Shown piece after piece: positions 1 to 64,000 of a stretch of 64,000 nucleotides of DNA. Made by a program: the position numbers and the translations under genes. The stretch's first letter is position 1. Each line of letters opens with the position of its first letter. Origin of the DNA: Micromonospora inyonensis (GTDB lineage Bacteria; Actinomycetota; Actinomycetes; Mycobacteriales; Micromonosporaceae); NCBI RefSeq assembly GCF_900091415.1, contig NZ_FMHU01000001.1:1736001-1800000 (forward strand). The letters run 5' to 3'. Under the pieces are notes generated by a model. It was not told where the DNA came from and made no database searches. It saw only the letters and a list, made by a program, of their open reading frames with translations.

Positions 1-2
1 CG

Positions 3-179
3 CTGCTCGGTTGGTACGGCTGGACCGCGCCGGTGCTCGGGTTGATGCTGACCTTTCTGCTCTCCGCTCTGGTCGGCGGGATCCTGCTGGCCGCCCGGCG
101 GGTCCGCTGGACCAGCCACCTCCCGTTCGGGCCGTTCCTGATTCTCGGCACCGCCCTCGCCCTGGGGCTGCTCGGCTGA
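3..179 (+). CDS. Prepilin peptidase (A24 family), C-terminal end only
   Basis: The window opens inside this gene, and 58 codons are visible before the TGA at 177-179. The peptide is a hydrophobic stretch, a short basic loop (AARRVRW) and a second hydrophobic stretch beginning HLPFGPFLILG. Type IV prepilin peptidases (membrane aspartyl proteases that cut pilin leader peptides) end in this way, with a 'PFGPFL' turn before the last membrane helix. The catalytic aspartates would lie outside the window, so the call rests on this C-terminal signature alone. Confidence 0.6.
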   Translation: MLGWYGWTAPVLGLMLTFLLSALVGGILLAARRVRWTSHLPFGPFLILGTALALGLLG

Positions 180-198
180 GCCGACAGGGCCGCTCCGT

Positions 199-834
199 CT
201 ACCGGGCCCCGGTGGGGGTGCGGGTCTCCGTCGGCGGGCCGGTGCGGCGGCGGTCCAGCAGGTGGGCGAGCGGACCGGTCAGCATCACCAGCAGCGCCGC
301 GCCGACCAGCCCGCCGAGCAGCACCCCGCCGACCACGTCGTGCGGGTAATGCACCCCGACGAAGGTGCGGGAGAACGCGGCCAGCAGGGCCAGCGGGACG
401 GCCAGCAGCCCCAGCCGGGGCCTGAGGAGGAGGATGGTCGCGGCCAGCGCCCCGGCGATCGTGGAGTGGTTGCTCGGGAAGGACCAGTCTCCTGCCGGTG
501 GGCAGTGCCCGGCCACGATGGTCAGGTCGGTCAGGGCCCGGCAGGGTCGTTCCTGGTCGACGAGGGTCTTGATCCATTCGCTGAGGCCGTAGGCGAGAAC
601 CACCGGCGCCGGGGCGACCAGCGCCGCCGCGCGGTCGCGGGACGTCCCGCCGAACCGCCGCCCGGCTGCCAGCAGGAACAGCAGGCCCAACAGGACGACC
701 GAGCCCTCGGTGAAGTGCGCGGCGAACCACTGCACCGGTTCCGGCGTGCGGTCGGCGAACTCGACGATGTCCCGGTACCACTCCGTGCTGAACCGGGGCA
801 CGTCCCCCGGGGTGTCGACCAACTGTGACGTCAT
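199..834 (-). CDS. PAP2-family membrane phosphatase
   Basis: Integral membrane phosphatase of the PAP2 superfamily, probably acting on lipid phosphates such as undecaprenyl pyrophosphate. All three signature motifs are present in order: KTLVDQERP (K-x6-RP), PSNHS (normally PSGH, here Asn for Gly) and SRTFVGVHYPHD (SR-x5-H-x3-D). Hydrophobic segments surround them. The start is set at the ATG of MTSQLVD at 834; a GGAGGAGG sequence lies 12 bases upstream, so the TTG just before it is an equally possible start. Length (211 aa) is normal. It converges with the upstream prepilin peptidase gene. Substrate is not determined. Confidence 0.85.
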   Translation of the reverse strand: MTSQLVDTPGDVPRFSTEWYRDIVEFADRTPEPVQWFAAHFTEGSVVLLGLLFLLAAGRRFGGTSRDRAAALVAPAPVVLAYGLSEWIKTLVDQERPCRALTDLTIVAGHCPPAGDWSFPSNHSTIAGALAATILLLRPRLGLLAVPLALLAAFSRTFVGVHYPHDVVGGVLLGGLVGAALLVMLTGPLAHLLDRRRTGPPTETRTPTGAR

Positions 835-1360
835 CAACTGCTCATACCTCCTCCAGTCCCCTCGGACGGTAGAAATGGGCGGAGTCCGGCACAGTGTGCG
901 AAGGTGGGAACCCATCCCTGACTTCCGTCTCAGCTTCCCCTGCCCCTTGCGGGGCCGCCGTGGGGCGGGAAAATGGTGCCGCTCGTCCGGGTCGAGGTCG
1001 AACCGTCACTGATGCCTGAAGCTCGTGTCTCAGCTTGACCCTGGCAGCCGCGTACTTCGGGAGTCGTGGATTGTTGCCGTAAGAGCACGAGTACCAGATT
1101 CTTTGCCTCCCGCAGCTGCCGGCTCGGACGGCTATGTGATGTCGCGAGGGGAAGGAGACGGCAGGCCGTGGATGTGCTGCATGATCGTTGTGCCGGGTTG
1201 GACATCAGCAAGCGGGACGTGAAGGCGTGCCTGCGGACCCCGGGAACACGGCGTAACCAGCGGCGAAGCGAGGTACGTACGTTCGCCACGACCACCAACG
1301 ACCTGCTAGCGCTGCGGGACTGGCTGGTCGCCGAGCAGGTCAGCCTGGTCGTCATGGAAG

Positions 1361-1384
1361 ACATCCCAGGAGCTTGAATGTCAA
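1361..1384 (-). promoter_or_regulatory. -35 half of a junction promoter formed on IS circularisation
   Basis: The minus strand at 1384-1379 reads TTGACA, overlapping the transposase stop codon. Seventeen bases follow (1378-1362). If the element's ends are joined through its CT core, base 1361, the core and 2860-2858 give TCTAAT. That is a near-consensus TTGACA-17-TCTAAT promoter that does not exist in the integrated form. Circle-junction promoters driving the guide RNA and recombinase are known for IS110 relatives. Confidence 0.7.
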
Positions 1385-2625
1385 GCAGCAGCCTCGTTGA
1401 GGTGATGCGACCAGGCGGTTGCCTCGTCGTACGGGGTGCCGGTTTTGAGGCATCCGTGCAGGATGCCGACGAGTCGGTTGGCGAGCTGGCGCAGCGCGGC
1501 GTTGTAGCTGGCGCCGCGGGCGCGTTGCCGGTCGTAGTAGGCGCGGGCGCCCGGGGAGGCCTTCAACGCGGAGAACGCCTGGGTCATCAGCGCGTCGATG
1601 AGCCGGTCGTTGTGCACGAACCGGGCCGCGACGGTCCTCTTCTTCCCGGACGCGCGGGTGATCGGGCTGGTCGCGGCGTAGTTCTTGCGGGCCTTCGCCG
1701 AGACGTAGCGGGCGTGGTCGTCACCGAACTCAGCGAGCACCCGGGCACCGAGAACCGTGCCCAGTCCGGGCTGGGACAGGATGATCTCAGCGTCCGGGTG
1801 CCGGCCAAAATGGGCCTCCACCTGCCCCTGCAGGACCTTGACCTGCTCGTTGAGGGTGGACAGCAGCGCGATCAGCGCGCGGACCGAGGCCGCGTAGGCG
1901 GCGGTGACCACGGCGGGCTGGCCGAGGTGCTCGGCGCGCAGCGTGGTCTGGATCGCGGCCGCCTTGGCCGGAATGTCACGCCGGCGGGCCCGTTTGAGGG
2001 CCGCGCTGATCTGCGCCAGGCTCAACCGGGCGGCGCTGGCCGGGTCCGGCGCCTTCGCCAGGAGTTCCAGGGTGTCGGCGGCGTCGAGGTCCTCGAACGC
2101 GGCGAGGGCGGCCGGGAAGTACTCCCGCAGCGCATGCCGCAGCCGCTGGCCGGCGCGGGTACGTTCCCAGATCAGCGTCTTGTGCATCCGCGAGACGACC
2201 TTGACCGCCTCCGCATCAGCGCTGTCACCGGCCATCGGGCGCAGTTGGTGCGAGTCGGTACGCACCATGTCCGCCAGCATGTGCGCGTCCGCCGCGTCGC
2301 TCTTGGCCCCGGACACCGCCAGGCGCTCCCGGTAACGGGCCGCCTGCAACGGATTCACCGGATACACCGTGTATCCGGCGGCGACCAGCGCTTGTACCCA
2401 CGGACCCCGATCGGTTTCGATACCGATCCTCACCCGCCCGGACACGTCCTCGGCATCGATGTCGTCACCGAGCGCCTGACCGATCATCGCGTGCAGCCTC
2501 GTCATGCCCGCCATGCCTTCCGGCAGTCGGGCCTTGGCCAGCCGGCGACCGGACGCGTCCATCACCTCGACGTCGTGGTGGTCCTCCGCCCAGTCATCTC
2601 CCACGAACAGCAACACGTCTCCCAC
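1381..2625 (-). CDS. IS110-family DEDD transposase / bridge-RNA-guided recombinase
   Basis: Complete 414-aa recombinase. The N-terminal RuvC-like DEDD domain shows Asp in FVGDDWAEDHHDV, Glu in RIGIETDRGPWV and the Asp pair in GAKSDAADAHMLA. The central part is helical. The C-terminal Transposase_20 domain includes LSQPGLGTVLGARVLAEFGD and the TSPITRASGKKRTV segment that carries the catalytic serine in this family. Length is typical. Known IS110 enzymes excise as a circle and insert at a site chosen by an RNA made from the element's non-coding end. All catalytic positions are present, so it is probably active. Confidence 0.92.
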   Translation of the reverse strand: MGDVLLFVGDDWAEDHHDVEVMDASGRRLAKARLPEGMAGMTRLHAMIGQALGDDIDAEDVSGRVRIGIETDRGPWVQALVAAGYTVYPVNPLQAARYRERLAVSGAKSDAADAHMLADMVRTDSHQLRPMAGDSADAEAVKVVSRMHKTLIWERTRAGQRLRHALREYFPAALAAFEDLDAADTLELLAKAPDPASAARLSLAQISAALKRARRRDIPAKAAAIQTTLRAEHLGQPAVVTAAYAASVRALIALLSTLNEQVKVLQGQVEAHFGRHPDAEIILSQPGLGTVLGARVLAEFGDDHARYVSAKARKNYAATSPITRASGKKRTVAARFVHNDRLIDALMTQAFSALKASPGARAYYDRQRARGASYNAALRQLANRLVGILHGCLKTGTPYDEATAWSHHLNEAAA

Positions 2626-2639
2626 CTTCCGAGCCGATC

Positions 2640-2851
2640 ACCTTCGGTAGCCAGGAGGAGAACCATCAGCGACCTAATGAAGCAGTGCTCACGCCGCGAC
2701 CGGGCGGGCACGACATCCCATCAGCGATCAACTCTCCACACCGACCGACAGCGGCACGCTCTTTCATCAGGACTCCACGTCCAGGCACCACGAGTGCTCG
2801 CCTGCCGGCGGCTACCTACCCACCAGGAGTTTGCCGGATGGCTCACTCCCA
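2640..2851 (-). ncRNA. Predicted IS110 bridge RNA with target and donor guides
   Basis: Non-coding left end of the inner element, upstream of its transposase. Read 5' to 3' on the minus strand it contains, in the published bridge-RNA order, four segments. (1) 2789-2783 reads GGTGCCT, identical to the left half of the target including the CT core. (2) 2769-2761 can pair with the right half of the target at 7 of 9 positions. (3) 2720-2712 reads TGGGATGTC, identical to the end of the element before the core. (4) 2680-2674 reads TCATTAG, complementary to the start of the element including the core. The exact RNA ends are inferred. Confidence 0.75.
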
Positions 2852-4080
2852 GAACTCATTAGGCACCGGCGACTACTGGCGGGCCCCGTACTACCTGCTC
2901 GAAGACGCCCTGAACGTGGAGTTGGTCAACGCTCGGCAGGTCAAGGCGATGCCCGGACGCAAGACCGATGTGGCCGATGCGGTGTGGCTGGCACAACTGG
3001 CCGAGTGCGGGTTGCTACGGGCCAGCTTCGTGCCGCCCGAGCCGATCCGCCAGCTTCGCGATCTGACGCGGTACCGCACGGTACTGACCGAAGAGCGTAC
3101 CCGGGAGGCCCAGCGGCTGGAGAAGGAGTTGGAGGACGCCGGGATCAAGCTGTCCAGCTTCGCCACCGACATCCTCGGTATCTCCGGGCGCGCCATGTTG
3201 GAAGCGCTCATCCGTGGAGAGCGCGACGCGCAGGTATTGGCGGAGATGGCGCGAGGCCGGATGCGGTCCAAGATTCCTGACCTGGCCCAGGCGATGATCG
3301 GCCGCTTCGGTGATCACCACGCGTTCCTGTGCCGGATGCATCTGGACCGCATCGATGCCATCAGCCGGGACATCGCCACGTTGAGCACCCGGATCGAGCG
3401 GGTGATGGCACCCTTTCGTGACCAGCTGACCCGGTTGGATGGCATTCCCGGGATCAGCCTCCGGGTCGCTGAGGTGATCATCGCGGAGACCGGTGGGGAC
3501 ATGTCCCGGTTCCCCACCGCCGGGCATCTGGCCTCCTGGGCCGGGGTGTCGCCCGGTAACCACGAATCCGGCGGCAAACGCAAGTCCGGCAAGACCACCA
3601 AAGGCAACCGGTGGCTGCGCGACGCCCTCGGCACCGCCGCGATGGCCGCGGCCCGTTCCAAGAACACCTACCTCGGCGCCCAGTACACCCGCCTCGTACG
3701 CCGACTCGGCAGCAAACCCAAGGCCCTGGTCGCCTTGGAACACTCCATCCTGACCTCCGTATGGCACATGCTCACCGACGGAACCGGCTACCAGGACCTC
3801 GGCGCCGACCACTTCCTACGCCGCGACCCCGAACGCGAACGCCGCCGCGCGATCGCCGCACTGAACAAGCTCGGCTACACCGTCACCCTCAACCCGATCG
3901 AACCCACCACGAAAGCCGCGTGAACAGGTAAGACGATCAGTCACGGTCGTTATTTTCGTACCAGCCACCGCACAGACGGAGGTGCTGGAATGGGTGACAA
4001 GACCGCCGACGGGCCGCACCTCCCGGCGCCCGCCGGAGCCGCCGACGCCCCCGGCCCGCCGATCGGCGCACCGAACCCGG

Positions 4081-5115
4081 TCAGGCGTACGGGCTGGTCG
4101 CGTAGGCGGCTCGCAGGGCGGCGAGCCCAGTGTCCTTCGGGATCAGCGTGCCCCAGCCCGAGTTGAAATAGTTCGTCCGCGCGATCCGGGGACCGCCCTC
4201 CCGGTTGAGGCGCCGGATCGCGTCCGGCACGGTGGCGATCCACGTCGCCTGGTCGGGGAACTCCGCCTGCCGGACGCCCCACTCGGCGATCAGCACCGGC
4301 CGGGAGAGCGCCACCGGCCCCAGGTCGGCGACCGCCCAGTCCTTCGTCCGGCGGAACCGGGCCAGCGCGGTGTGCGCCGGATCGGTGGCGTAGACGTTCC
4401 ACTGGAGGAAGTCCAGCCGGGCCATCAGCGACTCCGGGTGGGTCCGTCGGAATCCGGACCGGTCGAAGCCGCCGACGCCGACCGAGAAGGTGGTGCCGGC
4501 GGGGAGCGACCGCGCGCGGAACCAGTCGACGACGTAGGACGTCGCGGCCACCGCGCGGGCGTCCGACTCGGCCCAGCTGTACGCCGTACCGGCCTCGGTG
4601 GTGCCGAACTCGTGGTCGGTGTCCAGCTCCGAGGCGACCTGGACGTTCACCGGGAAACCCATGGTCCGGTACTGGGACAGTGCCCGGGCGAGGAGCCCGT
4701 CGCAGTGCCCGGCGAGCACCTGGCTGTACCCGTACGCCCTCGGCCAGGTCGTGCCGGGGCGCTGCTGGATCGTCATCGACGGGGCCGGGACGGTGTAGGT
4801 CACCCCGTCGACCGTGAACGTCTGCGTACCTGTGTTGGCGTTGCCGTAGTGCTTCAGCTCCAGCACCATGTTGACCCGCACGCCGGCACGGCCGAGGGTG
4901 AGCAACCAGTCCTTCTGCCAGCCGGGAAAGACGTGCCCGTCGGCGAGGCTGCGGTACTGGGTCAGCGACCGGAAACGTCCGCCGACCAGGTCGGCCGTCG
5001 GGTCGGCGTTGCCGCCCAGGTAGTAGCCGCCCAGCACGGTGGCGACCCGGTAGTCCGCGGTGGTGGTCGCCGCCTGGCCGGCGGCGTCGCGGACCCGCAC
5101 GGTGATCCGGGGCAT
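4081..5115 (-). CDS. Glycoside-hydrolase-like (TIM-barrel type) protein
   Basis: A 344-aa protein starting MPRITVRVRDAAGQ. The first 20 or so residues read like the end of an Ig-like strand domain; the rest resembles TIM-barrel glycosidases, with VLGGYYLGGNADP, LELKHYGNANTG, ASELDTDHEF, LDFLQWNVYA and a late RPVLIAEWGV segment that would place a nucleophile Glu. No signal peptide is seen. Its ATG overlaps the stop of the upstream small gene (ATGA), so translation is probably coupled. Proteins of this look occur in phage tail regions and in actinomycete genomes; substrate and family are not assigned. Confidence 0.5.
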   Translation of the reverse strand: MPRITVRVRDAAGQAATTTADYRVATVLGGYYLGGNADPTADLVGGRFRSLTQYRSLADGHVFPGWQKDWLLTLGRAGVRVNMVLELKHYGNANTGTQTFTVDGVTYTVPAPSMTIQQRPGTTWPRAYGYSQVLAGHCDGLLARALSQYRTMGFPVNVQVASELDTDHEFGTTEAGTAYSWAESDARAVAATSYVVDWFRARSLPAGTTFSVGVGGFDRSGFRRTHPESLMARLDFLQWNVYATDPAHTALARFRRTKDWAVADLGPVALSRPVLIAEWGVRQAEFPDQATWIATVPDAIRRLNREGGPRIARTNYFNSGWGTLIPKDTGLAALRAAYATSPYA

Positions 5116-5384
5116 CAGGCCACCGCCCGGAACACGACGACCGCGCCGGTGTCCGACACCCGGGTCCAGGAGCGTCCCGAGTCGTCGTGCACCGTCACGG
5201 TGAGGGGATCGACGACGATCGGGACGATCACCGGGGTGCTGTGGTTGCCCCGGGCGTCGGTGACGGTGATCGTGACGGTCAGTGGTTGGGTGTCGGTGTC
5301 GGCGTACGCGACGGTCAGGAGCATCTGGTCCCCCGGCGCGTACGTCGCCGCGTCCAGCGACGCGGTCACGGTCGGCACGGCCAT
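5115..5384 (-). CDS. Small Ig-like beta-sandwich protein, unknown function
   Basis: An 89-aa protein with no recognisable enzyme motif. Its make-up (ASLDAATYAPGDQMLLTV, PLTVTITVTDARGNHS) is that of an Ig-like or Big-type beta-sandwich, similar to modules on phage tail or surface proteins. An AGAGGA sequence lies upstream of the ATG at 5384. Its stop overlaps the start of the glycosidase-like gene, whose first residues also look like part of such a module. The pair probably makes one assembly. Role unknown. Confidence 0.5.
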   Translation of the reverse strand: MAVPTVTASLDAATYAPGDQMLLTVAYADTDTQPLTVTITVTDARGNHSTPVIVPIVVDPLTVTVHDDSGRSWTRVSDTGAVVVFRAVA

Positions 5385-5498
5385 GGCGGGTCCTCTTTTC
5401 CGGCTCGAACCCTTTTCCGATCCAACGGCGGACGTCGCTTTCCGGAATCGACTGTCGTCAGTCGTGTTCCTGGTTGCGCCGGATGCCCTGGAGAGGGA

Positions 5499-6485
5499 TT
5501 ATCCGGACGTTTGCCAGGTGGCGGCGGCGCGGCGCAGCCGGTCGTTGATCGCCCGGCCGACGCCGGTGTCGGGCACCCGCTCGGCGACGATCTCGGTCAC
5601 CCCGGTCGCGTCGAGCCGGTGCAGGGCGTCGAAGAGCCGGGCCGCTGCCCCGGTCAGGTCACCGTCGGGAGAGAGCACCTCCACCGCCCCGTACGCCCCC
5701 TCGGGAGCCTCGCGCAGGGCGAGGTACCCGCGCGTGCCGTCATCGGGTCGGGCCGGGACCGGTGCGGTGACCACCCGCAGCGGGGTCCGGGGGGCGTAGT
5801 GCGCGGCCAGGGTGCCGGGCGCGACCGGCTGGCCGGAGCTGCCCGGCCGTACGCTGACCGGGCCGACCGCCTCGACCAGCGCCTCCACCGGCAGCGAGCC
5901 GAGCCGCAGCACGACCGGCTGGCCATCGCGCGCGTCCACGATCGTGGACTCGATGCCGCACCGGGTCGGCCCACCGTCGACGATCAGGTCGACCGCGTCA
6001 CCCAGCCCGGCCACCACGTGCTCGGCCCGGGTGGGACTGAGCATGCCGAACCGGTTCGCGCTCGGCGCGGCCACCGGCACCCCGGCCTGCCGGATCAGCT
6101 CCCGGGCGACCGCATGGTCCGGCACCCGGACGGCCATCGTGTCCAGCCCGGAGGTGACGATCGGCGGGACGGTCGGCGGGCGGTCCACGATCAGGGTCAG
6201 CGGCCCCGGCCAGAACCGCTCGGCCAGTGCGGCCACGGTGGGCGGCAGCGCGCCGACCAGCGCGGTCAGATCGGCGACGTCGGCGAGGTGGGTGATCAGC
6301 GGATCGAAGCTGGGCCGCGCCTTCGCCTCGAAGATCCGGGCCGCCGCGCGTGCGTCGAGCGCGTTCGCGCCCAGGCCGTACACGGTCTCGGTGGGGAAGG
6401 CGACCAGCCCGCCGGACCGCAGGACGGCGGCGGCCTCGGCCACCCCGATGGCCGCCGGCAGCACCGGCGCGGACTTCGCGCTCAT
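5499..6485 (-). CDS. tsaC: L-threonylcarbamoyladenylate synthase (Sua5/YrdC type)
   Basis: Makes threonylcarbamoyl-AMP from threonine, bicarbonate and ATP, the first step of t6A37 modification of ANN-decoding tRNAs. The YrdC domain fills the first 200 or so residues: GGLVAFPTETVYGLGANAL, KARPSFDPLITHL, ERFWPGPLTLIVDR, VAAPSANRFGMLSPT, and DGGPTRCGIESTIVD. A C-terminal Sua5 domain follows (VAPGTLAAHYAPRTPLRVV), so this is the long Sua5 form, 328 aa. The gene stands alone. Housekeeping function; confident call. Confidence 0.93.
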   Translation of the reverse strand: MSAKSAPVLPAAIGVAEAAAVLRSGGLVAFPTETVYGLGANALDARAAARIFEAKARPSFDPLITHLADVADLTALVGALPPTVAALAERFWPGPLTLIVDRPPTVPPIVTSGLDTMAVRVPDHAVARELIRQAGVPVAAPSANRFGMLSPTRAEHVVAGLGDAVDLIVDGGPTRCGIESTIVDARDGQPVVLRLGSLPVEALVEAVGPVSVRPGSSGQPVAPGTLAAHYAPRTPLRVVTAPVPARPDDGTRGYLALREAPEGAYGAVEVLSPDGDLTGAAARLFDALHRLDATGVTEIVAERVPDTGVGRAINDRLRRAAATWQTSG

Positions 6486-6597
6486 GCCCCGACGCTAACG
6501 TCCCGGGTTCGCCGGGGCGCACGGGGGCGGTCGCGTGGGCGACGGCCGCCCTACCCGGAGATGGGCTCACGTGTCAGCCGACGGCGGCTTCCGGGAA

Positions 6598-6951
6598 CTA
6601 CAGGTGCTTGCGCATCCGGATGGAGGTGGTCTCGAAGCCCATCTGCTCGTACAGCCGCCGGGCGGCGAGGTTGAACCCGAAGACGCTCAGGCCGATGGAG
6701 ACGACTCCCCGTTCCCGGCACCACTCCTCGGCGGCCCCGATGATCGCCCGGCCGTGTCCCCGCCGGCGTACGTCCGGGCGCACCTCGAAGTCGTACACGA
6801 AGGCGTGCGGGCCGTCCGACTTCGGCTCGACGTGCAGCCACAACATGCCGACGTCGGCATCGCCGTCGTAGGCGGTCCAGACCTGGTGGCCCGGTGTGTC
6901 CAGGCCGTCGGGCAGCAGCCGCTCGTGGTCCCGGCGTGACTTCCAGGAGCG
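6598..6951 (-). pseudogene. GNAT acetyltransferase, N-terminally truncated remnant
   Basis: About 117 codons encode the conserved C-terminal two-thirds of a GNAT fold: RLLPDGLDTPGHQVWTAYDG, YDFEVRPDVRRRGHGRAI (the acetyl-CoA pyrophosphate loop R-R-R-G-H-G), then LSVFGFNLAARRLYEQMGF. Upstream of about 6951 the frame stays open but the residues become Arg/Ser/Pro-rich and unlike the family, and no credible start or ribosome site is seen. The first 40-50 residues of a normal relative are missing. It abuts, head to head, another 5'-truncated gene, so a deletion or rearrangement probably removed both starts. Confidence 0.65.
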
Positions 6952-7141
6952 CTGGCACCGCACCGGGAAACTCGGCGAGGACGTGGACGTGCTGCGCGCG
7001 TGCCTGTTCTTCGAGGCGCGGGCGTACCGGCACGGCGGGGGCTTCGGGCGTTTCGAACGCCAGGACTTCGTCCTCGCCCTGGTGGCGCGCATCCGGGCGT
7101 TGTCCGGTGGACACGTGCCGGTCAGGGGAACGGTCGCCTGA
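6929..7141 (+). pseudogene. 5'-truncated small conserved actinobacterial protein, unknown function
   Basis: The frame encodes RWHRTGKLGEDVDVLRACL, then FFEARAYRHGGG and ERQDFVLALVARIRALSGG before a TGA. This is a smooth helical protein tail resembling the C-terminal part of small actinobacterial proteins of unknown function. The upstream codons run antisense through the GNAT remnant and no start or ribosome site precedes the sensible part. Read as the surviving 3' end of a gene whose start was lost in the same event that truncated the neighbouring GNAT gene. Confidence 0.4.
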
Positions 7142-7386
7142 CTCCGCGACGTCCGTCTCGTCAAGGGTCGATGGCGAGGTTCCGGGGTTCTCCCGCCCCA
7201 GGCTGGCCCGGCATCCGCTCGGACGGTCGGGACGACGCCGAACCCGGCGGCGGGTGACCCCCCGACACACCGGGGTCTTTGGTCCCGGACCGGATGCCCT
7301 GCGCCCCTACCCGGTGCGGCCCGGGCCGGACGAGGCTGGTGGTGGAAGCGGAGGCCGTTGGCACCACTGGTCCGGAGGTACAGATC

Positions 7387-9162
7387 ATGATCGACACCAC
7401 AGGGGTCGACCCGTGGCGCGGCTTCACCGGCGAGGTGTGGCGGGAGACCGTCGACGTCGCCGACTTCGTCCGGGCCAACCACGAGCCGTACCGCGGGGAC
7501 GGCGGATTCCTCACCGGGCCGACCGCTCGCACGCTGGACGTCTGGGGCGTGCTGGAGAAGCTGTTCGTCGAGGAACGCCACCGTGGCATCCTCGATGTCG
7601 ACGCCTCCACCCCGTCGACGATCACGGCGCACGCGCCCGGGTACATCGACCGGGAGAAGGAGCTGATCGTCGGCTTGCAGACCGACGCGCCGCTGCGCCG
7701 GGCGATCATGCCGGCCGGCGGGCTGCGGATGGTGGAGGCCGCACTCAAGGCGTACGGGTACCAGCCCGATCCGAGGGTCCACGAGATCTTCACCAGCCAC
7801 CGCAAGACGCACAACGACGCGGTCTTCGACGCGTACCCGACCGACGTACTGGCTGCGCGGCGCTCGCACGTCATCACCGGGTTGCCGGACGCGTACGGGC
7901 GGGGACGCATCATCGGCGACTACCGCCGGGTGGCGTTGTACGGCGTCGACCGGCTGATCGCCGAACGGAAGGCCCTGCGGGCGGCTCTGGACGACCGGCC
8001 GTCGACCGATGAGGTCATCCGGGACCGGGAGGAACTGGCCGAGCAGATCCGCGCGCTGGGTGAGCTGAAGGAGATGGCCGCCAGCTACGGATACGACATC
8101 TCCGAGCCGGCCGGGACCGGCCGGGAGGCGATCCAATGGCTGTACTTCGCCTACCTGGCGGCGACGAAGGAGCAGAACGGCGCGGCGATGTCGCTCGGGC
8201 GGACGGCGAACTTCGTCGACGTCTACCTGCGGCGGGACCTGGCTGAGGGACGGCTGACCGAGACGGGTGCCCAGGAACTGGTCGACGACTTCGTGATCAA
8301 GCTGCGGATCATCCGGTTCCTCCGTACCCCCGAGTACGACCAGCTCTTCTCCGGCGACCCGACCTGGGTGACCGAGGCCCTCGGCGGGATGGGCACCGAC
8401 GGCCGGCCGCTGGTGACGCGGACCAGCTTCCGCTACCTCCAGACCCTCTACAACCTCGGCCCGGCGCCGGAACCGAACCTGACCGTGCTCTGGTCGCCGC
8501 AGCTGCCGGAGGGGTTCAAGCGGTTCTGCGCCCAGGTGTCGATGGACACGAGTGCCATCCAGTACGAGAACGACGACCTGATCCGCCCGGCATACGACGA
8601 CGACACCGCGATCGCCTGCTGTGTCTCCACGATGCGGGTGGGGCGGGACATGCAGTTCTTCGGTGCTCGGGCCAACCTCGCCAAGGCGTTGCTCTACGCG
8701 ATCAACGGGGGCCGGGACGAGATCACCGGCGAGCAGGTCGCCCCGGCCACCCCGCCGGTCCAGGGCGAGACCCTGGCGTACGACGAGGTGCTCGCCGCGT
8801 ACGACCGGACGCTGGACTGGCTCGCCGAGACGTACGTGGACGCGCTGAACGTGATCCACCACCAGCACGACCGGTACGCCTACGAGCGGCTGGAGATGGC
8901 GTTGCACGACCACCCGGTGCGCCGGTTCATGGCGACCGGCATCGCCGGCCTCTCCGTCGCCGTGGACAGCCTCGCCGCGATCCGGTACGGCACGGTGAAG
9001 GTGCTGCGGGACGAGACCGGGCTGGCCGTCGACTACGTCGTCGACGGCGAGCCCTCGACGTACGGCAACAACGACGACCGGGCCGACTCCATCGCGGTGT
9101 GGCTGACGGAGGCGTTCGTCGAGAAGCTGCGCCGGCAGCGCACGTACCGGGTTCGCCCGTGA
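7387..9162 (+). pseudogene. pflB: Pyruvate formate-lyase lacking the glycyl-radical domain
   Basis: Clear relative of PflB (pyruvate + CoA to formate + acetyl-CoA): PWRGFTGEVWRETVDVADF at the N-terminus, AIACCVSTMRVGRDMQFFG with the catalytic Cys pair (residues 411-412), and ending NNDDRADSIAVWLTEAFVEKLRRQ. It stops at 591 residues, whereas the family is about 750. The missing part contains the RVSGYA loop whose glycine carries the essential radical, so the product cannot be active alone. No continuation exists in any frame downstream. The ATG at 7387 has GGAGG at 7373. No activating enzyme is nearby. A recombinase-tail scar lies 200 bases downstream. Confidence 0.9.
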
Positions 9163-9344
9163 CTTCGTCGTCCGGTGGCTGGACTTCCGGCACGACGCAG
9201 GTCGTGGCCTGACCGGTCCTCCGTGCCGGCCCGGTCGCGACCCGACAGTGGGAACAGGAGTACGCCCTGCGCCCACTGCCGAGAGCCGTGGCGACTGCGG
9301 CGAGGGCACCGGCGAGCAGCCGGCGAAGGGACGATCCGGTACGG

Positions 9345-9452
9345 GCACCCGCGACGCCCTCAAGCGGCCCGGCGGCGCGCTGGACCGGTAGGACGTACTG
9401 ATTCGGTCGGGGCGGCCGACGCCTCTGGTTCCAGTCGGTCCGCTACCGGTCG
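9345..9452 (+). repeat. Integrase 3'-end scar, matching 40811-40915
   Basis: The frame up to the TAG at 9389-9391 reads TRDALKRPGGALDR, nearly the C-terminus of the truncated recombinase at 40205-40858 (TRDALKRLGSALDR). The match continues about 60 bases past the stop (GGACGTACTGATTCGGTC and onward to CGCTACCGGTCG). About 90 percent of some 105 bases agree by eye, with a 4-base length difference. The rest of 9163-9570 shows no gene. It is probably the trace of an integrated element that removed the 3' end of the pyruvate formate-lyase gene. Confidence 0.8.
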
Positions 9453-9574
9453 CCCCGCACCGGTACGTCGAAGGGCCGGCCGCGTAACGGCGGCTGCCGA
9501 GGCCAGGTCGAGGCAACACCATCTCGACCAACCGGGGGATGTGGTCGCCGACCAGCTGAGCGCCGACCACAATC

Positions 9575-9616
9575 GGTCGTCGCCCGGAAGCCGTTAACGG
9601 ATTCCGGGCGACGACC
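9575..9616. terminator. Strong hairpin terminator after the 5'-nucleotidase gene
   Basis: GGTCGTCGCCCGGAA at 9575-9589 is the exact complement of 9602-9616, giving a 15-bp stem with a 12-base loop. It lies 18 bases beyond the stop of the minus-strand nucleotidase gene. On the plus strand it is followed by TGTTATT, so it may act in both directions. Confidence 0.75.
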
Positions 9617-9634
9617 TGTTATTCATGCTCGCGT

Positions 9635-11467
9635 TTATTCGACGGTTAGGCGGATCCGTCGGCGCCGGGCCGAGAGGAACGCCACGATGCCTATGATCAG
9701 CAGAATCACGCCTGCGACGACGATGGTGACCACGTTCGCGCCGGTTATCGGCAGACCAGGGCCATCGTCGCCCGCCCCACCACCGTCGCCGGTGCCGTCA
9801 TCCGACCCACCGCCCGCGACCGGGGCCCCCGGCTGGCCGACGGTGTACGCCCGTTCCACGGTGTCGGCGGTGACCGGCGACTTCGCCTGGAAGTAGTCGA
9901 CCAGCACGGTGAGGTCGTTGTCGCCGGTGGTGAACGAGTCGCTGCCGTCGCCGAAGGCGGTGAAGTTGTCACCGCCGGAGGCCAGGAACGAGTTCACGGT
10001 CACCCGGTAGGTGCCGTTCGGGTCGATGACCTTGCCGTCAAGGAAGATTCGGTCGGCGATGACGTGCTTCCCGGCGGGTCCGTTCGGGTCGTAAACGTAG
10101 CTGAAGCCCTTCGAGACACCCAGGTGGAGGAAGGGCCGCGATGCGCCCGCGGGTTGCCACTGCTGCTCCAGCGCTGCCTTGATCTCTTTGCCGGTGTACG
10201 ACCTCGTGACGAGGTCGTTGGCGAAGGGCTGGACCGCGGCGGCGTCGGCGAACGTCACACTGCCGTCCGGACGCTTGATGAGGTCGGCGCGTAGGCCGCC
10301 CGGGTTCATGAAGGCGATCTGCGCCCCACCCCGGTTGTCGGCCTTCGTCGCCTCCAACTGGGCGTCCGCGATGAAGTTCCCGAGGACCGACTCGGTGCCG
10401 CGGTCCTCCGCACCGTCCGCAGCGACGGCACGCTTGATGTCGGCAGTGATCTCGCCGATCTTGACCTTGCCCTTGATGTCGGCCTCGGCCTTGGCGTCGG
10501 CGACGAGCTTCGCGACGGCAGGGTCCTCCGGGTACCCCTTGATCGGCAGGACGGCGCCCTCGGCGGCGGTCACCTTGCCGCCGGCGATGGTGAGCTTGAC
10601 CTGGTCCAACGCGTCCCCGTACCGACCGGTCTGCATGACCAGCCGCTTGTGTCCCAGGTTCGGGACGTCGTAGGCGCAGTTGTACGCGACATGGGTGTGC
10701 GCGGAGATGATCACGTTGATGTTGGCGCTGGCACCTCTCACGATCTTGCCGAACGGGGTGGCCGGATTCGCCACACCGGTGCAGGCGGTGGTGTCGGTGC
10801 CGCTGGTTTCGGAGCCTTCGTGCACGAGCAGCACGACGGCGTCGACCTTGTCGTCCGCCTTCAGCTTCGCCGCGACGCGGTTCGCCTCCGTGGTCGGGTC
10901 CTTGAACTGCAGTCCCCGGATACCGGCGGGTGAGACCAGCGACGGCGTCTCGACGGTGACCGCCCCGACGACGCCGATCCGGACGTCGCCGACCGTCAGC
11001 ACGGTCGACTCCTCCAGGCGGCCTGGAGCAGGCTCGCTGCCCCGGTAGACATTCGCCGCGAGATACGGGAAGCCGCCGCGCGGAATGACCCGGTCGTTGA
11101 GGTCGTCGAAGCCCCGGTCGAATTCGTGGTTGCCTACCGACGATGCGTCGAGCCCGATCATGTTGAGGAAGTCGAGCGTGGGCTCGTCCTTCTGCACGAG
11201 CGAGATGAACGGGGAGGCACCGATGTTGTCCCCGGCCGAGAGGACCACCGTCTTGTCGTTGGCCGCCGTCAGTTGCTTGATCATGCCAGCCATCTGCGCG
11301 GCGCCGCCAACTCCTGGGGAGGGTGCCTCAAGACGGCCGTGGAAGTCGTTGAAGCCGAGGATCTGCACCTCGGTCGCGGCAGCCTGCACGGGGCTGGGAG
11401 CGACGCCCAGCACGACCAGTGTCGTGGCGACCGTGGCCACGACAGTGCGGACAAGTTTGGAACGCAA
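9635..11467 (-). CDS. ushA: Sortase-anchored bifunctional metallophosphatase/5'-nucleotidase
   Basis: Extracellular UshA/YfkN-type enzyme that dephosphorylates nucleotides. It has a signal peptide (VRTVVATVATTLVVLGVA, cleavage near VQAAA), then a metallophosphatase domain with ILGFNDFHGRLE, SAGDNIGASPF, VGNHEFDRG and IISAHTHVAYN, then a 5'-nucleotidase C-terminal domain (NPGGLRADL, FLASGGDNFTAFGDG). The tail is a Gly/Asp-rich linker, LPITG, a hydrophobic helix and SARRRR: a classic LPxTG cell-wall sorting signal. The start is TTG at 11467 with AGGAG six bases upstream. Length 610 aa. It may feed nucleosides into the purine catabolic genes nearby (inference). Confidence 0.9.
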   Translation of the reverse strand: MRSKLVRTVVATVATTLVVLGVAPSPVQAAATEVQILGFNDFHGRLEAPSPGVGGAAQMAGMIKQLTAANDKTVVLSAGDNIGASPFISLVQKDEPTLDFLNMIGLDASSVGNHEFDRGFDDLNDRVIPRGGFPYLAANVYRGSEPAPGRLEESTVLTVGDVRIGVVGAVTVETPSLVSPAGIRGLQFKDPTTEANRVAAKLKADDKVDAVVLLVHEGSETSGTDTTACTGVANPATPFGKIVRGASANINVIISAHTHVAYNCAYDVPNLGHKRLVMQTGRYGDALDQVKLTIAGGKVTAAEGAVLPIKGYPEDPAVAKLVADAKAEADIKGKVKIGEITADIKRAVAADGAEDRGTESVLGNFIADAQLEATKADNRGGAQIAFMNPGGLRADLIKRPDGSVTFADAAAVQPFANDLVTRSYTGKEIKAALEQQWQPAGASRPFLHLGVSKGFSYVYDPNGPAGKHVIADRIFLDGKVIDPNGTYRVTVNSFLASGGDNFTAFGDGSDSFTTGDNDLTVLVDYFQAKSPVTADTVERAYTVGQPGAPVAGGGSDDGTGDGGGAGDDGPGLPITGANVVTIVVAGVILLIIGIVAFLSARRRRIRLTVE

Positions 11468-11701
11468 CTGATACTCCTAACCATGGGTACGCCGACACGG
11501 CGTACACGCACGAGAGTGCTGATCCTCGCGCTCCCGATGAACAACTCGGTGTGAACGCTGAGTAAAACGATTCGCGATGACAGCGCGACCGGACCCTTCT
11601 CGCCGACGCGTGAGCGGGATGGCTCGTCGTGGAATGCCGCGCTGGTCAGTGGAGAGCCGCCCACCATGTCGCCGGCTGGGACGCCGTTGACCAGACCGGC
11701 G

Positions 11702-11908
11702 CTACCGGTGGGGGACGATCGCGCCATGAAAATCGTCGATGGCGAGGAGGTTCCCGCGCACCGCTTGCACGGGGTGGCCGTCGTCGAGCGTCAACGCCAC
11801 GGGGGCCATCGGCTGCCATGCCACACCGGAGTCCACCTGCCCACCGCGGGATACTGGCACGAACAACAGCGCCGCGACGATGACCGCCGCGACGATCGGT
11901 TTCGTCAA
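11702..11908 (-). CDS. Possible small secreted protein, unknown
   Basis: A 68-aa frame begins (TTG) with TKPIVAAVIVAALLFVPVSR, a plausible export signal or membrane anchor, followed by about 48 unremarkable residues. CAGGACGG just upstream could serve as a ribosome site. I do not recognise it, and the high GC makes short open frames common by chance. It lies in the 585-base gap between the nucleotidase and adenosine deaminase genes, where I see nothing else. Confidence 0.3.
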   Translation of the reverse strand: MTKPIVAAVIVAALLFVPVSRGGQVDSGVAWQPMAPVALTLDDGHPVQAVRGNLLAIDDFHGAIVPHR

Positions 11909-12052
11909 CCGTCCTGATCGATACCGCTTGCTTCAACACATCACCTTCCCGGGTCTTCCGATGTGGTCTTCATGACTGGATGCGACGGCGGGTGCGTGGG
12001 CGATCGACGGCGACGAGGTTCGCGCCCGCCCGTTACCGGAACGTGTGAGTGC

Positions 12053-13153
12053 TTACTGTGACGGCTCGTCGGTTGCCGTCAGCGCGACGTATGCCGGCTT
12101 GATCACTTCGTCGATGATCTTCAGCCGCTCGTCGAACGGGATGAAGGCGCTCTTCATCGCGTTGATGGTGAACCACTGGAGTTCCTTCCAGCCGTAGCCG
12201 AAGGCGTCCACCAGCAGCGCCATCTCCCGCGACATCGAGGTGCCGCTCATCAGTCGGTTGTCGGTGTTGACCGTGACCCGGAAGCGCAGGTCCCGCAGGA
12301 GCCCGATCGGGTGGTCGGCGATCGACGCGGCCGCCCCGGTCTGCACGTTCGAGGAGGGGCAGAGTTCCAGCGGGATGCGCTTGTCGCGGACGTACGCGGC
12401 CAGCCGGCCCAGCACCGGCGGGTTCCCGGGCGTGATGTCGTCGACGATCCGGACGCCGTGCCCCAGCCGGTCCGCGCCGCACCACTGGATCGCCTGCCAG
12501 ATCGACGGCAGGCCGAACGCCTCGCCGGCGTGGATGGTGAAGTGGAAGTTCTCCCGCTGGAGGTACTCGAAGGCGTCCAGGTGCCGGGTGGGCGGGAAGC
12601 CCGCCTCCGCGCCGGCGATGTCGAAGCCGACCACCCCGGTGTCCCGGTGCCGGACGGCCAGCTCGGCGATCTCCTGCGACCGGGCGGCGTGCCGCATCGC
12701 GGTGAGCAGCGTGCCGACTCGGATCGGGTTGCCCGCCTCGGCGGCCAGGGCGCTGCCCTCCCGGAACCCGGCGACCACCGCGTCGACCACCTCGTCCAGG
12801 GTCAGGTTCTGCTCCAGGTGCTGCTCGGGTGCGAACCGCACCTCGGCGTAGACCACCCCGTCGGCGGCCAGGTCGAGCGCGCACTCGCGGGCCACCCGAC
12901 GCAGCGCGGGCCCGGTCTGCATGACCGCCACGGTGTGCGCGAAGGTCTCCAGGTAACGTTCCAACGACCCCGAGTCGGCCGCTGCCACGAACCAGCGCCC
13001 CAACGCGGCTGGATCCGTCTCTGGTAGGACGTGACCGACCTCCGCCGCCAACTCCACGACCGTCTCCGGCCGCAACCCGCCGTCGAGGTGGTCGTGCAGC
13101 AGGACCTTCGGGGCATGGACGATCGTGTCGTAGCTGGGCACCGGGTCTCCCAT
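12053..13153 (-). CDS. add: Adenosine deaminase
   Basis: Zinc enzyme converting adenosine to inosine (deoxyadenosine likewise). Signature elements in order: [16 protein letters not shown] (first metal-binding His pair), [36 protein letters not shown] (metal His plus the catalytic Glu region), [23 protein letters not shown] and [13 protein letters not shown] (metal Asp). The ATG at 13153 gives [16 protein letters not shown], the usual start; an in-frame ATG at 13177 is possible. 366 aa, typical. Sits at the edge of the purine breakdown cluster, supplying inosine/hypoxanthine. Confidence 0.93.
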
Positions 13154-13350
13154 CGGCGAGCAAGAAGGGTCTTCCATGGGCGAGCAGATTTCTCTTCGAT
13201 TCGGTCGGGCGGCGCGGGACGGCACACGAGCCGTCTCCGGCCACCCGTCGAGCGGCACCACAATCGGATCAATCCCGGAAGATGCGAACAATGATCGCCG
13301 GGTACGAGAAGAGTCGGCGCGTGGACGGAGTGTTCGTGCGAAGCGACAGG

Positions 13351-14949
13351 TCAGCCGGGGACGGGTTGATGGACTCGGAGCGCGAGGTACAGGTCGACCC
13401 GGTCGTCGAACCTGCCCAGGTCCCTGCCGGTGAGCTCCTCGATCCGTTTCATGCGGTAACGCAGGGTGTTGACGTGCAGATGCAGCTGTCGCGCACACTG
13501 GCTCCACGATCCACCGGACTCGAGGAAGACGCTCAGCGTGCCCACGAGGTTGGCCCGGTATCGTCGGTCGTACTCGAGGACTGGCCCCAGCACGCGTTCG
13601 TGGAACGAGTTGCGTGTCGCCGTGGGGACACCGGCGATGAGAAGGGCATGCGTCGTGATCTCGCCGGCGCAGCGTACGCCGGTTGGTCCCGTGCCGGCGA
13701 CGGCGACGGCGTGCAGTGCCTCTTGGACGGCACCGGTCAGTGCCGCGCTACCGGTTGCCACGTTGCTCACCCCGACGGCCAGATGTCCCCGGCCGATGCC
13801 GGGCCGGAGCGTCTCGACGCCGCGGCGCAGCCGCGCGACCACTTCGTCGGCCCGCGGGTCGGTCCCGACGGGACCGTCGCCGTCAAGCCGGAGTATTGCC
13901 AGGGCCGTGTCGGTCGCCGGGGCGGTGGCGGTGGTCAGGCCGGTGACGGCGGCGAAACCTGTCGTGCTCACGAGGTCGGCGAGGAGCGTGACCACGAGGT
14001 CGGCCGGGGTGAGCAGCCCGGTGAGCCGGGCCGCGACGGCGAGGAACGCCGAGCCGGGCTCCAGCCCGCCGGCCCGTAGGCGGCTCGGTAGGTCGGCCGC
14101 GTCCGCGGCCAGCGCACGTTCGATCTGGTCGGCGAGCCGTCGCTCGACGCGCGCCGCCTCGTCGACGTGGACGCGCTCGAGCGCCGCGAGCCCGACGAGT
14201 TCGGCGGTCACGTCGGGCGGCACCGGCTCGTCCGATCGTCCGGTGCAGGCGAGGGCCCAGGAGGCCAGGCGGTGTTCGGGACGGCCCCGCACTGTGTGCA
14301 GCGAGTAAGTCACGTCGTCGATCCGGACTTCCGTCGGCACCCTGCTGCTGCCGAGGAACGTGGCAGCGAAGCGGTTGGCCAGGGACTGGTCGAGGGGGTC
14401 GGTTCCGCACATCAGGCGTCCGGCGGGAGAGACGAGCCAGCACCGCGCCCCGAGATCGGCGGCGACGGAGGACAGTAGGTCCGCAAGTCGTGCACCGCTG
14501 GCCATCGCGGCGACGAGACCGCGTTGCCGGCCCAGAACCGTTGCCAGCCCGGTTGCCCGCTGCGCCCAGAACGACGTGGCGACGACGTCGCTGATCTCGC
14601 GGAAGGAGACTTCCACGGGGACCTCGAACAGCGGCATCTCGTATTGCTGGCACGCGATGAGTAGATCCTCCGGCACGCATCCGAAGGCTGCGGCACCGGC
14701 GCCGATAGCGGTTGCTCCCATCGCGGCGCAGGCCCCGACGAAGGCTGCGGAGTCCGCCGGCGACCGCCGCCACATGAGTCCGGTCAGGACGAGCTCGCCG
14801 CCCGACATGTAGCGCTTGGGGTCGAGTAGATCGGTCACGAAGACCCGGGTGACCGGTTCGTCGAGCTGCGCGTGGCCGGTCAGCAGCCGCAGGTGCAGTC
14901 CGGGCCGATGGAGGATCTCGCGCAGTGACGTCGGAGCGTTTACCCGCAC
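13351..14949 (-). CDS. pucR: PucR-family transcriptional regulator of purine catabolism
   Basis: The 532-aa protein has an N-terminal PucR domain ([37 protein letters not shown]), a middle GGDEF-like CdaR region ([20 protein letters not shown]) and a C-terminal HTH_30 helix-turn-helix ([40 protein letters not shown]). In Bacillus, PucR senses allantoin-pathway metabolites and activates the purine genes; the same role here is inferred from its place between adenosine deaminase and xanthine dehydrogenase genes. Target sites were not identified. Confidence 0.85.
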
Positions 14950-15578
14950 CCTGCATTCTCCTTCCTCGTGTGCCGCTGGTCGGTGGCTACGCGGCGATCC
15001 GGTAACTCCGCCTCATCACGGTCCGGGCGAACCGGGCGCCCGACAGGCAGGTGCCGGCGAGCGAGCGGTGCAACCGGGGGACGGCGACCTCGGGCGTGGG
15101 CGTCCGGGGTGTCGAAGGCGCAGCCGCTGCGACGTGTCTCCCGACGGGCGAACACACAGCCGAGCTCCCGAGCCAGGACCCGGAAGGCGACCATCGACGC
15201 CGGCTCGCGAACGAGAAGCGCTGCCAACGGGTGGCGTCGTCGCTTACACGCCGCGACACCGTGAAGCCGGACACCCTCCCCACGCGCACCTCCTGTCACC
15301 TCGACGCGACCTGCTCGTACTGACCACGGTCAGCTGGCCGGTCGCGTTCACGTCGAGTAGGTGCCAAACTTGGCTCTCGCGAGGCCGAATCCACGATCTT
15401 GCGGACAGGATCTCCGATCGGATCAAGCAGCGAGCCGCGGCGTCGTCGGCACCGGGCGTGGGATGCCACTCCGGTCGGGCCAGCCGAAGTGGCATCGCGG
15501 GTGGGCGGTCGAGGTCGCCGTTACCGGAGCCGGGCGGCCGGAGCCCGGCGGACGCGGGCCACCCCGACGACCGTCCCA
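14950..15578. other. Gene-poor 630-bp gap with degenerate coding traces
   Basis: No convincing gene. On the minus strand two overlapping frames each look partly protein-like: ASMVAFRVLARELGCVFARR in one and AGTCLSGARFARTVMRRSYR ending near 14990 in another. This suggests a frameshifted, decayed gene, but I cannot identify it. Confidence 0.25.
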
Positions 15579-18299
15579 CTACGCCCGGTCGCTCCCGTCG
15601 GTGGTCGACCCTACGTGGCGTATGCGCGCCCAGACACGGTCGCGGGTCAGGGGCAGCGCGGTCAGTCGCACCCCGGTCGCGTCACGTACGGCGTTGCCGA
15701 GCGCGGCCGCGACGGGGTTGAACGGGCTTTCGCTCATGGACTTGGCGGCGTGTGGACCGAGGGGATCGGCCGTGTCGGCGAAGAGGACCTCGGTGCGGGG
15801 CGCGTCGGCGAACGTCGGGATCCGGTAGTCCCGGACCACGCTGGTGGTGACCCTGCCGTTGCTGTCGATCAGCAGGTTCTCGGTCAGCGTGGTGCCGACG
15901 GCCTGTGCCACGCCACCCTCCACCTGACCGCGGCACTGCACCGGGTTCAGCACCGATCCGGCGTCGGCGGCGTGGACGCTCCGGAGAATCCGGATCTCGC
16001 CGGTGACGACGTCGACCGCGACGCGGAACCACTGCACGTTGAACGCGACCGACCGCTCCGCGCCGTCGGCATGTCCGCTGGCCTCCACGCCGTCGCCCAC
16101 CCTGTCCGCAGCCTCCTGGAGGGCACGCAGCGAGATCTCCCGGTCGCCGGCCCGGACCGCGCCGAGGACCAGTTCGCACTCGTCGGGCCCGACGTCGAGG
16201 CAGGTGGCGGCGAGGGTCAGCAGGCGCTGCCGTAACCGGGTCGCCGCGCGGAACACGGCGAGCCCGCCGACGACGGTGCCGGTCGATGCGAACGCACCGG
16301 TGTCGTGTTCCACCAGATCCGTGTCGGACTGCCGGATGTCGATGTGGTCCAGCTCCGTTGCGAGGACGTCGGCGGCGATCTGCCGATGAACCGTCGTCGA
16401 TCCGTTCCCGAACTCCGCGATGCCGGTGTCCAGCTGGAATCGACCATTCGTGGTCAGTCTGATCGCGGCGCGGCCGTGGTGACCACCGGGCGGCCCGGTG
16501 GCGATCATGCCGATGGCGAGACCTTCTCCGATGCGCCACCCGGACGGGAGGTCGGACCCCGTGGTGTCCCCGTCGACGGCGCCGTGCACGAGGTCGAGGC
16601 ACTGGTCCAGGCCGTAGCTACGGATACTCAGGTCCTCGGCGTGCCCGATGGGGGTGACCAATGGGTCTTCGGGGCCGACGACGTTGCGCCGGCGGACCGT
16701 GACCGGGTCGAGCCCGAGACCGTGGGCGATCTCGTCGATCGCCGACTCGACGGCGAACATCACCTGACCCAGGCCGTATCCGCGGAACGCGCCGGCCGGC
16801 ACCGTGTTGGTGTAGACGGTGCGGCCGGTGACTCGCTTGTTCGCGCAGCGGTAGATCGCCATCGACTCGGCGCAGCCGTGGGCGAGGACCGCCGGGCCGT
16901 GGTTGCCGTAGGCGCCGGTGTCGGTGACGACGTTCAGACACATGGCGGTGAGCGTGCCGTCCCGCTTCGCTCCGAGCCGCACCCGAACTGTGAAGGGGTG
17001 TCGGGTCGTGGTCGCGACGAACTGCTCCTCGCGGGTGAGTTCCCACCGGGCCGGTCGGCCCGTGGCCAGCACGGCGAGAAGGACGATGTCCTCGACCAGC
17101 ATCTCCTGCTTACCGCCGAAGCCGCCGCCCACTCGGCCGGCCACCACGCGGAGGCGTTCCGGTGGGATGTCGAAGACGTGGGCGAGACGTCGACGGGTCA
17201 GGAAGGGCGTCTGAGTGCTGGCCCGGATGGTGACGCGCCCGTCCGGCGCGATCCACCCGAGCGCGCCATGGGTTTCCAGCGCCATGTGCTGCACGCGCTG
17301 GGTCTGGTAGGTCTCTTCGTAGACGAAGTCCGCCTCGGCGAGTCCTCGGACGACGTCGCCGACCTCGCCGCCGACCTCACCGGCCACATTGTCCGGGCGG
17401 TCGTCATGCAGGAGGGGTGCGCCGGACGCGGTCGCCGCCCGCACGTCGGTGACCGCCGGCAGCGGCTCGTACGTGACCCGGACCCGCCGCACGCCTTCCT
17501 CCGCGGCCGCCTCGGTCTCGGCGACTACGACGGCGACCCGTTGGCCGACGAACCGCACCACGTCGTCGAGCACGCGGGTGTCGGCCGGGTCGTCGTCGAA
17601 GTGCTCGTGCAGCGCAGTCGAGAACCGCCGGTCGGGCGCGTCGCGGTGCGTCAGCACGGCCAGCACCCCGGGAACGGCCAACGCCTGCGTGACGTCGATC
17701 CGCGAGATCCGGGCGTGGGGGAGCGGGGACCGTACCACCTTCAGATGTGTCACACCCGGAAGGTCGACGTCGAACGTGAACCGGGCGGCGCCCGTGACGA
17801 CGTCCCGGCCAGCCGGAGCCCCGACGTTGCTGCCCACTGCGTTCCCCGTCGCCGGATGCTCGACGTGCGAGTTCCCGGCCAACGCGTCCTCGATCGACCG
17901 GTAGCCGGTGCACCGGCACAGGTTGCCCTTGAACGCGTGCGGCCGGTCGTCGGCCAGACCCTCCGCATGGTCGAGGGCCGCTGCCGTCATGACGAACCCG
18001 GCCGTGCAGTATCCGCATTGAAACCCCTGCGCCGCCAGAAACCGCTCCTGCGCCGGATGCAGATCGTTCCCGCGCGCCAGACCCTCGATCGTGGTGACCG
18101 CGCGGCCCGAGGCCCGGACTGCTGGGAAGACGCAGCTGTGCACGGGCACACCGTCCACGTGGACGGTGCAGGCGCCGCAGTCTCCCGCGTCGCAACCCTT
18201 CTTGACCCCGAACCAGCCGTTGTCGCGCAGATAGGTACGAAGGCACTGGCCGGGCGCCGGCAGATGCGCCCCCGGGCGTCCGTTGACCGTCGGGGTCAC
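15579..18299 (-). CDS. Xanthine dehydrogenase, fused 2Fe-2S and molybdopterin subunit
   Basis: Oxidises hypoxanthine and xanthine to urate. One 906-aa chain joins domains that are often separate subunits. Residues 1 to about 150 bind two 2Fe-2S clusters (KKGCDAGDCGACTVHVDG; then CGYCTAGF and NLCRCTGYRSIEDAL). The rest is the molybdopterin domain (VGQRVAVVVAETEAAAEEG, VGGGFGGKQEMLVEDIV, PAGAFRGYGLGQVMFAVE, GIAEFGNGSTTVHRQIA, and SMSESPFNPVAAALGNAVRD near the end). The GTG at 18299 overlaps the stop of the FAD-subunit gene (GTGA), so the two are translationally coupled. Needs MocA and XdhC, both encoded divergently nearby. Confidence 0.92.
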   Translation of the reverse strand: MTPTVNGRPGAHLPAPGQCLRTYLRDNGWFGVKKGCDAGDCGACTVHVDGVPVHSCVFPAVRASGRAVTTIEGLARGNDLHPAQERFLAAQGFQCGYCTAGFVMTAAALDHAEGLADDRPHAFKGNLCRCTGYRSIEDALAGNSHVEHPATGNAVGSNVGAPAGRDVVTGAARFTFDVDLPGVTHLKVVRSPLPHARISRIDVTQALAVPGVLAVLTHRDAPDRRFSTALHEHFDDDPADTRVLDDVVRFVGQRVAVVVAETEAAAEEGVRRVRVTYEPLPAVTDVRAATASGAPLLHDDRPDNVAGEVGGEVGDVVRGLAEADFVYEETYQTQRVQHMALETHGALGWIAPDGRVTIRASTQTPFLTRRRLAHVFDIPPERLRVVAGRVGGGFGGKQEMLVEDIVLLAVLATGRPARWELTREEQFVATTTRHPFTVRVRLGAKRDGTLTAMCLNVVTDTGAYGNHGPAVLAHGCAESMAIYRCANKRVTGRTVYTNTVPAGAFRGYGLGQVMFAVESAIDEIAHGLGLDPVTVRRRNVVGPEDPLVTPIGHAEDLSIRSYGLDQCLDLVHGAVDGDTTGSDLPSGWRIGEGLAIGMIATGPPGGHHGRAAIRLTTNGRFQLDTGIAEFGNGSTTVHRQIAADVLATELDHIDIRQSDTDLVEHDTGAFASTGTVVGGLAVFRAATRLRQRLLTLAATCLDVGPDECELVLGAVRAGDREISLRALQEAADRVGDGVEASGHADGAERSVAFNVQWFRVAVDVVTGEIRILRSVHAADAGSVLNPVQCRGQVEGGVAQAVGTTLTENLLIDSNGRVTTSVVRDYRIPTFADAPRTEVLFADTADPLGPHAAKSMSESPFNPVAAALGNAVRDATGVRLTALPLTRDRVWARIRHVGSTTDGSDRA

Positions 18300-19126
18300 C
18301 GTGCCGCTCCCAGAAGGTCCGCTCGAACCTGCTCGACCAGCCGCAGCGTCATGTGCCGGCGCCACGCGGGCAGTCCGTGGACGTCGTCGTGCCAACCCTC
18401 GGCGGACACCTGTGCGTCCACCATCTCGACCAAACTCGCGGCCGCCGTCGGGGCCGGGACGCTGACGGTGACCGGTCGGGGGGTCGCCGCCGTCACCGTG
18501 AGGCGCAGTCGGCCGGATTCGACGTCGAGGTGACCGGTGACGAAAGCCGCCGACCGTCCGAGCGGGTGCAGGCTCGCACGCCGCACCGCGATCCGTCCGG
18601 TCAACTCCCGCTCGGGCAGGTGGATGGCACGCAGGTATTCACCCGGCTGCAACGCCGCCACGCCGGGCTCGACCACGAATGCGTCGACGGGAACCAGGCG
18701 CCGCTCGCCGGAGAGCCGACGAACGTCGCAGCGTGCGTCGAACGCCGCCGCGAGGGAGATCATCGGACCGGCGGGCAGGGCGGCGCACAGGTTGCCGCCG
18801 ACGGTCGCGACGTTCCAGATCTTCCAGGACGAGAGGAACGCGTCGCAACAGCGCCGGATGGCCTCCGCCAGATCGGGCCACCGGGCCGGCGGCCGGTAGC
18901 GGGCGAGTGTCGCCACCGTGCAGGTGGCGGCGATGTCCAGCCCGGGCCTGCCTTCGTCGTCGGCAGCCGCCAACGAGGGCCAGCCCAGGACGGTGAGGTC
19001 GCGCAGCCGCCGGACCCCTTGCTGGGGACGAGAGAACAGCACCGTGCCGCCGGCCAGCCAACAGTCACCGGGGCGCCAGTCCGTTTCGTCGCCGGGCACC
19101 ACGGCCTCGACAGTCGGAAGATCCAC
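18296..19126 (-). CDS. Xanthine dehydrogenase FAD-binding subunit
   Basis: FAD subunit passing electrons from the molybdenum/iron-sulfur chain to NAD. Residues 20-40 carry the flavin loop DCWLAGGTVLFSRPQQ; later SWKIWNVATVGGNLCAALPA matches the second FAD-binding motif (T-x-GGN) and LQPGEYLRAIHLPE the family's central strand. At 276 aa it is the usual size for a stand-alone FAD subunit (CoxM/PucC/XdhB type). It is first in a two-gene operon with the fused catalytic subunit. The 420-base gap to the divergent maturation genes should hold both promoters. Confidence 0.88.
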   Translation of the reverse strand: MDLPTVEAVVPGDETDWRPGDCWLAGGTVLFSRPQQGVRRLRDLTVLGWPSLAAADDEGRPGLDIAATCTVATLARYRPPARWPDLAEAIRRCCDAFLSSWKIWNVATVGGNLCAALPAGPMISLAAAFDARCDVRRLSGERRLVPVDAFVVEPGVAALQPGEYLRAIHLPERELTGRIAVRRASLHPLGRSAAFVTGHLDVESGRLRLTVTAATPRPVTVSVPAPTAAASLVEMVDAQVSAEGWHDDVHGLPAWRRHMTLRLVEQVRADLLGAAR

Positions 19127-19547
19127 GTGTCGATCGCATCAATCGCGGACCGGGGCCGACAATTCGTCGCTCCTACAACAAACGGGTCGGTCGAGCGGCC
19201 CCGGCTGGACGAACTGACGAGCGCGGTACAGGCCCGCCGGCGCCACGCCCGGGATGAACCTCTCCGCGTACCCTGCCGAGGGCTGCCTCCCCAGCGCCGA
19301 TCGCGCAATGAGCGTCCTTGACAACGCCGCCCGCATCGGTCCGTCCCCGTTGGACGAACCTCCAAGCTCCGATGGGCAGGCCCGGGAGCAGCGCGAACCC
19401 GCCTTGACAGCGTGGCGGCCCGCTCCGCATGGTGATCTGATCCGCCACCCGCCCCGGTGCGCCCGCGACGACCGGGCGCCGTGGAAGACCACGGACGCCA
19501 GGGTCGAGCGAGCCGCGGTTCCCCAGTTCCCGCTCGAGGGAGACGTC
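19127..19547. promoter_or_regulatory. Divergent intergenic region of the xanthine dehydrogenase genes
   Basis: Separates the minus-strand xanthine dehydrogenase operon from the plus-strand mocA-like/xdhC pair. No clear gene. It must carry the promoters of both arms and is the natural place for PucR control, but I could not pick out a convincing operator or promoter by eye. Confidence 0.35.
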
Positions 19548-20174
19548 GTGCAGATCAACAGCAGGTTCGGCTCCCGGAATGTCCCCGGGACCGTCGCCGG
19601 TCTGGTCCTCGCCGCCGGTGCCGGCCGCCGGTACGGCCGGCCCAAGGCTCTCGTGTGCCACCACGGCTCGCTGCTCGTGGAGCGGGCGGGCCGGACCCTG
19701 CAGGCGGGGGGATGCGACCCGGTCCTGGTGGTGCTCGGCGCGGCGGGCGAACAGGTTCGCGCAGTCGCTGACCTGGGCGGCGTCCGGGTGGTCGACAACC
19801 CCGGTTGGGCCAGCGGCATGGGTTCCTCACTACGGGTGGGACTGACGGCGCTGACCGCCACGCGCAGCGTGGCGGTGGTGGTGCTCCTCGTGGACATGCC
19901 CGGTATCACCGCCGAGGCGGTGCGGCGAGTCGCGGCGGCGGCGACCCCGGACGTGCTCGCCGCGGCCGGCTACGCGCCCGGCCGGCGGGGTCATCCGGTG
20001 CTGCTGGGCCGGAACCATTGGGCCGGGGTGCTCGAATCGGCCGTCGGCGACACAGGTGCGGCCGGCTACCTGCGCGCCCACCGTGACCGGCTGAGGATCG
20101 TGCCCTGCGCCGACGTGGCCGACGACCGGGACCTCGACGTGCCGGTCGACGGAATCGAGGACCACCGTGGATGA
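19548..20174 (+). CDS. mocA: MocA/MobA-like molybdenum cofactor nucleotidyltransferase
   Basis: Small GT-A-fold nucleotidyltransferase that adds CMP (or GMP) to molybdopterin to finish the cofactor of the xanthine dehydrogenase family. The N-terminal signature LVLAAGAGRRYGRPKAL is the NTP-binding loop; VVLLVDMPGITAEAV holds the metal-binding Asp; YAPGRRGHPVLLGRNHW and GDTGAAGYL are conserved in MocA. The GTG at 19548 follows GAGGGA by about seven bases and gives 208 aa. It overlaps the xdhC gene by 8 bases. Confidence 0.85.
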   Translation: MQINSRFGSRNVPGTVAGLVLAAGAGRRYGRPKALVCHHGSLLVERAGRTLQAGGCDPVLVVLGAAGEQVRAVADLGGVRVVDNPGWASGMGSSLRVGLTALTATRSVAVVVLLVDMPGITAEAVRRVAAAATPDVLAAAGYAPGRRGHPVLLGRNHWAGVLESAVGDTGAAGYLRAHRDRLRIVPCADVADDRDLDVPVDGIEDHRG

Positions 20175-21273
20175 GCTGCTCGCTGACCTGCTGCGCTGGT
20201 GCGACACCGGTGCCGCCGTCGGCCTCGCGACCGTCGTCGGGACCTGGCACAGCGCCCCCTATCCGATCGGCACCGCGATGCTGGTCGCGCCGGACGGCGC
20301 CATGACCGGAAGCGTCTCTGGCGGGTGTGTCGAGGCGGCGCTCTACGAAGCCTGCCAGGAGGTCCTCCGGACCGGGTCGCCATCCCTGCTCCGCTACGGG
20401 GTGACCGGGAATGACGCGCTCGAGGCGGGGCTGACCTGTGGCGGCACCATCGAGGTGTTCGTCGAGCGGGTCGACCGCGCCGGTTTCCCCGGGATGGCGG
20501 TGCTGGCCGAGGCCGTCCGGTCGGCCGCCCCGGCGGCGGTGCTGACCTGCGTGCGGGGAACACCGGAACAACGCGGCCGCCGGATCGTGGCCGGGCCGGA
20601 CACCCACCACGGCACGTTCGGCGACACCCGGTTGGACCGCGCGGCGGTGGACGCGGGCCGCCGGCTGCTGGCCGCCGGGGAGAGCGCACGGGTGGACCTC
20701 TCGTCCGACGGCCGGGCGGAGCCGGTGAGCATACTGGTGCGCGCCTACGCCCCGTCGCCCCGGCTGATCGTGTTCGGCGCGGTCGACGTGGCGGCCGAGC
20801 TGGCCCGCTTCGGCTCCGCCCTCGGCTACCGGGTCACCGTCTGTGACGCCCGCCCGGTCTTCGCGACCGCGCGTCGGTTCCCGCTGGCGCAGGAGGTGGT
20901 AGTCGACTGGCCGCACCGGTATCTCGCGGGCGAGGCCCGGGCGGGCCGGCTGGACGCCCGTACGGCGGTCTGCGTGCTCACGCACGACGAGAAGTTCGAC
21001 GTGCCGGTGCTGCGGCTGGCCCTGGAAGACCTCGACCTGTCATTCGTGGGGGCGCTGGGATCCCGGCGTACGCACCACGACCGGCTCGGCCGGCTGCGGG
21101 CGGCCGGGGTCGGCGAGTCGGCGCTGGCGCGACTGGCGTCCCCGATCGGCCTGGACGTGGGCGGCCGAACCGCCGCCGAGACGGCGCTCAGCATCGCCGC
21201 GGAACTGGTCGCGGTGCGGCACGGCCGGCCTGGCGGCCGGCTGCGCGACGGCACCGGCAGCATCCACGGCTGA
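20167..21273 (+). CDS. xdhC: XdhC/CoxI-family molybdoenzyme maturation protein
   Basis: Accessory protein that sulfurates and inserts the molybdenum cofactor into xanthine dehydrogenase. The N-terminal XdhC/CoxI domain is visible (SAPYPIGTAMLVAPDGAMTG, VSGGCVEAALYEAC, LTCGGTIEVFVE), followed by a Rossmann domain (PRLIVFGAVDVAAELARFGS, RTAVCVLTHDEKFDVPVL, FVGALGSRRTHHDRLGRL). Start is GTG at 20167, overlapping the upstream nucleotidyltransferase. 368 aa, a normal full-length form. Together with mocA it forms a maturation operon opposite the enzyme genes. Confidence 0.88.
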   Translation: MDELLADLLRWCDTGAAVGLATVVGTWHSAPYPIGTAMLVAPDGAMTGSVSGGCVEAALYEACQEVLRTGSPSLLRYGVTGNDALEAGLTCGGTIEVFVERVDRAGFPGMAVLAEAVRSAAPAAVLTCVRGTPEQRGRRIVAGPDTHHGTFGDTRLDRAAVDAGRRLLAAGESARVDLSSDGRAEPVSILVRAYAPSPRLIVFGAVDVAAELARFGSALGYRVTVCDARPVFATARRFPLAQEVVVDWPHRYLAGEARAGRLDARTAVCVLTHDEKFDVPVLRLALEDLDLSFVGALGSRRTHHDRLGRLRAAGVGESALARLASPIGLDVGGRTAAETALSIAAELVAVRHGRPGGRLRDGTGSIHG

Positions 21274-21363
21274 CGGCCCGCGTGCCACCGCACCCGGCTA
21301 CCAGAGACACGGCAGTGCTCCGTCGTTCACGGCGGAGGTGAAGCCGTGTTCCTGACCCCGCTG

Positions 21364-21780
21364 TCAGGCGGGACTCCGTTGACTGTCGATGTACTGGCGC
21401 ACCACCGACAGGGGTGCTCCACCCACCGAGCCTGCGAAATACGAACCAGACCACAGGCGGCGTGCACGCCAGTAGTGGTCGATCAGATCAGGGAACTCCT
21501 GCCGCAGCCTCCGGGAGGACACGCCCTTGAGGGAGTTGACCAGCCGAGACACCGCGACAGTGGGCGGGAAGTTGACCAGCAGGTGCACATGGTCGGATTC
21601 GCCGTTGAACTCGACCAGCTCGACGGCGAAGTCCTCACACACCGACCGCATTACCTGTTCCACGCGGGTGAGGTGCCGGTCGGTGAACACCGGATGCCGG
21701 TACTTCGTGCCGAAAACCAAGTGAGCGTGCAGAGCGAAAACGCAATGCCTGCCAGTGCGTACGCCTTCAATCTCAGCCAT
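21364..21780 (-). CDS. tnpA: IS200/IS605 TnpA, Y1 HUH transposase
   Basis: Single-strand transposase of the REP/IS200 type that excises and joins element ends through a covalent tyrosine intermediate. The 138-aa protein contains ALHAHLVFGTKYRHPVF, the HUH motif in SDHVHLLVNFPP and the catalytic tyrosine in VVRQYIDSQ. The ATG at 21780 is 15 bases from the divergent tnpB start. Complete and with its catalytic residues, so it could mobilise this element and possibly the two tnpB-only relatives downstream. Confidence 0.92.
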   Translation of the reverse strand: MAEIEGVRTGRHCVFALHAHLVFGTKYRHPVFTDRHLTRVEQVMRSVCEDFAVELVEFNGESDHVHLLVNFPPTVAVSRLVNSLKGVSSRRLRQEFPDLIDHYWRARRLWSGSYFAGSVGGAPLSVVRQYIDSQRSPA

Positions 21781-21795
21781 AAACCAATATAGAAT

Positions 21796-23007
21796 GTGGC
21801 CATACAGTTGCGGTACAACTTCCGCGTCTACCCGACGCCCGGCCAGCAGGAAGCGTTGGCGCGGGCGTTCGGGTGCGCGCGGGTGGTGTACAACGACGGA
21901 CTGCGTCTGCGGCAGCAAACCCGCGAACACGGGACGCCGTACATCACCGACGGGGAACTGTCCCGACGGCTGATCACCGAAGCCAAGAAGACCCCCGAGC
22001 GGGCGTGGCTGTCTGAGGTGTCGTCGGTGGTGCTGCAACAAGCACTGGCGGACCTGAACACCGCCTACCGGAACTTCTTCGCCTCGATCACCGGCGAACG
22101 TAAGGGCCGCACGGTGGCCCCGCCCCGGTTCCGGTCCCGCAAGGACAACCGGCAGAGCATCCGGTTCACCAAGAACTCCCGGTTCCGGGTGCTGGACAAC
22201 GGTCGGCTACGCCTGCCGAAGGTCGGGGACGTGGTGGTGCGCTGGTCCCGGTCGCTGCCGTCCGATCCATCGTCGGTGACGGTCGTGAAGGACGCGGCGG
22301 GCCGGTACTTCGCCTCGTTCGTCGTGCAGACCACCGACGAGCCGTTGCCGGCGTCGGCGTCCGAGGTGGGTATCGACCTGGGGCTGACGCACTTCGCTGT
22401 CCTGTCCGACGGCATGAAGGTGGCAGCGCCGAAGTTCCTGCGCCGCGCCGCCCGCACGTTGAAGCGGCTGCAACAGGACCTCTCGCGCAAGCAGAAGGGC
22501 AGCAACAACCGGAAGAAAGCCGTCGTGAAGGTCGCCAAGGCGCACGCCCGGGTGGCGGACACACGGCGGGACTGGCTGCACAAACTGTCAACCACGATCG
22601 TCCGCGACAACCAAGCGGTGTACGTGGAAGACCTCGCCGTGGCCGGTCTCGCCCGCACCCGGTTGGCCAAGTCGGTGCACGACGCCGGCTGGTCCACGTT
22701 CGTCGGCATGCTGGAGTACAAGGCTGCCCGGTACGGGCGGACGTTCGGGCGGGTGGACCGCTGGTTCCCGTCGACCCGCATGTGCTCGGACTGTGGGAGG
22801 GTCGCCGACAAGCTGGCGTTGCACGTCCGGTCGTGGACGTGCCCGTGTGGCAGCGTCCACGACCGGGATGTGAACGCCGCCCGCAACATCAGGGCCGCCG
22901 GACGGGCGGACCTCAACGACCGTGGAGCGCAGGTAAGACCGGCATCCGTGCCGGCACCGCGCGACGAAGCGGTAACCCACCGGGAGCTTGCCCCGTCGGG
23001 GGTGTAG
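21796..23007 (+). CDS. tnpB: TnpB RNA-guided nuclease of the IS605-type element
   Basis: TnpB is the RuvC nuclease ancestral to Cas12 that uses an RNA from the element's right end. The 403-aa protein has the N-terminal helix-turn-helix (YPTPGQQEALARAFGCARVV), RuvC-I Asp in EVGIDLGLTHFAVL, RuvC-II Glu in YVEDLAVAGLA, a zinc ribbon (CSDCG, CPCG) and RuvC-III Asp in HDRDVNAARNI. All catalytic residues are present. Start is GTG at 21796. The sequence past the zinc ribbon overlaps the presumed guide-RNA scaffold. Confidence 0.92.
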   Translation: MAIQLRYNFRVYPTPGQQEALARAFGCARVVYNDGLRLRQQTREHGTPYITDGELSRRLITEAKKTPERAWLSEVSSVVLQQALADLNTAYRNFFASITGERKGRTVAPPRFRSRKDNRQSIRFTKNSRFRVLDNGRLRLPKVGDVVVRWSRSLPSDPSSVTVVKDAAGRYFASFVVQTTDEPLPASASEVGIDLGLTHFAVLSDGMKVAAPKFLRRAARTLKRLQQDLSRKQKGSNNRKKAVVKVAKAHARVADTRRDWLHKLSTTIVRDNQAVYVEDLAVAGLARTRLAKSVHDAGWSTFVGMLEYKAARYGRTFGRVDRWFPSTRMCSDCGRVADKLALHVRSWTCPCGSVHDRDVNAARNIRAAGRADLNDRGAQVRPASVPAPRDEAVTHRELAPSGV

Positions 23008-23048
23008 CAGACCGGAATCCCCGTCGTTCACGGCGGGGAGGACGTCAA
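22930..23048 (+). ncRNA. Predicted omega RNA at the right end of the IS605-type element
   Basis: In studied TnpB systems the guide-RNA scaffold overlaps the 3' end of tnpB and the element's right end, with the guide copied from flanking DNA. Here that span includes the hairpin at 23019-23038 and the terminal GTCAA. The guide would start at 23049. Inferred from position and hairpin only. Confidence 0.4.
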
Positions 23049-23162
23049 TGGAGGAACGTACGACAGCGGCACCGCCAACCTCGCCGGGTTTGGTCATCGC
23101 GGCGCTGTCCCCGCCCTCGCGGCGGCTGCTTGACTCCTTTCGACGAGCGGGGAGGAGCAGGG

Positions 23163-23669
23163 GTGGCTCGGATCGAGGATTTCAACGGGCTCGCCGCCAA
23201 GCGGGCCGAGCGAGAGCTGATCGCCTGCTGTGCGGCGCCCCGCTGGGCTCGTCTGCTCGTCGCCGGCCGGCCGTACCCCGACCTGGCCGCGCTGCTGGCC
23301 GCGGCGGACGCTGCCAACGCCCAGCTCACCTGGGCGGAGGTGCGTACGGCGGTCGACGCCCACCCGCGTATCGGCCAGCGACCGGACGGGCAGCGCCGCG
23401 AGGACCGCTGGTCGCGGGGGGAACAGTCCGGCCTCGACGGCGCGACCGAGCAGGCCCGCGCCGCCATCGCGGAGGCCACCGCGGAGTACGAGCGTCGGTT
23501 CGGTCACCGCTTCCTGGTCTGCGCCACCGGATGCAGCGACACGCAACTGCTTGCCGCGCTGCATGACCGGCTCGGCAACGACCCGGACATCGAGCAGGCC
23601 GTGGTCCGGGAGGAACTACGGAAGATCGCTGCGCTGCGGATCGGGAAGCTGCTCGATGAGCCGGCCTGA
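23163..23669 (+). CDS. uraD: OHCU decarboxylase
   Basis: Converts 2-oxo-4-hydroxy-4-carboxy-5-ureidoimidazoline to S-allantoin, the last step of the urate branch. Family features: FNGLAAKRAERELIACC, TWAEVRTAVDAHPRIGQR (catalytic His in the HPRIG motif), SRGEQSGLDGATEQARAAI and FGHRFLVCATGCSDTQLLA. The GTG at 23163 has GGAGGAG five bases upstream; 168 aa is typical. It is the first gene of a tight run (uraD-uraH-uox-deaminase), overlapping uraH by 14 bases. An IS605-type element ends about 115 bases upstream. Confidence 0.9.
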   Translation: MARIEDFNGLAAKRAERELIACCAAPRWARLLVAGRPYPDLAALLAAADAANAQLTWAEVRTAVDAHPRIGQRPDGQRREDRWSRGEQSGLDGATEQARAAIAEATAEYERRFGHRFLVCATGCSDTQLLAALHDRLGNDPDIEQAVVREELRKIAALRIGKLLDEPA

Positions 23670-24015
23670 CCGGGACGTGGTGGGCTTCGCGCCGGTCTCC
23701 ACCCACGTGCTCGACACGGTCGTCGGGGCTCCCGCCGCTGGCATACCTGTGCGGCTCGACCGGCTCGACGGAACCGGCTGGCGGCAGGTCGGAGCCGGGC
23801 ACACCGACGCCGACGGACGGTTGCGCGACTGGGTGCCGGCGCGGCAGTGGACGGCCGGGCGCTACCGGCTCGTCTTCGACCTCGGCGGGCACCTCGGGGC
23901 CGACTCCTTCTATCCGGAAGCCGTCGTGTCCTTCCGGGTCGGCGACGCCGCCACCCACCACCACCTGCCGCTGCTGCTCAGTCCGTTCGGCTACACCACC
24001 TATCGAGGGAGCTGA
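23656..24015 (+). CDS. uraH: 5-hydroxyisourate hydrolase (transthyretin-like)
   Basis: Hydrolyses 5-hydroxyisourate, the product of uricase, to OHCU. The 119-aa protein has the conserved N-terminal STHVLDTVVGAPAAGIPVRL, a central DADGRLRDW, YPEAVVSFRVGD with HHHLPLLLSPFGYTTY, and the diagnostic C-terminal tetrapeptide YRGS. The ATG at 23656 lies inside the end of uraD, which implies coupled translation. Uricase follows after four bases. Confidence 0.93.
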   Translation: MSRPDRDVVGFAPVSTHVLDTVVGAPAAGIPVRLDRLDGTGWRQVGAGHTDADGRLRDWVPARQWTAGRYRLVFDLGGHLGADSFYPEAVVSFRVGDAATHHHLPLLLSPFGYTTYRGS

Positions 24016-24019
24016 CTAC

Positions 24020-24874
24020 ATGGGTATCGTGCTCGGGCCCAACCGGTACGGCAAGGCTGAGGTACGCGTCGTCCACGTGGCCCGCGACGGCGACCGGCAC
24101 ACGCTGCGCGACCTCGACGTCAGCACCGCCCTCGCCGGGGACCTGGACGCCACCCACCTCACCGGCGACAACAGCCAGGTCTTGCCCACCGACTCGCAGA
24201 AGAACACCGTCTACGCCTTCGCCCGGCGGCACGGGATCGGTTCGCCTGAGGCGTTCGCGCTGCTGCTGGCCGAGCACTTCGTGCACAGTCAGGCGGCCAT
24301 CCGGCAGGCCCGGGTGAGCGTGCGGGAGCAACTCTGGCAGCGGCTCGCGCCGCACTCCTTCCAGCGCCGCGGCGAGGAGATCCGCACGGCCGAGGTCAGC
24401 TACGACGGTGACCGCGCCCAGGTGGTCTCCGGGATCACCGGCCTGGTGCTGATGAACACCACCGACTCCGAGTTCCACGGCTACGTACGCGACGAGTACA
24501 CGACCCTGCCGGAGACGACCGACCGGATCCTGGCCACCGCCGTGGACGCCCGCTGGCGGCACCTCGACCCCGACACCGACTGGGATCTCGCCTACCAGCA
24601 GGTGCGCGATGCGCTGGTCGCGGCGTTCGTCGAGAGCTACAGCTACTCGCTGCAGCAGACCCTGTACGAGATGGGCCGCCGGGTGCTCGACACCCGGCCG
24701 GAGCTGGCGGAGATCCGCCTGGTCCTGCCCAACCGGCACCACCTGCCGGTCGACCTGTCCCCGTTCGGCCTGGACAATCCGAACGCCGTGTTCGTGGCCA
24801 CCGACCGCCCGTACGGGGTCATCGAGGGCACCATCCGCCGCGACGACGTCCCGGCCGCGGTCGGCGAGTGGTGA
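24020..24874 (+). CDS. uox: Urate oxidase (uricase)
   Basis: Cofactor-free T-fold enzyme oxidising urate with O2 to 5-hydroxyisourate. MGIVLGPNRYGKAEVRVV contains the catalytic Lys region; THLTGDNSQVLPTDSQKNTV is the uricase signature with the catalytic Thr; later VVSGITGLVLMNTTDSEFHG, TTDRILATAVDARWRH and LPNRHHLPVDLSPFGLDN are conserved. 284 aa, normal. The family often ends in a peroxisomal signal in eukaryotes; none here. Located between uraH and the deaminase with minimal spacing, clearly co-transcribed. Confidence 0.94.
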   Translation: MGIVLGPNRYGKAEVRVVHVARDGDRHTLRDLDVSTALAGDLDATHLTGDNSQVLPTDSQKNTVYAFARRHGIGSPEAFALLLAEHFVHSQAAIRQARVSVREQLWQRLAPHSFQRRGEEIRTAEVSYDGDRAQVVSGITGLVLMNTTDSEFHGYVRDEYTTLPETTDRILATAVDARWRHLDPDTDWDLAYQQVRDALVAAFVESYSYSLQQTLYEMGRRVLDTRPELAEIRLVLPNRHHLPVDLSPFGLDNPNAVFVATDRPYGVIEGTIRRDDVPAAVGEW

Positions 24875-24897
24875 CGGCGTCCCCGCCGGAGGCAATC

Positions 24898-26283
24898 ATG
24901 ATCGTCATCGAGAACTGCGCCGTCGCCACCGTCGACCGCGGGTGGACCGAATACCGTGACGGGCACGTCGTGGTCGGCGCCGACGGCCGGATCACCGCGG
25001 TCGGGCCGGGTCCGGCCCGTGCCGTCGACCCGTCGGCCCGACGGGTCGACGGCACCGGCTGCCTGGCCACCCCCGGTCTGGTCAACGCCCACCACCATCT
25101 CTACCAGTGGGTGACCCGGGGTCTCGCCCAGGAGGCCGACTTGTTCGGCTGGCTGACCACCCTGTACCCGGTCTGGGCCCACCTGGACGCCGAGATGGTG
25201 CACGCCGCGGCGGCGGCCGGCCTGGGCTGGCTCGCCCTGTCTGGTTGCACGACCAGCACCGACCACCACTACGTGTTCCCACCGGGCCGAGACGATCCGC
25301 TGGCCGCCACGATCGAGGCCGCCCGCCGGATCGGGCTGCGCTTCCAGCCCAGTCGCGGGTCGATGGACCTGGGCCGGTCCGACGGCGGCCTGCCCCCCGA
25401 CTCGCTCGTCGAGGGCACCGAGGCGGCTCTGCTGGCCACCGAGGCAGCGATCGACCGCTACCACGACCCGTCCCCGGGGGCGATGCTGCGGATCTCCGTG
25501 GCGCCGTGCTCGCCGTTCTCGGTCACCGCCACCTTGATGCGGGAGGCCGCAGCGCTGGCCCGGCGGCGCGGGGTCCGGCTGCACACCCACCTCGCCGAGA
25601 CCGTCGAGGAGGAGGAGTACTGCCGGGCCACCCACGGCTGCACCCCCGTCGAGTACGCCGAGCGACTCGGCTGGCTCGGTGACGACGTGTGGCTGGCCCA
25701 CGGCGTGCATCTCGACGACGCGGCGCTGGCCCGGCTGGCCGCCACCGGCACGGCCGTGGCGCACTGCCCCAGCTCGAACGCCCGCCTGGGCGCCGGCACC
25801 GCCCGCGTGCCCGACCTGCTCGCCGCCGGCGTGCCGGTGGGGTTGGGCGTGGACGGCGCCGCCTCTCAGGAGGCCGGCCAGCTCGGCGCGGAGCTGCGGC
25901 AGGCCCTGTACGCCGCTCGGCTGCGCGGCGGCCCGGCGGCGATGACCGCCCGGCAGGCGTTGGCCCTCGGCACGGTCGGGGGCGCCGAATGCCTGGGTCG
26001 AGCCGACGAGATCGGCTCGCTGGAGGTGGGCAAACTCGCCGACGTCGCGCTGTGGCGCCTGGATGGCCTCGGCCACGCCGGCATCGACGACCCGGTGGCG
26101 GCGCTGGTGCTCGGTCCACCCGCCCCGCTGGCGCTGCTGCTGGTCGGCGGCCGGACCGTCGTCGAGGCCGGGGAGCTGCGCACGGCCGACGTGGGGACGA
26201 TCACCGATCGGGCCAGCCGGGCACACCGGAAGCTGCTGGCGCTGGCCGAGGCGGGGTCGACGAGGACAGGAGACGATCGTTGA
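24898..26283 (+). CDS. Guanine/8-oxoguanine deaminase-type amidohydrolase
   Basis: Metal-dependent amidohydrolase of the AtzB/TrzF/8-oxoguanine deaminase group. Features: CLATPGLVNAHHHLYQWVTR (metal HxH), STDHHYVFPPGRDD, VRLHTHLAETVEEEEYC, VWLAHGVHLDDAAL, AHCPSSNARLGAGTARV and PVGLGVDGAASQEAGQLGAE (metal Asp). In this operon it would turn guanine into xanthine or 8-oxoguanine into urate. The ATG at 24898 with GGAGG five bases upstream is preferred to the GTG at 24868. Its TGA at 26281-26283 lies at the end of the adjoining TnpB element, so the native last codons may be altered. Confidence 0.82.
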   Translation: MIVIENCAVATVDRGWTEYRDGHVVVGADGRITAVGPGPARAVDPSARRVDGTGCLATPGLVNAHHHLYQWVTRGLAQEADLFGWLTTLYPVWAHLDAEMVHAAAAAGLGWLALSGCTTSTDHHYVFPPGRDDPLAATIEAARRIGLRFQPSRGSMDLGRSDGGLPPDSLVEGTEAALLATEAAIDRYHDPSPGAMLRISVAPCSPFSVTATLMREAAALARRRGVRLHTHLAETVEEEEYCRATHGCTPVEYAERLGWLGDDVWLAHGVHLDDAALARLAATGTAVAHCPSSNARLGAGTARVPDLLAAGVPVGLGVDGAASQEAGQLGAELRQALYAARLRGGPAAMTARQALALGTVGGAECLGRADEIGSLEVGKLADVALWRLDGLGHAGIDDPVAALVLGPPAPLALLLVGGRTVVEAGELRTADVGTITDRASRAHRKLLALAEAGSTRTGDDR

Positions 26284-26400
26284 CTTTCTCCCCGCGCCTA
26301 CAGGCGGGGGATTCCAGCGGTCGCCCGCTGGGTTTCCTGCTTCGTCGACGACCGCCCCGTCCGGACGTTCGTCCGTTGGGGTCTTACACCGCCTCCACAG
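26281..26400 (-). ncRNA. Predicted omega RNA of the second TnpB element
   Basis: Covers the 3' end of this tnpB and the right-end hairpin at 26290-26310. The guide would be copied from the flanking 3' end of the deaminase gene (bases below 26280, minus strand). Inferred from the standard TnpB arrangement; no direct evidence for the RNA ends. Confidence 0.35.
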
Positions 26401-27503
26401 GCAATCACGGAGAGCCCCTCCGCGAGAATGTTGCGGGCCGCGTTGACGTCACGGTCGTGGATCTGCCCGCATCGGCATGTCCACGACCGCATGCTCAGCG
26501 GCATCCGCTCAACGAGCGCACCACACGCCGAGCACAGCTTGGACGACGGGAACCAGCGGTCCACGACCACCAGGTCGCGGCCGTGCCAGTCGGCCTTGTA
26601 TTCGAGCAGGGTGCGGAACTGCCGCCAGGCCGCGTCGCTGATGGCGCGGGCCAGGCTGTGACTCGTGACCATGTTGCGCACGGTCAGATCCTCGACGACG
26701 ATCGTTTGGTTCTCACGAACGAGCCGAGTGGTCAGCTTGTGCAGGTGGTCCCGTCTGCGGTCGGTGATGCGGGCGTGCACGCGGGCGACCTTGAGCCGGG
26801 CCTTGGCCCGGTTGTGGGACCCCTTGGCTTTGCGGGCCAGTTCCCGCTGGGCCCTGGCGAGCGCGGCCCGGTCGCGGCGCTCATACCTCGGGTTGACGAT
26901 CTTCTCTCCGGTAGAGAGGGTCAGCAGGCTGTCGAGCCCAGCGTCAACGCCCACCATGCCCGAAGCCGGAGCCTGCTCGATCACGTCGTCGCAGAGCAGG
27001 GACACGAACCAGCGTCCGGCCGCGTCCTGCGACACGGTGACCGTGGACGGCCTCGCGCCCTCGGGAAGCGGCCGGGACCACACGATGTCCAGCGGTTCGG
27101 CCATCTTCGCCAGGGTGAGCTGGCCGTCTCGGTATCGGAACCCGCTGGTGGTGTACTCCGCCGACCGGCGCGACTTCTTCTTGCTCTTGAAGCTGGGGTA
27201 CCGGGCACGCTTGGCGAAGAAGTTGGTGAACGCGACTTGCAGGTGTCGCAGGGTCTGCTGCAACGGCACCGAGGACACCTCGTTGAGGAACGCCAGGTCG
27301 TCGGTCTTCTTCCACGTGGTCAGCATCGCCGAGGTGGCGTTGTAGTTGACCCGTTCCTGGCGCAGCGTCCACGCCTCGGTGCGGGCGGCCAACGCCATGT
27401 TGTAGACCAGCCGGACACAGCCGAACGTACGGGCAAGCTCGGCGGCCTGCGCGTCGGTCGGGTAGAAGCGGAATTTGAATGCCCGCTTCACGGCCCTGGT
27501 CAC
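26298..27503 (-). CDS. tnpB: TnpB RNA-guided nuclease (tnpB-only element)
   Basis: 401-aa TnpB with KFRFYPTDAQAAELARTFGC at the N-terminus, RuvC-I Asp in GVDAGLDSLLTLSTGEK, RuvC-II Glu in VVEDLTVRNMV, zinc ribbon CSACG/CRCG and RuvC-III Asp in HDRDVNAARNI. All catalytic positions are kept. It is clearly closer to the TnpB at 30520 (shared phrases GAxPSTVTVSxDAA, RNMVxxHSLARAISDAAW) than to the one at 21796, so two lineages inserted here. It opposes the direction of the surrounding operon, so a transcript from it would run antisense to the deaminase gene. Confidence 0.92.
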   Translation of the reverse strand: MTRAVKRAFKFRFYPTDAQAAELARTFGCVRLVYNMALAARTEAWTLRQERVNYNATSAMLTTWKKTDDLAFLNEVSSVPLQQTLRHLQVAFTNFFAKRARYPSFKSKKKSRRSAEYTTSGFRYRDGQLTLAKMAEPLDIVWSRPLPEGARPSTVTVSQDAAGRWFVSLLCDDVIEQAPASGMVGVDAGLDSLLTLSTGEKIVNPRYERRDRAALARAQRELARKAKGSHNRAKARLKVARVHARITDRRRDHLHKLTTRLVRENQTIVVEDLTVRNMVTSHSLARAISDAAWRQFRTLLEYKADWHGRDLVVVDRWFPSSKLCSACGALVERMPLSMRSWTCRCGQIHDRDVNAARNILAEGLSVIACGGGVRPQRTNVRTGRSSTKQETQRATAGIPRL

Positions 27504-27658
27504 GGCTCACAGCCTAACAAGCTAGCTGGTAAGCACTCCGGTGACATGGGGACGGACACCGACCCGCCTCGGCGACGGGCCGGCTTTCCCCGCCCGGCTC
27601 CGCCGGAGTTCCGTTTCCTCCCCACGGCTAAAGCCGGGGGTTTCCACGGAGGTTTGCG

Positions 27659-29251
27659 ATGACCGAAGCTCAGGCGCCGTCCGCGCGGGCAGACGCCGAT
27701 GGGGGTGACATCCTCACTCCGGACGCGGTCGCTTTCGTGACCGCCCTGCACCGGCGGTTCGCGGGCCGCCGAGCCGACCTGCTCGCCCGCCGGGCGGTCC
27801 GCCGTGCCGAGGCAGCCCGCGACGGAGGGCTCGAATTCCCTGCGGACACTGCGGCGATCCGCGACGCGGACTGGACGGTACCGCCCCCGCCGGCCGACCT
27901 GACCGACCGGCGGGTGGAGATCACGGGGCCGCCCGAGCGGAAGATGACCGTCAACGCGCTGAACTCGGGCGCCCAGGTCTGGCTCGCCGACCTGGAGGAC
28001 GCCAACACCCCGCACTGGACGAACGTCCTTGACGGGCAGCGCAATCTTCGTGACGCGGTACGCCGCACCATCTCTGTGGACACCGGCGGCCGGCGCTACG
28101 AACTGGGCCCCGGACCGTACCCGACGATCGTCGTCCGGCCCCGGGGGTGGCATCTCGACGAGCGGCACCTGCCGGTCGACGGGGCGCCGGCAGTCGCCGC
28201 GCTGGTGGACTTCGGGCTCTACCTGTTCCACAACGCCGACGAGTTGCTGGCCCGGGGTAGCGGCCCGTACTTCTACCTGCCGAAGCTGGAGAGCAGCGAC
28301 GAGGCAGCGCTCTGGAACGACGTGTTCGACCACGCGCAGGAGCTGCTCGGCCTGCCCCGCGGGACGATCCGGGCCACCGTGTTGATCGAGACGATCACCG
28401 CCGCGTTCGAGATGGACGAGATCCTGTGGGCACTGCGCCCCCACGTGACCGGACTCAACGCGGGCCGGTGGGACTACCTGTTCAGCATCATCAGGACCTT
28501 CCGCGACGCCGGGGCGTCATTCCTGCTGCCCGACCGCTCGGCGGTCACCATGACCGCGCCTTTCATGCGCGCGTACACCGACCTGTTGGTCGCCACCTGT
28601 CATCGACGGGGGGCCAGCGCGATCGGCGGCATGTCCGCCTTCATCCCCAACCGGCGAGACGCCGACGCCACCGAGCGAGCCTCCGCCCAGGTCCGCGCCG
28701 ACAAGCAACGCGAGGCGGCCGACGGCTTCGACGGCTCCTGGGTCGCCCACCCCGACCTGGTCCCGATCTGTCGGGAGGTCTTCGACCGGGCCCTCGGCGA
28801 CCGTCCCCACCAACTGCACCGGCGCAGGCCCGAGGTGGCTGTCACCGCCGAGCAGCTGCTTGACCTGCGCGGGATACCCGGACAGGCCACCGGAGCCGGC
28901 CTGCGCGCCAACGTCGGCGTGGCGCTGCGCTACCTGGAAGCCTGGCTACGGGGCAACGGCGCGGTGGCGATCAACAGCATGATGGAGGACACCGCCACCG
29001 CGGAGATCTCCCGGTCACAGATCTGGCAGTGGATCCACCACGGCGTACGCCTGTCCGACGGCACACCGGTGACCGCCGAGCTGGTCCGCGGCATCGAGGA
29101 CGAAGAACTCGCCGCGATCCGGGCCGAGTTGGGCCAGTCGGCCTGGGCGAGGTCCCGCTTCGACGACGCCCGAGGGCTCTTCGAACGGATCGCCCTCGAT
29201 ATCGGGTTCGTCGACTTCCTCACCATCCCGGCGTACGAGTTGGTCGACTGA
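27659..29251 (+). CDS. aceB: Malate synthase A
   Basis: Condenses glyoxylate with acetyl-CoA to malate. 530 aa, the A-isoform size. Motifs: VEITGPPERKMTVNALNSGA, WLADLEDANTPHWTN (active-site Asp region), TIVVRPRGWHLDERH, IRATVLIETITAAFEMDEIL, GRWDYLFSIIRTFRDAG (catalytic Arg/Asp context), GGMSAFIPNRRD, DGSWVAHPDLVP and EDTATAEISRSQIWQWIHHG. The ATG at 27659 has GGAGG six bases upstream, immediately after the TnpB element's left end. In a purine cluster it disposes of glyoxylate released from ureidoglycolate. Its stop overlaps the next start (TGATG). Confidence 0.93.
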   Translation: MTEAQAPSARADADGGDILTPDAVAFVTALHRRFAGRRADLLARRAVRRAEAARDGGLEFPADTAAIRDADWTVPPPPADLTDRRVEITGPPERKMTVNALNSGAQVWLADLEDANTPHWTNVLDGQRNLRDAVRRTISVDTGGRRYELGPGPYPTIVVRPRGWHLDERHLPVDGAPAVAALVDFGLYLFHNADELLARGSGPYFYLPKLESSDEAALWNDVFDHAQELLGLPRGTIRATVLIETITAAFEMDEILWALRPHVTGLNAGRWDYLFSIIRTFRDAGASFLLPDRSAVTMTAPFMRAYTDLLVATCHRRGASAIGGMSAFIPNRRDADATERASAQVRADKQREAADGFDGSWVAHPDLVPICREVFDRALGDRPHQLHRRRPEVAVTAEQLLDLRGIPGQATGAGLRANVGVALRYLEAWLRGNGAVAINSMMEDTATAEISRSQIWQWIHHGVRLSDGTPVTAELVRGIEDEELAAIRAELGQSAWARSRFDDARGLFERIALDIGFVDFLTIPAYELVD

Positions 29252-30510
29252 TGCGCCTCCGCACGGAGGTGTACACCGACCTGGACGACCGGCTGGCTGC
29301 GGTCGACCTCGAGCTGCGCGCAGCCCACCCGGGCCGGGCCGGCGGCCGGCAGCCGGTGCACACCGTCTACGTCCCCGCCGATCGGGTCACCACACGTCTC
29401 GTCCCCACCTGGGGGGCCGCCGCCCTCGCCGCCCTGCGGGGCTGCCCGCCGCCGCCGTTCGCCGAGGAGTTGTGCGAGGCGGTCACCGGCAAGCTGGCCC
29501 GGGAACCGATCGAAGACCTGCGAATCGACCTGGAGGACGGCTTCGGAACCCGTGACGACGCCGACGAGGACCGGGCGGTACGGACGGCGGGCCGGGCGCT
29601 GGTCGACGCTCGGGCGGAGGGAATCGCGCCGCCACTCGTCGGGATCCGAGTCAAGAGCCTGGAGGCGGCCACCCGGCGGCGGGCGGTGCGCAGCCTCGAC
29701 CTGTTCCTGGACGCCTGCGGCGGGGCACCGCCCGGCTTCGTGGTGACCCTGCCCAAGGTCAGCCATCCCGCGCAGGTCGAGGCGATGGTGGTGCTCTGCG
29801 CACGCCTGGAGTCGGCCTACGGGCTGCCGGACGGGACGCTGCGGTTCGAGATCCAGGTGGAGGTGCCCCGGGCCGTGCTGGGCCCGGACGGCACCGCGAC
29901 GGTGCCCCGGCTGGTCACCGCCGCCGACGGCCGCTGCGCCGGGCTGCACTTCGGCACCTACGACTACAGCGCGGCGTGCGGGATCGCCGGCCCGTACCAG
30001 AGCATGGAGCACCCCGCCGCCGACCACGCCAAGGCCGTGATGCAGGTGGCCGCTGCCGTGGCCGGTGTGCCCGTCTCCGACGGCTCCACCAACGTGCTGC
30101 CGGTGGGCGCGGCCCCGGCGGTGCGAGCCGCGTGGACGCTGCACGCGCGACTGGTCCGCCGCTCCCTCGAACGCGGCTTCTACCAGGGCTGGGACCTGCA
30201 CCCGGCGCAGCTGCCGACCCGGTTCGCCGCGACCTACGCCTTCTTCCGCGACAACGCGCCCGACGCGGCCCGGCGGCTGCGCGCCCACCTCGATCAACGC
30301 TGCGACGGGGTGCTCGACGAACCGGCGACCCGGCGCGCGCTCGCCGGCTTCCTGCTGCGCGGGGTCGACTGCGGGGCGCTGGGCGCCGAGCAGGCGGGAT
30401 TCGAACCGGGCGAGCTGCGGATTTTGACTCAAGTGCGTAGCGCGCAAGCCCCCGGCTTCAGCCGTGGGGCTGGTGGGGTTGGCGCATCAACTGAAACGGT
30501 GGTGTGCTAG
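29251..30510 (+). CDS. CitE/HpcH-HpaI-like TIM-barrel lyase, IS-altered C-terminus
   Basis: Member of the citrate lyase beta / HpcH-HpaI aldolase superfamily (DUF6986-like, paired with aceB in actinomycetes as far as I recall). Features: EDLRIDLEDGFGTRDDADED (acidic metal site), GIRVKSLEAATRRRAVRSLD, PPGFVVTLPKVSHPAQVEAM, LRFEIQVEVPRAVLG, LHFGTYDYSAACGIAGPYQS. The reaction is unknown; C-C lyase or condensation chemistry on a glyoxylate-type compound is the likely class. About the last 28 residues after GELRI, including QAPGFSRGAGG, are translated from the adjoining TnpB element, so the native C-terminus is lost or replaced. It starts at the ATG overlapping the aceB stop. Confidence 0.72.
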   Translation: MRLRTEVYTDLDDRLAAVDLELRAAHPGRAGGRQPVHTVYVPADRVTTRLVPTWGAAALAALRGCPPPPFAEELCEAVTGKLAREPIEDLRIDLEDGFGTRDDADEDRAVRTAGRALVDARAEGIAPPLVGIRVKSLEAATRRRAVRSLDLFLDACGGAPPGFVVTLPKVSHPAQVEAMVVLCARLESAYGLPDGTLRFEIQVEVPRAVLGPDGTATVPRLVTAADGRCAGLHFGTYDYSAACGIAGPYQSMEHPAADHAKAVMQVAAAVAGVPVSDGSTNVLPVGAAPAVRAAWTLHARLVRRSLERGFYQGWDLHPAQLPTRFAATYAFFRDNAPDAARRLRAHLDQRCDGVLDEPATRRALAGFLLRGVDCGALGAEQAGFEPGELRILTQVRSAQAPGFSRGAGGVGASTETVVC

Positions 30511-30519
30511 TGTTTCAGT

Positions 30520-31662
30520 ATGTCGAGTCGAGTGGTGAAGCGGGCGTACAGGTTCCGCTTCTACCCCACCGACCAGCAGCGGGAGCTGCTGAACCGGACG
30601 TTCGGCTGCGTGCGCTACGTCTACAACCGGGCGCTGGCCGAGCGGTCCCGCGCCTGGACACAGGAACAGCGGCGGGTCACGTTCGCCGAAACCTGCCGGA
30701 TGCTCACCGCATGGAAGAACGAGCCCGACACGGCTTGGCTGTACGAGGTGTCGAACGTGGCACTTCAGCAGTCGTTGCAGCACCTTCAGCAGGCGTACGT
30801 GAACTTCTGGGCGAAGCGGGCGACGTATCCGACGTTCAAGTCCAAGCGCACGTCGAAGGCGTCAGCCACGTTCACCACGTCAGGGTTCTCGTTCCGCGAC
30901 GGGCAGATCAAACTGGCGAAGACGGACGTCCCGCTGGACATCGTGTGGTCCCGGCCCCTGCCCGAGGGCGCTCAACCGTCCACGGTCACGGTGTCCCGCG
31001 ACGCGGCGAACCGCTGGCACATCTCGATCCTGGTGGAAGAGACCATCGTGGCTCTGCCGCCGGCAACCCGGGCGGTCGGGATCGACGCTGGGATCACCTC
31101 GCTGGTCACCCTTTCCACCGGGGAGAAGGTCACCAATCCGCGGCACGAGCAGCGGGATCGGGAGCGGCTGGCCGTGGCGCAGCGGCGGTTGGCCCGCACG
31201 GCGAAGGGCTCCAACAATCGGGCCAAGGCGCGGCTCAAGGTGGCCCGGGTGCACGCCCGGATCGCCGACCGGCGGCGGGATCACCTGCACAAGCTGTCCA
31301 CGAGGATCATCCGCGAGAACCAAACGGTGGTCATCGAGGACCTGTCGGTCCGCAACATGGTCCGCAATCACAGCCTTGCCCGAGCGATCTCGGACGCGGC
31401 GTGGTCGCAGTTGCGGCGACAGTTGGAGTACAAGGCCGACTGGTACGGACGCACGGTCATCGCGATCGACCGGTTCTATCCGAGCAGCAAGACGTGCTCG
31501 GCGTGCGGCGTGGTTGTGGAGAAGCTGCCGTTGAGCGTCCGGGGGTGGGTGTGTCGCTGCGGCGTGACCCACGACCGGGATGTGAATGCGGCGAAGGCGA
31601 TTTTGGCGGCGGGGCTCGCCGTGTCAGCCTGCGGAGATGGTGTGAGACCGTCCCGCGTCTAG
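30520..31662 (+). CDS. tnpB: TnpB RNA-guided nuclease (tnpB-only element)
   Basis: 380-aa TnpB: RFRFYPTDQQRELLNRTFGC at the N-terminus, RuvC-I Asp in AVGIDAGITSLVTLSTGEK, RuvC-II Glu in VIEDLSVRNMV, zinc ribbon CSACG/CRCG and RuvC-III Asp in HDRDVNAAKAI. Catalytic residues complete. It runs in the same direction as the operon, so it may be co-transcribed with it. Closely related to the minus-strand copy at 26298-27503. Confidence 0.92.
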   Translation: MSSRVVKRAYRFRFYPTDQQRELLNRTFGCVRYVYNRALAERSRAWTQEQRRVTFAETCRMLTAWKNEPDTAWLYEVSNVALQQSLQHLQQAYVNFWAKRATYPTFKSKRTSKASATFTTSGFSFRDGQIKLAKTDVPLDIVWSRPLPEGAQPSTVTVSRDAANRWHISILVEETIVALPPATRAVGIDAGITSLVTLSTGEKVTNPRHEQRDRERLAVAQRRLARTAKGSNNRAKARLKVARVHARIADRRRDHLHKLSTRIIRENQTVVIEDLSVRNMVRNHSLARAISDAAWSQLRRQLEYKADWYGRTVIAIDRFYPSSKTCSACGVVVEKLPLSVRGWVCRCGVTHDRDVNAAKAILAAGLAVSACGDGVRPSRV

Positions 31663-31746
31663 CGCGGGAAGGCGACCGTCGATGAAACAGGAAGATCCAA
31701 CCGTGAGGTTGGAATCCCCCGGCTTTAGCCGTGGGGAGGATGTCAA
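31640..31746 (+). ncRNA. Predicted omega RNA of the third TnpB element
   Basis: Spans the tnpB 3' end and the right-end hairpin at 31716-31736. The guide would begin at 31747, inside the allantoinase coding sequence (GTACGACCTGG and on), so the nuclease would recognise an uninterrupted citE-allB junction. Position-based inference only. Confidence 0.4.
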
Positions 31747-33058
31747 GTACGACCTGGTGCTGCGGTCCCGGCGGACGGTGTTGCCGGACGGGCAGCGACC
31801 GGCGGCGGTCGGCGTGCGCGACGGGCGGATCGCCACGATCGCCGGCTATGCCGACCCGCTCGACGCCGCCGCCGAGGAGGACCTGGGCGACGTGGCCCTG
31901 CTGCCCGGCCTGGTGGACACGCACGTGCACGTCAACGAGCCCGGCCGCACCGAGTGGGAGGGTTTCGCCAGCGCGACGCGGGCGGCCGCCGCGGGCGGGG
32001 TCACCACCGTCATCGACATGCCGCTCAACAGCGTCCCGCCGACCGTCACCGCCGAGGCGCTGGCGGTCAAGCGTGCCGCTGCGGCCGGCCGCTGCCACGT
32101 GGACGTGGGCTTCTGGGGCGGTGTCGTGCCGACGAACCTGGCCGACCTCGCCGAGCTGCACCGCGACGGGGTGTTCGGGTTCAAGGCGTTCCTGGTCGAT
32201 TCCGGCGTGCCGGAGTTCCCGCCGGTCGACCCCGAGTTGCTGGGGCGGGCGTTGGGAATGGTCGACGCGCTCTTCGTCGTGCACGCCGAGGACCCCCGGT
32301 CGGTGCGGGAGTCGCCCCCGTCGGCACGCTACGCCGACTTCGTCGCCTCCCGGCCACCGGCAGCGGAGCGGTCCGCCGTCGCCGCCGTCGTGGCTGCCGC
32401 CCGCCGCACGGGCGGCCGGGTCCACGTGCTGCACCTGTCATCCGTGGAGGCCCTGCCCGACCTGGTGGCCGCGCGGGCCGACGGGGTGCGGCTGAGCGTG
32501 GAGACCTGCCCCCACTACCTGGCGCTCACCGCCGAACAGGTGCCGGACGGCGCGACCGAGTTCAAGTGCTGCCCGCCGATCCGGGACCGTGCCAACCAGG
32601 ACCGTCTCTGGGCCGCTCTCGCCGCGGGTGCGGTGGACTGCGTGGTGAGCGACCACTCGCCCTGCCCGCCTGCGCTGAAACACGCCGAGACCGGCGACTT
32701 CGCCGCGGCCTGGGGTGGCGTCGCGTCGGTGCAGCTCGGTCTGCCGGTGGTCTGGACCGAGGCCCGCCGCCGCGGGCACGGCCTCGCCGATGTCGTCGGC
32801 TGGATGGCCACCGGCCCGGCCGACCTGGTCGGACTGTCCGGCAAGGGTCGCATCGCGGTGGGCGGGGAGGCCGACCTGGTGGCGTTCGACGCCGACGCCG
32901 ACTTCCACGTCGACCCCGGCCGGCTGCATCACCGGCATCCGGTGACCCCGTACGCGGGGCAGCGGTTGACCGGTGTCGTCCGGACCACCTGGCTGCGCGG
33001 TCAGGCCGTCACCGGTCGGACGCCGCGCGGCCGGCTGCTGCGGGCGGGTGCGGCATGA
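31682..33058 (+). CDS. allB: Allantoinase, with IS-derived N-terminal extension
   Basis: Zinc amidohydrolase opening allantoin to allantoate. Features: LLPGLVDTHVHVNEPGRTEW (metal HxH), GVTTVIDMPLNSVPPTVT, VFGFKAFLVDSG (carbamylated Lys), ALFVVHAEDP, GGRVHVLHLSSVEALPDL, SVETCPHYLALTAEQV and VDCVVSDHSPC (metal Asp). From the ATG at 31682 it has 458 aa, but the first 20 or so residues (including SPGFSRGEDV) are translated from the right end of the TnpB element. Native sequence begins near KYDLVLRSRRTV. Actual initiation could be at the ATG or an internal GTG/TTG; no good ribosome site is obvious. Stop overlaps the next start (ATGA). Confidence 0.9.
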   Translation: MKQEDPTVRLESPGFSRGEDVKYDLVLRSRRTVLPDGQRPAAVGVRDGRIATIAGYADPLDAAAEEDLGDVALLPGLVDTHVHVNEPGRTEWEGFASATRAAAAGGVTTVIDMPLNSVPPTVTAEALAVKRAAAAGRCHVDVGFWGGVVPTNLADLAELHRDGVFGFKAFLVDSGVPEFPPVDPELLGRALGMVDALFVVHAEDPRSVRESPPSARYADFVASRPPAAERSAVAAVVAAARRTGGRVHVLHLSSVEALPDLVAARADGVRLSVETCPHYLALTAEQVPDGATEFKCCPPIRDRANQDRLWAALAAGAVDCVVSDHSPCPPALKHAETGDFAAAWGGVASVQLGLPVVWTEARRRGHGLADVVGWMATGPADLVGLSGKGRIAVGGEADLVAFDADADFHVDPGRLHHRHPVTPYAGQRLTGVVRTTWLRGQAVTGRTPRGRLLRAGAA

Positions 33059-34179
33059 GCGGCCTGCCCGACCTGCCCGACCTGGCGTCGCGAACCTTCG
33101 GCGGGGGCGTGGTCGCGGCCAACGACGAGTTCTTCGCCGCCGCGGACAACCTCGTCGATCCGCGGCCACCGACGTTCCAGCCGAGTACCTTCGCCGCCAA
33201 GGGCCAGGTGTACGACGGCTGGGAAACCCGTCGGCGTCGGGACCCCGGCGCCGACCACGCCATCGTCCGGCTCGGGCTGCCCGGCGTCGTGCGCCTGCTC
33301 GTCATCGACACCAGCTTCTTCACCGGCAACTACCCGCCGTACGCCGCCGTCGACGGGTGCGCCGTCGAGGGCCATCCGGGGCCGGCCGAGCTGGCTCGGG
33401 CGCGCTGGGTGCCACTGCTCGCGCGTACGCCGCTGGCCGGCGACAGCCGCAACGCCTTCCCGGTCGCCGTGCCCTACCACCTGACCCACGTGCGGCTCAC
33501 CATCTTTCCCGACGGCGGGGTGGCCCGGCTGCGGGTGTACGGGGACGTCGTACCCGACCCGGCGCTACTGCCGGAGGTGTTCGACCTGGCGGCGGCCGAA
33601 CACGGCGGGTGGATCGAGGCGTGCAGCGACCGGTTCTACGGCGCTCCGCAGAACTTGCTCGCCCCCGGCCCGGCCCGGACGATGGGGGAAGGCTGGGAGA
33701 CCGCCCGACGGCGCGACGACGGCAACGACTGGGTGCTGGTCCGGCTGGGCCTGCCCGGGACGGTGCACTTCGTCGACCTCGACACCAGCCACTTCAAGGG
33801 CAATGCCCCGGGCAGCGCCACCCTGCGCGCCGCCGACGCGCGCTACGGCGACCTCGACGACCCACGGACGTGGTTCCCCCTGCTGCCGGACACCCGGCTC
33901 CGGCCGGACACCCGGCATCGTTTCCCGGTCACCGAACCCCGCACCGCCACCCACGTCCGACTGGACATCTTCCCCGACGGCGGCATGGCCCGGCTGCGGG
34001 TGACCGGCCGCGCCGACCCCACCGCACGGGCCGTGCTCGCCGCGCTGCGGGAGCGCACCCGGCTACCGGCGGCCGGACCCGCCCCCGCCGCACCACGAGG
34101 AGCCGGAGCCACGGATCTGGCACCGAACCGACCGCACCGCGACAGCACCAGGAGCACTGATGTTTCTGACCCCGCATGA
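33055..34179 (+). CDS. alc: Allantoicase
   Basis: Splits allantoate into urea and ureidoglycolate. The protein is two copies of the allantoicase jelly-roll domain. Copy 1: [53 protein letters not shown]. Copy 2: [54 protein letters not shown]. 374 aa with a Pro/Ala-rich tail. Overlaps allB by four bases (ATGA), and its end overlaps ureA by 20 bases, so allantoin degradation and urease form one transcription unit. The urea released is the urease substrate. Confidence 0.93.
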
Positions 34180-34462
34180 GCAGGAGCGTCTGCTCATCCA
34201 CACGGCGGCGGACGTCGCCCGGCGGCGGCGCGACCGCGGCCTACGGCTCAACTATCCGGAAGCGATGGCGACCATCACCGCGTTCCTGCTCGAAGGCGCC
34301 CGCGACGGCCGCTCGGTCGTCGACCTGATGTCGGCCGGGCGGACCGTGCTGACCCGCGAGGACGTCCAGGAGGGCGTCCCGGAGTTGTTGAAGGAGGTGC
34401 AGGTGGAGGCGACGTTTCCGGACGGCACGAAGCTGGTTACGGTGCACCACCCGATCCCGTGA
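34160..34462 (+). CDS. ureA: Urease gamma subunit
   Basis: Smallest urease structural subunit. [20 protein letters not shown] and [20 protein letters not shown] are the family signature, followed by [40 protein letters not shown] and the ending VTVHHPIP. Exactly 100 aa, the standard gamma length. The ATG at 34160 lies within the 3' end of the allantoicase gene, so translation is coupled; the stop overlaps ureB (GTGA). Confidence 0.96.
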
Positions 34463-34791
34463 TTCCCGGCGAGATGCTGCCCGGCGACGGTCCGGTCCGC
34501 GTCAACGTCGGACTGCCGGTGACCAGCCTGCTGGTCGTCAACACCGCCGACCGTCCGATCCAGGTCGGCTCGCACTACCACTTCTTCGAGGCCAACCCGG
34601 GGCTGTCTTTCGACCGGGCTGCCGCGTACGGGCTGCGGCTGGCCGTCCCGGCCGGCACCTCGGTGCGCTTCGGGCCCGGGGTGAGCCGCACCGTCGACCT
34701 GGTTCCGTTGGGCGGTGCCCGGATCGTGGCGGGGCTGCGCGGCGAGGTTGCCGGTTCGTTGGACAACGACGGGACGGGGACGGCGCCATGA
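34459..34791 (+). CDS. ureB: Urease beta subunit
   Basis: Structural beta subunit. [20 protein letters not shown] begins as expected, followed by the conserved [38 protein letters not shown] and [15 protein letters not shown]. 110 aa. GTG start overlapping the ureA stop, and its own end overlaps the ureC ATG, so the three structural genes are tightly coupled. Confidence 0.96.
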
Positions 34792-36491
34792 TCGAACTGG
34801 ACCGTCGGCGCTATGCCGAGCTGTACGGACCCACCACCGGCGACCGGATCCGGCTCGCCGACACCGACCTGCTCATCGAGGTGGAGGTCGACCACTGCTT
34901 CGGCGGGGACGAGGTGGTCTTCGGCGGCGGCAAGGTGATCCGGGAGTCGATGGGGCAGTCCCGGGCCACCCGGGCCGAGGGTGCCCTCGACACGGTGATC
35001 ACGGGGGCCGTCGTGCTCGATCACTGGGGCGTGGTGAAGGCCGACGTCGGCATCCGGGACGGCCGGATCGTGGCGCTCGGCCGAGCCGGCAACCCGGACA
35101 CCATGACCGGCGTGCACCCTGACCTGGTGATCGGCCCGGCCACCGAGGTCATCGCCGGCAACGGACGGATCCTCACCGCGGGCGCCATCGACACCCACGT
35201 GCACTTCATCTGCCCACAGCTCGTCCAAGAGGCGCTCGCCGGCGGGATCACCACGCTGGTCGGGGGCGGCACCGGCCCGGCCGAGGGCAGCAAGGCGACC
35301 ACGGTCACCCCGAACGCTTGGCATTTGGCGCGGATGCACGAGGCCCTCGACACGTTCCCGGTCAACGTGCTGCTGCTGGGCAAAGGCAACACGGTCTCCA
35401 CCGAGGCGCTCTGGGAGCAGTTACGTGCCGGGGCCGGCGGGTTCAAGCTGCACGAGGACTGGGGCACCACGCCGGCTGCGATCGACACCTGCCTGCGGGT
35501 GGCCGACGCATCCGGGGTGCAGGTGTCCATCCACACCGACACCCTCAACGAGGCCGGCTTCGTCGCCGACACGCTGCGCGCGATCGGCGGACGAGCGATC
35601 CACTCCTACCACACCGAGGGAGCTGGCGGCGGGCACGCCCCGGACATCATCACCCTGGCCGCCGAGCCGAACGTGCTGCCGTCGTCGACCAACCCGACCC
35701 GCCCGTACACCCGCAACACCCTGGCCGAGCACCTGGACATGCTGATGGTCTGCCATCACCTCAACCCGGCGGTGCCGGAAGACCTCGCCTTCGCGGAGAG
35801 CCGGATCCGGCCGTCCACCATGGCCGCCGAGGATCTGCTGCACGACCTCGGCGCGATCTCCATCATCGGCTCCGACTCACAGGCCATGGGCCGGATCGGC
35901 GAGGTGGTCACCCGCACCTGGCAGAGCGCCCACGTGATGAAGCGGCGGGTCGGTCCGCTGCCCGGGGACGGGCGGGCCGACAACCACCGGGCTCGCCGGT
36001 ACGTCGCGAAGTACACCATCTGCGCGGCGATGGCCAACGGCCTGGAGCGGGAGATCGGCTCGGTCGAGCCGGGCAAGCTGGCCGACCTGGTGCTCTGGGA
36101 GCCGGCCTTCTTCGGCGTCCGGCCGCACCTGGTGATCAAGGGCGGGATGATCGCGTACGCGCAGCTGGGCGACGCGAACGCCTCGATCCCCACCCCGCAA
36201 CCGGTGCTGCCGCGGCCGATGTTCGGTGCGTACGGGGCGGTGCCCGCCGCGACCAGCGTGGCGTTCGTCGCGCCGGCCGCGCTCGAGGCCGGACTGCGGT
36301 TGGACGTACGGCGACCGCTGGTGCCGGTGGGTGACGTGCGGTCGCGGGGAAAGGCCGACCTGCCGGAGAACGGCGCGATGCCGAGGATCGAGGTGGACCC
36401 GGACACCTTCACCGTCCGGATCGACGGCGTGGTGGTCGAGCCGGACCCGGTCACCGAGCTGCCCATGGCACAGCGGTACCACCTGTTCTGA
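34788..36491 (+). CDS. ureC: Urease alpha (catalytic) subunit
   Basis: Nickel amidohydrolase that hydrolyses urea to ammonia and carbamate. Visible active-site elements: [14 protein letters not shown] (nickel His pair), [15 protein letters not shown] (carbamylated bridging Lys), [33 protein letters not shown] (nickel His), [20 protein letters not shown] (flap with catalytic Cys/His) and [14 protein letters not shown] (nickel Asp). 567 aa, full length and with no missing residue seen. Confidence 0.97.
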
Positions 36492-36493
36492 CC

Positions 36494-37177
36494 ATGGACA
36501 GCACCCTGCTCCTGCTCGCCGACGGCCGGTTCCCGGCCGGTGCGCACGCCCACTCGGCCGGCCTCGAGGCCGCGGTCGCGGCCGGACGGGTCACCGACCT
36601 GCGCGACGTCGAAGCGTTCCTGCGTGGGCGGCTGGCCACCGCCGGGCTGGTCACGGCGGCGTTCGCCGTGGCGGCCCACCGCGCCGACACGCTGCCGGCG
36701 GGGAAGCGGCCCGGCCGGCTGGCGGAACTCGACGCCGAGTTGGACGCCCGCACCGCCGCGCCCGCACTGCGGGCGGTCTCCCGCCGGCAGGGCCGGGCGC
36801 TGCTCCGGGCCGGCCGGACCGTCTGGCCGGGCGGGCGCTTCACCGACCTGCCGGCCGAGCCGGGCGGTCCGCACCAGCCACTCGTCCTCGGATCGATCGG
36901 CGTCGCCGCCGGACTCGACGCGTCGCAGGTCGCCCTGCTGGCCGTCCACGGCACGGTGACCGGGCCCGCCAACGCCGCCGTGCGGCTGCTCGGCCTCGAC
37001 CCGTACGAGGTCCAGGCGCTGCTGGTCCGTCTAGCCCCGACCGGTGACCGGATCGCCGCTGCGGCGGTCCGGGCCGCCGCCGAGCCACCGGCCGCGTTGC
37101 CCTGTGCCGCCGCGCCGCTGACCGATGTCCTCGCCGAAGCCCACGCCACCTGGGAGGTGCGTCTCTTTGCGTCCTGA
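36494..37177 (+). CDS. ureF: Urease accessory protein UreF
   Basis: Part of the UreD-UreF-UreG complex that loads nickel into urease. All-helical 227-aa protein beginning [20 protein letters not shown], the UreF N-terminal signature; [18 protein letters not shown] and the C-terminal [17 protein letters not shown] and [22 protein letters not shown] ending fit. It follows ureC by two bases and overlaps ureG slightly. There is no ureE in the operon, as usual for actinomycetes. Confidence 0.9.
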
Positions 37178-37895
37178 AACCACTCCGTCTGACTCGCACG
37201 ACGAGTCCGTCCCGCACACCCACCCCGCCCCGGATGTCGATCCGCACCCGGCGCTGCCCCACTCGGCCCGGCCGCTGCGGATCGGCATCGGCGGGCCGGT
37301 CGGCTCCGGAAAGACCGCCCTGGTCGCCGCGCTGTGCCGGGCCTTCGCCAACGAGCTGCGGCTGGGTGTGGTGACCAACGACATCTACACCACCGAGGAC
37401 GCCGACTTCCTCAAGCGCGCCGGGGTCCTCGACCCGGATCGGATCCGTGCGGTGGAGACCGGCTGCTGCCCGCACACCGCGATCCGGGACGACATCGGGG
37501 CGAACCTGGACGCCATCGACGAGCTGTCGGACCAGGTCGGCCCGCTTGACCTGGTCCTCGTCGAGAGCGGCGGCGACAACCTGACCGCCACGTTCAGTCG
37601 CGGCCTGGTCGACCAGCAGATCTTCGTGGTCGACGTGGCCGGCGGTGACAAGGTTCCCCGCAAGGGTGGCCCCGGGGTCACCGCCGCCGACCTGCTCGTG
37701 ATCAACAAGACCGACCTGGCTTCCCTGGTCGGCGCGGACCTGGCGGTGATGGACCGGGACGCCCGGGCCCGCCGTGGGGACCTGCCCACCGTCTTCCTGT
37801 CCATCGTGCGCGACGGCGGCGCCGCCGAGGTCGCCGCCTGGGTACGCCACCAGCTCGCGCACCACACCGGCGGGGCCGCCGCCGGCATTGCCTGA
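37167..37895 (+). CDS. ureG: Urease accessory GTPase UreG
   Basis: GTPase that drives nickel insertion. P-loop [58 protein letters not shown] (nickel-binding Cys-Pro-His), [16 protein letters not shown], and [15 protein letters not shown] (NKxD guanine motif). The leader before the P-loop is His-rich ([20 protein letters not shown]), likely a nickel store replacing UreE. Start assigned to the TTG at 37167 with GGGAGG about ten bases upstream; no ATG or GTG fits better. 242 aa. Confidence 0.92.
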
Positions 37896-38632
37896 TGTTC
37901 GCCGCGGCCCGCGTGCGGGCGAGCCCCGACCGCCACGGCGGTACCGTCCTGGCGGACCTGCACGGCGAGCCGCCGCTGGTGCTACGCCAGGTCCCGGACG
38001 ACCACGGCGCCGCCGCGGTCTACCTGGTCGCTGGCGCGGCCGGTCCGCTCGGTGGCGACGACCTCCGGCTGGACATCGAGGTGGAGGCGGGAGCTACGCT
38101 CCGGGTACGCACCCTCGCGGCGTCCGTCGCCCTGCCGGGACGCTCCGGCGCGCCGTCGCGGTCCAGTGTACGGGCGCTCGTGCACCCCGGTGGGAGCTTG
38201 GACTGGTTACCGGAGCAGTTGGTCGCCGCCGCCGGGTGCGCACACATTTCGCACGCCGAGATCAGCCTGGCCGCCGGGGCCACCCTGACCTGGCGCGAGG
38301 AGCTCGTCTGTGGCCGGCACGCCGAACCGTCGGGCGACGCGACCGTGTCGATGTCGGTCGACCACGATGGCCGGGCGCTGCTACGGCAGTCGCTCACCGT
38401 GGGACCGGCCGCCGACGGCTGGGCCGGTCCGGCGGTACTGGGCGGAGCTCGGGCCACCGGTTCCCTGCTTCAGGTCGGTCCCGCCGCCGCCGCGTTGCCT
38501 CCGGTGGTCCGGGGGACGGCGGCGCGGGTGCCGCTGGTGGGCGGTCCGGCCGTGTTGTTCACCGCCACCGCCGGCGACGCGCACACCCTTCGGGAGCATC
38601 TCACGTCCGAACGTTGGCCCGGCCTGCCGTGA
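37895..38632 (+). CDS. ureD: Urease accessory protein UreD
   Basis: Scaffold of the nickel-loading complex. The 245-aa protein shows the UreD beta-rich pattern: LRQVPDDHGAAAVYLVAGAA, GPLGGDDLRLDIEVEAGATL, VHPGGSLDWLPEQLVAAAGC and TLTWREELVCGRHAEPSGD. Its ATG overlaps the ureG stop (TGATG). It is the last gene of the allantoin-urease transcription unit; no terminator hairpin was picked out downstream. Confidence 0.88.
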   Translation: MFAAARVRASPDRHGGTVLADLHGEPPLVLRQVPDDHGAAAVYLVAGAAGPLGGDDLRLDIEVEAGATLRVRTLAASVALPGRSGAPSRSSVRALVHPGGSLDWLPEQLVAAAGCAHISHAEISLAAGATLTWREELVCGRHAEPSGDATVSMSVDHDGRALLRQSLTVGPAADGWAGPAVLGGARATGSLLQVGPAAAALPPVVRGTAARVPLVGGPAVLFTATAGDAHTLREHLTSERWPGLP

Positions 38633-38834
38633 CGCTGTCCGGTCGGCCGGGTCCGATGGCGTACCCCGGCGCTCCGCGAGCGGGCCCAGCCCTCCTGCGG
38701 CCGCGCTCGCCACCGCCATGCCCGCCTTACGGCGATCGAACCAGCCGTGCGCCGGGCCGTGGTGAGTACGACGGCACGGGCGTGGGACCCCGTCGGAGCC
38801 CGTCCGACGACGTGCGACACGAGGGGGGAGCACC

Positions 38835-38916
38835 ATGGAGCGGGCTGCGCGACGGCTTGCCGGCTGGCTGCGGGACGGCTTGCCGGCTGGCTGCGGACGA
38901 TCGTCGTCGTCGCGGT
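38835..38916 (+). pseudogene. Small membrane-type gene start broken by a 23-bp tandem duplication
   Basis: A strong GGGGGGAG ribosome site precedes the ATG at 38835 (MERAARRLAGWLR). Bases 38851-38873 are repeated exactly at 38874-38896, shifting the frame so it ends at a nearby TGA. With one copy removed the frame would read MERAARRLAGWLRTIVVVAV and on to a TAG at 38942-38944, like the N-terminus of a membrane protein. Probably a decayed gene start; the remainder is not seen. Confidence 0.35.
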
Positions 38917-39154
38917 GATCAGCAGGCGCGTGGCATGTGGGTAGTCCAGTCGGCCTCTGGCGCGCCACCGACCCGGCGGACCCGCCCGATCGGCATCGGG
39001 TCGGCATCCGCTTCCAGTGCGGACACTCCCCGGCGGACCGTGAATCGCCGTTATTTGGACCCTGTCTCACATTCGGTGGTGACGGAGCGTGCTGTTGTCC
39101 GAGGAGGATGTGGTGGCGAAGCAGGGTGAAGCCTGCTCGTCCGTGCATGTGGCG

Positions 39155-39262
39155 GAAGGTCTGCCGGCAGCCGCGTGTGGGACATCCCAGACACCGCACC
39201 CGCACACGGACCACCGCCCGCCGCCCGCCGACCGGCACGTCGGCCACCGTCCGCGGGTGAAA
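39155..39262 (-). pseudogene. ISL3-type transposase fragment (zinc-binding N-terminal part)
   Basis: The minus-strand frame reads TVADVPVGGRRAVVRVRVR followed by C-LG-C-PTRG-C-RQTF. This is the pattern found near the N-terminus of ISL3-family transposases (strand 'ADLPVGG', then a Cys-rich CxxC-type motif ending in TF). It becomes unrelated after the Phe and no catalytic domain follows, so it is a scrap. The rest of 38917-39323 shows no gene. Confidence 0.5.
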
Positions 39263-39323
39263 GGGGCCGGACGACCCGGTTCGTCTACGCGCTCAAGGAC
39301 AGGCTGCACGTCGCCCCCTGCGG

Positions 39324-40028
39324 TCAACCGATCGCCTGTACCCACGCCTCGGCTCGGGGGCCGGCGCCGACGGCACGCAGGACGGTGACGGCGTCCCGTG
39401 GGTCGTCCACGGTCACGACGTGTACGTGCTGGCGGGCGCGGTGGTGCCGGACGTCGACATCGAGCAGCCGGCCGGCGCGGACCAGGACGTCGGACAGCAG
39501 GGCGTCGGGTACCCGCACGCGCAGCTGGGTGCGTCGCCGGTCGCTGCTGGACACCAGCAGCGAGGTCCGCCACACGGTTCGCGCCAGTGGCACCGCGTCC
39601 GGACACTGGCGGTGCAGCTTCCCGGGCAGAGAGCTTCGCAACTGCTGAAGCAGGTCGGTGGCGGCCTTCAGCTCCGACGCCGGCACGAGCACCTCGAAGC
39701 TAGCCCGGTCGGCGCCGGCGCGGCGGGACGGTTGGCAAGTCGTCGTGGCCTCCGGAACGGCCGTGCGGATCACACTGGCCGTCCTGATCGCGAGTTCGGC
39801 GTAGATCGTCGAGGCGACACTCGCCCACTGGCCAGCGCAGTCCCATTGCACAGGCCGGAGGAGACCGGTGACGAGCGCGGCGTCCGCCCAGGCGAACGGC
39901 ATGACGGGTACGGACGCGGCCAGGGCGTCCAGCAACGTGCGGTGCGTGATCGCCCCCCAGCGCCCGTGCCGCCTGACCTGTCGGACCGCGCGCATCTGCG
40001 CCTCGGAACTGCTTTCCATATCGAGCAT
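39324..40028 (-). CDS. Hypothetical protein beside a recombinase remnant
   Basis: A 234-aa protein beginning MLDMESSSEAQMRAVRQVRR. It has a mostly helical first half (THRTLLDALAASVPVMPFAW, ASVASTIYAELAIRTASVI) and a mixed second half (ASFEVLVPASELKAATDLLQ, TQLRVRVPDALLSDVLVRAG, VHVVTVDDPRDAVTVLRAVG). No family recognised and no clear catalytic motif. The start is uncertain: no good ribosome site precedes it and the frame is open to 40172. The codon pattern looks genuine. Its position next to a truncated integrase suggests mobile-element cargo. Confidence 0.45.
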   Translation of the reverse strand: MLDMESSSEAQMRAVRQVRRHGRWGAITHRTLLDALAASVPVMPFAWADAALVTGLLRPVQWDCAGQWASVASTIYAELAIRTASVIRTAVPEATTTCQPSRRAGADRASFEVLVPASELKAATDLLQQLRSSLPGKLHRQCPDAVPLARTVWRTSLLVSSSDRRRTQLRVRVPDALLSDVLVRAGRLLDVDVRHHRARQHVHVVTVDDPRDAVTVLRAVGAGPRAEAWVQAIG

Positions 40029-40204
40029 CGAAGCAACGGCGTCCCGATCGCGACAATAAGCGCCGGGCACGATGTTCGTCCTCTCCCGCAAACCTGCTTC
40101 GGAGAAACGCACCATGAACGACGCGCTACGCTGCTGGTCACCCCGACGGGGACACCCCTTCCTCTGGACCAACGTCCAGTCTCAGGGTGTCCACATCCCA
40201 GGGG

Positions 40205-40858
40205 GAAGCCCAGCTGCCGCCGGTACGTAAGCGCAAGCGGAAGGCGTGGACGAGCGACGAGGCGCGGCGCTTCCTGGAGTCGGCCCGCGCCGACGACGAC
40301 CCGCTCTACGCCGCGTACGTCCTGGTCCTGGTGCTCGGTCTGCGCAAGGGTGAGATGCTGGGCCTCACCTGGCCGGACGTGGACCTCGACACGGAGGAGT
40401 TGACCATCGATCGGCAACTCCAGCGGGCCGGTGTCGAACTGCTGCACCGGGAGGCGAAGACTGCCGCCTCGGACGCCACCCTGCCACTGCCGGACATCTG
40501 CACCGTGGCACTCGACCGCCGCCGTGCCGCGCAGACCGCCGCCCGGGATGCCGCCGGCCCAGCCCGGCAGCTCTCCGACCTGATCGTCACTACCCGGTAC
40601 GGGCGGCCGGTCGAGCCGCGCAACGTGAACCGCTTCTGGGGCCGGCGCTGCGACGCGGCCGGCGTCCGGCGGATCACCGTCCGGGACGCCCGGCGGACCT
40701 GTGCCTCTCTCCTGGCGGACCTGGACGTGCACCCTCGGGTGGCGATGCAGATCCTCCGGCACGCTCAGTTCGCCATCACCATGGAGATCTACACGGTGGT
40801 CTCCTCGGCGGCCACCCGCGACGCACTCAAGCGGCTCGGCAGCGCGCTGGACCGGTAG
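40205..40858 (+). pseudogene. Tyrosine recombinase, N-terminally truncated with an altered catalytic motif
   Basis: Contains only the catalytic half of a phage-type integrase: AWTSDEARRFLESARADDDP, YVLVLVLGLRKGEMLGLTW (first catalytic Arg), REAKTAASDATLPLPDICT, VAMQILRHAQFAITMEIYT (second His and the Tyr). The usual HxxRHT box reads VRDARRTCASLL, with Arg in place of the first His. The arm- and core-binding N-terminal domains are absent: sensible sequence starts abruptly near 40205. The last 48 bases and about 57 beyond recur at 9345-9452. Confidence 0.8.
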
Positions 40859-40915
40859 GACGTACTGATTCGGTCAGGACGGCCGACGCCCCTGGGGTCC
40901 GGTCCGCTACCGGTC
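40811..40915. repeat. Copy of the integrase 3'-end repeat also at 9345-9452
   Basis: Covers the last codons of the truncated integrase (ATRDALKRLGSALDR, stop TAG 40856-40858) and the following stretch to CGCTACCGGTCG. The same block lies downstream of the truncated pyruvate formate-lyase gene, with about 90 percent identity by eye. Confidence 0.8.
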
Positions 40916-41164
40916 GACGTAGTGGTACCGGCAGGCGATGATCTCGACGTCGTTCTTGGTGATCCGATACACCAGGCGGTGTTCGCGATCGATCCGGCGG
41001 GACCAGAAGCCGGACAGCTCTCCCCGAAGGGGTTCCGGTTTGCCGATGCCCTCGTATCCGTTGCGCATCACGTCCGCGATGAGATCGTTGATGCGCTTGA
41101 CCAGCTTTCGGTGTGTGTGGCTGAGGTACTGATTCCAGGCCGTCGCGGTGAAGACCAGCCTCAC
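40907..41164 (-). CDS. yoeB: YoeB-family toxin
   Basis: Ribosome-dependent mRNA endonuclease of the RelE fold. 85 aa: MRLVFTATAWNQYLSHTHRK, VKRINDLIADVMRNGYEGIG, KPEPLRGELSGFWSRRIDRE, HRLVYRITKNDVEIIACRYH, ending YVDR. The catalytic set of YoeB (Glu and Arg in the 'GFWSRRIDREHRLVY' stretch, and a C-terminal His-Tyr) is present. GTG start overlapping the antitoxin stop (GTGA). Located just downstream of the truncated integrase, within an accessory island. Confidence 0.95.
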   Translation of the reverse strand: MRLVFTATAWNQYLSHTHRKLVKRINDLIADVMRNGYEGIGKPEPLRGELSGFWSRRIDREHRLVYRITKNDVEIIACRYHYVDR

Positions 41165-41436
41165 GCGACGTCCCGGACGGTGGCCGGGTCGACCAGATCC
41201 CGCTCGACCGTGTCGCCCTGCTCAAGCTCCGCGATCGATCGGCGCAGAGCTGCGGCGTTGCTCGGGCTGCGCAGGAGGTACTCGGTCTCCTTCATCGACT
41301 CGTACTCGGCGAGCGACACGATCACCACGGGCTCGTGTCCGGACCGGGTCACCACCACCTCCTCCGCGTCGTTGATGACGCTGTCGAGTTCGGCGGCCAG
41401 GTTCTGTCGTAGCTGGGTGAAGTTCACGGTCCGCAT
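41161..41436 (-). CDS. yefM: YefM/Phd-family antitoxin
   Basis: Neutralises YoeB and represses the operon. 91 aa: the N-terminal Phd fold MRTVNFTQLRQNLAAELDSV, EEVVVTRSGHEPVVIVSLAE, YESMKETEYLLRSPSNAAAL, and an acidic, disordered C-terminus (AELEQGDTVERDLVDP) that binds the toxin. The ATG at 41436 has GGAGG five to six bases upstream. A perfect palindrome 18 bases upstream is the likely operator. Confidence 0.95.
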   Translation of the reverse strand: MRTVNFTQLRQNLAAELDSVINDAEEVVVTRSGHEPVVIVSLAEYESMKETEYLLRSPSNAAALRRSIAELEQGDTVERDLVDPATVRDVA

Positions 41437-41453
41437 GACCACCTCCAGGGCAA

Positions 41454-41469
41454 GTACAGAAAACTGTAC
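41454..41469. promoter_or_regulatory. YefM operator palindrome
   Basis: GTACAGAAAACTGTAC: two perfect 6-bp arms around AAAA, just upstream of the yefM ribosome site. The arms contain TGTAC, resembling the TGTACA cores of the Escherichia coli YefM-YoeB operator. Confidence 0.7.
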
Positions 41470-41716
41470 CTCAGGAGGACCTGCGTATCACTCATGGCCG
41501 ACCTGGCGGTGCACCCACGGGTACTGCTGTACTCCGCTGCTGTACGAGTTGAGAGTGCGGCTCAAGCGGTCCCGCGAAGGGGCGTTGACCTGTGGAGGAG
41601 TGGGCCGGAGGTACCACCATGCGAACCACACCGCCACCATCGCAGGCGATCCGCTGCCCCTAGGTCTGCCCAGCCCACGGGCGTCGGACGGTGCTCGATG
41701 ACCTCGACTTGCCGAC

Positions 41717-41820
41717 TGGTGCGGTTCGTCGGCACGACTGGCCCCGCCCTACGCGATGTCGCCTGAGGCGCGCGGGGATCAGGCGATCTGACGGAGGTCG
41801 CTGCCGTAGTCGAAGATGAT
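41717..41820. repeat. Left copy of the XRE-antitoxin tail repeat bracketing the BrxD/BrxHI-like cluster
   Basis: Matches 50975-51078 over 104 aligned bases without gaps, about 85 percent identical by eye; the last 35 bases (from GACGGAGGTCGCTGCCGTAG on) are the same. On the minus strand bases above the stop at 41779 encode IIFDYGSDLRQIA, the C-terminus of the XRE protein whose broken gene lies at 51037-51355. Only this tail is present here. The rest of 41470-42026 shows no gene. Confidence 0.8.
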
Positions 41821-42026
41821 TGTGAGTCGCGGCAGGCAGCGCCGCTGCACAGCACGCCGTGGCCGAGTCGCGCGCATCACCGATCGCCGCCACGACGTAT
41901 CCATGCCGCACCGACGCAGGACGCCTCGACGAATGGGTGGCGCTGTTCAACCCGGCTGCTCAGCGATCTGCTGACGATCGTTGCGGGCCGGGCCGGGTGG
42001 TCAGGCCCGGGCCGGCAACAGCCCGT

Positions 42027-43274
42027 CTACTCGGAGCCGGTGTGCTCCAGGTCAGGGTCCTCGCGATAATCGCTGATCACCGTGACGGCTTCGGTTTCCG
42101 GCCGATATCCGGGGTCGAGTCGCACGAGGTCCCATTCGTTGATCCAGGCCCGCACGTACTGCCGCATCCGGGTAGCGCCCAGCCTCTCCAGCCCGGCCAC
42201 GTCGGGCGGATGCCATCCGAACGCCTGCCCGTGCAGTTCGCGCAGCTGCGTGTACACCTGCTTGAGCTCGGCGTCGTCCGGCGGGGTGAGCAGGTGTGTC
42301 TCCCGGTCGATGATCCGCATGCCGAGTTCGGCGGCGGCCGCGAGCTCGGCCGCGTCCGGCGTTCCCTTGGCCAGCAGCCGCTCCGGGACGACGTGCCGAT
42401 CGTTGCGCCCGGTAATCACGGCCGCCTCGAAGTCGTCGGTCATGGCGAGCACCGCAGCCATCGGGGTGCCTCTGCCGTTCTCACCTCGCATCCACCGGGC
42501 CAGCTCCGCATACGATTTGGCGCGCTGGAGCAGCGAGTACCGTCCGATGAGCTCGACCTCGTCGAAAAGGACGAGCCAACCGGGTGACCCTGCGGCAGCC
42601 AGCAGACGGGCCCCGAACCGCATCCGCTGCCGGGCCAGTTCGGCCGCCGCCACCGGCGCGAAGACGGGTCGCTGCTCGCCGACCTCCCGCATCCGTCGGC
42701 GCAGTTCCGGGATCGCGATCGGATCACCCGACCAGAAACGCAGAACGGTCTCGGCGAACGACGGGTCGCGCTCACGGAGGTGAGCGAACAGCACCAGACT
42801 CGCAGGGAACCGTTCGTTCAGCTCGGATCCGCTCGACGACGCCCAACGCAGCAGCTCGGCACAGGCGCGGCCGTCCAGGTCGAGCCCGGCCGCTGCCTCG
42901 ATGATCGCTGGCCGGACCTGCCCGTCGCGCAGCGCGGAGTCGGCCGCCGCACGGAAGACCTTCGCGGGGTCGTACAGCGGCGTCTCCTTGCTGACTACGA
43001 CGCGGCTGACGGTCCATCCGTTGTTCAGCGCCAGCCGGGCGAGGTGCTCGAGCAGATGGCTCTTGCCCGCGCCGAATCCGCCTCCGATCAGTATGCTCGC
43101 GGGAGAACCCGCCGCAGCCGAGGCGCACATCGTCTCGAAGCGGTCCTCGATCGCCGACTGTCCACTGCCGAGTGCCGCCACCGCGTCCCGGCTGGGCACT
43201 CCCGCACGCAGCGCCTCGATCGCGCGCCGGGCCACGACGGCAGGGGATCGCCCGTCGGTCATGCCGATCATCAT
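42027..43274 (-). CDS. BrxD-like ATP-binding protein (DUF2791), first copy
   Basis: P-loop ATPase of the BREX BrxC/BrxD superfamily. Walker A is SILIGGGFGAGKSHLLEHLA; then VSRVVVSKETPLYDPAKVFR; Walker B is GWLVLFDEVELIGRYSLLQR, followed by SYAELARWMRGENGRGTPM and LAMTDDFEAAVITGRNDRHV. 415 aa, a normal BrxD length. It is the last gene of the left, minus-strand arm and overlaps the upstream gene by one codon (ATGA). BrxD is known from type 2 and 6 BREX loci, but no pglX, pglZ, brxC or brxA/B is here. Function is probably NTP-driven DNA handling. Confidence 0.8.
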   Translation of the reverse strand: MMIGMTDGRSPAVVARRAIEALRAGVPSRDAVAALGSGQSAIEDRFETMCASAAAGSPASILIGGGFGAGKSHLLEHLARLALNNGWTVSRVVVSKETPLYDPAKVFRAAADSALRDGQVRPAIIEAAAGLDLDGRACAELLRWASSSGSELNERFPASLVLFAHLRERDPSFAETVLRFWSGDPIAIPELRRRMREVGEQRPVFAPVAAAELARQRMRFGARLLAAAGSPGWLVLFDEVELIGRYSLLQRAKSYAELARWMRGENGRGTPMAAVLAMTDDFEAAVITGRNDRHVVPERLLAKGTPDAAELAAAAELGMRIIDRETHLLTPPDDAELKQVYTQLRELHGQAFGWHPPDVAGLERLGATRMRQYVRAWINEWDLVRLDPGYRPETEAVTVISDYREDPDLEHTGSE

Positions 43275-44251
43275 CAGGACACCTCCACGGAGTCGGAACC
43301 GATACGCACCAGCGCGGCGTACGGGTTCGACCGGCGCCGGTCGCGCACCTCGTCGGCGACCCGCAGTTGCAGTGCCGTGTACGCGGGCAGCCCGCGTGCC
43401 TCGTCATGTACGAGGACCGGCGGCACCTGCACGGCCGCGAACAGCCCCTCGATCTCGTCGACCGCATCGATCAGCTGACGGACCAGCTCGTACGCGTCGA
43501 GCGTCGCCGCCTTCGCATAGTAGAAGCCGTCCCGCAAGCCGGCGGGCGGGCGCCGGATCGCGGCCAGCCGGTCCAGGTCGAGCCGCAGCACCAGACCCGG
43601 CCGGCCGGCGATCCGCAGCCAGCGGGTCAGTGACACCAGTAGCGGCCGCGCGTTGTAGCGGTTCACCTTCGTGTTCAGGCCTACCCGACGCAGGTCCGCA
43701 GCGGGCAACCGCTCACCGTGCAACCAGCCGATCACAGTCTGCCGTTCGTCGGCGGTGACGTCACCCCGGCCGAGGCGTTCCTGGCAGAGCCGGAACATCG
43801 ACACCCGGAACTCGTGGCTCATCTCCGTGTCCCGCAGGACCAGCTGCTCGACGGCGCGGCGGGCACTGCGGTACAGCTCCGCGGCGTCGACATCGTGGTG
43901 CCGGGCGATCACCCCGAGGTCGATGCCATCGGTGTCGGCGGGCACCGGGAAACCCGCGCGGTCCAGAGCGGCGCGCACGACGGAAGCGGCGAGCCCGACC
44001 CAGTCCATCTGGCGGGCGACGGTGGTGAACACCTGGTCGATCAGGTGGACTCTGGTGGTTGCGGCATCCACTTCGGCGTACGCGAAACCCTGTCCGATCT
44101 CGGCGAGCGCGGCGGCCAGCCGGTCCCGCACGGTGCCGTCCGCCGGGCACAACAGCTTGACCGAGGCGCCGCCGCCAGCGATGTACCCGGTCAGGTATTC
44201 CCGCTCGACGAACTGGAGGTAGTCGTCGACGTCGATCTCGGCGGCGCTCAC
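43274..44251 (-). CDS. BrxD-like protein without a functional P-loop
   Basis: 325-aa protein with the overall pattern of the BREX ATP-binding family (EIDVDDYLQFVEREYLTGYI, VNRYNARPLLVSLTRWLRIA, RRPPAGLRDGFYYAKAATLD, AYELVRQLIDAVDEIEGLFA) but with no GxxxxGK[S/T]. Where Walker A should lie it reads AGGGASVKLLCPADGTVRDR, and the Walker B strand ends LVLRLDLDRLA without the acidic pair. It therefore looks like a non-catalytic partner of the neighbouring ATPases. GTG start overlapping the upstream coiled-coil gene; ATGA overlap with the next. Confidence 0.6.
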   Translation of the reverse strand: MSAAEIDVDDYLQFVEREYLTGYIAGGGASVKLLCPADGTVRDRLAAALAEIGQGFAYAEVDAATTRVHLIDQVFTTVARQMDWVGLAASVVRAALDRAGFPVPADTDGIDLGVIARHHDVDAAELYRSARRAVEQLVLRDTEMSHEFRVSMFRLCQERLGRGDVTADERQTVIGWLHGERLPAADLRRVGLNTKVNRYNARPLLVSLTRWLRIAGRPGLVLRLDLDRLAAIRRPPAGLRDGFYYAKAATLDAYELVRQLIDAVDEIEGLFAAVQVPPVLVHDEARGLPAYTALQLRVADEVRDRRRSNPYAALVRIGSDSVEVS

Positions 44252-45129
44252 TCCTGCGGCCCCGGCTCGGTGTCCTCACCGGTGAACGACACACCCCAGT
44301 ACCGCTGTTCCTGACCGTTGCGCGCCACTGTGGTCAGCACCCCGGAGCCCTTGGTGCCGGTGCTGGCCGCCCAGCGCAGAGCCCGCGGGCTCCGCTCGGT
44401 ACGGAGGACGCCGCTCTGATCCAGCAGGTAGAGATCGCGGGCGAACTCCTGCCGCGAGTACTGGGTGCGCTGGCCCGGCATCATGGTCAGAACCGTCCAG
44501 ATGTCGGCCAGGCGGATCACCGCATCGGCGCGCTTGCCGTCAGCTGCGACGCGAAGCTCGTAGGCCGACCGGAGACTGTCGAGGAACTGCTCAGCCTTGA
44601 AACGTGTTCCCCGTTCCTGCGCCCGAGCCAGCGCGCTGACCAGCACCGAGGGCCGCAGTCGCCGGTCGCGTGCCTTGTCGATCTCGATCGCGGCGTCGCC
44701 GGGGAGCACCCGCAGCAGAGACGGGTAGCACAGGAGCCGGTCGTCGTCGCCCTCGACGATCGCGAGCCCTCGGGCCTCTGCCTCCGCCAGCAACTCCTTG
44801 ACATATCCACCCGAGGACAGGTAGGCGCGCTCGTCGAACGTGAAGGCGTCGCCGATCGCCCGGGTGTCTGCGGCGAGCTTGTCGGCCGTTGTCCGGGCGC
44901 CGGCCAGGGCCTTCCGGAGGTCGCGGATCTGCCCGGTGTGGGCGGCGGCGCGCGCCCGCTTCAGTTCCCGCACCGTAGCGTTGGCGCCACGCAGGGCTTC
45001 TTCGAGCGTGCGCTCGGTAACGGCGAGCGCACTCTCCAGGCCCTCCGTGGCGTCCGGCTGGGCTGCCGGGGTGTGAAGGTCGCCGATCGGCTCAGCGAAG
45101 CCCGGTTCTGACACGAGTGGGGATCCCAT
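44248..45129 (-). CDS. Coiled-coil protein of unknown function, first gene of the left arm
   Basis: About 293 aa from the ATG at 45129. Residues 28 to about 90 (ESALAVTERTLEEALRGANA, TVRELKRARAAAHTGQIRDL) form a probable coiled coil. The rest is a globular domain with AYLSSGGYVKELLAEAEARG, LRPSVLVSALARAQERGTRF and YSRQEFARDLYLLDQSGVLR, which looks winged-helix-like. No family recognised. No clear ribosome site, so it may be leaderless. It sits back to back with the TerB-type gene, 60 or so bases apart, and shares its transcription unit with the two BrxD-like proteins. Confidence 0.55.
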   Translation of the reverse strand: MGSPLVSEPGFAEPIGDLHTPAAQPDATEGLESALAVTERTLEEALRGANATVRELKRARAAAHTGQIRDLRKALAGARTTADKLAADTRAIGDAFTFDERAYLSSGGYVKELLAEAEARGLAIVEGDDDRLLCYPSLLRVLPGDAAIEIDKARDRRLRPSVLVSALARAQERGTRFKAEQFLDSLRSAYELRVAADGKRADAVIRLADIWTVLTMMPGQRTQYSRQEFARDLYLLDQSGVLRTERSPRALRWAASTGTKGSGVLTTVARNGQEQRYWGVSFTGEDTEPGPQE

Positions 45130-45190
45130 CTTGCGGAGAGTAGTGGCCGCCCCGGAGCTGGGACATCGCCCGGTGGATACAGTGTGGTGT

Positions 45191-47371
45191 GTGGTCACCC
45201 CGCTGCACTCCACCATCGGGCGCTGGGTCCCCCCTGGGGAGCCCACAGAGGTCGGCGGCCATGCTATACCGGGTGGCTTGTTCTATCGAGGCAGGCAGCT
45301 GCCCGGCGCGTCCGGCCCGGTGGAGCCGTCTCTCGTCGATCCCGACCTGCCGGTTGCCAGCTCCCCCGGTCGCCACGGTCTGCCCGGCGGCGGCCAGAAT
45401 CCGGCGTACCACCTGCTCTCACCATTCACCCGTAAGGCGTACCTGGTCTGGCTGGCCGGCGGCCGGCGATCGGACGTCGCGCCCAGTCTGGTCCGGCTGT
45501 TCTGCTTCGGCCTGGAACGACGGATCCTGGTCGACGGGGACGTCGATCCCGCGGTGCAGCGGGAACTGCCGGCGATCGCCGCCGAGGTCCGCCGGCTGCG
45601 GGTCCGGTATGGCGACACGACGGCCCTGCGAGAGACGCTGGACCACCTGCTCGACCTGCTTGAGCTGCTGACTGCCGAGCGCACGGTGCCCGGGGCCGGA
45701 CCCGACCGGGAGACCCCGGCGGCCGTGAAGATCGCACTGGCCAGGTTCGCGGTCTCCTCGACCCCGTTGCCTGCAGTCTGGGCCCGCGCCTGGACACGGC
45801 ACCACCCATCGCTCGGCCCGTGCCGAAGTGAGATCGACTGTCCGGCCGAGTTCGAGCGGCTGTTCACCATGCGTTACCGCGAGCGGTACGGTCGCGGGGT
45901 GGTCGCGCCCAGCGACGGCACCGGCATTCGGCTGGGCTACCGCCCGTCCCATCCGGGTCTGGCCACCGCCCTCGTCTGGCGCGCGGACCTGCCCGATCTG
46001 CTGGCCGACAGGCACAGCATCCGGGCGCTCGCGGCCTTGCGGGACGAGACGGCTGCCGACCTCGAGCCGTACCGTCGATGGCTTGTCCGGTTCCCGCAGG
46101 GCCGGGACTCGCTCGCCGCCGTGCCGCTGCTACCGGCGGAACTGGTCGACGCCCGCCACGGCAGGCTCGGCGCGCTACGGGTCTGGGCCGAGCGCCGGCT
46201 CGACGGGCGGGCCCGCGTCATGGTCGACGGCGGCGACTTCTGGGACTTCTGGTCGGCTGCCGACCCGCATCGAATGGCCACCGACGAGACCACCGCCCTG
46301 CTGTCCGTGCTGGCACGACTCGATCTCGGCATCGAGCCGGACGTCCGCTTCGGTGCGCCGCCGCTGGCTCGTGGCCCGGCCACCCTGTTCCGTCTCGGCA
46401 GACCGGCGGCCGGCGGGCCGGGACCGCGCTTCGCCTCCGCCGCGGCGATAGTCCGGTGTGCCGTCGCGGTGGCCTCGGTGGCCGGGCCGGTCGACCCCCA
46501 AGGGCTGGCCGGCGCCGCGCTGGTCGGCACCGTCCCCGATCTCGCGGCCGCTCTCCGGCTGGCTCCGGGCGAGGACCTTCGGCTGGCGGCACGGCTGAGC
46601 TGGCTTCTGACCACGCGGGTGGAAGTGGATCGGCTCGCCCGGCAGACGGCGGTGACGACGCCGGTCGAGCGGGAGATCGCCGGCCACTACCTGGCCACCG
46701 TGGCGGTCACGGCCGATCCGGTGATCGGCCCGGCCACCGTCGCCGTGCTGACGCGGGTGTACCGGATCCTCGGTCTACCGGTGGACCTGGTCTTCCAGCG
46801 GCTCCACGAACGGGGCACCGGAATCGTGCCGTCTCTCCCCCGGACCGCCAGCGCCGAGCAACTGCCCCTTCCGGACCGGCGGCGAGCCTCGGCGGCCGGT
46901 GCCGAACAGCCGGATGAACCGGTCGTCGTCCAGGCCGGCGATCACCGGCCGACCGGGTATGCGCTGCCGTGGGCGGTGGCGGCCGAGCCGGCGCCCGCCG
47001 GGTTCCGGCTCGACCACGCTCTGGTCCAGCGAAAAGTCGCCGACAGTGACACCGCTGCCGCGCTGCTGAGCACGATCTTCGACGAGAAGGAAACCGGGTA
47101 CGCGAACCCGCAACCGCCGTGCCCGATTCGTGAGCAGCCCGCGGTTCCGGGCCTGGACCGGATGCACGGAGCTCTGTTGCACGCCCTCGGCGAACGCCCG
47201 GCCTGGAGCCGTGCGGAGTTCGATGCCCTCGCCGCAGCACACGGGGTTCTGCCGGACGGTGCGCTCGACGTGCTGAACGAGGCGGCGATCGACGTCACCG
47301 GAGCCCCGGTTCTCGAGGGTGACACGATGCTCGCCGTAGCCGACGATGTCCTCCTGGAGCTGCTCACATGA
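45191..47371 (+). CDS. TerB-N/TerB-C domain protein
   Basis: Large protein with the TerB-N domain at the start (STIGRWVPPGEPTEVGGHAI, PGGLFYRGRQLPG, PSLVDPDLPVA, SPFTRKAYLVWLAGGRRSD, LFCFGLERRILVDG). A central TerB-like helical region follows, and a TerB-C domain at the end (RMHGALLHALGERPAWSRAE, FDALAAAHGVLPDGALDVLN, EAAIDVTGAPVLEGD). TerB proteins belong to tellurite/stress systems predicted to handle metals and DNA. Start is uncertain: GTG 45191 lies about seven bases after TACAGT (45178-45183), so a leaderless message is possible; GTG 45182 is the alternative. The stop overlaps the next ATG (ATGA). Confidence 0.75.
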   Translation: MVTPLHSTIGRWVPPGEPTEVGGHAIPGGLFYRGRQLPGASGPVEPSLVDPDLPVASSPGRHGLPGGGQNPAYHLLSPFTRKAYLVWLAGGRRSDVAPSLVRLFCFGLERRILVDGDVDPAVQRELPAIAAEVRRLRVRYGDTTALRETLDHLLDLLELLTAERTVPGAGPDRETPAAVKIALARFAVSSTPLPAVWARAWTRHHPSLGPCRSEIDCPAEFERLFTMRYRERYGRGVVAPSDGTGIRLGYRPSHPGLATALVWRADLPDLLADRHSIRALAALRDETAADLEPYRRWLVRFPQGRDSLAAVPLLPAELVDARHGRLGALRVWAERRLDGRARVMVDGGDFWDFWSAADPHRMATDETTALLSVLARLDLGIEPDVRFGAPPLARGPATLFRLGRPAAGGPGPRFASAAAIVRCAVAVASVAGPVDPQGLAGAALVGTVPDLAAALRLAPGEDLRLAARLSWLLTTRVEVDRLARQTAVTTPVEREIAGHYLATVAVTADPVIGPATVAVLTRVYRILGLPVDLVFQRLHERGTGIVPSLPRTASAEQLPLPDRRRASAAGAEQPDEPVVVQAGDHRPTGYALPWAVAAEPAPAGFRLDHALVQRKVADSDTAAALLSTIFDEKETGYANPQPPCPIREQPAVPGLDRMHGALLHALGERPAWSRAEFDALAAAHGVLPDGALDVLNEAAIDVTGAPVLEGDTMLAVADDVLLELLT

Positions 47372-48666
47372 CACACCCCAGCACCTCGACCGCAGCCGGG
47401 CGGATCCGGCCACGCGAACGGGATGCGATCATCGCGTCGCTGCGCGCCGGCATGGTCCCGCGCGTCGGGCAGCAGCACATCCAGGTCGGCCGCGCAGCCG
47501 AGGTGCAGGCGGCGGTGCGCGACATCGACCGGATCGCCGACGGTGGCGCCGGGTGCCGGTTCGTCATCGGCGAGTACGGCTCGGGCAAGACTTTCTTCCT
47601 GCACCTGGTTCGCTCGGTCGCTCTGGAACGGCGGCTGGTCACCGTGCACGCGGATCTGTCGCCGGACCGGCGCCTGCACGCGGCCTCGGGGCAGGCACGT
47701 GGCCTGTACGCCGAACTGATGAGCAGCCTGGCCACCAGGGCGCGGCCGGACGGGACGGCGCTGGCCAGCGTTGTCGAACGGTTCGTCACGGGGGCATTGC
47801 GGGAGGCGGCCGATGCCGGCGCCGACCCGGCCGGGGCCATCCGGGCAAGGCTGGCATCCTTAACCGAGATGACCGGTGGCTACGACTTCGCAGCGGTGGT
47901 CGGCGCCTATTGGCGGGGATACGACAGCGGGGACGAGCAGTTGCGTGCCGACGCCGTGCGCTGGCTGCGCGGGGAGTTCACCAGCCGGGTGGATGCCCGC
48001 ACCGCGCTGGGCGTGCGCACCATCGTCGACGACAGCAGCTTCTACGACCATTTGCGGCTGATGGCCCGCTTCGTCCTTCTCGCTGGATTCGACGGCCTTC
48101 TGGTCTGTCTGGACGAGATGGTCAACCTGTACAAGATCACCGGGTCGGCGGCCCGCAACGCCAACTACGAGCAGTTGTTGCGCATCGTCAACGACACGGC
48201 CCAGGGCGGCGCCGAGCACATCGGCTTCCTGTTCGGCGGGACACCTGAGTTCCTGCTCGATCCCCGGCGTGGCCTGTTCTCGTACCCTGCGCTGGCCTCC
48301 CGTCTGGTGCCGAACCGCTTCGCCGGGCCCGACCGCATCGATCATTCCGGTCCGGTGATCCGGCTCGGCAACCTGACCCCGGAGGACGTCTTCGTCCTGC
48401 TGACCAGGCTCCGGCACGTGTTCGCCGCCGGCGATCCGTCCCGGTACCTGCTCCCCGACGAAGCGCTCACCGCGTACATGGCACATTGCTCCGCACGGCT
48501 CGGTGACGCCTACTTCCGTACCCCGAGGGAGACCATCCGCAGCTTCCTGGACCTGCTCGCGATGCTCGAGCAGCATCCTGAACTGCACTGGTCCGCCCTC
48601 ATCGGAAAGCTCGAAATCGCTGCCGCCGGTGATGAGGACGACGAACTCGCCTCCTTCCAGCTGTGA
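47368..48666 (+). CDS. brxD: BrxD-like ATP-binding protein (DUF2791), second copy
   Basis: 432-aa P-loop ATPase, closer to canonical BrxD than the copy at 42027. Walker A is GCRFVIGEYGSGKTFFLHLV; Walker B is GLLVCLDEMVNLYKI. The BrxD block YEQLLRIVNDTAQGGAEHIG, FLFGGTPEFLLDPRRGLFSY, ALASRLVPNRFAGPD and PVIRLGNLTPEDVFVLLTRL is complete. Its ATG overlaps the TerB gene stop, and the helicase gene starts four bases after its stop. Adjacent brxD and brxHI is the pair seen in type 2 and 6 BREX, here without the methylase/phosphatase genes. Confidence 0.85.
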   Translation: MTHPSTSTAAGRIRPRERDAIIASLRAGMVPRVGQQHIQVGRAAEVQAAVRDIDRIADGGAGCRFVIGEYGSGKTFFLHLVRSVALERRLVTVHADLSPDRRLHAASGQARGLYAELMSSLATRARPDGTALASVVERFVTGALREAADAGADPAGAIRARLASLTEMTGGYDFAAVVGAYWRGYDSGDEQLRADAVRWLRGEFTSRVDARTALGVRTIVDDSSFYDHLRLMARFVLLAGFDGLLVCLDEMVNLYKITGSAARNANYEQLLRIVNDTAQGGAEHIGFLFGGTPEFLLDPRRGLFSYPALASRLVPNRFAGPDRIDHSGPVIRLGNLTPEDVFVLLTRLRHVFAAGDPSRYLLPDEALTAYMAHCSARLGDAYFRTPRETIRSFLDLLAMLEQHPELHWSALIGKLEIAAAGDEDDELASFQL

Positions 48667-48670
48667 TTCG

Positions 48671-50881
48671 GTGAGCGAGAACCCGCCGTCGCAGGCGTAC
48701 GCCCTCTATCACCCCGCCGTCCAGCAGTGGATCTACCAACAGGGCTGGGAACGGCTGCGTGACGTCCAGGAACATGCCGCCGGGTTGATCCGCGCCGGGC
48801 AGCGTGACGTGATCATCGCCTCGGCCACGGCCAGCGGGAAGACCGAGGCAGCACTGCTGCCGATCTGCTCGGTCCTCGCCGTCCGGCAGAAGCAGGGGCT
48901 CGGTGCCGGTGTGGCGGCGCTGCTGGTGAGCCCGCTGAAAGCGCTGATCAACGACCAGTACGGCCGGATCGCCGATCTGGCCGGCCCGCTCGGCCTGCAG
49001 GTGCACCGATGGCACGGCGACGCGCCGGCGTCCGGCAAGGCCCGGGTCCTGCGGGCGCCGCAGGGACTGTTGCTGATCACGCCGGAGTCCCTGGAGGCGC
49101 TGTTCGTCCGGCACGGCGACCGGGCACGACGCGTCTTCGGGAGCCTGCGACACGTGATCGTCGACGAGTTGCACTCGTTCATCGGCACCGAACGGGGAGC
49201 CCAGCTCCAGGCCCTACTGCACCGTGTGGAGGAGGCCGCCGGCAGGCGGGTGCCACGAGTGGCGCTCTCCGCGACTCTCGGTGACTTCGGCGGTGCCGCG
49301 GAGTTCCTCCGGCCAGGCGGCGGCACGGAGGCCGCAGTCGTCTGCTCCACCGAACCCGGCGGCGAGATCCGGCTCCAGGTCCGCGGGTACGTCGACCCGG
49401 CCCGGCCACCGGAACCAGGCAGGGAACGGGCCGACCGTGCGGCGATCGCCGACCATCTGTTCCGGACCCTACGGGAAACCGACAACCTGGTCTTCGCGAA
49501 CTCGCGCGCGGCCGTCGAGGTGTACGCCGACATGCTCACCCAGCGCGCCACCCAGGCCGGGGTGCGGGCCCGCTTCCTCGCCCACCACGGCAGTCTCTCC
49601 AAGGAGGTACGCGAACACGTCGAGGAACGACTCAAGGATCCGGCCGCCCCGATTACCGCGATCTGCACCTCTACCCTCGAACTCGGCATCGACGTCGGCT
49701 CGGTGGACTCGGTCGCCCAGATCGGCGCCCCGCCGACGGTTTCCGGCCTCCGCCAGCGGCTCGGCCGTTCGGGACGCCGGCCGGGCCAGCCGGCCGTCCT
49801 GCGCGTCTACGTTGCGGAGCCGGAACTCAACGCCGGAATCGCCCCCGCCGACGCGCTACGCCCCGAACTGTTCCAGACCGTCGCCATGGTCGAGCTGTTG
49901 ACCGCAGCCTGGTACGAACCGCCGGACGACACCGGCCTGCACCTGTCTGCACTGATTCAGCAGATCCTGTCGATCTGCGCGCAGCACGGCGGCGCGCGGG
50001 CCAGCCGCCTCTTCGCGACACTCTGTGACACCGGCCCGTTCCGGCGCGTCGACCGGGCCGTATTCGCGCAACTCCTGCGCGACATGGGCCAGCACCGGCT
50101 CCTTGAGCAACAGCCCGGCGGCGAGTTGCTTCCGGGCCGGGAAGGCGAGCGGCTACTGGGCCACTACAGCTTCTACGCGTCCTTTCACACCTCACTGAAC
50201 TACCGTCTCGTCGCCGACGGATACACCCTCGGCTCGCTCCCGGTGGACCGCCCGATCCTTCCCGGCACGATGCTCATCTTCAGCGGGGCGCGCTGGCGGG
50301 TCCTCTCCGTGGACACCGCCCAGCGGGTGATCGAACTGACCGCCGCCGAAGCCGGCAGACCGCCCGTGTTCCCGGGCACCGGCGGTGAGATCGCCGACGA
50401 GGTTCGCCGGGCGATGTTCCGGCTGTACCGTTCCACAGAGATTCCCCACTACCTCGACGCCACCGCACGGACACTGCTGGCCGAGGGCCGGGCCGCCTTC
50501 CACGCGTACGGTCACGCGACTCGCCGTGTCTTCGCCCAGGAAGCCGGCACCCTTCTGTTTCCCTGGCGCGGCGACCGGATCATGAACACGCTCGCCGCCG
50601 TCCTCGGTATGCGCGGCCTGGTCGTGGGCCAGGACGGTCTGGCGATCACGATTCGTGACTGCACACCGGCTCGGCTGCTTCCCGTGATCCGTAGCCTGGC
50701 TACCGGCCCGGCCCCGGATCCCGTCGCCATCGCGGCTGCGGTGCGCGCGAAGCAACATGACAAGTACGACCGCTACCTGAGCGAGAATCTGCTGAACCTC
50801 GGGTACGCGGCGCGCGCGCTCGACGTACCCGGAGCCTGGGCCTGTCTGTCCGACCTCGCGGACTGCGACACCGTGGGCTGA
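48671..50881 (+). CDS. brxHI: Lhr/BrxHI-like superfamily 2 DEAD/DEAH helicase
   Basis: 736-aa helicase starting at the GTG at 48671. Motif I IIASATASGKTEAALLPICS, Ia LLVSPLKALINDQYGRIADL, Ib LLITPESLEALFV, II HVIVDELHSF, III ALSATL, IV NLVFANSRAAVEVYADML, V ICTSTLELGIDVGSVDSVAQ and VI LRQRLGRSGRRPG. The C-terminal region lacks the four-Cys cluster seen in some relatives. The Lhr group translocates 3'-5' on single-stranded DNA, and BrxHI is the BREX member. Last gene of the right arm, probably working with the BrxD-like ATPase and TerB protein. Confidence 0.85.
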   Translation: MSENPPSQAYALYHPAVQQWIYQQGWERLRDVQEHAAGLIRAGQRDVIIASATASGKTEAALLPICSVLAVRQKQGLGAGVAALLVSPLKALINDQYGRIADLAGPLGLQVHRWHGDAPASGKARVLRAPQGLLLITPESLEALFVRHGDRARRVFGSLRHVIVDELHSFIGTERGAQLQALLHRVEEAAGRRVPRVALSATLGDFGGAAEFLRPGGGTEAAVVCSTEPGGEIRLQVRGYVDPARPPEPGRERADRAAIADHLFRTLRETDNLVFANSRAAVEVYADMLTQRATQAGVRARFLAHHGSLSKEVREHVEERLKDPAAPITAICTSTLELGIDVGSVDSVAQIGAPPTVSGLRQRLGRSGRRPGQPAVLRVYVAEPELNAGIAPADALRPELFQTVAMVELLTAAWYEPPDDTGLHLSALIQQILSICAQHGGARASRLFATLCDTGPFRRVDRAVFAQLLRDMGQHRLLEQQPGGELLPGREGERLLGHYSFYASFHTSLNYRLVADGYTLGSLPVDRPILPGTMLIFSGARWRVLSVDTAQRVIELTAAEAGRPPVFPGTGGEIADEVRRAMFRLYRSTEIPHYLDATARTLLAEGRAAFHAYGHATRRVFAQEAGTLLFPWRGDRIMNTLAAVLGMRGLVVGQDGLAITIRDCTPARLLPVIRSLATGPAPDPVAIAAAVRAKQHDKYDRYLSENLLNLGYAARALDVPGAWACLSDLADCDTVG

Positions 50882-50974
50882 CGGATGCGGCCGGCGTGAC
50901 ACCCCTCCTGCAGGGGTGCCGTAGCCCAGCACCTCGCCCGGATCCGAAAGCACCTGGACCACGTCGGCGCTGCC

Positions 50975-51078
50975 GGTGCGGTTCGCCCGAAGCGACGGGC
51001 CTCGCCGTACACGATGTCGTCTGAGGCTCGCGGGGATCAGACGATCTGACGGAGGTCGCTGCCGTAGTCGAAGATGAT
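50975..51078. repeat. Right copy of the XRE-antitoxin tail repeat
   Basis: Matches 41717-41820. Here it contains the 3' end of the XRE pseudogene and the 60 bases beyond its stop. The two copies are in the same orientation and flank the six-gene cluster, about 9.3 kb apart. Confidence 0.8.
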
Positions 51079-51355
51079 GCGCAACCGGGCGCCCAGTGCT
51101 CGCGCGTACCGGCTCAGCTCAGAGTCGCCACCTCGTTGGCATCCAGGTCGCCGTTTTCGATCTGGCTCACCCGGCCGGGCGTGACTCCCATCACCTCGGC
51201 CACCTTCCGCTAGGTGAAACCGAGACGCTTGCGCTCCTCGGCGAGGTGGAACGCACTGACCCACGCCTCGGTGCGGGCGCGTTCCCATCGAGCGCGTCGT
51301 CATCCCCATCGTGCAACTCGGCACGGATGTCGTCCCAGTCATGGAAGTCGCTCAT
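51037..51355 (-). pseudogene. XRE/HigA-type antitoxin gene with three lesions
   Basis: Pieces of one helix-turn-helix protein appear in different frames: MSDFHDWDDIRAELHDGDDD, then RARTEAWVSAFHLAEERKRL, then RKVAEVMGVTPGRVSQIENG (the HTH) and ELSRYARALGARLRIIFDYG to a TGA at 51037. Lesions: a frameshift before RARTEAW; a TAG where the family would have Gln (GFT-stop-RKV, CAG to TAG by one base); and a 5-base tandem duplication (GAGCTGAGC) before RYARAL. No partner toxin gene was found. The gene is dead. Confidence 0.8.
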
Positions 51356-51448
51356 CAGCTTTCCCTCCGTTTCCTCTCGAAGGCAAGCCAACCCCCGTAG
51401 GCGACGTCGCGGCCAGATCTCGGCGGCAGCTCCTTGAGGTTGCTGATG

Positions 51449-51460
51449 CTCGAACCCTGA
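51449..51460. repeat. 12-bp match to the tRNA-Lys T-arm region
   Basis: CTCGAACCCTGA occurs here and at 51581-51592 inside the tRNA-Lys gene, 132 bases apart in the same orientation. Possibly an attachment-site remnant, but short enough for chance. The rest of 51356-51566 shows no gene. Confidence 0.25.
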
Positions 51461-51566
51461 GGGTCGACCAGCGGACGCCCCAGACCCGGACCTGTCTCGG
51501 CGAGCATGTCGTCTCGGTCATGCGAACCACGAAAGCACAGGTCAAGAACGAGATCACGTTATGCGG

Positions 51567-51638
51567 TGGGCCGCCAGGGACTCGAACCCTGAACCTATGG
51601 ATTAAAAGTCCACAGCTCTGCCATTGAGCTAGCGGCCC
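51567..51638 (-). tRNA. tRNA-Lys (anticodon TTT)
   Basis: 72-nt cloverleaf on the minus strand. The acceptor stem is GGGCCGC/GCGGCCC with discriminator A; D arm GCTC...GAGC; anticodon loop CTTTTAA with TTT at 51606-51604; T arm CAGGG-TTCGAGT-CCCTG. No CCA is encoded (ACC follows). It marks the right edge of the accessory island, as tRNA genes often do for integrative elements. Confidence 0.95.
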
Positions 51639-51748
51639 GCGCGCTCAGGCTACCGGACAACGCGTGTTGACCGCTCGTCGCTTCCGGTGGGTGTCGGCCG
51701 CAGCCGGGCAGGACTCCGGCGGCATGCATCAGGCGATCCTCGGGAACC

Positions 51749-52060
51749 GTGGGAGGCATGAGAATCGCCAGGACCCCCGCCGTGGCCGCGTCGAGCGAGG
51801 TGCCGGGTGACGACGGCGTACGCCATCCGGGCGGCGAGGTGCACGCCTGGCTGCCGGGGCAGAACCAGACGCTGTGCGGGCTGCCGCTGAGTCGTACCCG
51901 GCTGCGTCGCTTTCCGCACGTGCCCTTCGACTACTCCGCAACCGACCAGCTCACCGGAGCCGACCCGGTCGGCTGGATCTGTCCGCGCTGCCTGGCCGCC
52001 GCCGGTGGGCGCGGGGGCCGTCACCGGCAGAGCTGGGAACGGCAATCACCCCGCCCCTGA
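51749..52060 (+). CDS. Small conserved zinc-ribbon-like protein, unknown function
   Basis: 103-aa protein (GTG start, or ATG at 51758). The recognisable part is GEVHAWLPGQNQTLCGLPLS, then RFPHVPFDYS and VGWICPRCLAAAGG. One Cys in CGLPL and a CPRC pair suggest a partial zinc-binding site. Proteins like this are common as short orphans in actinomycetes; no function known to me. It stands alone between the tRNA gene and an SDR gene. Confidence 0.55.
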   Translation: MGGMRIARTPAVAASSEVPGDDGVRHPGGEVHAWLPGQNQTLCGLPLSRTRLRRFPHVPFDYSATDQLTGADPVGWICPRCLAAAGGRGGRHRQSWERQSPRP

Positions 52061-52120
52061 GCATCCTTCGCCGGTCGGCGGGCACGGTTGGAGCGTGCCG
52101 CACCGGGTACGCGACCGGGC

Positions 52121-53203
52121 ATGCGGATCGTGGTGGTGGGGGCCAGCGGGAACGTCGGAACGGCCCTGTTGCGTCGGTTGCGTCGGGAATCGGGGCTGGA
52201 CCTGGTCGGGGTGGCGCGCCGATTCCCCGACCCGTCGGCGGGCCCGCCGTACGACACGGTGGAGTGGCACTCCTGCGACATCGGGGAACCGGGGGCGGTC
52301 GACCAGCTCGCCGGGGTCTTCGCCGGTGCCGACGCGGTGGTGCACCTGGCCTGGCAGATCCAGCCCAGTCACGACCAGCGGCAGTTGCACCGGACCAACG
52401 TCGGCGGCAGCCGCGCGGTGGTCGAGGCGGTGCTCCGGGCGAAGGTTTCCGCCCTGGTCCACGCCTCGTCGGTCGGCACGTACGCGCCCGGCCCGAAGGA
52501 CCACCCGGTCAGCGAGCGTTGGCCGACGACGGGGGTGCGCGCCTCGTCGTACAGCCGGCACAAGGCGCAGGTGGAGGAACTGCTCGACGGGGTCGAGCGG
52601 GAGCACCCCGAGCTGCGGGTCGTCCGGCTCCGCCCGGGGCTGGTCTTCCAGCGGGACGCGGCCACGGAGATCACCCGGTACTTCCTGGGGCCGTTCGCGC
52701 CGGTCCGGCTGCTGCGGTACGGCCGGCTGCCGCTGGTGCCCACCCACCGTCGGCTGCGTATGCAGGCGGTGCACGCCGACGACGTCGCGGACGCGTACGC
52801 CCGCGCGGTCCTCTCCGATGCGCGCGGGGCGTTCAACGTGGCGGCCGACCCGGTGCTCACGCCGGAACTGGTGGCCCGGCACTTCCACGGCTGGACGGTG
52901 CCGGTGGCCGCCCCGCTGCTCCGGACGGCGGCGGCGCTGACCTGGCGGGCCCGGTTGCAGCCGGTCGACCCGGGTTGGGTGCAGCTCGCCCTGGGCGTCC
53001 CGCTGATGTCCAGCCAACGGGCCGAGACCGAGCTGGGTTGGCGGCCGGAGCGGGACGCGCTGACCGCGCTGCGGGAACTCTTCGCCGGGATGGCCGACGG
53101 TGGGCACACGCCCAGCCCGCCGATGACCGCCCGTCACGACCTCGCCGGCCGCCCGGGTGGGCTGCTGCTGGGACGGCCGGCCGGGCACGGCAACCCGTAC
53201 TAG
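52121..53203 (+). CDS. NAD-dependent epimerase/dehydratase (extended SDR)
   Basis: Rossmann-fold enzyme acting on a sugar nucleotide or similar substrate. MRIVVVGASGNVGTALLRRL carries the GxxGxxG nucleotide motif; ADAVVHLAWQIQPSHD, ALVHASSVGTYAPGP (catalytic Ser strand) and SSYSRHKAQVEELLDG (YxxxK) follow. A substrate-specific C-terminal half follows (LVFQRDAATEITRYFLGPFA, VHADDVADAYARAVL). 360 aa from the ATG at 52121; no strong ribosome site seen. Substrate cannot be told from sequence. Confidence 0.85.
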   Translation: MRIVVVGASGNVGTALLRRLRRESGLDLVGVARRFPDPSAGPPYDTVEWHSCDIGEPGAVDQLAGVFAGADAVVHLAWQIQPSHDQRQLHRTNVGGSRAVVEAVLRAKVSALVHASSVGTYAPGPKDHPVSERWPTTGVRASSYSRHKAQVEELLDGVEREHPELRVVRLRPGLVFQRDAATEITRYFLGPFAPVRLLRYGRLPLVPTHRRLRMQAVHADDVADAYARAVLSDARGAFNVAADPVLTPELVARHFHGWTVPVAAPLLRTAAALTWRARLQPVDPGWVQLALGVPLMSSQRAETELGWRPERDALTALRELFAGMADGGHTPSPPMTARHDLAGRPGGLLLGRPAGHGNPY

Positions 53204-53257
53204 CGGCGAACGCCACCGGCCCGGCACGACACGGCGACCCGAGGTGGGCGTGCCGTG

Positions 53258-53294
53258 CCGACCCCGGCGGCCGGTGACCGGCCGCCGGGGTCGG
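53258..53294. terminator. Bidirectional hairpin terminator between converging genes
   Basis: Bases 53258-53275 are perfectly complementary to 53277-53294 (18-bp arms, essentially no spacer; arm starts CCGACCCCGGCGGCCGGT). It lies exactly between the converging SDR and DUF3494 genes, so it likely stops both transcripts. Confidence 0.8.
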
Positions 53295-53300
53295 TGCGGG

Positions 53301-54449
53301 TCAGGACTCGAAGGTCCTGCGTCGGTAGAGGAGAAGCAGGGCCGCGCCGGTGGCGACGGCGACGCTGCCGAACGCCGTCAGGACGGGTACCAGCGCACCG
53401 CCGCCGCTGGCACCGGTCACCGGCAGCTCCGTGCGGGTCGGCGTCGGGGCTCCCGTGGGCTGGCCGGTCGGGCTGGCGGTGGGGGTGCCCGTGGGGGTCC
53501 CGGTCGGTTGGCCGGTCGGAGTTGCGGTGGGGGTGCCCGTCGGGGTGCCGGTGGGTTGGCCGGTCGGAGTGCTGGTGGGGGTCCCGGTGGGCGTGCCGGT
53601 GGGTTGGCCGGTCGGAGTTGCGGTGGGGGTGCCCGTGGGGGTCCCGGTGGGTTGGCCGGTCGGGCTGCCCGTGGGAGTCGCGGTGGGGCTGCTCGTCGGC
53701 TGGATGCAGACCGGAGCGGTGATGGTGTTGGTGTCCAGGGTGACGGCACCCGTCCGGGCCAGCGCACGGCCCTGGAGGGTCGCGCCGGTGTTCATGGTGA
53801 TCGAGGTCTGGGCCAGGATGTTGCCGACGAACCGGGTGCCGGTGCCGATCGTGGCCGAGCTGCCGACCTGCCAGAAGACGTTGCAGGGTGAGGCGCCGTT
53901 GATGAGCACCACGCTGCTGTTGGACGCGGTGACGAGGGTCGAGGCGATCTGGAAGATGAACGCCTCTCCGGGGTTGCCCTGGGCGTCCAGCGTCAGGGTG
54001 CCGGTGAGTTGGGCGGCTGCGATCCGGTACACCCCGGGAGTGAGCGTGGTTCCGCCGAGTTCCGAGGGAAGACTCGTGAACGGGGTCCGGCCGGCGGCGT
54101 CGTTGTAGGCGGTGGTCAGGTCGTTCTGAGCCTGGAGGGCGACGGCGTCGGCGAGGTGGATCTCGCCCGCGACGAGGCCCGGTGGGAAGCCGGTGGCGCT
54201 GCTGCCCGGGTGGACGCCGAGGTCCTGCCCCAGGAAGCTCGGGCCGGTGTTGGTGACCGTGGAGCCGGCCAGCACGGAGAAGTTCGCCGCTGTGCCCAGG
54301 CCGACCGGCGCCACCTGCGCGCTGGCGCCGGTTCCGCTGAGGAGAAGCACCGCGGTGGCGGCGCAGCCGGCGGTGACGGCCGCGAGTGCCGGCAGCACGA
54401 CGCGCCGACGCAGACGGAGTCGACGGTGAAGGATCGGAATGACTGTCAC
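53301..54449 (-). CDS. Sortase-anchored DUF3494 (ice-binding-like) surface protein
   Basis: Signal peptide ([20 protein letters not shown], cleavage near ASAQV), then a DUF3494 beta-helix domain: [38 protein letters not shown], [60 protein letters not shown]. Then about 100 residues of Pro-Thr-Gly repeats form a wall-spanning stalk, followed by LPVTG, a hydrophobic helix and LLYRRR, an LPxTG sorting signal. DUF3494 proteins include ice-binding and adhesive proteins; which applies is unknown. 382 aa. Confidence 0.9.
53450..53700 (-). repeat. In-gene Pro-Thr repeat (48-bp units)
   Basis: Codes for tandem 16-residue units of the form [16 protein letters not shown] with small variations (TSTP, TASP). 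Nearly identical DNA units imply slippage or recombination and a variable stalk length between strains. Any strain comparison should show unit-number differences. Confidence 0.8.
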
Positions 54450-54632
54450 GATGTGGCCCTCTCATGGTGCGACTTCGGCAGTGGCCGCCATGACGGCGGT
54501 CGGCCAAGACACACGGAAGTGCAGATGTCCTTAATCGGACTTTTGCACATCAAACTCACAAGAGTGACAGAAACCTACAGAACGGCTCGAAGGTTTGGGG
54601 TTGGCGTATGTGGTCGGAACGCTGACCGGACG

Positions 54633-55064
54633 TCAGCCCAGCTTCGAACCGGTCACCGTGGGGTTGCGCCCCGGCTCCGGGTCGCAGTCGAAGGTGATGG
54701 TGCCGCCGGCCGCCACCGCCTTCACCACCGCGTCGGAGGTGCAGCTCGCGGCGGTGCCGTTACCGACCACCCGGGTCGGTCGGGAGGTGTCCACCATGCG
54801 TGCCTCGGCCGGCACGGCCGCGCCGCCGTTCGGGTTGCCGGCCCGCAGGACGCCACCACCGGGCCGGGACGGCTTCGGGGCCGGGCTCGCGCTCCGGCCG
54901 CCCATGCCGACCGACGCCCTCCGTACGGCACCGGGGCTCGCGGCGGCCGTGGCGGACGCGGCGGCGACCGGGATCTCGGTGGCCGGCTCGCCGCCCGGCC
55001 CGGACGGGCCGCAGCCGGCGAGGGCGACGGTCGCGAGGACGAGGAGGGCGACGGCGGGTGTCAT
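54633..55064 (-). pseudogene. Truncated lipoprotein, start of a beta-helix-type surface protein
   Basis: The N-terminus is a lipoprotein signal (ALLVLATVALAGC, lipobox L-A-G-C at residue 18), then a low-complexity linker and VDTSRPTRVVGNGTAASCTS with VAAGGTITFDCDPEP. That last part is how right-handed beta-helix (pectate-lyase-like) surface proteins begin, and they normally run several hundred residues further. Here it ends after 143 residues at KLG-stop, and 54480-54632 shows no continuation. Read as a 3'-deleted gene; a genuine short lipoprotein is less likely. Confidence 0.55.
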
Positions 55065-55120
55065 GCGCGCCGGTCGATGCTAGGCGCTCCGGTGCCGGCC
55101 ACCTACCCAGGCGCGGGAGG

Positions 55121-56320
55121 TCAGAAGCCGGCGCAGAGGTACGGCAGCTCGCGTGGGAAGAGGCGACGCAACTCCAGCATCGCGTCGACCGGTACGTCAC
55201 CGAGCTGCCGCACCACCACCTCGGCCGGGTCGAGTGCCCCGTACACCAGGGCGGAGAGTCCGGCGGCGGTGAGCGTGGCGGCCGGCGGGTCGACCGCGCC
55301 GAGGGACGCCCCGGAACGGATCTCCAGCTGCCCGGTCGTTCCGTCCAGCAGGAACGTCCCGGCGAGCCACCGGTCCCCGATCAGCTCGACCTGGCAGCAC
55401 CCGGCCCCGGCGGGCAGCCCGGCCAGCGCGTCCATCGAGAGCACCCGGGCCATCGGGGCGGACTCGTCCGGCCTGGTCACCCGGGTCTCGCAGACCACGC
55501 CCAGGTCGGTGGCCCAGAGTTCGGGCAGCTCGTCCGGGGCGACCACCACGCTCACCCGTTCGACCTGGTCGACGTGCCGGGCGAGGAACTGCAACAGCAA
55601 CGCGCGGCCGAGAGGGCTGACGGCGAGCAGGTGTCCACCGTCCAGAGTGCCGCCGTAGCCGTCGATCCGGTAGGTGAGCAGGCCCTCGGTCACCCCGTTG
55701 ACCCGCGCGGTCACCAGCCAGCGGTTGTCGTCCTCGCGCACCCGGATGCGGCGGTACTCGGGAAGGACCGCGAAGCCGTGCCGCTGCACCAGGCAGCGCT
55801 CGTGGAAGGCGGAGTACTCGTCGTATCCGGTACCGGTCCGTTGCCAGGCCAGCTCGCCCGGCAGCTCCACACGCAACAGCTCGGCGAGGTCGCCCGGAGG
55901 GAACGTGGCGGTACGCGGCGCGGGGAGGTTGACGTAGCCGAACCGCTCGTAGAACGAGGGTCGGAACGGATAGAGCGCGGAGAGCACGTGCCCCTCGTCG
56001 CGCATCTCGTCGAGCAGCTGGTGCATGAGCGCCCGGACGTGGCCCTGGCGGCGGGCGAGCGGATGACTGGCGAGCCCGGCGACACCGGCCATCGGCAGCA
56101 CGTTGCCGCGCAGGTTCTGCCGCATCGGGACGGCGGAGGCGCAGGCCAGGGTGGTGCCGTCCGCCTCGGCGACGAGCGTCCGGTTGCCCTCCTGGTACGG
56201 CAGCCAGTCCCGCATCGCCTCGGCGTCGTCCGCCGCCCGGGGCGTCTCGTCGAAGGAGTACGCCTGGAGCGGGAAGCTGGTGGTCAGGCGTTCCTCGGCG
56301 GTAAGGCGACGGATGCTCAT
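55121..56320 (-). CDS. Eis-like GNAT N-acetyltransferase
   Basis: 399-aa protein of the Eis family (multi-acetylating GNATs, some acting on aminoglycosides). N-terminal GNAT domain: MSIRRLTAEERLTTSFPLQA, VLPMAGVAGLASHPLARRQG (acetyl-CoA loop RRQGHVR) and YPFRPSFYERFGYV. A second degenerate GNAT and a C-terminal SCP2-like domain follow (VDPPAATLTAAGLSALVYGA). The chain ends in Phe, whose carboxylate is catalytic in Eis. Natural substrate unknown. Confidence 0.85.
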   Translation of the reverse strand: MSIRRLTAEERLTTSFPLQAYSFDETPRAADDAEAMRDWLPYQEGNRTLVAEADGTTLACASAVPMRQNLRGNVLPMAGVAGLASHPLARRQGHVRALMHQLLDEMRDEGHVLSALYPFRPSFYERFGYVNLPAPRTATFPPGDLAELLRVELPGELAWQRTGTGYDEYSAFHERCLVQRHGFAVLPEYRRIRVREDDNRWLVTARVNGVTEGLLTYRIDGYGGTLDGGHLLAVSPLGRALLLQFLARHVDQVERVSVVVAPDELPELWATDLGVVCETRVTRPDESAPMARVLSMDALAGLPAGAGCCQVELIGDRWLAGTFLLDGTTGQLEIRSGASLGAVDPPAATLTAAGLSALVYGALDPAEVVVRQLGDVPVDAMLELRRLFPRELPYLCAGF

Positions 56321-56380
56321 GTGTCCATCCCAACCCCGCTCCCGGAGCCCCGCAACCCGATTCGTTGGTCGGCCGTCGGC

Positions 56381-57100
56381 TCAGACCTCGGTGACGTCGG
56401 AGATCACGACCGTGACGTTGTCCGGCGCGCCCGCCTGGTGGGCCAGTTTCACCAGCTGTTCGGCACACTGCTGGCGGTCCCCGTACGTGAACACGGTGTT
56501 CGCGACCGTGCCGTCGTCGACGTAGTCGGAGAGCCCGTCGCTGCACAGCAGCAGACGGTCACCGGGCAGGACGCTGTACCGGGCGATCGACGGCGGCGCG
56601 TCGATCCCCTGGACCGCCCGGGTGACCAGGGACCGCTGGGGGTGCTGGCGGGCGGCGGCGGGAGTGACGGTCCCCTGGTCCACGAGGGCCTGGACGAAGG
56701 TGTCGTCCCTGGTGAGCTGGTGCAGCGCACCCTCCCGGAGCAGGTAGCACCGGGAGTCGCCGACCTGGGCGACGACCAGGACGTCCCCGGCGAGCAGAGC
56801 GGCGGTCAGCGTGGTGCCCATGCCCTCGCGTGCCGGCTCGGCGTCGATGGCCGCGCGGATGCGCAGGTTGGCGGTCTGCACGACGGCGCGGAGCGCGTTC
56901 TCCGCCTCGTCCGGCGTCTCGGGGGGTATCAGCTCGTCCAGGATCCGGATGACGATCTCGCTGGCGACCTCCCCGGCCGGCAGTCCACCCATCCCGTCGG
57001 CCACCGCGACCAGCCGCTCCCCGGCGAGGGCGGAGTCCTCGTTGTTGGTCCGGACCAGGCCGACGTCGTTCAGGATGGCCGAGCGGAGGATCAGCTTCAT
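56381..57100 (-). CDS. PP2C-family Ser/Thr protein phosphatase
   Basis: Metal-dependent phosphatase. Aspartates of the bimetal centre lie in RTNNEDSALAGERLVAVADG, DGMGGLPAGEVASEI, LLCSDGLSDYVDDGTVA and AGAPDNVTVVISDV; the MGTTLTAALLAGDVLVVAQV and GDSRCYLLREGALHQLT strands are standard. 239 aa from the ATG at 57100, the size of PstP/PrpC catalytic domains, but without a membrane anchor, so cytoplasmic. No kinase gene is adjacent. Confidence 0.9.
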   Translation of the reverse strand: MKLILRSAILNDVGLVRTNNEDSALAGERLVAVADGMGGLPAGEVASEIVIRILDELIPPETPDEAENALRAVVQTANLRIRAAIDAEPAREGMGTTLTAALLAGDVLVVAQVGDSRCYLLREGALHQLTRDDTFVQALVDQGTVTPAAARQHPQRSLVTRAVQGIDAPPSIARYSVLPGDRLLLCSDGLSDYVDDGTVANTVFTYGDRQQCAEQLVKLAHQAGAPDNVTVVISDVTEV

Positions 57101-57172
57101 AGGTGAAGTCTGCCAAGAAGACCGTGCCCGCGTCTCCACCCCATGGTCGCCCCGGGCCGGCGTGGCTCCCGT

Positions 57173-57775
57173 TCAGTCGCGTGGATAGCGCAACAGGAGG
57201 CTCGCGGTGACCTCCTCGTCACCCACGGCGGCGTAGCAGTGCGGCACGTCCGACGTCCAGCGCAGGTGCCCGCCGGCGGCGGCGGACAACGGCGCGTCCA
57301 CCGGACCGGCGCGGAGCACGCCCGCGAAGACGGTGACGTGCTCGGTGACCCCGGCCCGGTGCGGGGGCGACACCTGGCCCGGGCCGGGGGCGACCCGCAT
57401 CCGGTACAGCTCGTACGTCGCCCCGGCCTCGGTGAACACCTCGAGCAGGGTGGCGCGCACCGCGGCCCCGCGTACCGAGGGCGCGCTCGCCGGTCCGGCC
57501 AGCACCGCACCCAGGGGTACGCCCAGCTGCGCGGTCACCGCGTAGAGCGTCTCCAGGGTCGGGTTGCGGGTGCCGTTCTCCAGGCCGGAGAGGGTGGCCT
57601 TGCCGACACCGGCCGACCGGGCCAGGGTGGAGAGCGAGATGGCCCGTTCCTCCCGGAGCAGTCGGACCCGGCGGCCGATGGCGGCGGCACCCTCCTCAAG
57701 GCGGCCGGAGTCGGCGGCTTCCTGCTGGGGGACCGGTGGTCGGTCGGCGGTCGGCATCCCGCTATCGTGCATCAT
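57173..57775 (-). CDS. XRE-family regulator with C-terminal cupin domain
   Basis: 200 aa: helix-turn-helix at residues 35-90 (LREERAISLSTLARSAGVGK, ATLSGLENGTRNPTLETLYA) and a cupin beta-barrel after residue 110 (YELYRMRVAPGPGQVSPPHR, AGVTEHVTVFAGVLRAGPVD, HLRWTSDVPHCYAAVGDEEV). Such regulators sense a small molecule in the cupin. It is divergent from the BenE-type transporter and a perfect palindrome abuts its ATG at 57775, implying autoregulation and control of the transporter. ATG 57757 is an alternative start. Confidence 0.85.
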   Translation of the reverse strand: MMHDSGMPTADRPPVPQQEAADSGRLEEGAAAIGRRVRLLREERAISLSTLARSAGVGKATLSGLENGTRNPTLETLYAVTAQLGVPLGAVLAGPASAPSVRGAAVRATLLEVFTEAGATYELYRMRVAPGPGQVSPPHRAGVTEHVTVFAGVLRAGPVDAPLSAAAGGHLRWTSDVPHCYAAVGDEEVTASLLLRYPRD

Positions 57776-57803
57776 GCGGCTGTTCCGTATACGGAACAGC
57801 CGC
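57776..57803. promoter_or_regulatory. 28-bp perfect palindrome, probable operator of the XRE-cupin regulator
   Basis: The half-site GCGGCTGTTCCGTA is followed by its exact complement TACGGAACAGCCGC. It lies between the divergent regulator and transporter starts, touching the regulator's first codon and overlapping the region just before the transporter's ribosome site (GGAGG at 57804-57808). Confidence 0.8.
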
Positions 57804-57816
57804 GGAGGGAGGCGAC

Positions 57817-59088
57817 ATGGCGGGCGTCCTGCAACCCGTGCTGGCCGGTGTGGTGACCGCCCTGGTCGGCTTCGCCAGCTCGTTCACCGTGGTCCTGGCC
57901 GGGCTCCGGGCCGTCGGTGCCACCGAGACGCAGGCCGCCTCGGGGCTGCTCGCGGTCTGCGTCGCGTCCGGAGCCAGCGCCGTGTGGCTCGGTCTGCGGC
58001 ACCGGCTGCCGATGAGCATCGCCTGGTCCACGCCGGGGGCCGCGCTGCTGGTGGCGACCGGTCCGGTGGCGGGCGGCTGGCCGGCGGCGGTCGGCGCGTT
58101 CGTGGTCTCCGGCCTGCTGATCGTGGCGGCCGGTCTCTTTCCACCGCTGAGCCGCGCGGTCGCGGCGATCCCGAAGCCGATCGCGGGCGCGATGCTGGCC
58201 GGCGTCCTCCTGCCGCTCTGCACGGCACCGGTCCGGGCGCTGGTCGAGGTGCCCGCGCTCGCCGGGCCGGTGGTGGTGGTCTGGCTGCTGCTGCACCGCT
58301 TCGCCCGCCGCTGGGCGGTGCCGGGGGCACTCGTCGTCGCGGTGGTGGCGATCGCGTCGACCACGCCGCCCGGTCGGCTCGGGGGTGCCGGGCTCGGGCC
58401 GGTGTTCGACCCGACGTCGCCGGCTTGGAGCCTGCCGGCCCTGGCCGGGCTGGCGGTGCCACTGTTCCTGGTCACCATGGCCGCGCAGAACGTACCGGGC
58501 ATGGCGGTGCTCACCGGGTACGGCTACCGTCCCCCGTTCGGGTCCGCGCTACGGGTCACCGGGTTGGCCAGCATGGCCGCCGCGCCCGTCGGCGGGCACG
58601 CGGTCAACCTGGCGGCGATCACCGCCGCGCTCGCCGCCGGCCCGGACGCCCATCCCGACCCGGACCGCCGTTGGATCGCCTCGGTGACCGCCGGCGTCGG
58701 ACTGGCCGTGCTCGGCCTCGGCGCGGGGGTGGCCACCACGCTGGTCCTGCTCTCGCCCCCGGTGCTGATCGAGGCGGTCGCCGGCCTGGCGCTGATCGGG
58801 GCGCTGGCCACCGCCCTGACCGCGGCCGTCGCCGAGCCGGACGCGCGCGAGGCGGCGGTGGTCACCTTCGTGGTCACCGCCGCCGGAGTCACCCTGCTCG
58901 GGATCGGCGGTGCCTTCTGGGGACTGCTGGCCGGTGGGGTGATGCTCCTCCTGTTCCGCCGCAGGCCGGAGCGCCCCGTCCCGCCGGACCGTCGCTCCGA
59001 GCCGGAGCAGGGGGAGAAGCCGGAGCGGGGGAGGTCCCTGGAGAGTGCCTTTGGAGCTGCCCGCACAGACGGGGCACCGCGAGACTGA
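57817..59088 (+). CDS. benE: BenE-type benzoate/aromatic acid:proton symporter
   Basis: 423-aa polytopic membrane protein of the BenE family. FASSFTVVLAGLRAVGATET, SGLLAVCVASGASAVWLGLR, RLPMSIAWSTPGAALLVATG, PKPIAGAMLAGVLLPLCTAP and FLVTMAAQNVPGMAVLTGYG are conserved blocks, with about 11-12 hydrophobic segments. The tail after FRRRPERP is charged and non-conserved. ATG at 57817 with GGAGG nine bases upstream. The substrate may differ from benzoate: no aromatic catabolic genes are near. Confidence 0.85.
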   Translation: MAGVLQPVLAGVVTALVGFASSFTVVLAGLRAVGATETQAASGLLAVCVASGASAVWLGLRHRLPMSIAWSTPGAALLVATGPVAGGWPAAVGAFVVSGLLIVAAGLFPPLSRAVAAIPKPIAGAMLAGVLLPLCTAPVRALVEVPALAGPVVVVWLLLHRFARRWAVPGALVVAVVAIASTTPPGRLGGAGLGPVFDPTSPAWSLPALAGLAVPLFLVTMAAQNVPGMAVLTGYGYRPPFGSALRVTGLASMAAAPVGGHAVNLAAITAALAAGPDAHPDPDRRWIASVTAGVGLAVLGLGAGVATTLVLLSPPVLIEAVAGLALIGALATALTAAVAEPDAREAAVVTFVVTAAGVTLLGIGGAFWGLLAGGVMLLLFRRRPERPVPPDRRSEPEQGEKPERGRSLESAFGAARTDGAPRD

Positions 59089-59135
59089 CCGCTGGGCCAC
59101 CAGCGGCTCCGGCACCCGCAACCCGCCGGAACGGA

Positions 59136-59501
59136 CTACTCCTCGCGAGCGAGGTCGGCGGCGGGGACGGTGAGACGTACCTGCCGGTCGGAGACGGCGG
59201 CGATCTGCTCGGCGAGTGCGTAGGTCGCCCCGTCCGATCCGACGATCTTCAAGTAGCCGCTGCGCAGCAGCCGGGCCGCCAGGTCGGCCGGCACGTCCGG
59301 TTCCTCGGCCGCCACGGACTCGATCAGCTCGTCCAGGCTGCTGCCCGGGTCGGCGGTCGGGGCCTCCACGGTCACCGCGTTCGGGTCACCCCGCTGAACG
59401 AGGTCCACCGTGCCGACCTCGGTGCCGGTCGCGTCGACGACCCGCATGCCGGTGGTGACCCGTCCGATGGTCGTCTGCGTGTCGGTGCCCTGTCGCGTCA
59501 T
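59136..59501 (-). CDS. PRC-barrel/DUF2171-like small protein
   Basis: 121 aa. Residues 12-45 (IGRVTTGMRVVDATGTEVGT, VDLVQRGDPNAVTVE) look like a PRC-barrel strand pattern; the C-terminal half (DVPADLAARLLRSGYLKIVG, AEQIAAVSDRQVRLTVPA) resembles the end of DUF2171 proteins. Probably cytoplasmic. Function unknown; possibly stress related as other PRC-barrel proteins are, which is a guess. Confidence 0.6.
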   Translation of the reverse strand: MTRQGTDTQTTIGRVTTGMRVVDATGTEVGTVDLVQRGDPNAVTVEAPTADPGSSLDELIESVAAEEPDVPADLAARLLRSGYLKIVGSDGATYALAEQIAAVSDRQVRLTVPAADLAREE

Positions 59502-59530
59502 GGTGGCGCGGTTCCCAGCCGGCCACGCCG

Positions 59531-59764
59531 CTAAACGCCGGGCGGGCGCGGGGAGAGCTCACGCCAGGTGTCGGTGCCGTCGAGCAGGGCCCGGACCGTC
59601 TCCTCCGCCTCCTCGGCGCTGTCGTACTCGTAGAACCGGGAGACGCCCTCGGCGCCGCCGGCCCGCTGTTCGACGTACCACCGGTCGGCGTCGACCCGGA
59701 GGAAGACGTCCCGCCGGGCCAGCCGCCCCCATTTGCCGTTCCACCAGTGCTTCCGCTGCTCCAT
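59531..59764 (-). CDS. Small conserved actinobacterial protein, unknown function
   Basis: 77 aa starting MEQRKHWWNGKWGRLARRDV, with FLRVDADRWYVEQRAGGAEG and FYEYDSAEEAEETVRALL. Compact alpha/beta, Trp-rich at the N-terminus, no known motif. The start at 59764 is chosen because the open frame upstream runs through the mscL terminator hairpin. Good actinobacterial codon pattern suggests it is real. Confidence 0.6.
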   Translation of the reverse strand: MEQRKHWWNGKWGRLARRDVFLRVDADRWYVEQRAGGAEGVSRFYEYDSAEEAEETVRALLDGTDTWRELSPRPPGV

Positions 59765-59798
59765 GGCGGCACGATATCGAACACGCGTACGAAAGATG

Positions 59799-59829
59799 CC
59801 GGCCCCTGCGGGAATCCCGCAGGGGCCGG
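59799..59829 (-). terminator. mscL terminator hairpin
   Basis: CCGGCCCCTGCGGG (59799-59812), a 3-base AAT loop, then the exact complement (59816-59829). It lies 14 bases past the mscL stop. A 14-bp all-GC-rich stem with no mismatch. Confidence 0.85.
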
Positions 59830-59843
59830 TGTGCATCGGCGGG

Positions 59844-60317
59844 TCAGCGCGGGGCCGGCGGCTCCGGCCGGCGGCCGAGCACGTCGTCCAGCGCGCCGCG
59901 CTGCTGCCCAGGGGTGGTGTGCCCGGCGGCGACCAGGGCGTCCCGGATCTCGGTGAGCAGCCGGACCTCCTCGCTCGGTGCCTTCGGCGGCGGCTCCTCG
60001 CCCCGCTTGCGCCGCTCGGCGAGCTTGTTCATCGGGAAGACGACCAGGAAGTAGAGCGCCGCCGCGGTGAGCAGGAACGTGATCAGCGCGTTCACGAACG
60101 CCACCCAGTCGAACGGGATCTCCCGGAACATCGGGGTCGAGCCCTTCAGGCCGTTCTTGCTGCCGGTGAGCAGCGCGATGAGCACCCGGACCAGGGGCTC
60201 CAGGAACGACTTGGTGAGCTGCGTGACGACCCCGGTGAACGCGGCACCGATGACGACGCCGACCGCCAGGTCGACGACGTTGCCGCGCATGATGAAGTCC
60301 TTGAACCCTTTGAGCAT
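59844..60317 (-). CDS. mscL: Large-conductance mechanosensitive channel MscL
   Basis: Pore that opens under membrane tension to release solutes after osmotic downshock. MLKGFKDFIMRGNVVDLAVG, VVIGAAFTGVVTQLTKSFLE (first helix), then FDWVAFVNALITFLLTAAAL and YFLVVFPMNKLAERRKRGEE (second helix). The C-terminal helix includes LLTEIRDALVA. 157 aa; the tail is slightly longer than in E. coli, as in other actinomycetes. Monocistronic, with its own terminator. Confidence 0.95.
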   Translation of the reverse strand: MLKGFKDFIMRGNVVDLAVGVVIGAAFTGVVTQLTKSFLEPLVRVLIALLTGSKNGLKGSTPMFREIPFDWVAFVNALITFLLTAAALYFLVVFPMNKLAERRKRGEEPPPKAPSEEVRLLTEIRDALVAAGHTTPGQQRGALDDVLGRRPEPPAPR

Positions 60318-60353
60318 CTACCACTCCCACGTCCGGTCTCGGTTCCGGACAAC

Positions 60354-61034
60354 CTATGCCCCGGCCTGGTGCTCCAGGAACGCGCCCGCTTCGTGCGCCG
60401 CCCGCTCCGGGTCGCCCGCGTGGATCGCCGCCACCAGGCGGCTGTGGTCGGTGTACCGTTCGGGTTCCAGGGAGCCGCTCGCCTGGGCGACGGAGGCCCG
60501 CATCGCGGTGCCCACCGAGGCGTACAGCTCCGCGAGCATGGTGTTGTGGGCGGCGGCCACCACCACGACGTGCAACCGGGCGTCGGCCTCCACGAACTCC
60601 TCGAACCGGCCGTCGCGCCAGGCCGTCTCCCGCTCGGCCAGCGCCGCGTCGAGCGCCGTCAGGTCCTCCTCGGTACGCCGGAGCGCGGCCAGCCGGGCCG
60701 CCTCCACCTCGAACGCGCGGCGTACCTCGACCACCTCCGCCATCCGGTCGTCGGTGAGCCGGCGGGCCACCACCGGGGCCAGTTCGTCGGTCGACACCAC
60801 GTACGTGCCGGAGCCCTGACGGCACTCCAGCACCCCGGCGTGCACCAGTGCGCGGACCGCCTCCCGGACGGTGTTCCGCCCCACACCGAGCGCGGCGACG
60901 AGCTGCGGCTCGGTCGGTATCCGCCCGCCCAGCGGCCACTCCCCGCCGAGGATCCTCCCCCTGAGCTGCTCGATCGTCTCGCTCACCCGGCGCCCGCGCG
61001 GCGGCACGGGTGGGGAATGGCCGGACGGTGTCAC
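60354..61034 (-). CDS. FadR-type GntR-family regulator (FCD domain)
   Basis: 226 aa: winged helix at residues 18-80 (TIEQLRGRILGGEWPLGGRI, PTEPQLVAALGVGRNTVREA, VRALVHAGVLECRQGSGTYV), then an all-helical FCD ligand domain with metal-binding positions (DARLHVVVVAAAHN, YTDHSRLVAAIHAGDPERAA). Divergent from an MFS transporter with a 49-base gap, so probably its repressor. GGTTACAACC (61036-61045) next to its start has inverted GGTT/AACC arms and may be part of the operator. Confidence 0.88.
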   Translation of the reverse strand: MTPSGHSPPVPPRGRRVSETIEQLRGRILGGEWPLGGRIPTEPQLVAALGVGRNTVREAVRALVHAGVLECRQGSGTYVVSTDELAPVVARRLTDDRMAEVVEVRRAFEVEAARLAALRRTEEDLTALDAALAERETAWRDGRFEEFVEADARLHVVVVAAAHNTMLAELYASVGTAMRASVAQASGSLEPERYTDHSRLVAAIHAGDPERAAHEAGAFLEHQAGA

Positions 61035-61083
61035 TGGTTACAACCCACGCCGGAATTCATCCCATGATTGTAGGTTCGAGGTC

Positions 61084-62394
61084 ATGACCCCGCCAACAGC
61101 CGCCCTCGCGGGACCCGACGTGGCCCCCGACGCCCCCGTGGCGACGCCCGCCGCCGCACAGCGCCCCGACACACGGGCCACCACCGACACCTCCGCCAGG
61201 GGCGTCCGTCCGGGTACCGGGGGCCTGCTGGTGCTCGCCGGGATGCTCCTGGTCGCGCTCAACCTGCGGGCCGCCATCACCAGCCTCGGCGCGCTGCTCG
61301 ACGAGGTCCGCACCGGGCTGGCGCTCTCCGGCGCGGTGGCCGGGTTCGTGACCACGCTGCCGACCATCGCGTTCGCCGTGTTCGGCGCGTTCACGCCGTG
61401 GCTGGTCCGGCGGGTCGCCCCGGCCCGGGTGCTGGTCGTGGCGATGGTCACCCTCGCCCTCGGGCAGTTGCTACGGGTCCTCACCGACTCCGCCCTGGTC
61501 TTCCTGATGGCCAGCGCGCTCGCGCTGGCCGGGATCGCGGTGGCGAACATCCTGCTGCCGATGCTCGTCAAGCAGTACTTCCCGCACCGCACCGGGCTGG
61601 TCACCGGGGCGTACACGGTGGCGTTGACCCTCGGCACGACGGTGGCCGCCGCGGCGGCGGTGCCGGTCGCCCACGCGTTCGGGTCGTGGCGGGTCGGACT
61701 CGGGGTCTGGGCCGGACTGGCCCTGGTGGCCGTACTCCCGTGGACGCCGCTGGCACTGCGGGCCCGGGCTGCCGCGCGGCGGGCGGGACGGACGGCACAG
61801 GCGTCCCCCCGGTCGCGGATCCGGCCGGAACGCACCCGGCTCGGGTGGGCCATGGCGCTGTACTTCGGGGCCCAGTCGCTCAGCGGGTACGTGGTCATGG
61901 GCTGGCTGGCCCAGCTCTTCCGGGACGCCGGTTACCAGCCGCAGGACGCCGGGTTGCTGCTCGCCGGGGTGACCGCGTTCGGCGTGCCGGTGGCCCTGGT
62001 CATGCCCGCCATCGCCACCCGGCTGCGCACCCTGCGCCCGCTGGTGCTCTTCCTGTCGGGGGCGGCGACCCTGTCCTACCTGGGCCTCGCGTTCGCACCG
62101 CACGACCTGGCGCTGCTCTGGGTGCTCCTGCTCGCCATCGGCCAGGGCGCGTTCCCGCTGATCCTGACCACTATCGGCCTGCGGGCCCGCACGGCCGAGG
62201 GAACCGTGCAGCTCTCCGCGTTCGCGCAGAGCACCGGGTACGTCATCGCCGGGCTCGGCCCACTGCTCGTCGGCATCCTCTACGAGGCGACCGGGGGCTG
62301 GCAGGCGCCGATCGCCTTCCTGCTCGTCGCCCTCGTCGTGCAGACCTGCGCCGGGCTGGCGATCTCCCGTCCCCGCTACATCGAGGACGAGTGA
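61084..62394 (+). CDS. MFS transporter, CynX/NimT type
   Basis: 436-aa, about 12 transmembrane segments after a 45-residue Ala/Thr/Pro-rich N-terminus. LNLRAAITSLGALLDEVRTG is the typical first-helix/loop block of the CynX/NimT group (cyanate, nitroimidazole); ALAGIAVANILLPMLVKQYF, PHRTGLVTGAYTVALTLGTT and SGYVVMGWLAQLFRDAGYQP are also conserved. Start ATG 61084, preceded by GAGG. Controlled presumably by the divergent GntR regulator. Substrate unknown. Confidence 0.85.
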   Translation: MTPPTAALAGPDVAPDAPVATPAAAQRPDTRATTDTSARGVRPGTGGLLVLAGMLLVALNLRAAITSLGALLDEVRTGLALSGAVAGFVTTLPTIAFAVFGAFTPWLVRRVAPARVLVVAMVTLALGQLLRVLTDSALVFLMASALALAGIAVANILLPMLVKQYFPHRTGLVTGAYTVALTLGTTVAAAAAVPVAHAFGSWRVGLGVWAGLALVAVLPWTPLALRARAAARRAGRTAQASPRSRIRPERTRLGWAMALYFGAQSLSGYVVMGWLAQLFRDAGYQPQDAGLLLAGVTAFGVPVALVMPAIATRLRTLRPLVLFLSGAATLSYLGLAFAPHDLALLWVLLLAIGQGAFPLILTTIGLRARTAEGTVQLSAFAQSTGYVIAGLGPLLVGILYEATGGWQAPIAFLLVALVVQTCAGLAISRPRYIEDE

Positions 62395-62425
62395 CCGGAC
62401 GGGCGGCGCGTGGGACGGCGGGCGC

Positions 62426-62779
62426 TCAGGAGGCCGGGGTCGGCTCCCCCGCCACGGCCTCGTCGACCGTCGGGTACGTCTGCAACACCTCGACCAGTCC
62501 GCTGACCTCGAGGATGCGCAGCACCCCGCGCTGCGGCGCGGCGAGGCGCACCACGCCACCGGCCTCGTCGCAGCTGTTCTTGGCGCGCACGAACACCGAG
62601 AGCCCGGTCGAGTCGCAGAACGAGACCTCCGCCAGGTCGAAGACCAGCCGGCTGCGCCCCTTGTCGAGCAGGTCGGTGATCTGGTCCTGGAGCTGAGGGG
62701 CCGTCGCCATGTCCAGCTCGCCCCCGACCGACACCACGACCACGTCGCCGCGCTGTTCCGTGTGCACCGTCAACGACAT
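62426..62779 (-). CDS. STAS-domain anti-anti-sigma factor (RsbV/SpoIIAA type)
   Basis: 117 aa: MSLTVHTEQRGDVVVVSVGG, ELDMATAPQLQDQITDLLDK, LVFDLAEVSFCDSTGLSVFV and RILEVSGLVEVLQTYPTVDE. The phosphorylatable Ser is in CDSTGLS. Binds an anti-sigma kinase to free a stress sigma factor. ATG at 62779 with GGAGG upstream. It is divergent from the rsbR-rsbS genes, a link to the same signalling system. Confidence 0.92.
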   Translation of the reverse strand: MSLTVHTEQRGDVVVVSVGGELDMATAPQLQDQITDLLDKGRSRLVFDLAEVSFCDSTGLSVFVRAKNSCDEAGGVVRLAAPQRGVLRILEVSGLVEVLQTYPTVDEAVAGEPTPAS

Positions 62780-62944
62780 CCGCCAGACCTCCTGTTGTCG
62801 GTGGAACCGTATCCCACCGGCGGGGTCCCACGCAGAACGGGAGCCGCCCTCTGTGGCCGGACGTCGGTTCTTTGCCCTGCAACAACTAGTCGGGCCAGGG
62901 CCGGTGATAGAGTCCGCCCCGGTCCTGGTGGAGGGGGTTATCCG

Positions 62945-63811
62945 ATGGCGCTGAGCCCGGAAGTAAGCGGACGGCTCGCCTGCCTGCTCACCGAGCATGC
63001 CGAGCTGGTCACGCAGCGCTGGACGGAGGCGGTCGCGGCCTCGCTGCGGGGCCGACTCAGCCAGGCGGAACTCCGCGGCCAGGTGCAGGACCTGCACCGC
63101 GGCATGGTCGTCGCCGGTGAGGGCGGGACCATCGACCTGGAGTCGGAGCAGGCCACCGAACTGCGCGCCGTCCTCGCCGAGCTGTCCCGGGGCCGGGCCC
63201 GTCAGGGCTTCACCGCCACCGAGACGGCGGTCAGCATCCACGCCCTCAAGGACGTGCTGCTGGACCTGATGGAGAGCCTTCCCGACGACGGCAACCGGCT
63301 CCGCGACTTCGTGGCGTTCTCCGGCCTGATCGACCAGATGGGGCTGTTCACCTTCGAGAGCTACGTCCGCACCCGGGAGAGCCTGATCGCCGACCAGGCC
63401 GAGCAGCTCCTCGAACTCTCCACTCCCGTGGTCAAGCTCTGGGAGGGCGTCGTCGCCGTGCCGCTGGTCGGCACCCTCGACTCGGCCCGCGCCCAGGTGG
63501 TGATGGAACGCCTGCTCCAGACCCTGGTCGACACCAGTTCGCCGTACGCGATCATCGACATCACCGGTGTGCCCGCCGTCGACACCCAGGTCGCCCAGCA
63601 CATCCTGAAGACCGTCGTGGCCGCCCGGCTGATGGGCGCCGACTGCATCATCTCCGGCATCCGACCGCAGATCGCCCAGACCATCGTGGAGCTCGGCATC
63701 GAGTTCGGTGACATCGCCACCAAGGCGAGTCTCGCCGACGCGCTGCGCCACGTGCTGCGGCTCACCGGCGTCGAGACCGCCGCCAACCGCCGCGCACGTC
63801 GGGAGGTCTGA
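62945..63811 (+). CDS. rsbR: RsbR-type stressosome protein
   Basis: 288 aa: helical N-terminal RsbR domain (LLTEHAELVTQRWTEAVAAS, HALKDVLLDLMESLPDDG) and C-terminal STAS domain (VVKLWEGVVAVPLVGTLDSA, SPYAIIDITGVPAVDTQVAQ, HILKTVVAARLMGADCIISG, IRPQIAQTIVELGIEF). The Thr phosphorylation sites of RsbRA would lie in the GVPAVDTQ and nearby ISGIRPQIAQT segments. ATG 62945 with GGAGGGGG upstream. Stop overlaps the next start (TGATG). Confidence 0.9.
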   Translation: MALSPEVSGRLACLLTEHAELVTQRWTEAVAASLRGRLSQAELRGQVQDLHRGMVVAGEGGTIDLESEQATELRAVLAELSRGRARQGFTATETAVSIHALKDVLLDLMESLPDDGNRLRDFVAFSGLIDQMGLFTFESYVRTRESLIADQAEQLLELSTPVVKLWEGVVAVPLVGTLDSARAQVVMERLLQTLVDTSSPYAIIDITGVPAVDTQVAQHILKTVVAARLMGADCIISGIRPQIAQTIVELGIEFGDIATKASLADALRHVLRLTGVETAANRRARREV

Positions 63812-64000
63812 TGGAGCGGGTGCCGGTCCTCAAGATCGGTGACATCCTGCTGGTCTCCATCCAGGTGGACATGGAGGACCAGACCGCACTGCAACTCCAG
63901 GAGGACCTGGCCGAGCGGATCGTCGCGACGGGCTGCCACGGCGTGATCATCGACATCACCGCGCTGGACATCGTCGACTCGTTCATCGGCCGGATGCTCT
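63811..64000 (+). CDS. rsbS: RsbS-type STAS protein, cut by the window end
   Basis: The first 63 codons: MERVPVLKIGDILLVSIQVD, MEDQTALQLQEDLAERIVAT, GCHGVIIDITALDIVDSFIG. The Ser in VDSFIGR is the conserved phosphosite of RsbS. Single-domain STAS scaffold that co-assembles with RsbR. The gene continues beyond the window, where rsbT would be expected. Confidence 0.92.
   Translation, partial: MERVPVLKIGDILLVSIQVDMEDQTALQLQEDLAERIVATGCHGVIIDITALDIVDSFIGRML

Follow-up and report, generated by a model that had tools for sequence, protein, structure and literature searches.

A predicted bridge RNA and its guide segments in an IS110-group insertion sequence of Micromonospora inyonensis

The bridge-RNA mechanism of IS110-group elements is itself already in print; guide-target covariation over thousands of elements, a rebuilt promoter, and bridge RNAs predicted in 85.7% of IS110s are described in the pertinent sections of one report (PMC11208160). 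With IS621, an IS110-group element of Escherichia coli, the element treated here has in common the left-end RNA and its two internal loops (both predicted here), the guide order LTG-RTG-LDG-RDG, and the CT core, as well as a promoter at the joined ends, DEDD and serine residues in the recombinase, and handshake pairing beside the core (PMC11208160; PMC11208158). ISEc21 and ISEc11 likewise have a non-coding-region RNA (seekRNA) that matches the two strands of the target, for ISEc21 in the order of IS110 elements. The seekRNA described for ISEc21 has 74 nt, shorter than the RNA predicted here, which has a target loop and a donor loop; the same source reports natural retargeting for ISEc11 and ISXne4 (PMC11187229). 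IS110 of Streptomyces coelicolor, belonging to a subgroup with transposases of 395-455 aa, comes from the same host class and has a similar recombinase length, a likeness that we draw from its description in that source (PMC11187229).

We analyzed a stretch of 64,000 nucleotides (the window) from the 6.92-Mb genome of M. inyonensis (G000). It contains, at a probability of roughly 0.95, an insertion sequence of the IS110 group that is mobilized by recombination under the guidance of a bridge RNA. The element clearly adds a new member to an RNA-guided recombination system described only recently and is no new kind of system. Its anatomy, its copies and their sites, the tracking of flanks by guides, the covarying stems, and the conserved junction promoter were all computed here. 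The main features, in window positions, are as follows.

1361..2862, minus strand: whole insertion sequence, 1502 bp, delimited by five identical genome copies and by empty sites in L016, L018, L019, and L020
1381..2625, minus strand: IS110-family recombinase, 414 aa, from profile matches, structural relatives, and catalytic residues
2640..2851, minus strand: predicted bridge RNA with a covariance model match, its start taken from the junction promoter and its 3' end uncertain
931..3961, plus strand: second IS110-family element, IS110-B, with its recombinase gene in two parts (about 1168-1360 and 2863-3923)

The recombinase exceeded the cut-off of NCBIfam NF033542 (171.5 versus 140 bits), and both Pfam IS110 domains, PF01548 and PF02371, were above the Pfam cut-off, as is typical of the DEDD recombinases of the IS110 group. 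Solved structures related to it are those of IS621 (8wt6) and ISCro4 (9t56). The IS621 residues D11, E60, D102, D105, S241, and G242 (PMC11208158) correspond to D11, E70, D110, D113, S326, and G327, where E70 was assigned by motif and the printed alignment is shifted at this residue; D11, E70, D110, D113, and S326 are the counterparts of catalytic residues of IS621. The recombinase is 414 aa long, whereas that of IS621 has about 326 to 330 aa, and the sequence match between them is weak (3.4e-10). Among the best-matching named relatives (the best 80 of 397) is Micromonospora sicca, with a 94% identical recombinase.

A non-coding left end of 237 nt lies between the recombinase gene and the element end, and the right end measures 20 nt; a long left end upstream of the gene with a short right end is the arrangement of the IS110 group. 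One copy of the CT core is inside the element (2861-2862) and a second is at 1359-1360, while the uninterrupted copies of the host gene at the four loci named above show the empty site with a single CT core. Insertion thus occurs, as in the IS110 group, at a short core common to both ends and single in the empty site.

An earlier note, made by reading the sequence of the left end, had proposed four guide segments in the order known for IS110 bridge RNAs, with a CT core. All four matches were found where it had placed them. The guide order, the CT core, the placement in the left end upstream of the recombinase gene, and a first internal loop with both target guides correspond to what has been published for bridge RNAs of the IS110 group.

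2783..2791, minus strand: left target guide GUGGUGCCU, from its flank match
2761..2769, minus strand: right target guide UGAUGAAAG, from its flank match
2712..2720, minus strand: left donor guide UGGGAUGUC, from its element-end match
2674..2680, minus strand: right donor guide UCAUUAG, from its element-end match
2673, minus strand: handshake position, a donor-loop G whose partner is the C at window 2863, target base -1
2770..2782, minus strand: hairpin capping the target loop (GGAC...GUCC), from the fold and the consensus
2685..2711, minus strand: hairpin capping the donor loop, from the consensus

The AGGCACC at 2783-2789 is identical to the right flank at 2861-2867, including the core (7/7), and the full 9-nt left target guide, extending to 2791, agrees with the flank at 7/9 positions, as does the right target guide with the left flank (7/9). 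On the donor side, the DNA of the left guide (GACATCCCA) equals 1360-1368 at 9/9, and CTAATGA of the right guide is complementary to 2856-2862 at 7/7. Such matches might arise by chance in a GC-rich left end that happens to contain short flank-like words. In 20,000 first-order Markov sequences built from the left-end RNA, the target matches occurred at rates of 5.3% (left), 24% (right), and 1.2% (both), and the donor matches at 0.4%, 0.1%, and 0.005%, respectively. The donor pair is thus strong at this locus alone; the target pair by itself is only moderately unlikely there. The target half becomes decisive because other copies in the genome and relatives agree with it.

Five copies in the genome (L001 to L005, of which L004 is the window copy) are identical over 1502 bp. 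Besides, L006/L011 is an interrupted copy, L007 is 89% identical and has no recognizable left end, and L010 is a 224-nt left-end piece. The copies have six distinct left targets, one of them common to L001 and L003; each ends in C-CT, and in four of the six the core is preceded by GGNGC. The nine-base left guide agrees with these targets at 4, 6, 7, 8, 7, and 7 of 9 positions, most weakly at L001/L003 (4/9) and L002 (6/9). The right target guide calls for CT-TTC, which is found in five of the six distinct right sides; the window copy has CT-TCC and is thus mismatched beside the core region. The right guide of L007 differs from that of the window by one base, and the L007 flank carries the matching base. 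The target motif GGNGCCTTTC was not enriched in G000, with 16 unbroken matches versus 22 for the reversed control pattern. By prediction, these 16 matches (four read GGTGCCTTTC) would be sites still open to the element.

For comparison among relatives, the best 80 of 397 recombinase relatives were retained as named loci, and among 160 congeneric genomes scanned at the DNA level, 152 gave matches, many of them short and weak. An RNA search by regular expression matched 16 of 142 sequences, and a covariance model was used instead. This model, built from 26 left ends, matched the window at 2632-2816 with 198.4 bits, the window being one of the 26 sequences. It had 98 matching places in 99 loci and 15 in 23 sources. 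We retained 95 of the 113 matches. Those left out comprised nine without a recognized left donor guide, five without a right target guide (including L140), one without a right donor guide, and three repeats of other loci. A class-wide search detected the RNA in 14 of 148 genomes, one of them G000, and in 12 of 81 genera. At L129 973-2969, on a plasmid of Candidatus Mycobacterium methanotrophicum, two model matches are 1.8 kb apart and a related recombinase flanks the first.

Guide-flank tracking was tested with 88 left and 85 right ends out of 94, the window row, a repeat of L004, having been set aside. The target test is not circular, because element ends were placed by the donor guides. On the left, 390 of 553 non-core positions agreed over 79 distinct pairs (0.705; shuffled, 0.379), and on the right, 351 of 504 positions over 72 distinct pairs (0.696; shuffled, 0.379); neither level was reached in 10,000 guide shuffles, which ignore relatedness. 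With one pair per guide, the values were 0.709 versus 0.364 for 51 left guides and 0.695 versus 0.329 for 30 right guides (0/10,000 shuffles). Left agreement increases toward the core. Right agreement spans the core and about five bases, more than the four-base RTG of IS621, and then falls to the cross-paired level. Furthermore, a held-out set from the class-wide model search, none of whose 15 guides is present in the first set, showed agreement at 76 of 105 left positions (shuffled, 0.333; 0/10,000, relatedness ignored). These 15 distinct pairs came from 23 matches, six being without a single CTAA site, L149 repeating L119, and L170 repeating a pair. Chance matching was rejected by the shuffled-guide tests on both the first set and the held-out pairs, and we regard it as practically out of the question. 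The guides of the two predicted loops match both strands of target and donor and covary with them, as bridge RNA guides do. That relatives' loops might fail to track their own targets had been named in advance as grounds for abandoning the bridge-RNA interpretation; tracking was seen instead, and the interpretation as a whole is supported by guide order, core, left-end position, target loop, and tracking. The relatives' guides, of which 51 on the left and 30 on the right are distinct among the pairs tested, provide material for testing target rules and for finding further programmable recombinases, and the element is a clean multi-copy bridge-RNA example in high-GC actinobacteria, with a recombinase longer than that of IS621.

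Another explanation is that the left-end segments are DNA sites, either bound by the recombinase or remnants of earlier recombination, and that there is no RNA. It gains some ground from the single-sequence fold, which is ordinary: the window RNA was no more stable than its dinucleotide shuffles (z, -0.35; 68/200). In that fold, however, the target guides are on opposite sides of one internal loop, the first, where each faces its own strand for pairing. The alignment also speaks against DNA sites, since its stems covary: pairing holds in 95.8% of the cells of alignment A1, both sides have changed in 14 of the 36 pairs, and none of 500 shuffles matched A1 on any of five measures, for a structure derived from the same alignment. 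The proposal that the guides occupy two internal loops was borne out only in part: the target guides are open, but the donor guides are partly paired in the free RNA; the mean unpaired fractions in the free-RNA ensemble were 0.70 and 0.65 for the target guides, 0.44 and 0.19 for the donor guides, and 0.34 for the whole RNA. In the alignment-based consensus, the right donor guide is unpaired and the left donor guide is paired at three bases. Rfam contained no family for the RNA at the gathering threshold over the window or with E up to 1 over 2600-2900. Elsewhere in the window (34940-35232), the Rfam family 5_ureB_sRNA matched with 55.9 bits (gathering score, 40), a match that may simply reflect conservation of ureB coding sequence.

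A promoter well placed at the joined ends of the element is likewise unexpected of mere DNA sites.

1379..1384, minus strand: -35 box TTGACA in the right end, for the circular form, from the joined-end sequence
2858..2862, minus strand: CTAAT, completed by the T at 1361 to the -10 box TCTAAT when the ends are joined; its spacing to the -35 box is 17 nt

The joined ends thus read TTGACA-N17-TCTAAT. Among 57 distinct junctions, a -35 box with at least 5/6 identity is exactly 17 nt away in 48 and 18 nt away in 8, the remaining one having 4/6, and TCTAAT is found in 49 (L009 and L046 have misplaced left ends). In the control, the flanks of inserted copies, a 5/6 box at 17 nt occurred in 1 of 56. 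As judged from sequence, the element therefore has the promoter across joined ends that is known from bridge RNAs. Related elements also use an RNA, according to the parts of two reports concerned with them (PMC11208160, PMC11187229), and we consider the explanation by DNA sites very improbable.

Under bridge-RNA-guided recombination, excision would join the element ends and create the promoter, from which a left-end RNA of about 210 nt would be made. Its first loop would pair with both target strands through the left guide GUGGUGCCU and the right guide UGAUGAAAG, and its second loop with the joined donor ends through UGGGAUGUC and UCAUUAG, whereupon the DEDD/serine recombinase would swap strands at the CT core. 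Transcription, RNA binding, and catalysis are steps that we infer from the studied relatives IS621 and ISEc21.

The donor side was also compared among relatives. The left end was located by CTAA alone for 64 distinct rows; in 62 of them its sixth base (G, 33; C, 22; A, 7) and in 58 its seventh base agreed with the right donor guide. Handshake pairing and its covariation have been described for IS110 orthologues in the corresponding section of a previous report (PMC11208158). For the handshake count, 105 of 136 matches were used, 93 of them distinct, and 31 were left out. In 92 of the 93 distinct rows, the base directly following the right donor guide can form a standard pair with target base -1 (G-C, 77; A-T, 7; T-A, 3; C-G, 1; wobble, 4), L092 being the sole exception; shuffles gave a mean of 76.8, and 0 of 10,000 reached 92, relatedness being ignored. 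The following base gave no signal against the target (35/93; shuffled, 35.4), and the element thus differs from IS621 in lacking a handshake signal at target base -2. Target base -1 is other than C in only 16 of the 93 rows, and the number of independent switches is smaller than 16 because some of these rows are related. We are inclined to think that retargeting in this clade reaches beyond the target loop: the donor-loop base beside the right donor guide would have to match target base -1, with RNA G, U, C, and A against target C, A, G, and T, which would link both loops. If this is true, the clade would offer a natural series in which to follow the change of target by a bridge RNA and the range of targets that a given donor loop accepts.

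The element splits the recombinase gene of IS110-B at the Glu codon of VMEGTGDYW, a residue that would be catalytic by analogy with IS621. Such a site raises the question of whether the element is aimed at rival IS110 recombinase genes, its guide serving competition among mobile elements. The window copy and the L001/L003 site are indeed within IS110-family recombinase genes, L002 is beside a fragment, and L091 is nested. However, the flanks of L005, L006/L011, L010 (left), and L007 (right) contain no IS110-like protein, any IS110-like match within 600 nt was present in just 11 of 89 rows (the window row and L004 stand for a single copy), and the two host genes were entered at different positions. 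Besides, an element that lands in another insertion sequence does next to no harm and hence survives. Aiming at rivals is very unlikely in our judgment, and we read the nesting as survival of harmless insertions, because those flanks of L005, L006/L011, L007, and L010 are without an IS110-like protein.

IS110-B seems to have its own readable bridge RNA with a CA core (window 1025-1033 and 1089-1097); as read by eye, its left target (GTCTCA) has a likeness in GTGTCTCAG and its right end (GTACCAG) in GAGTACCAG. Among the papers listed by a search on nested or tandem IS110, none contained the term "bridge RNA." Two IS110-B copies are arranged head to tail with one common core at L144 4155-7213, and the same flank precedes the first of these copies and the copy in L145, so that the end of some other IS110 element may have been their target. 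A 3.1-kb stretch in which the element is inside an IS110-family element occurs at L142 2957-6100 and L143 3041-6183; this nested pair seems to have been moved or copied as a unit, because the stretch is present twice at 99.1% identity. At L146 2122-4679, the L002 copy lies, in the opposite orientation, next to a piece of the same host element whose break is close to the site of insertion, an arrangement that perhaps reflects recombination between copies.
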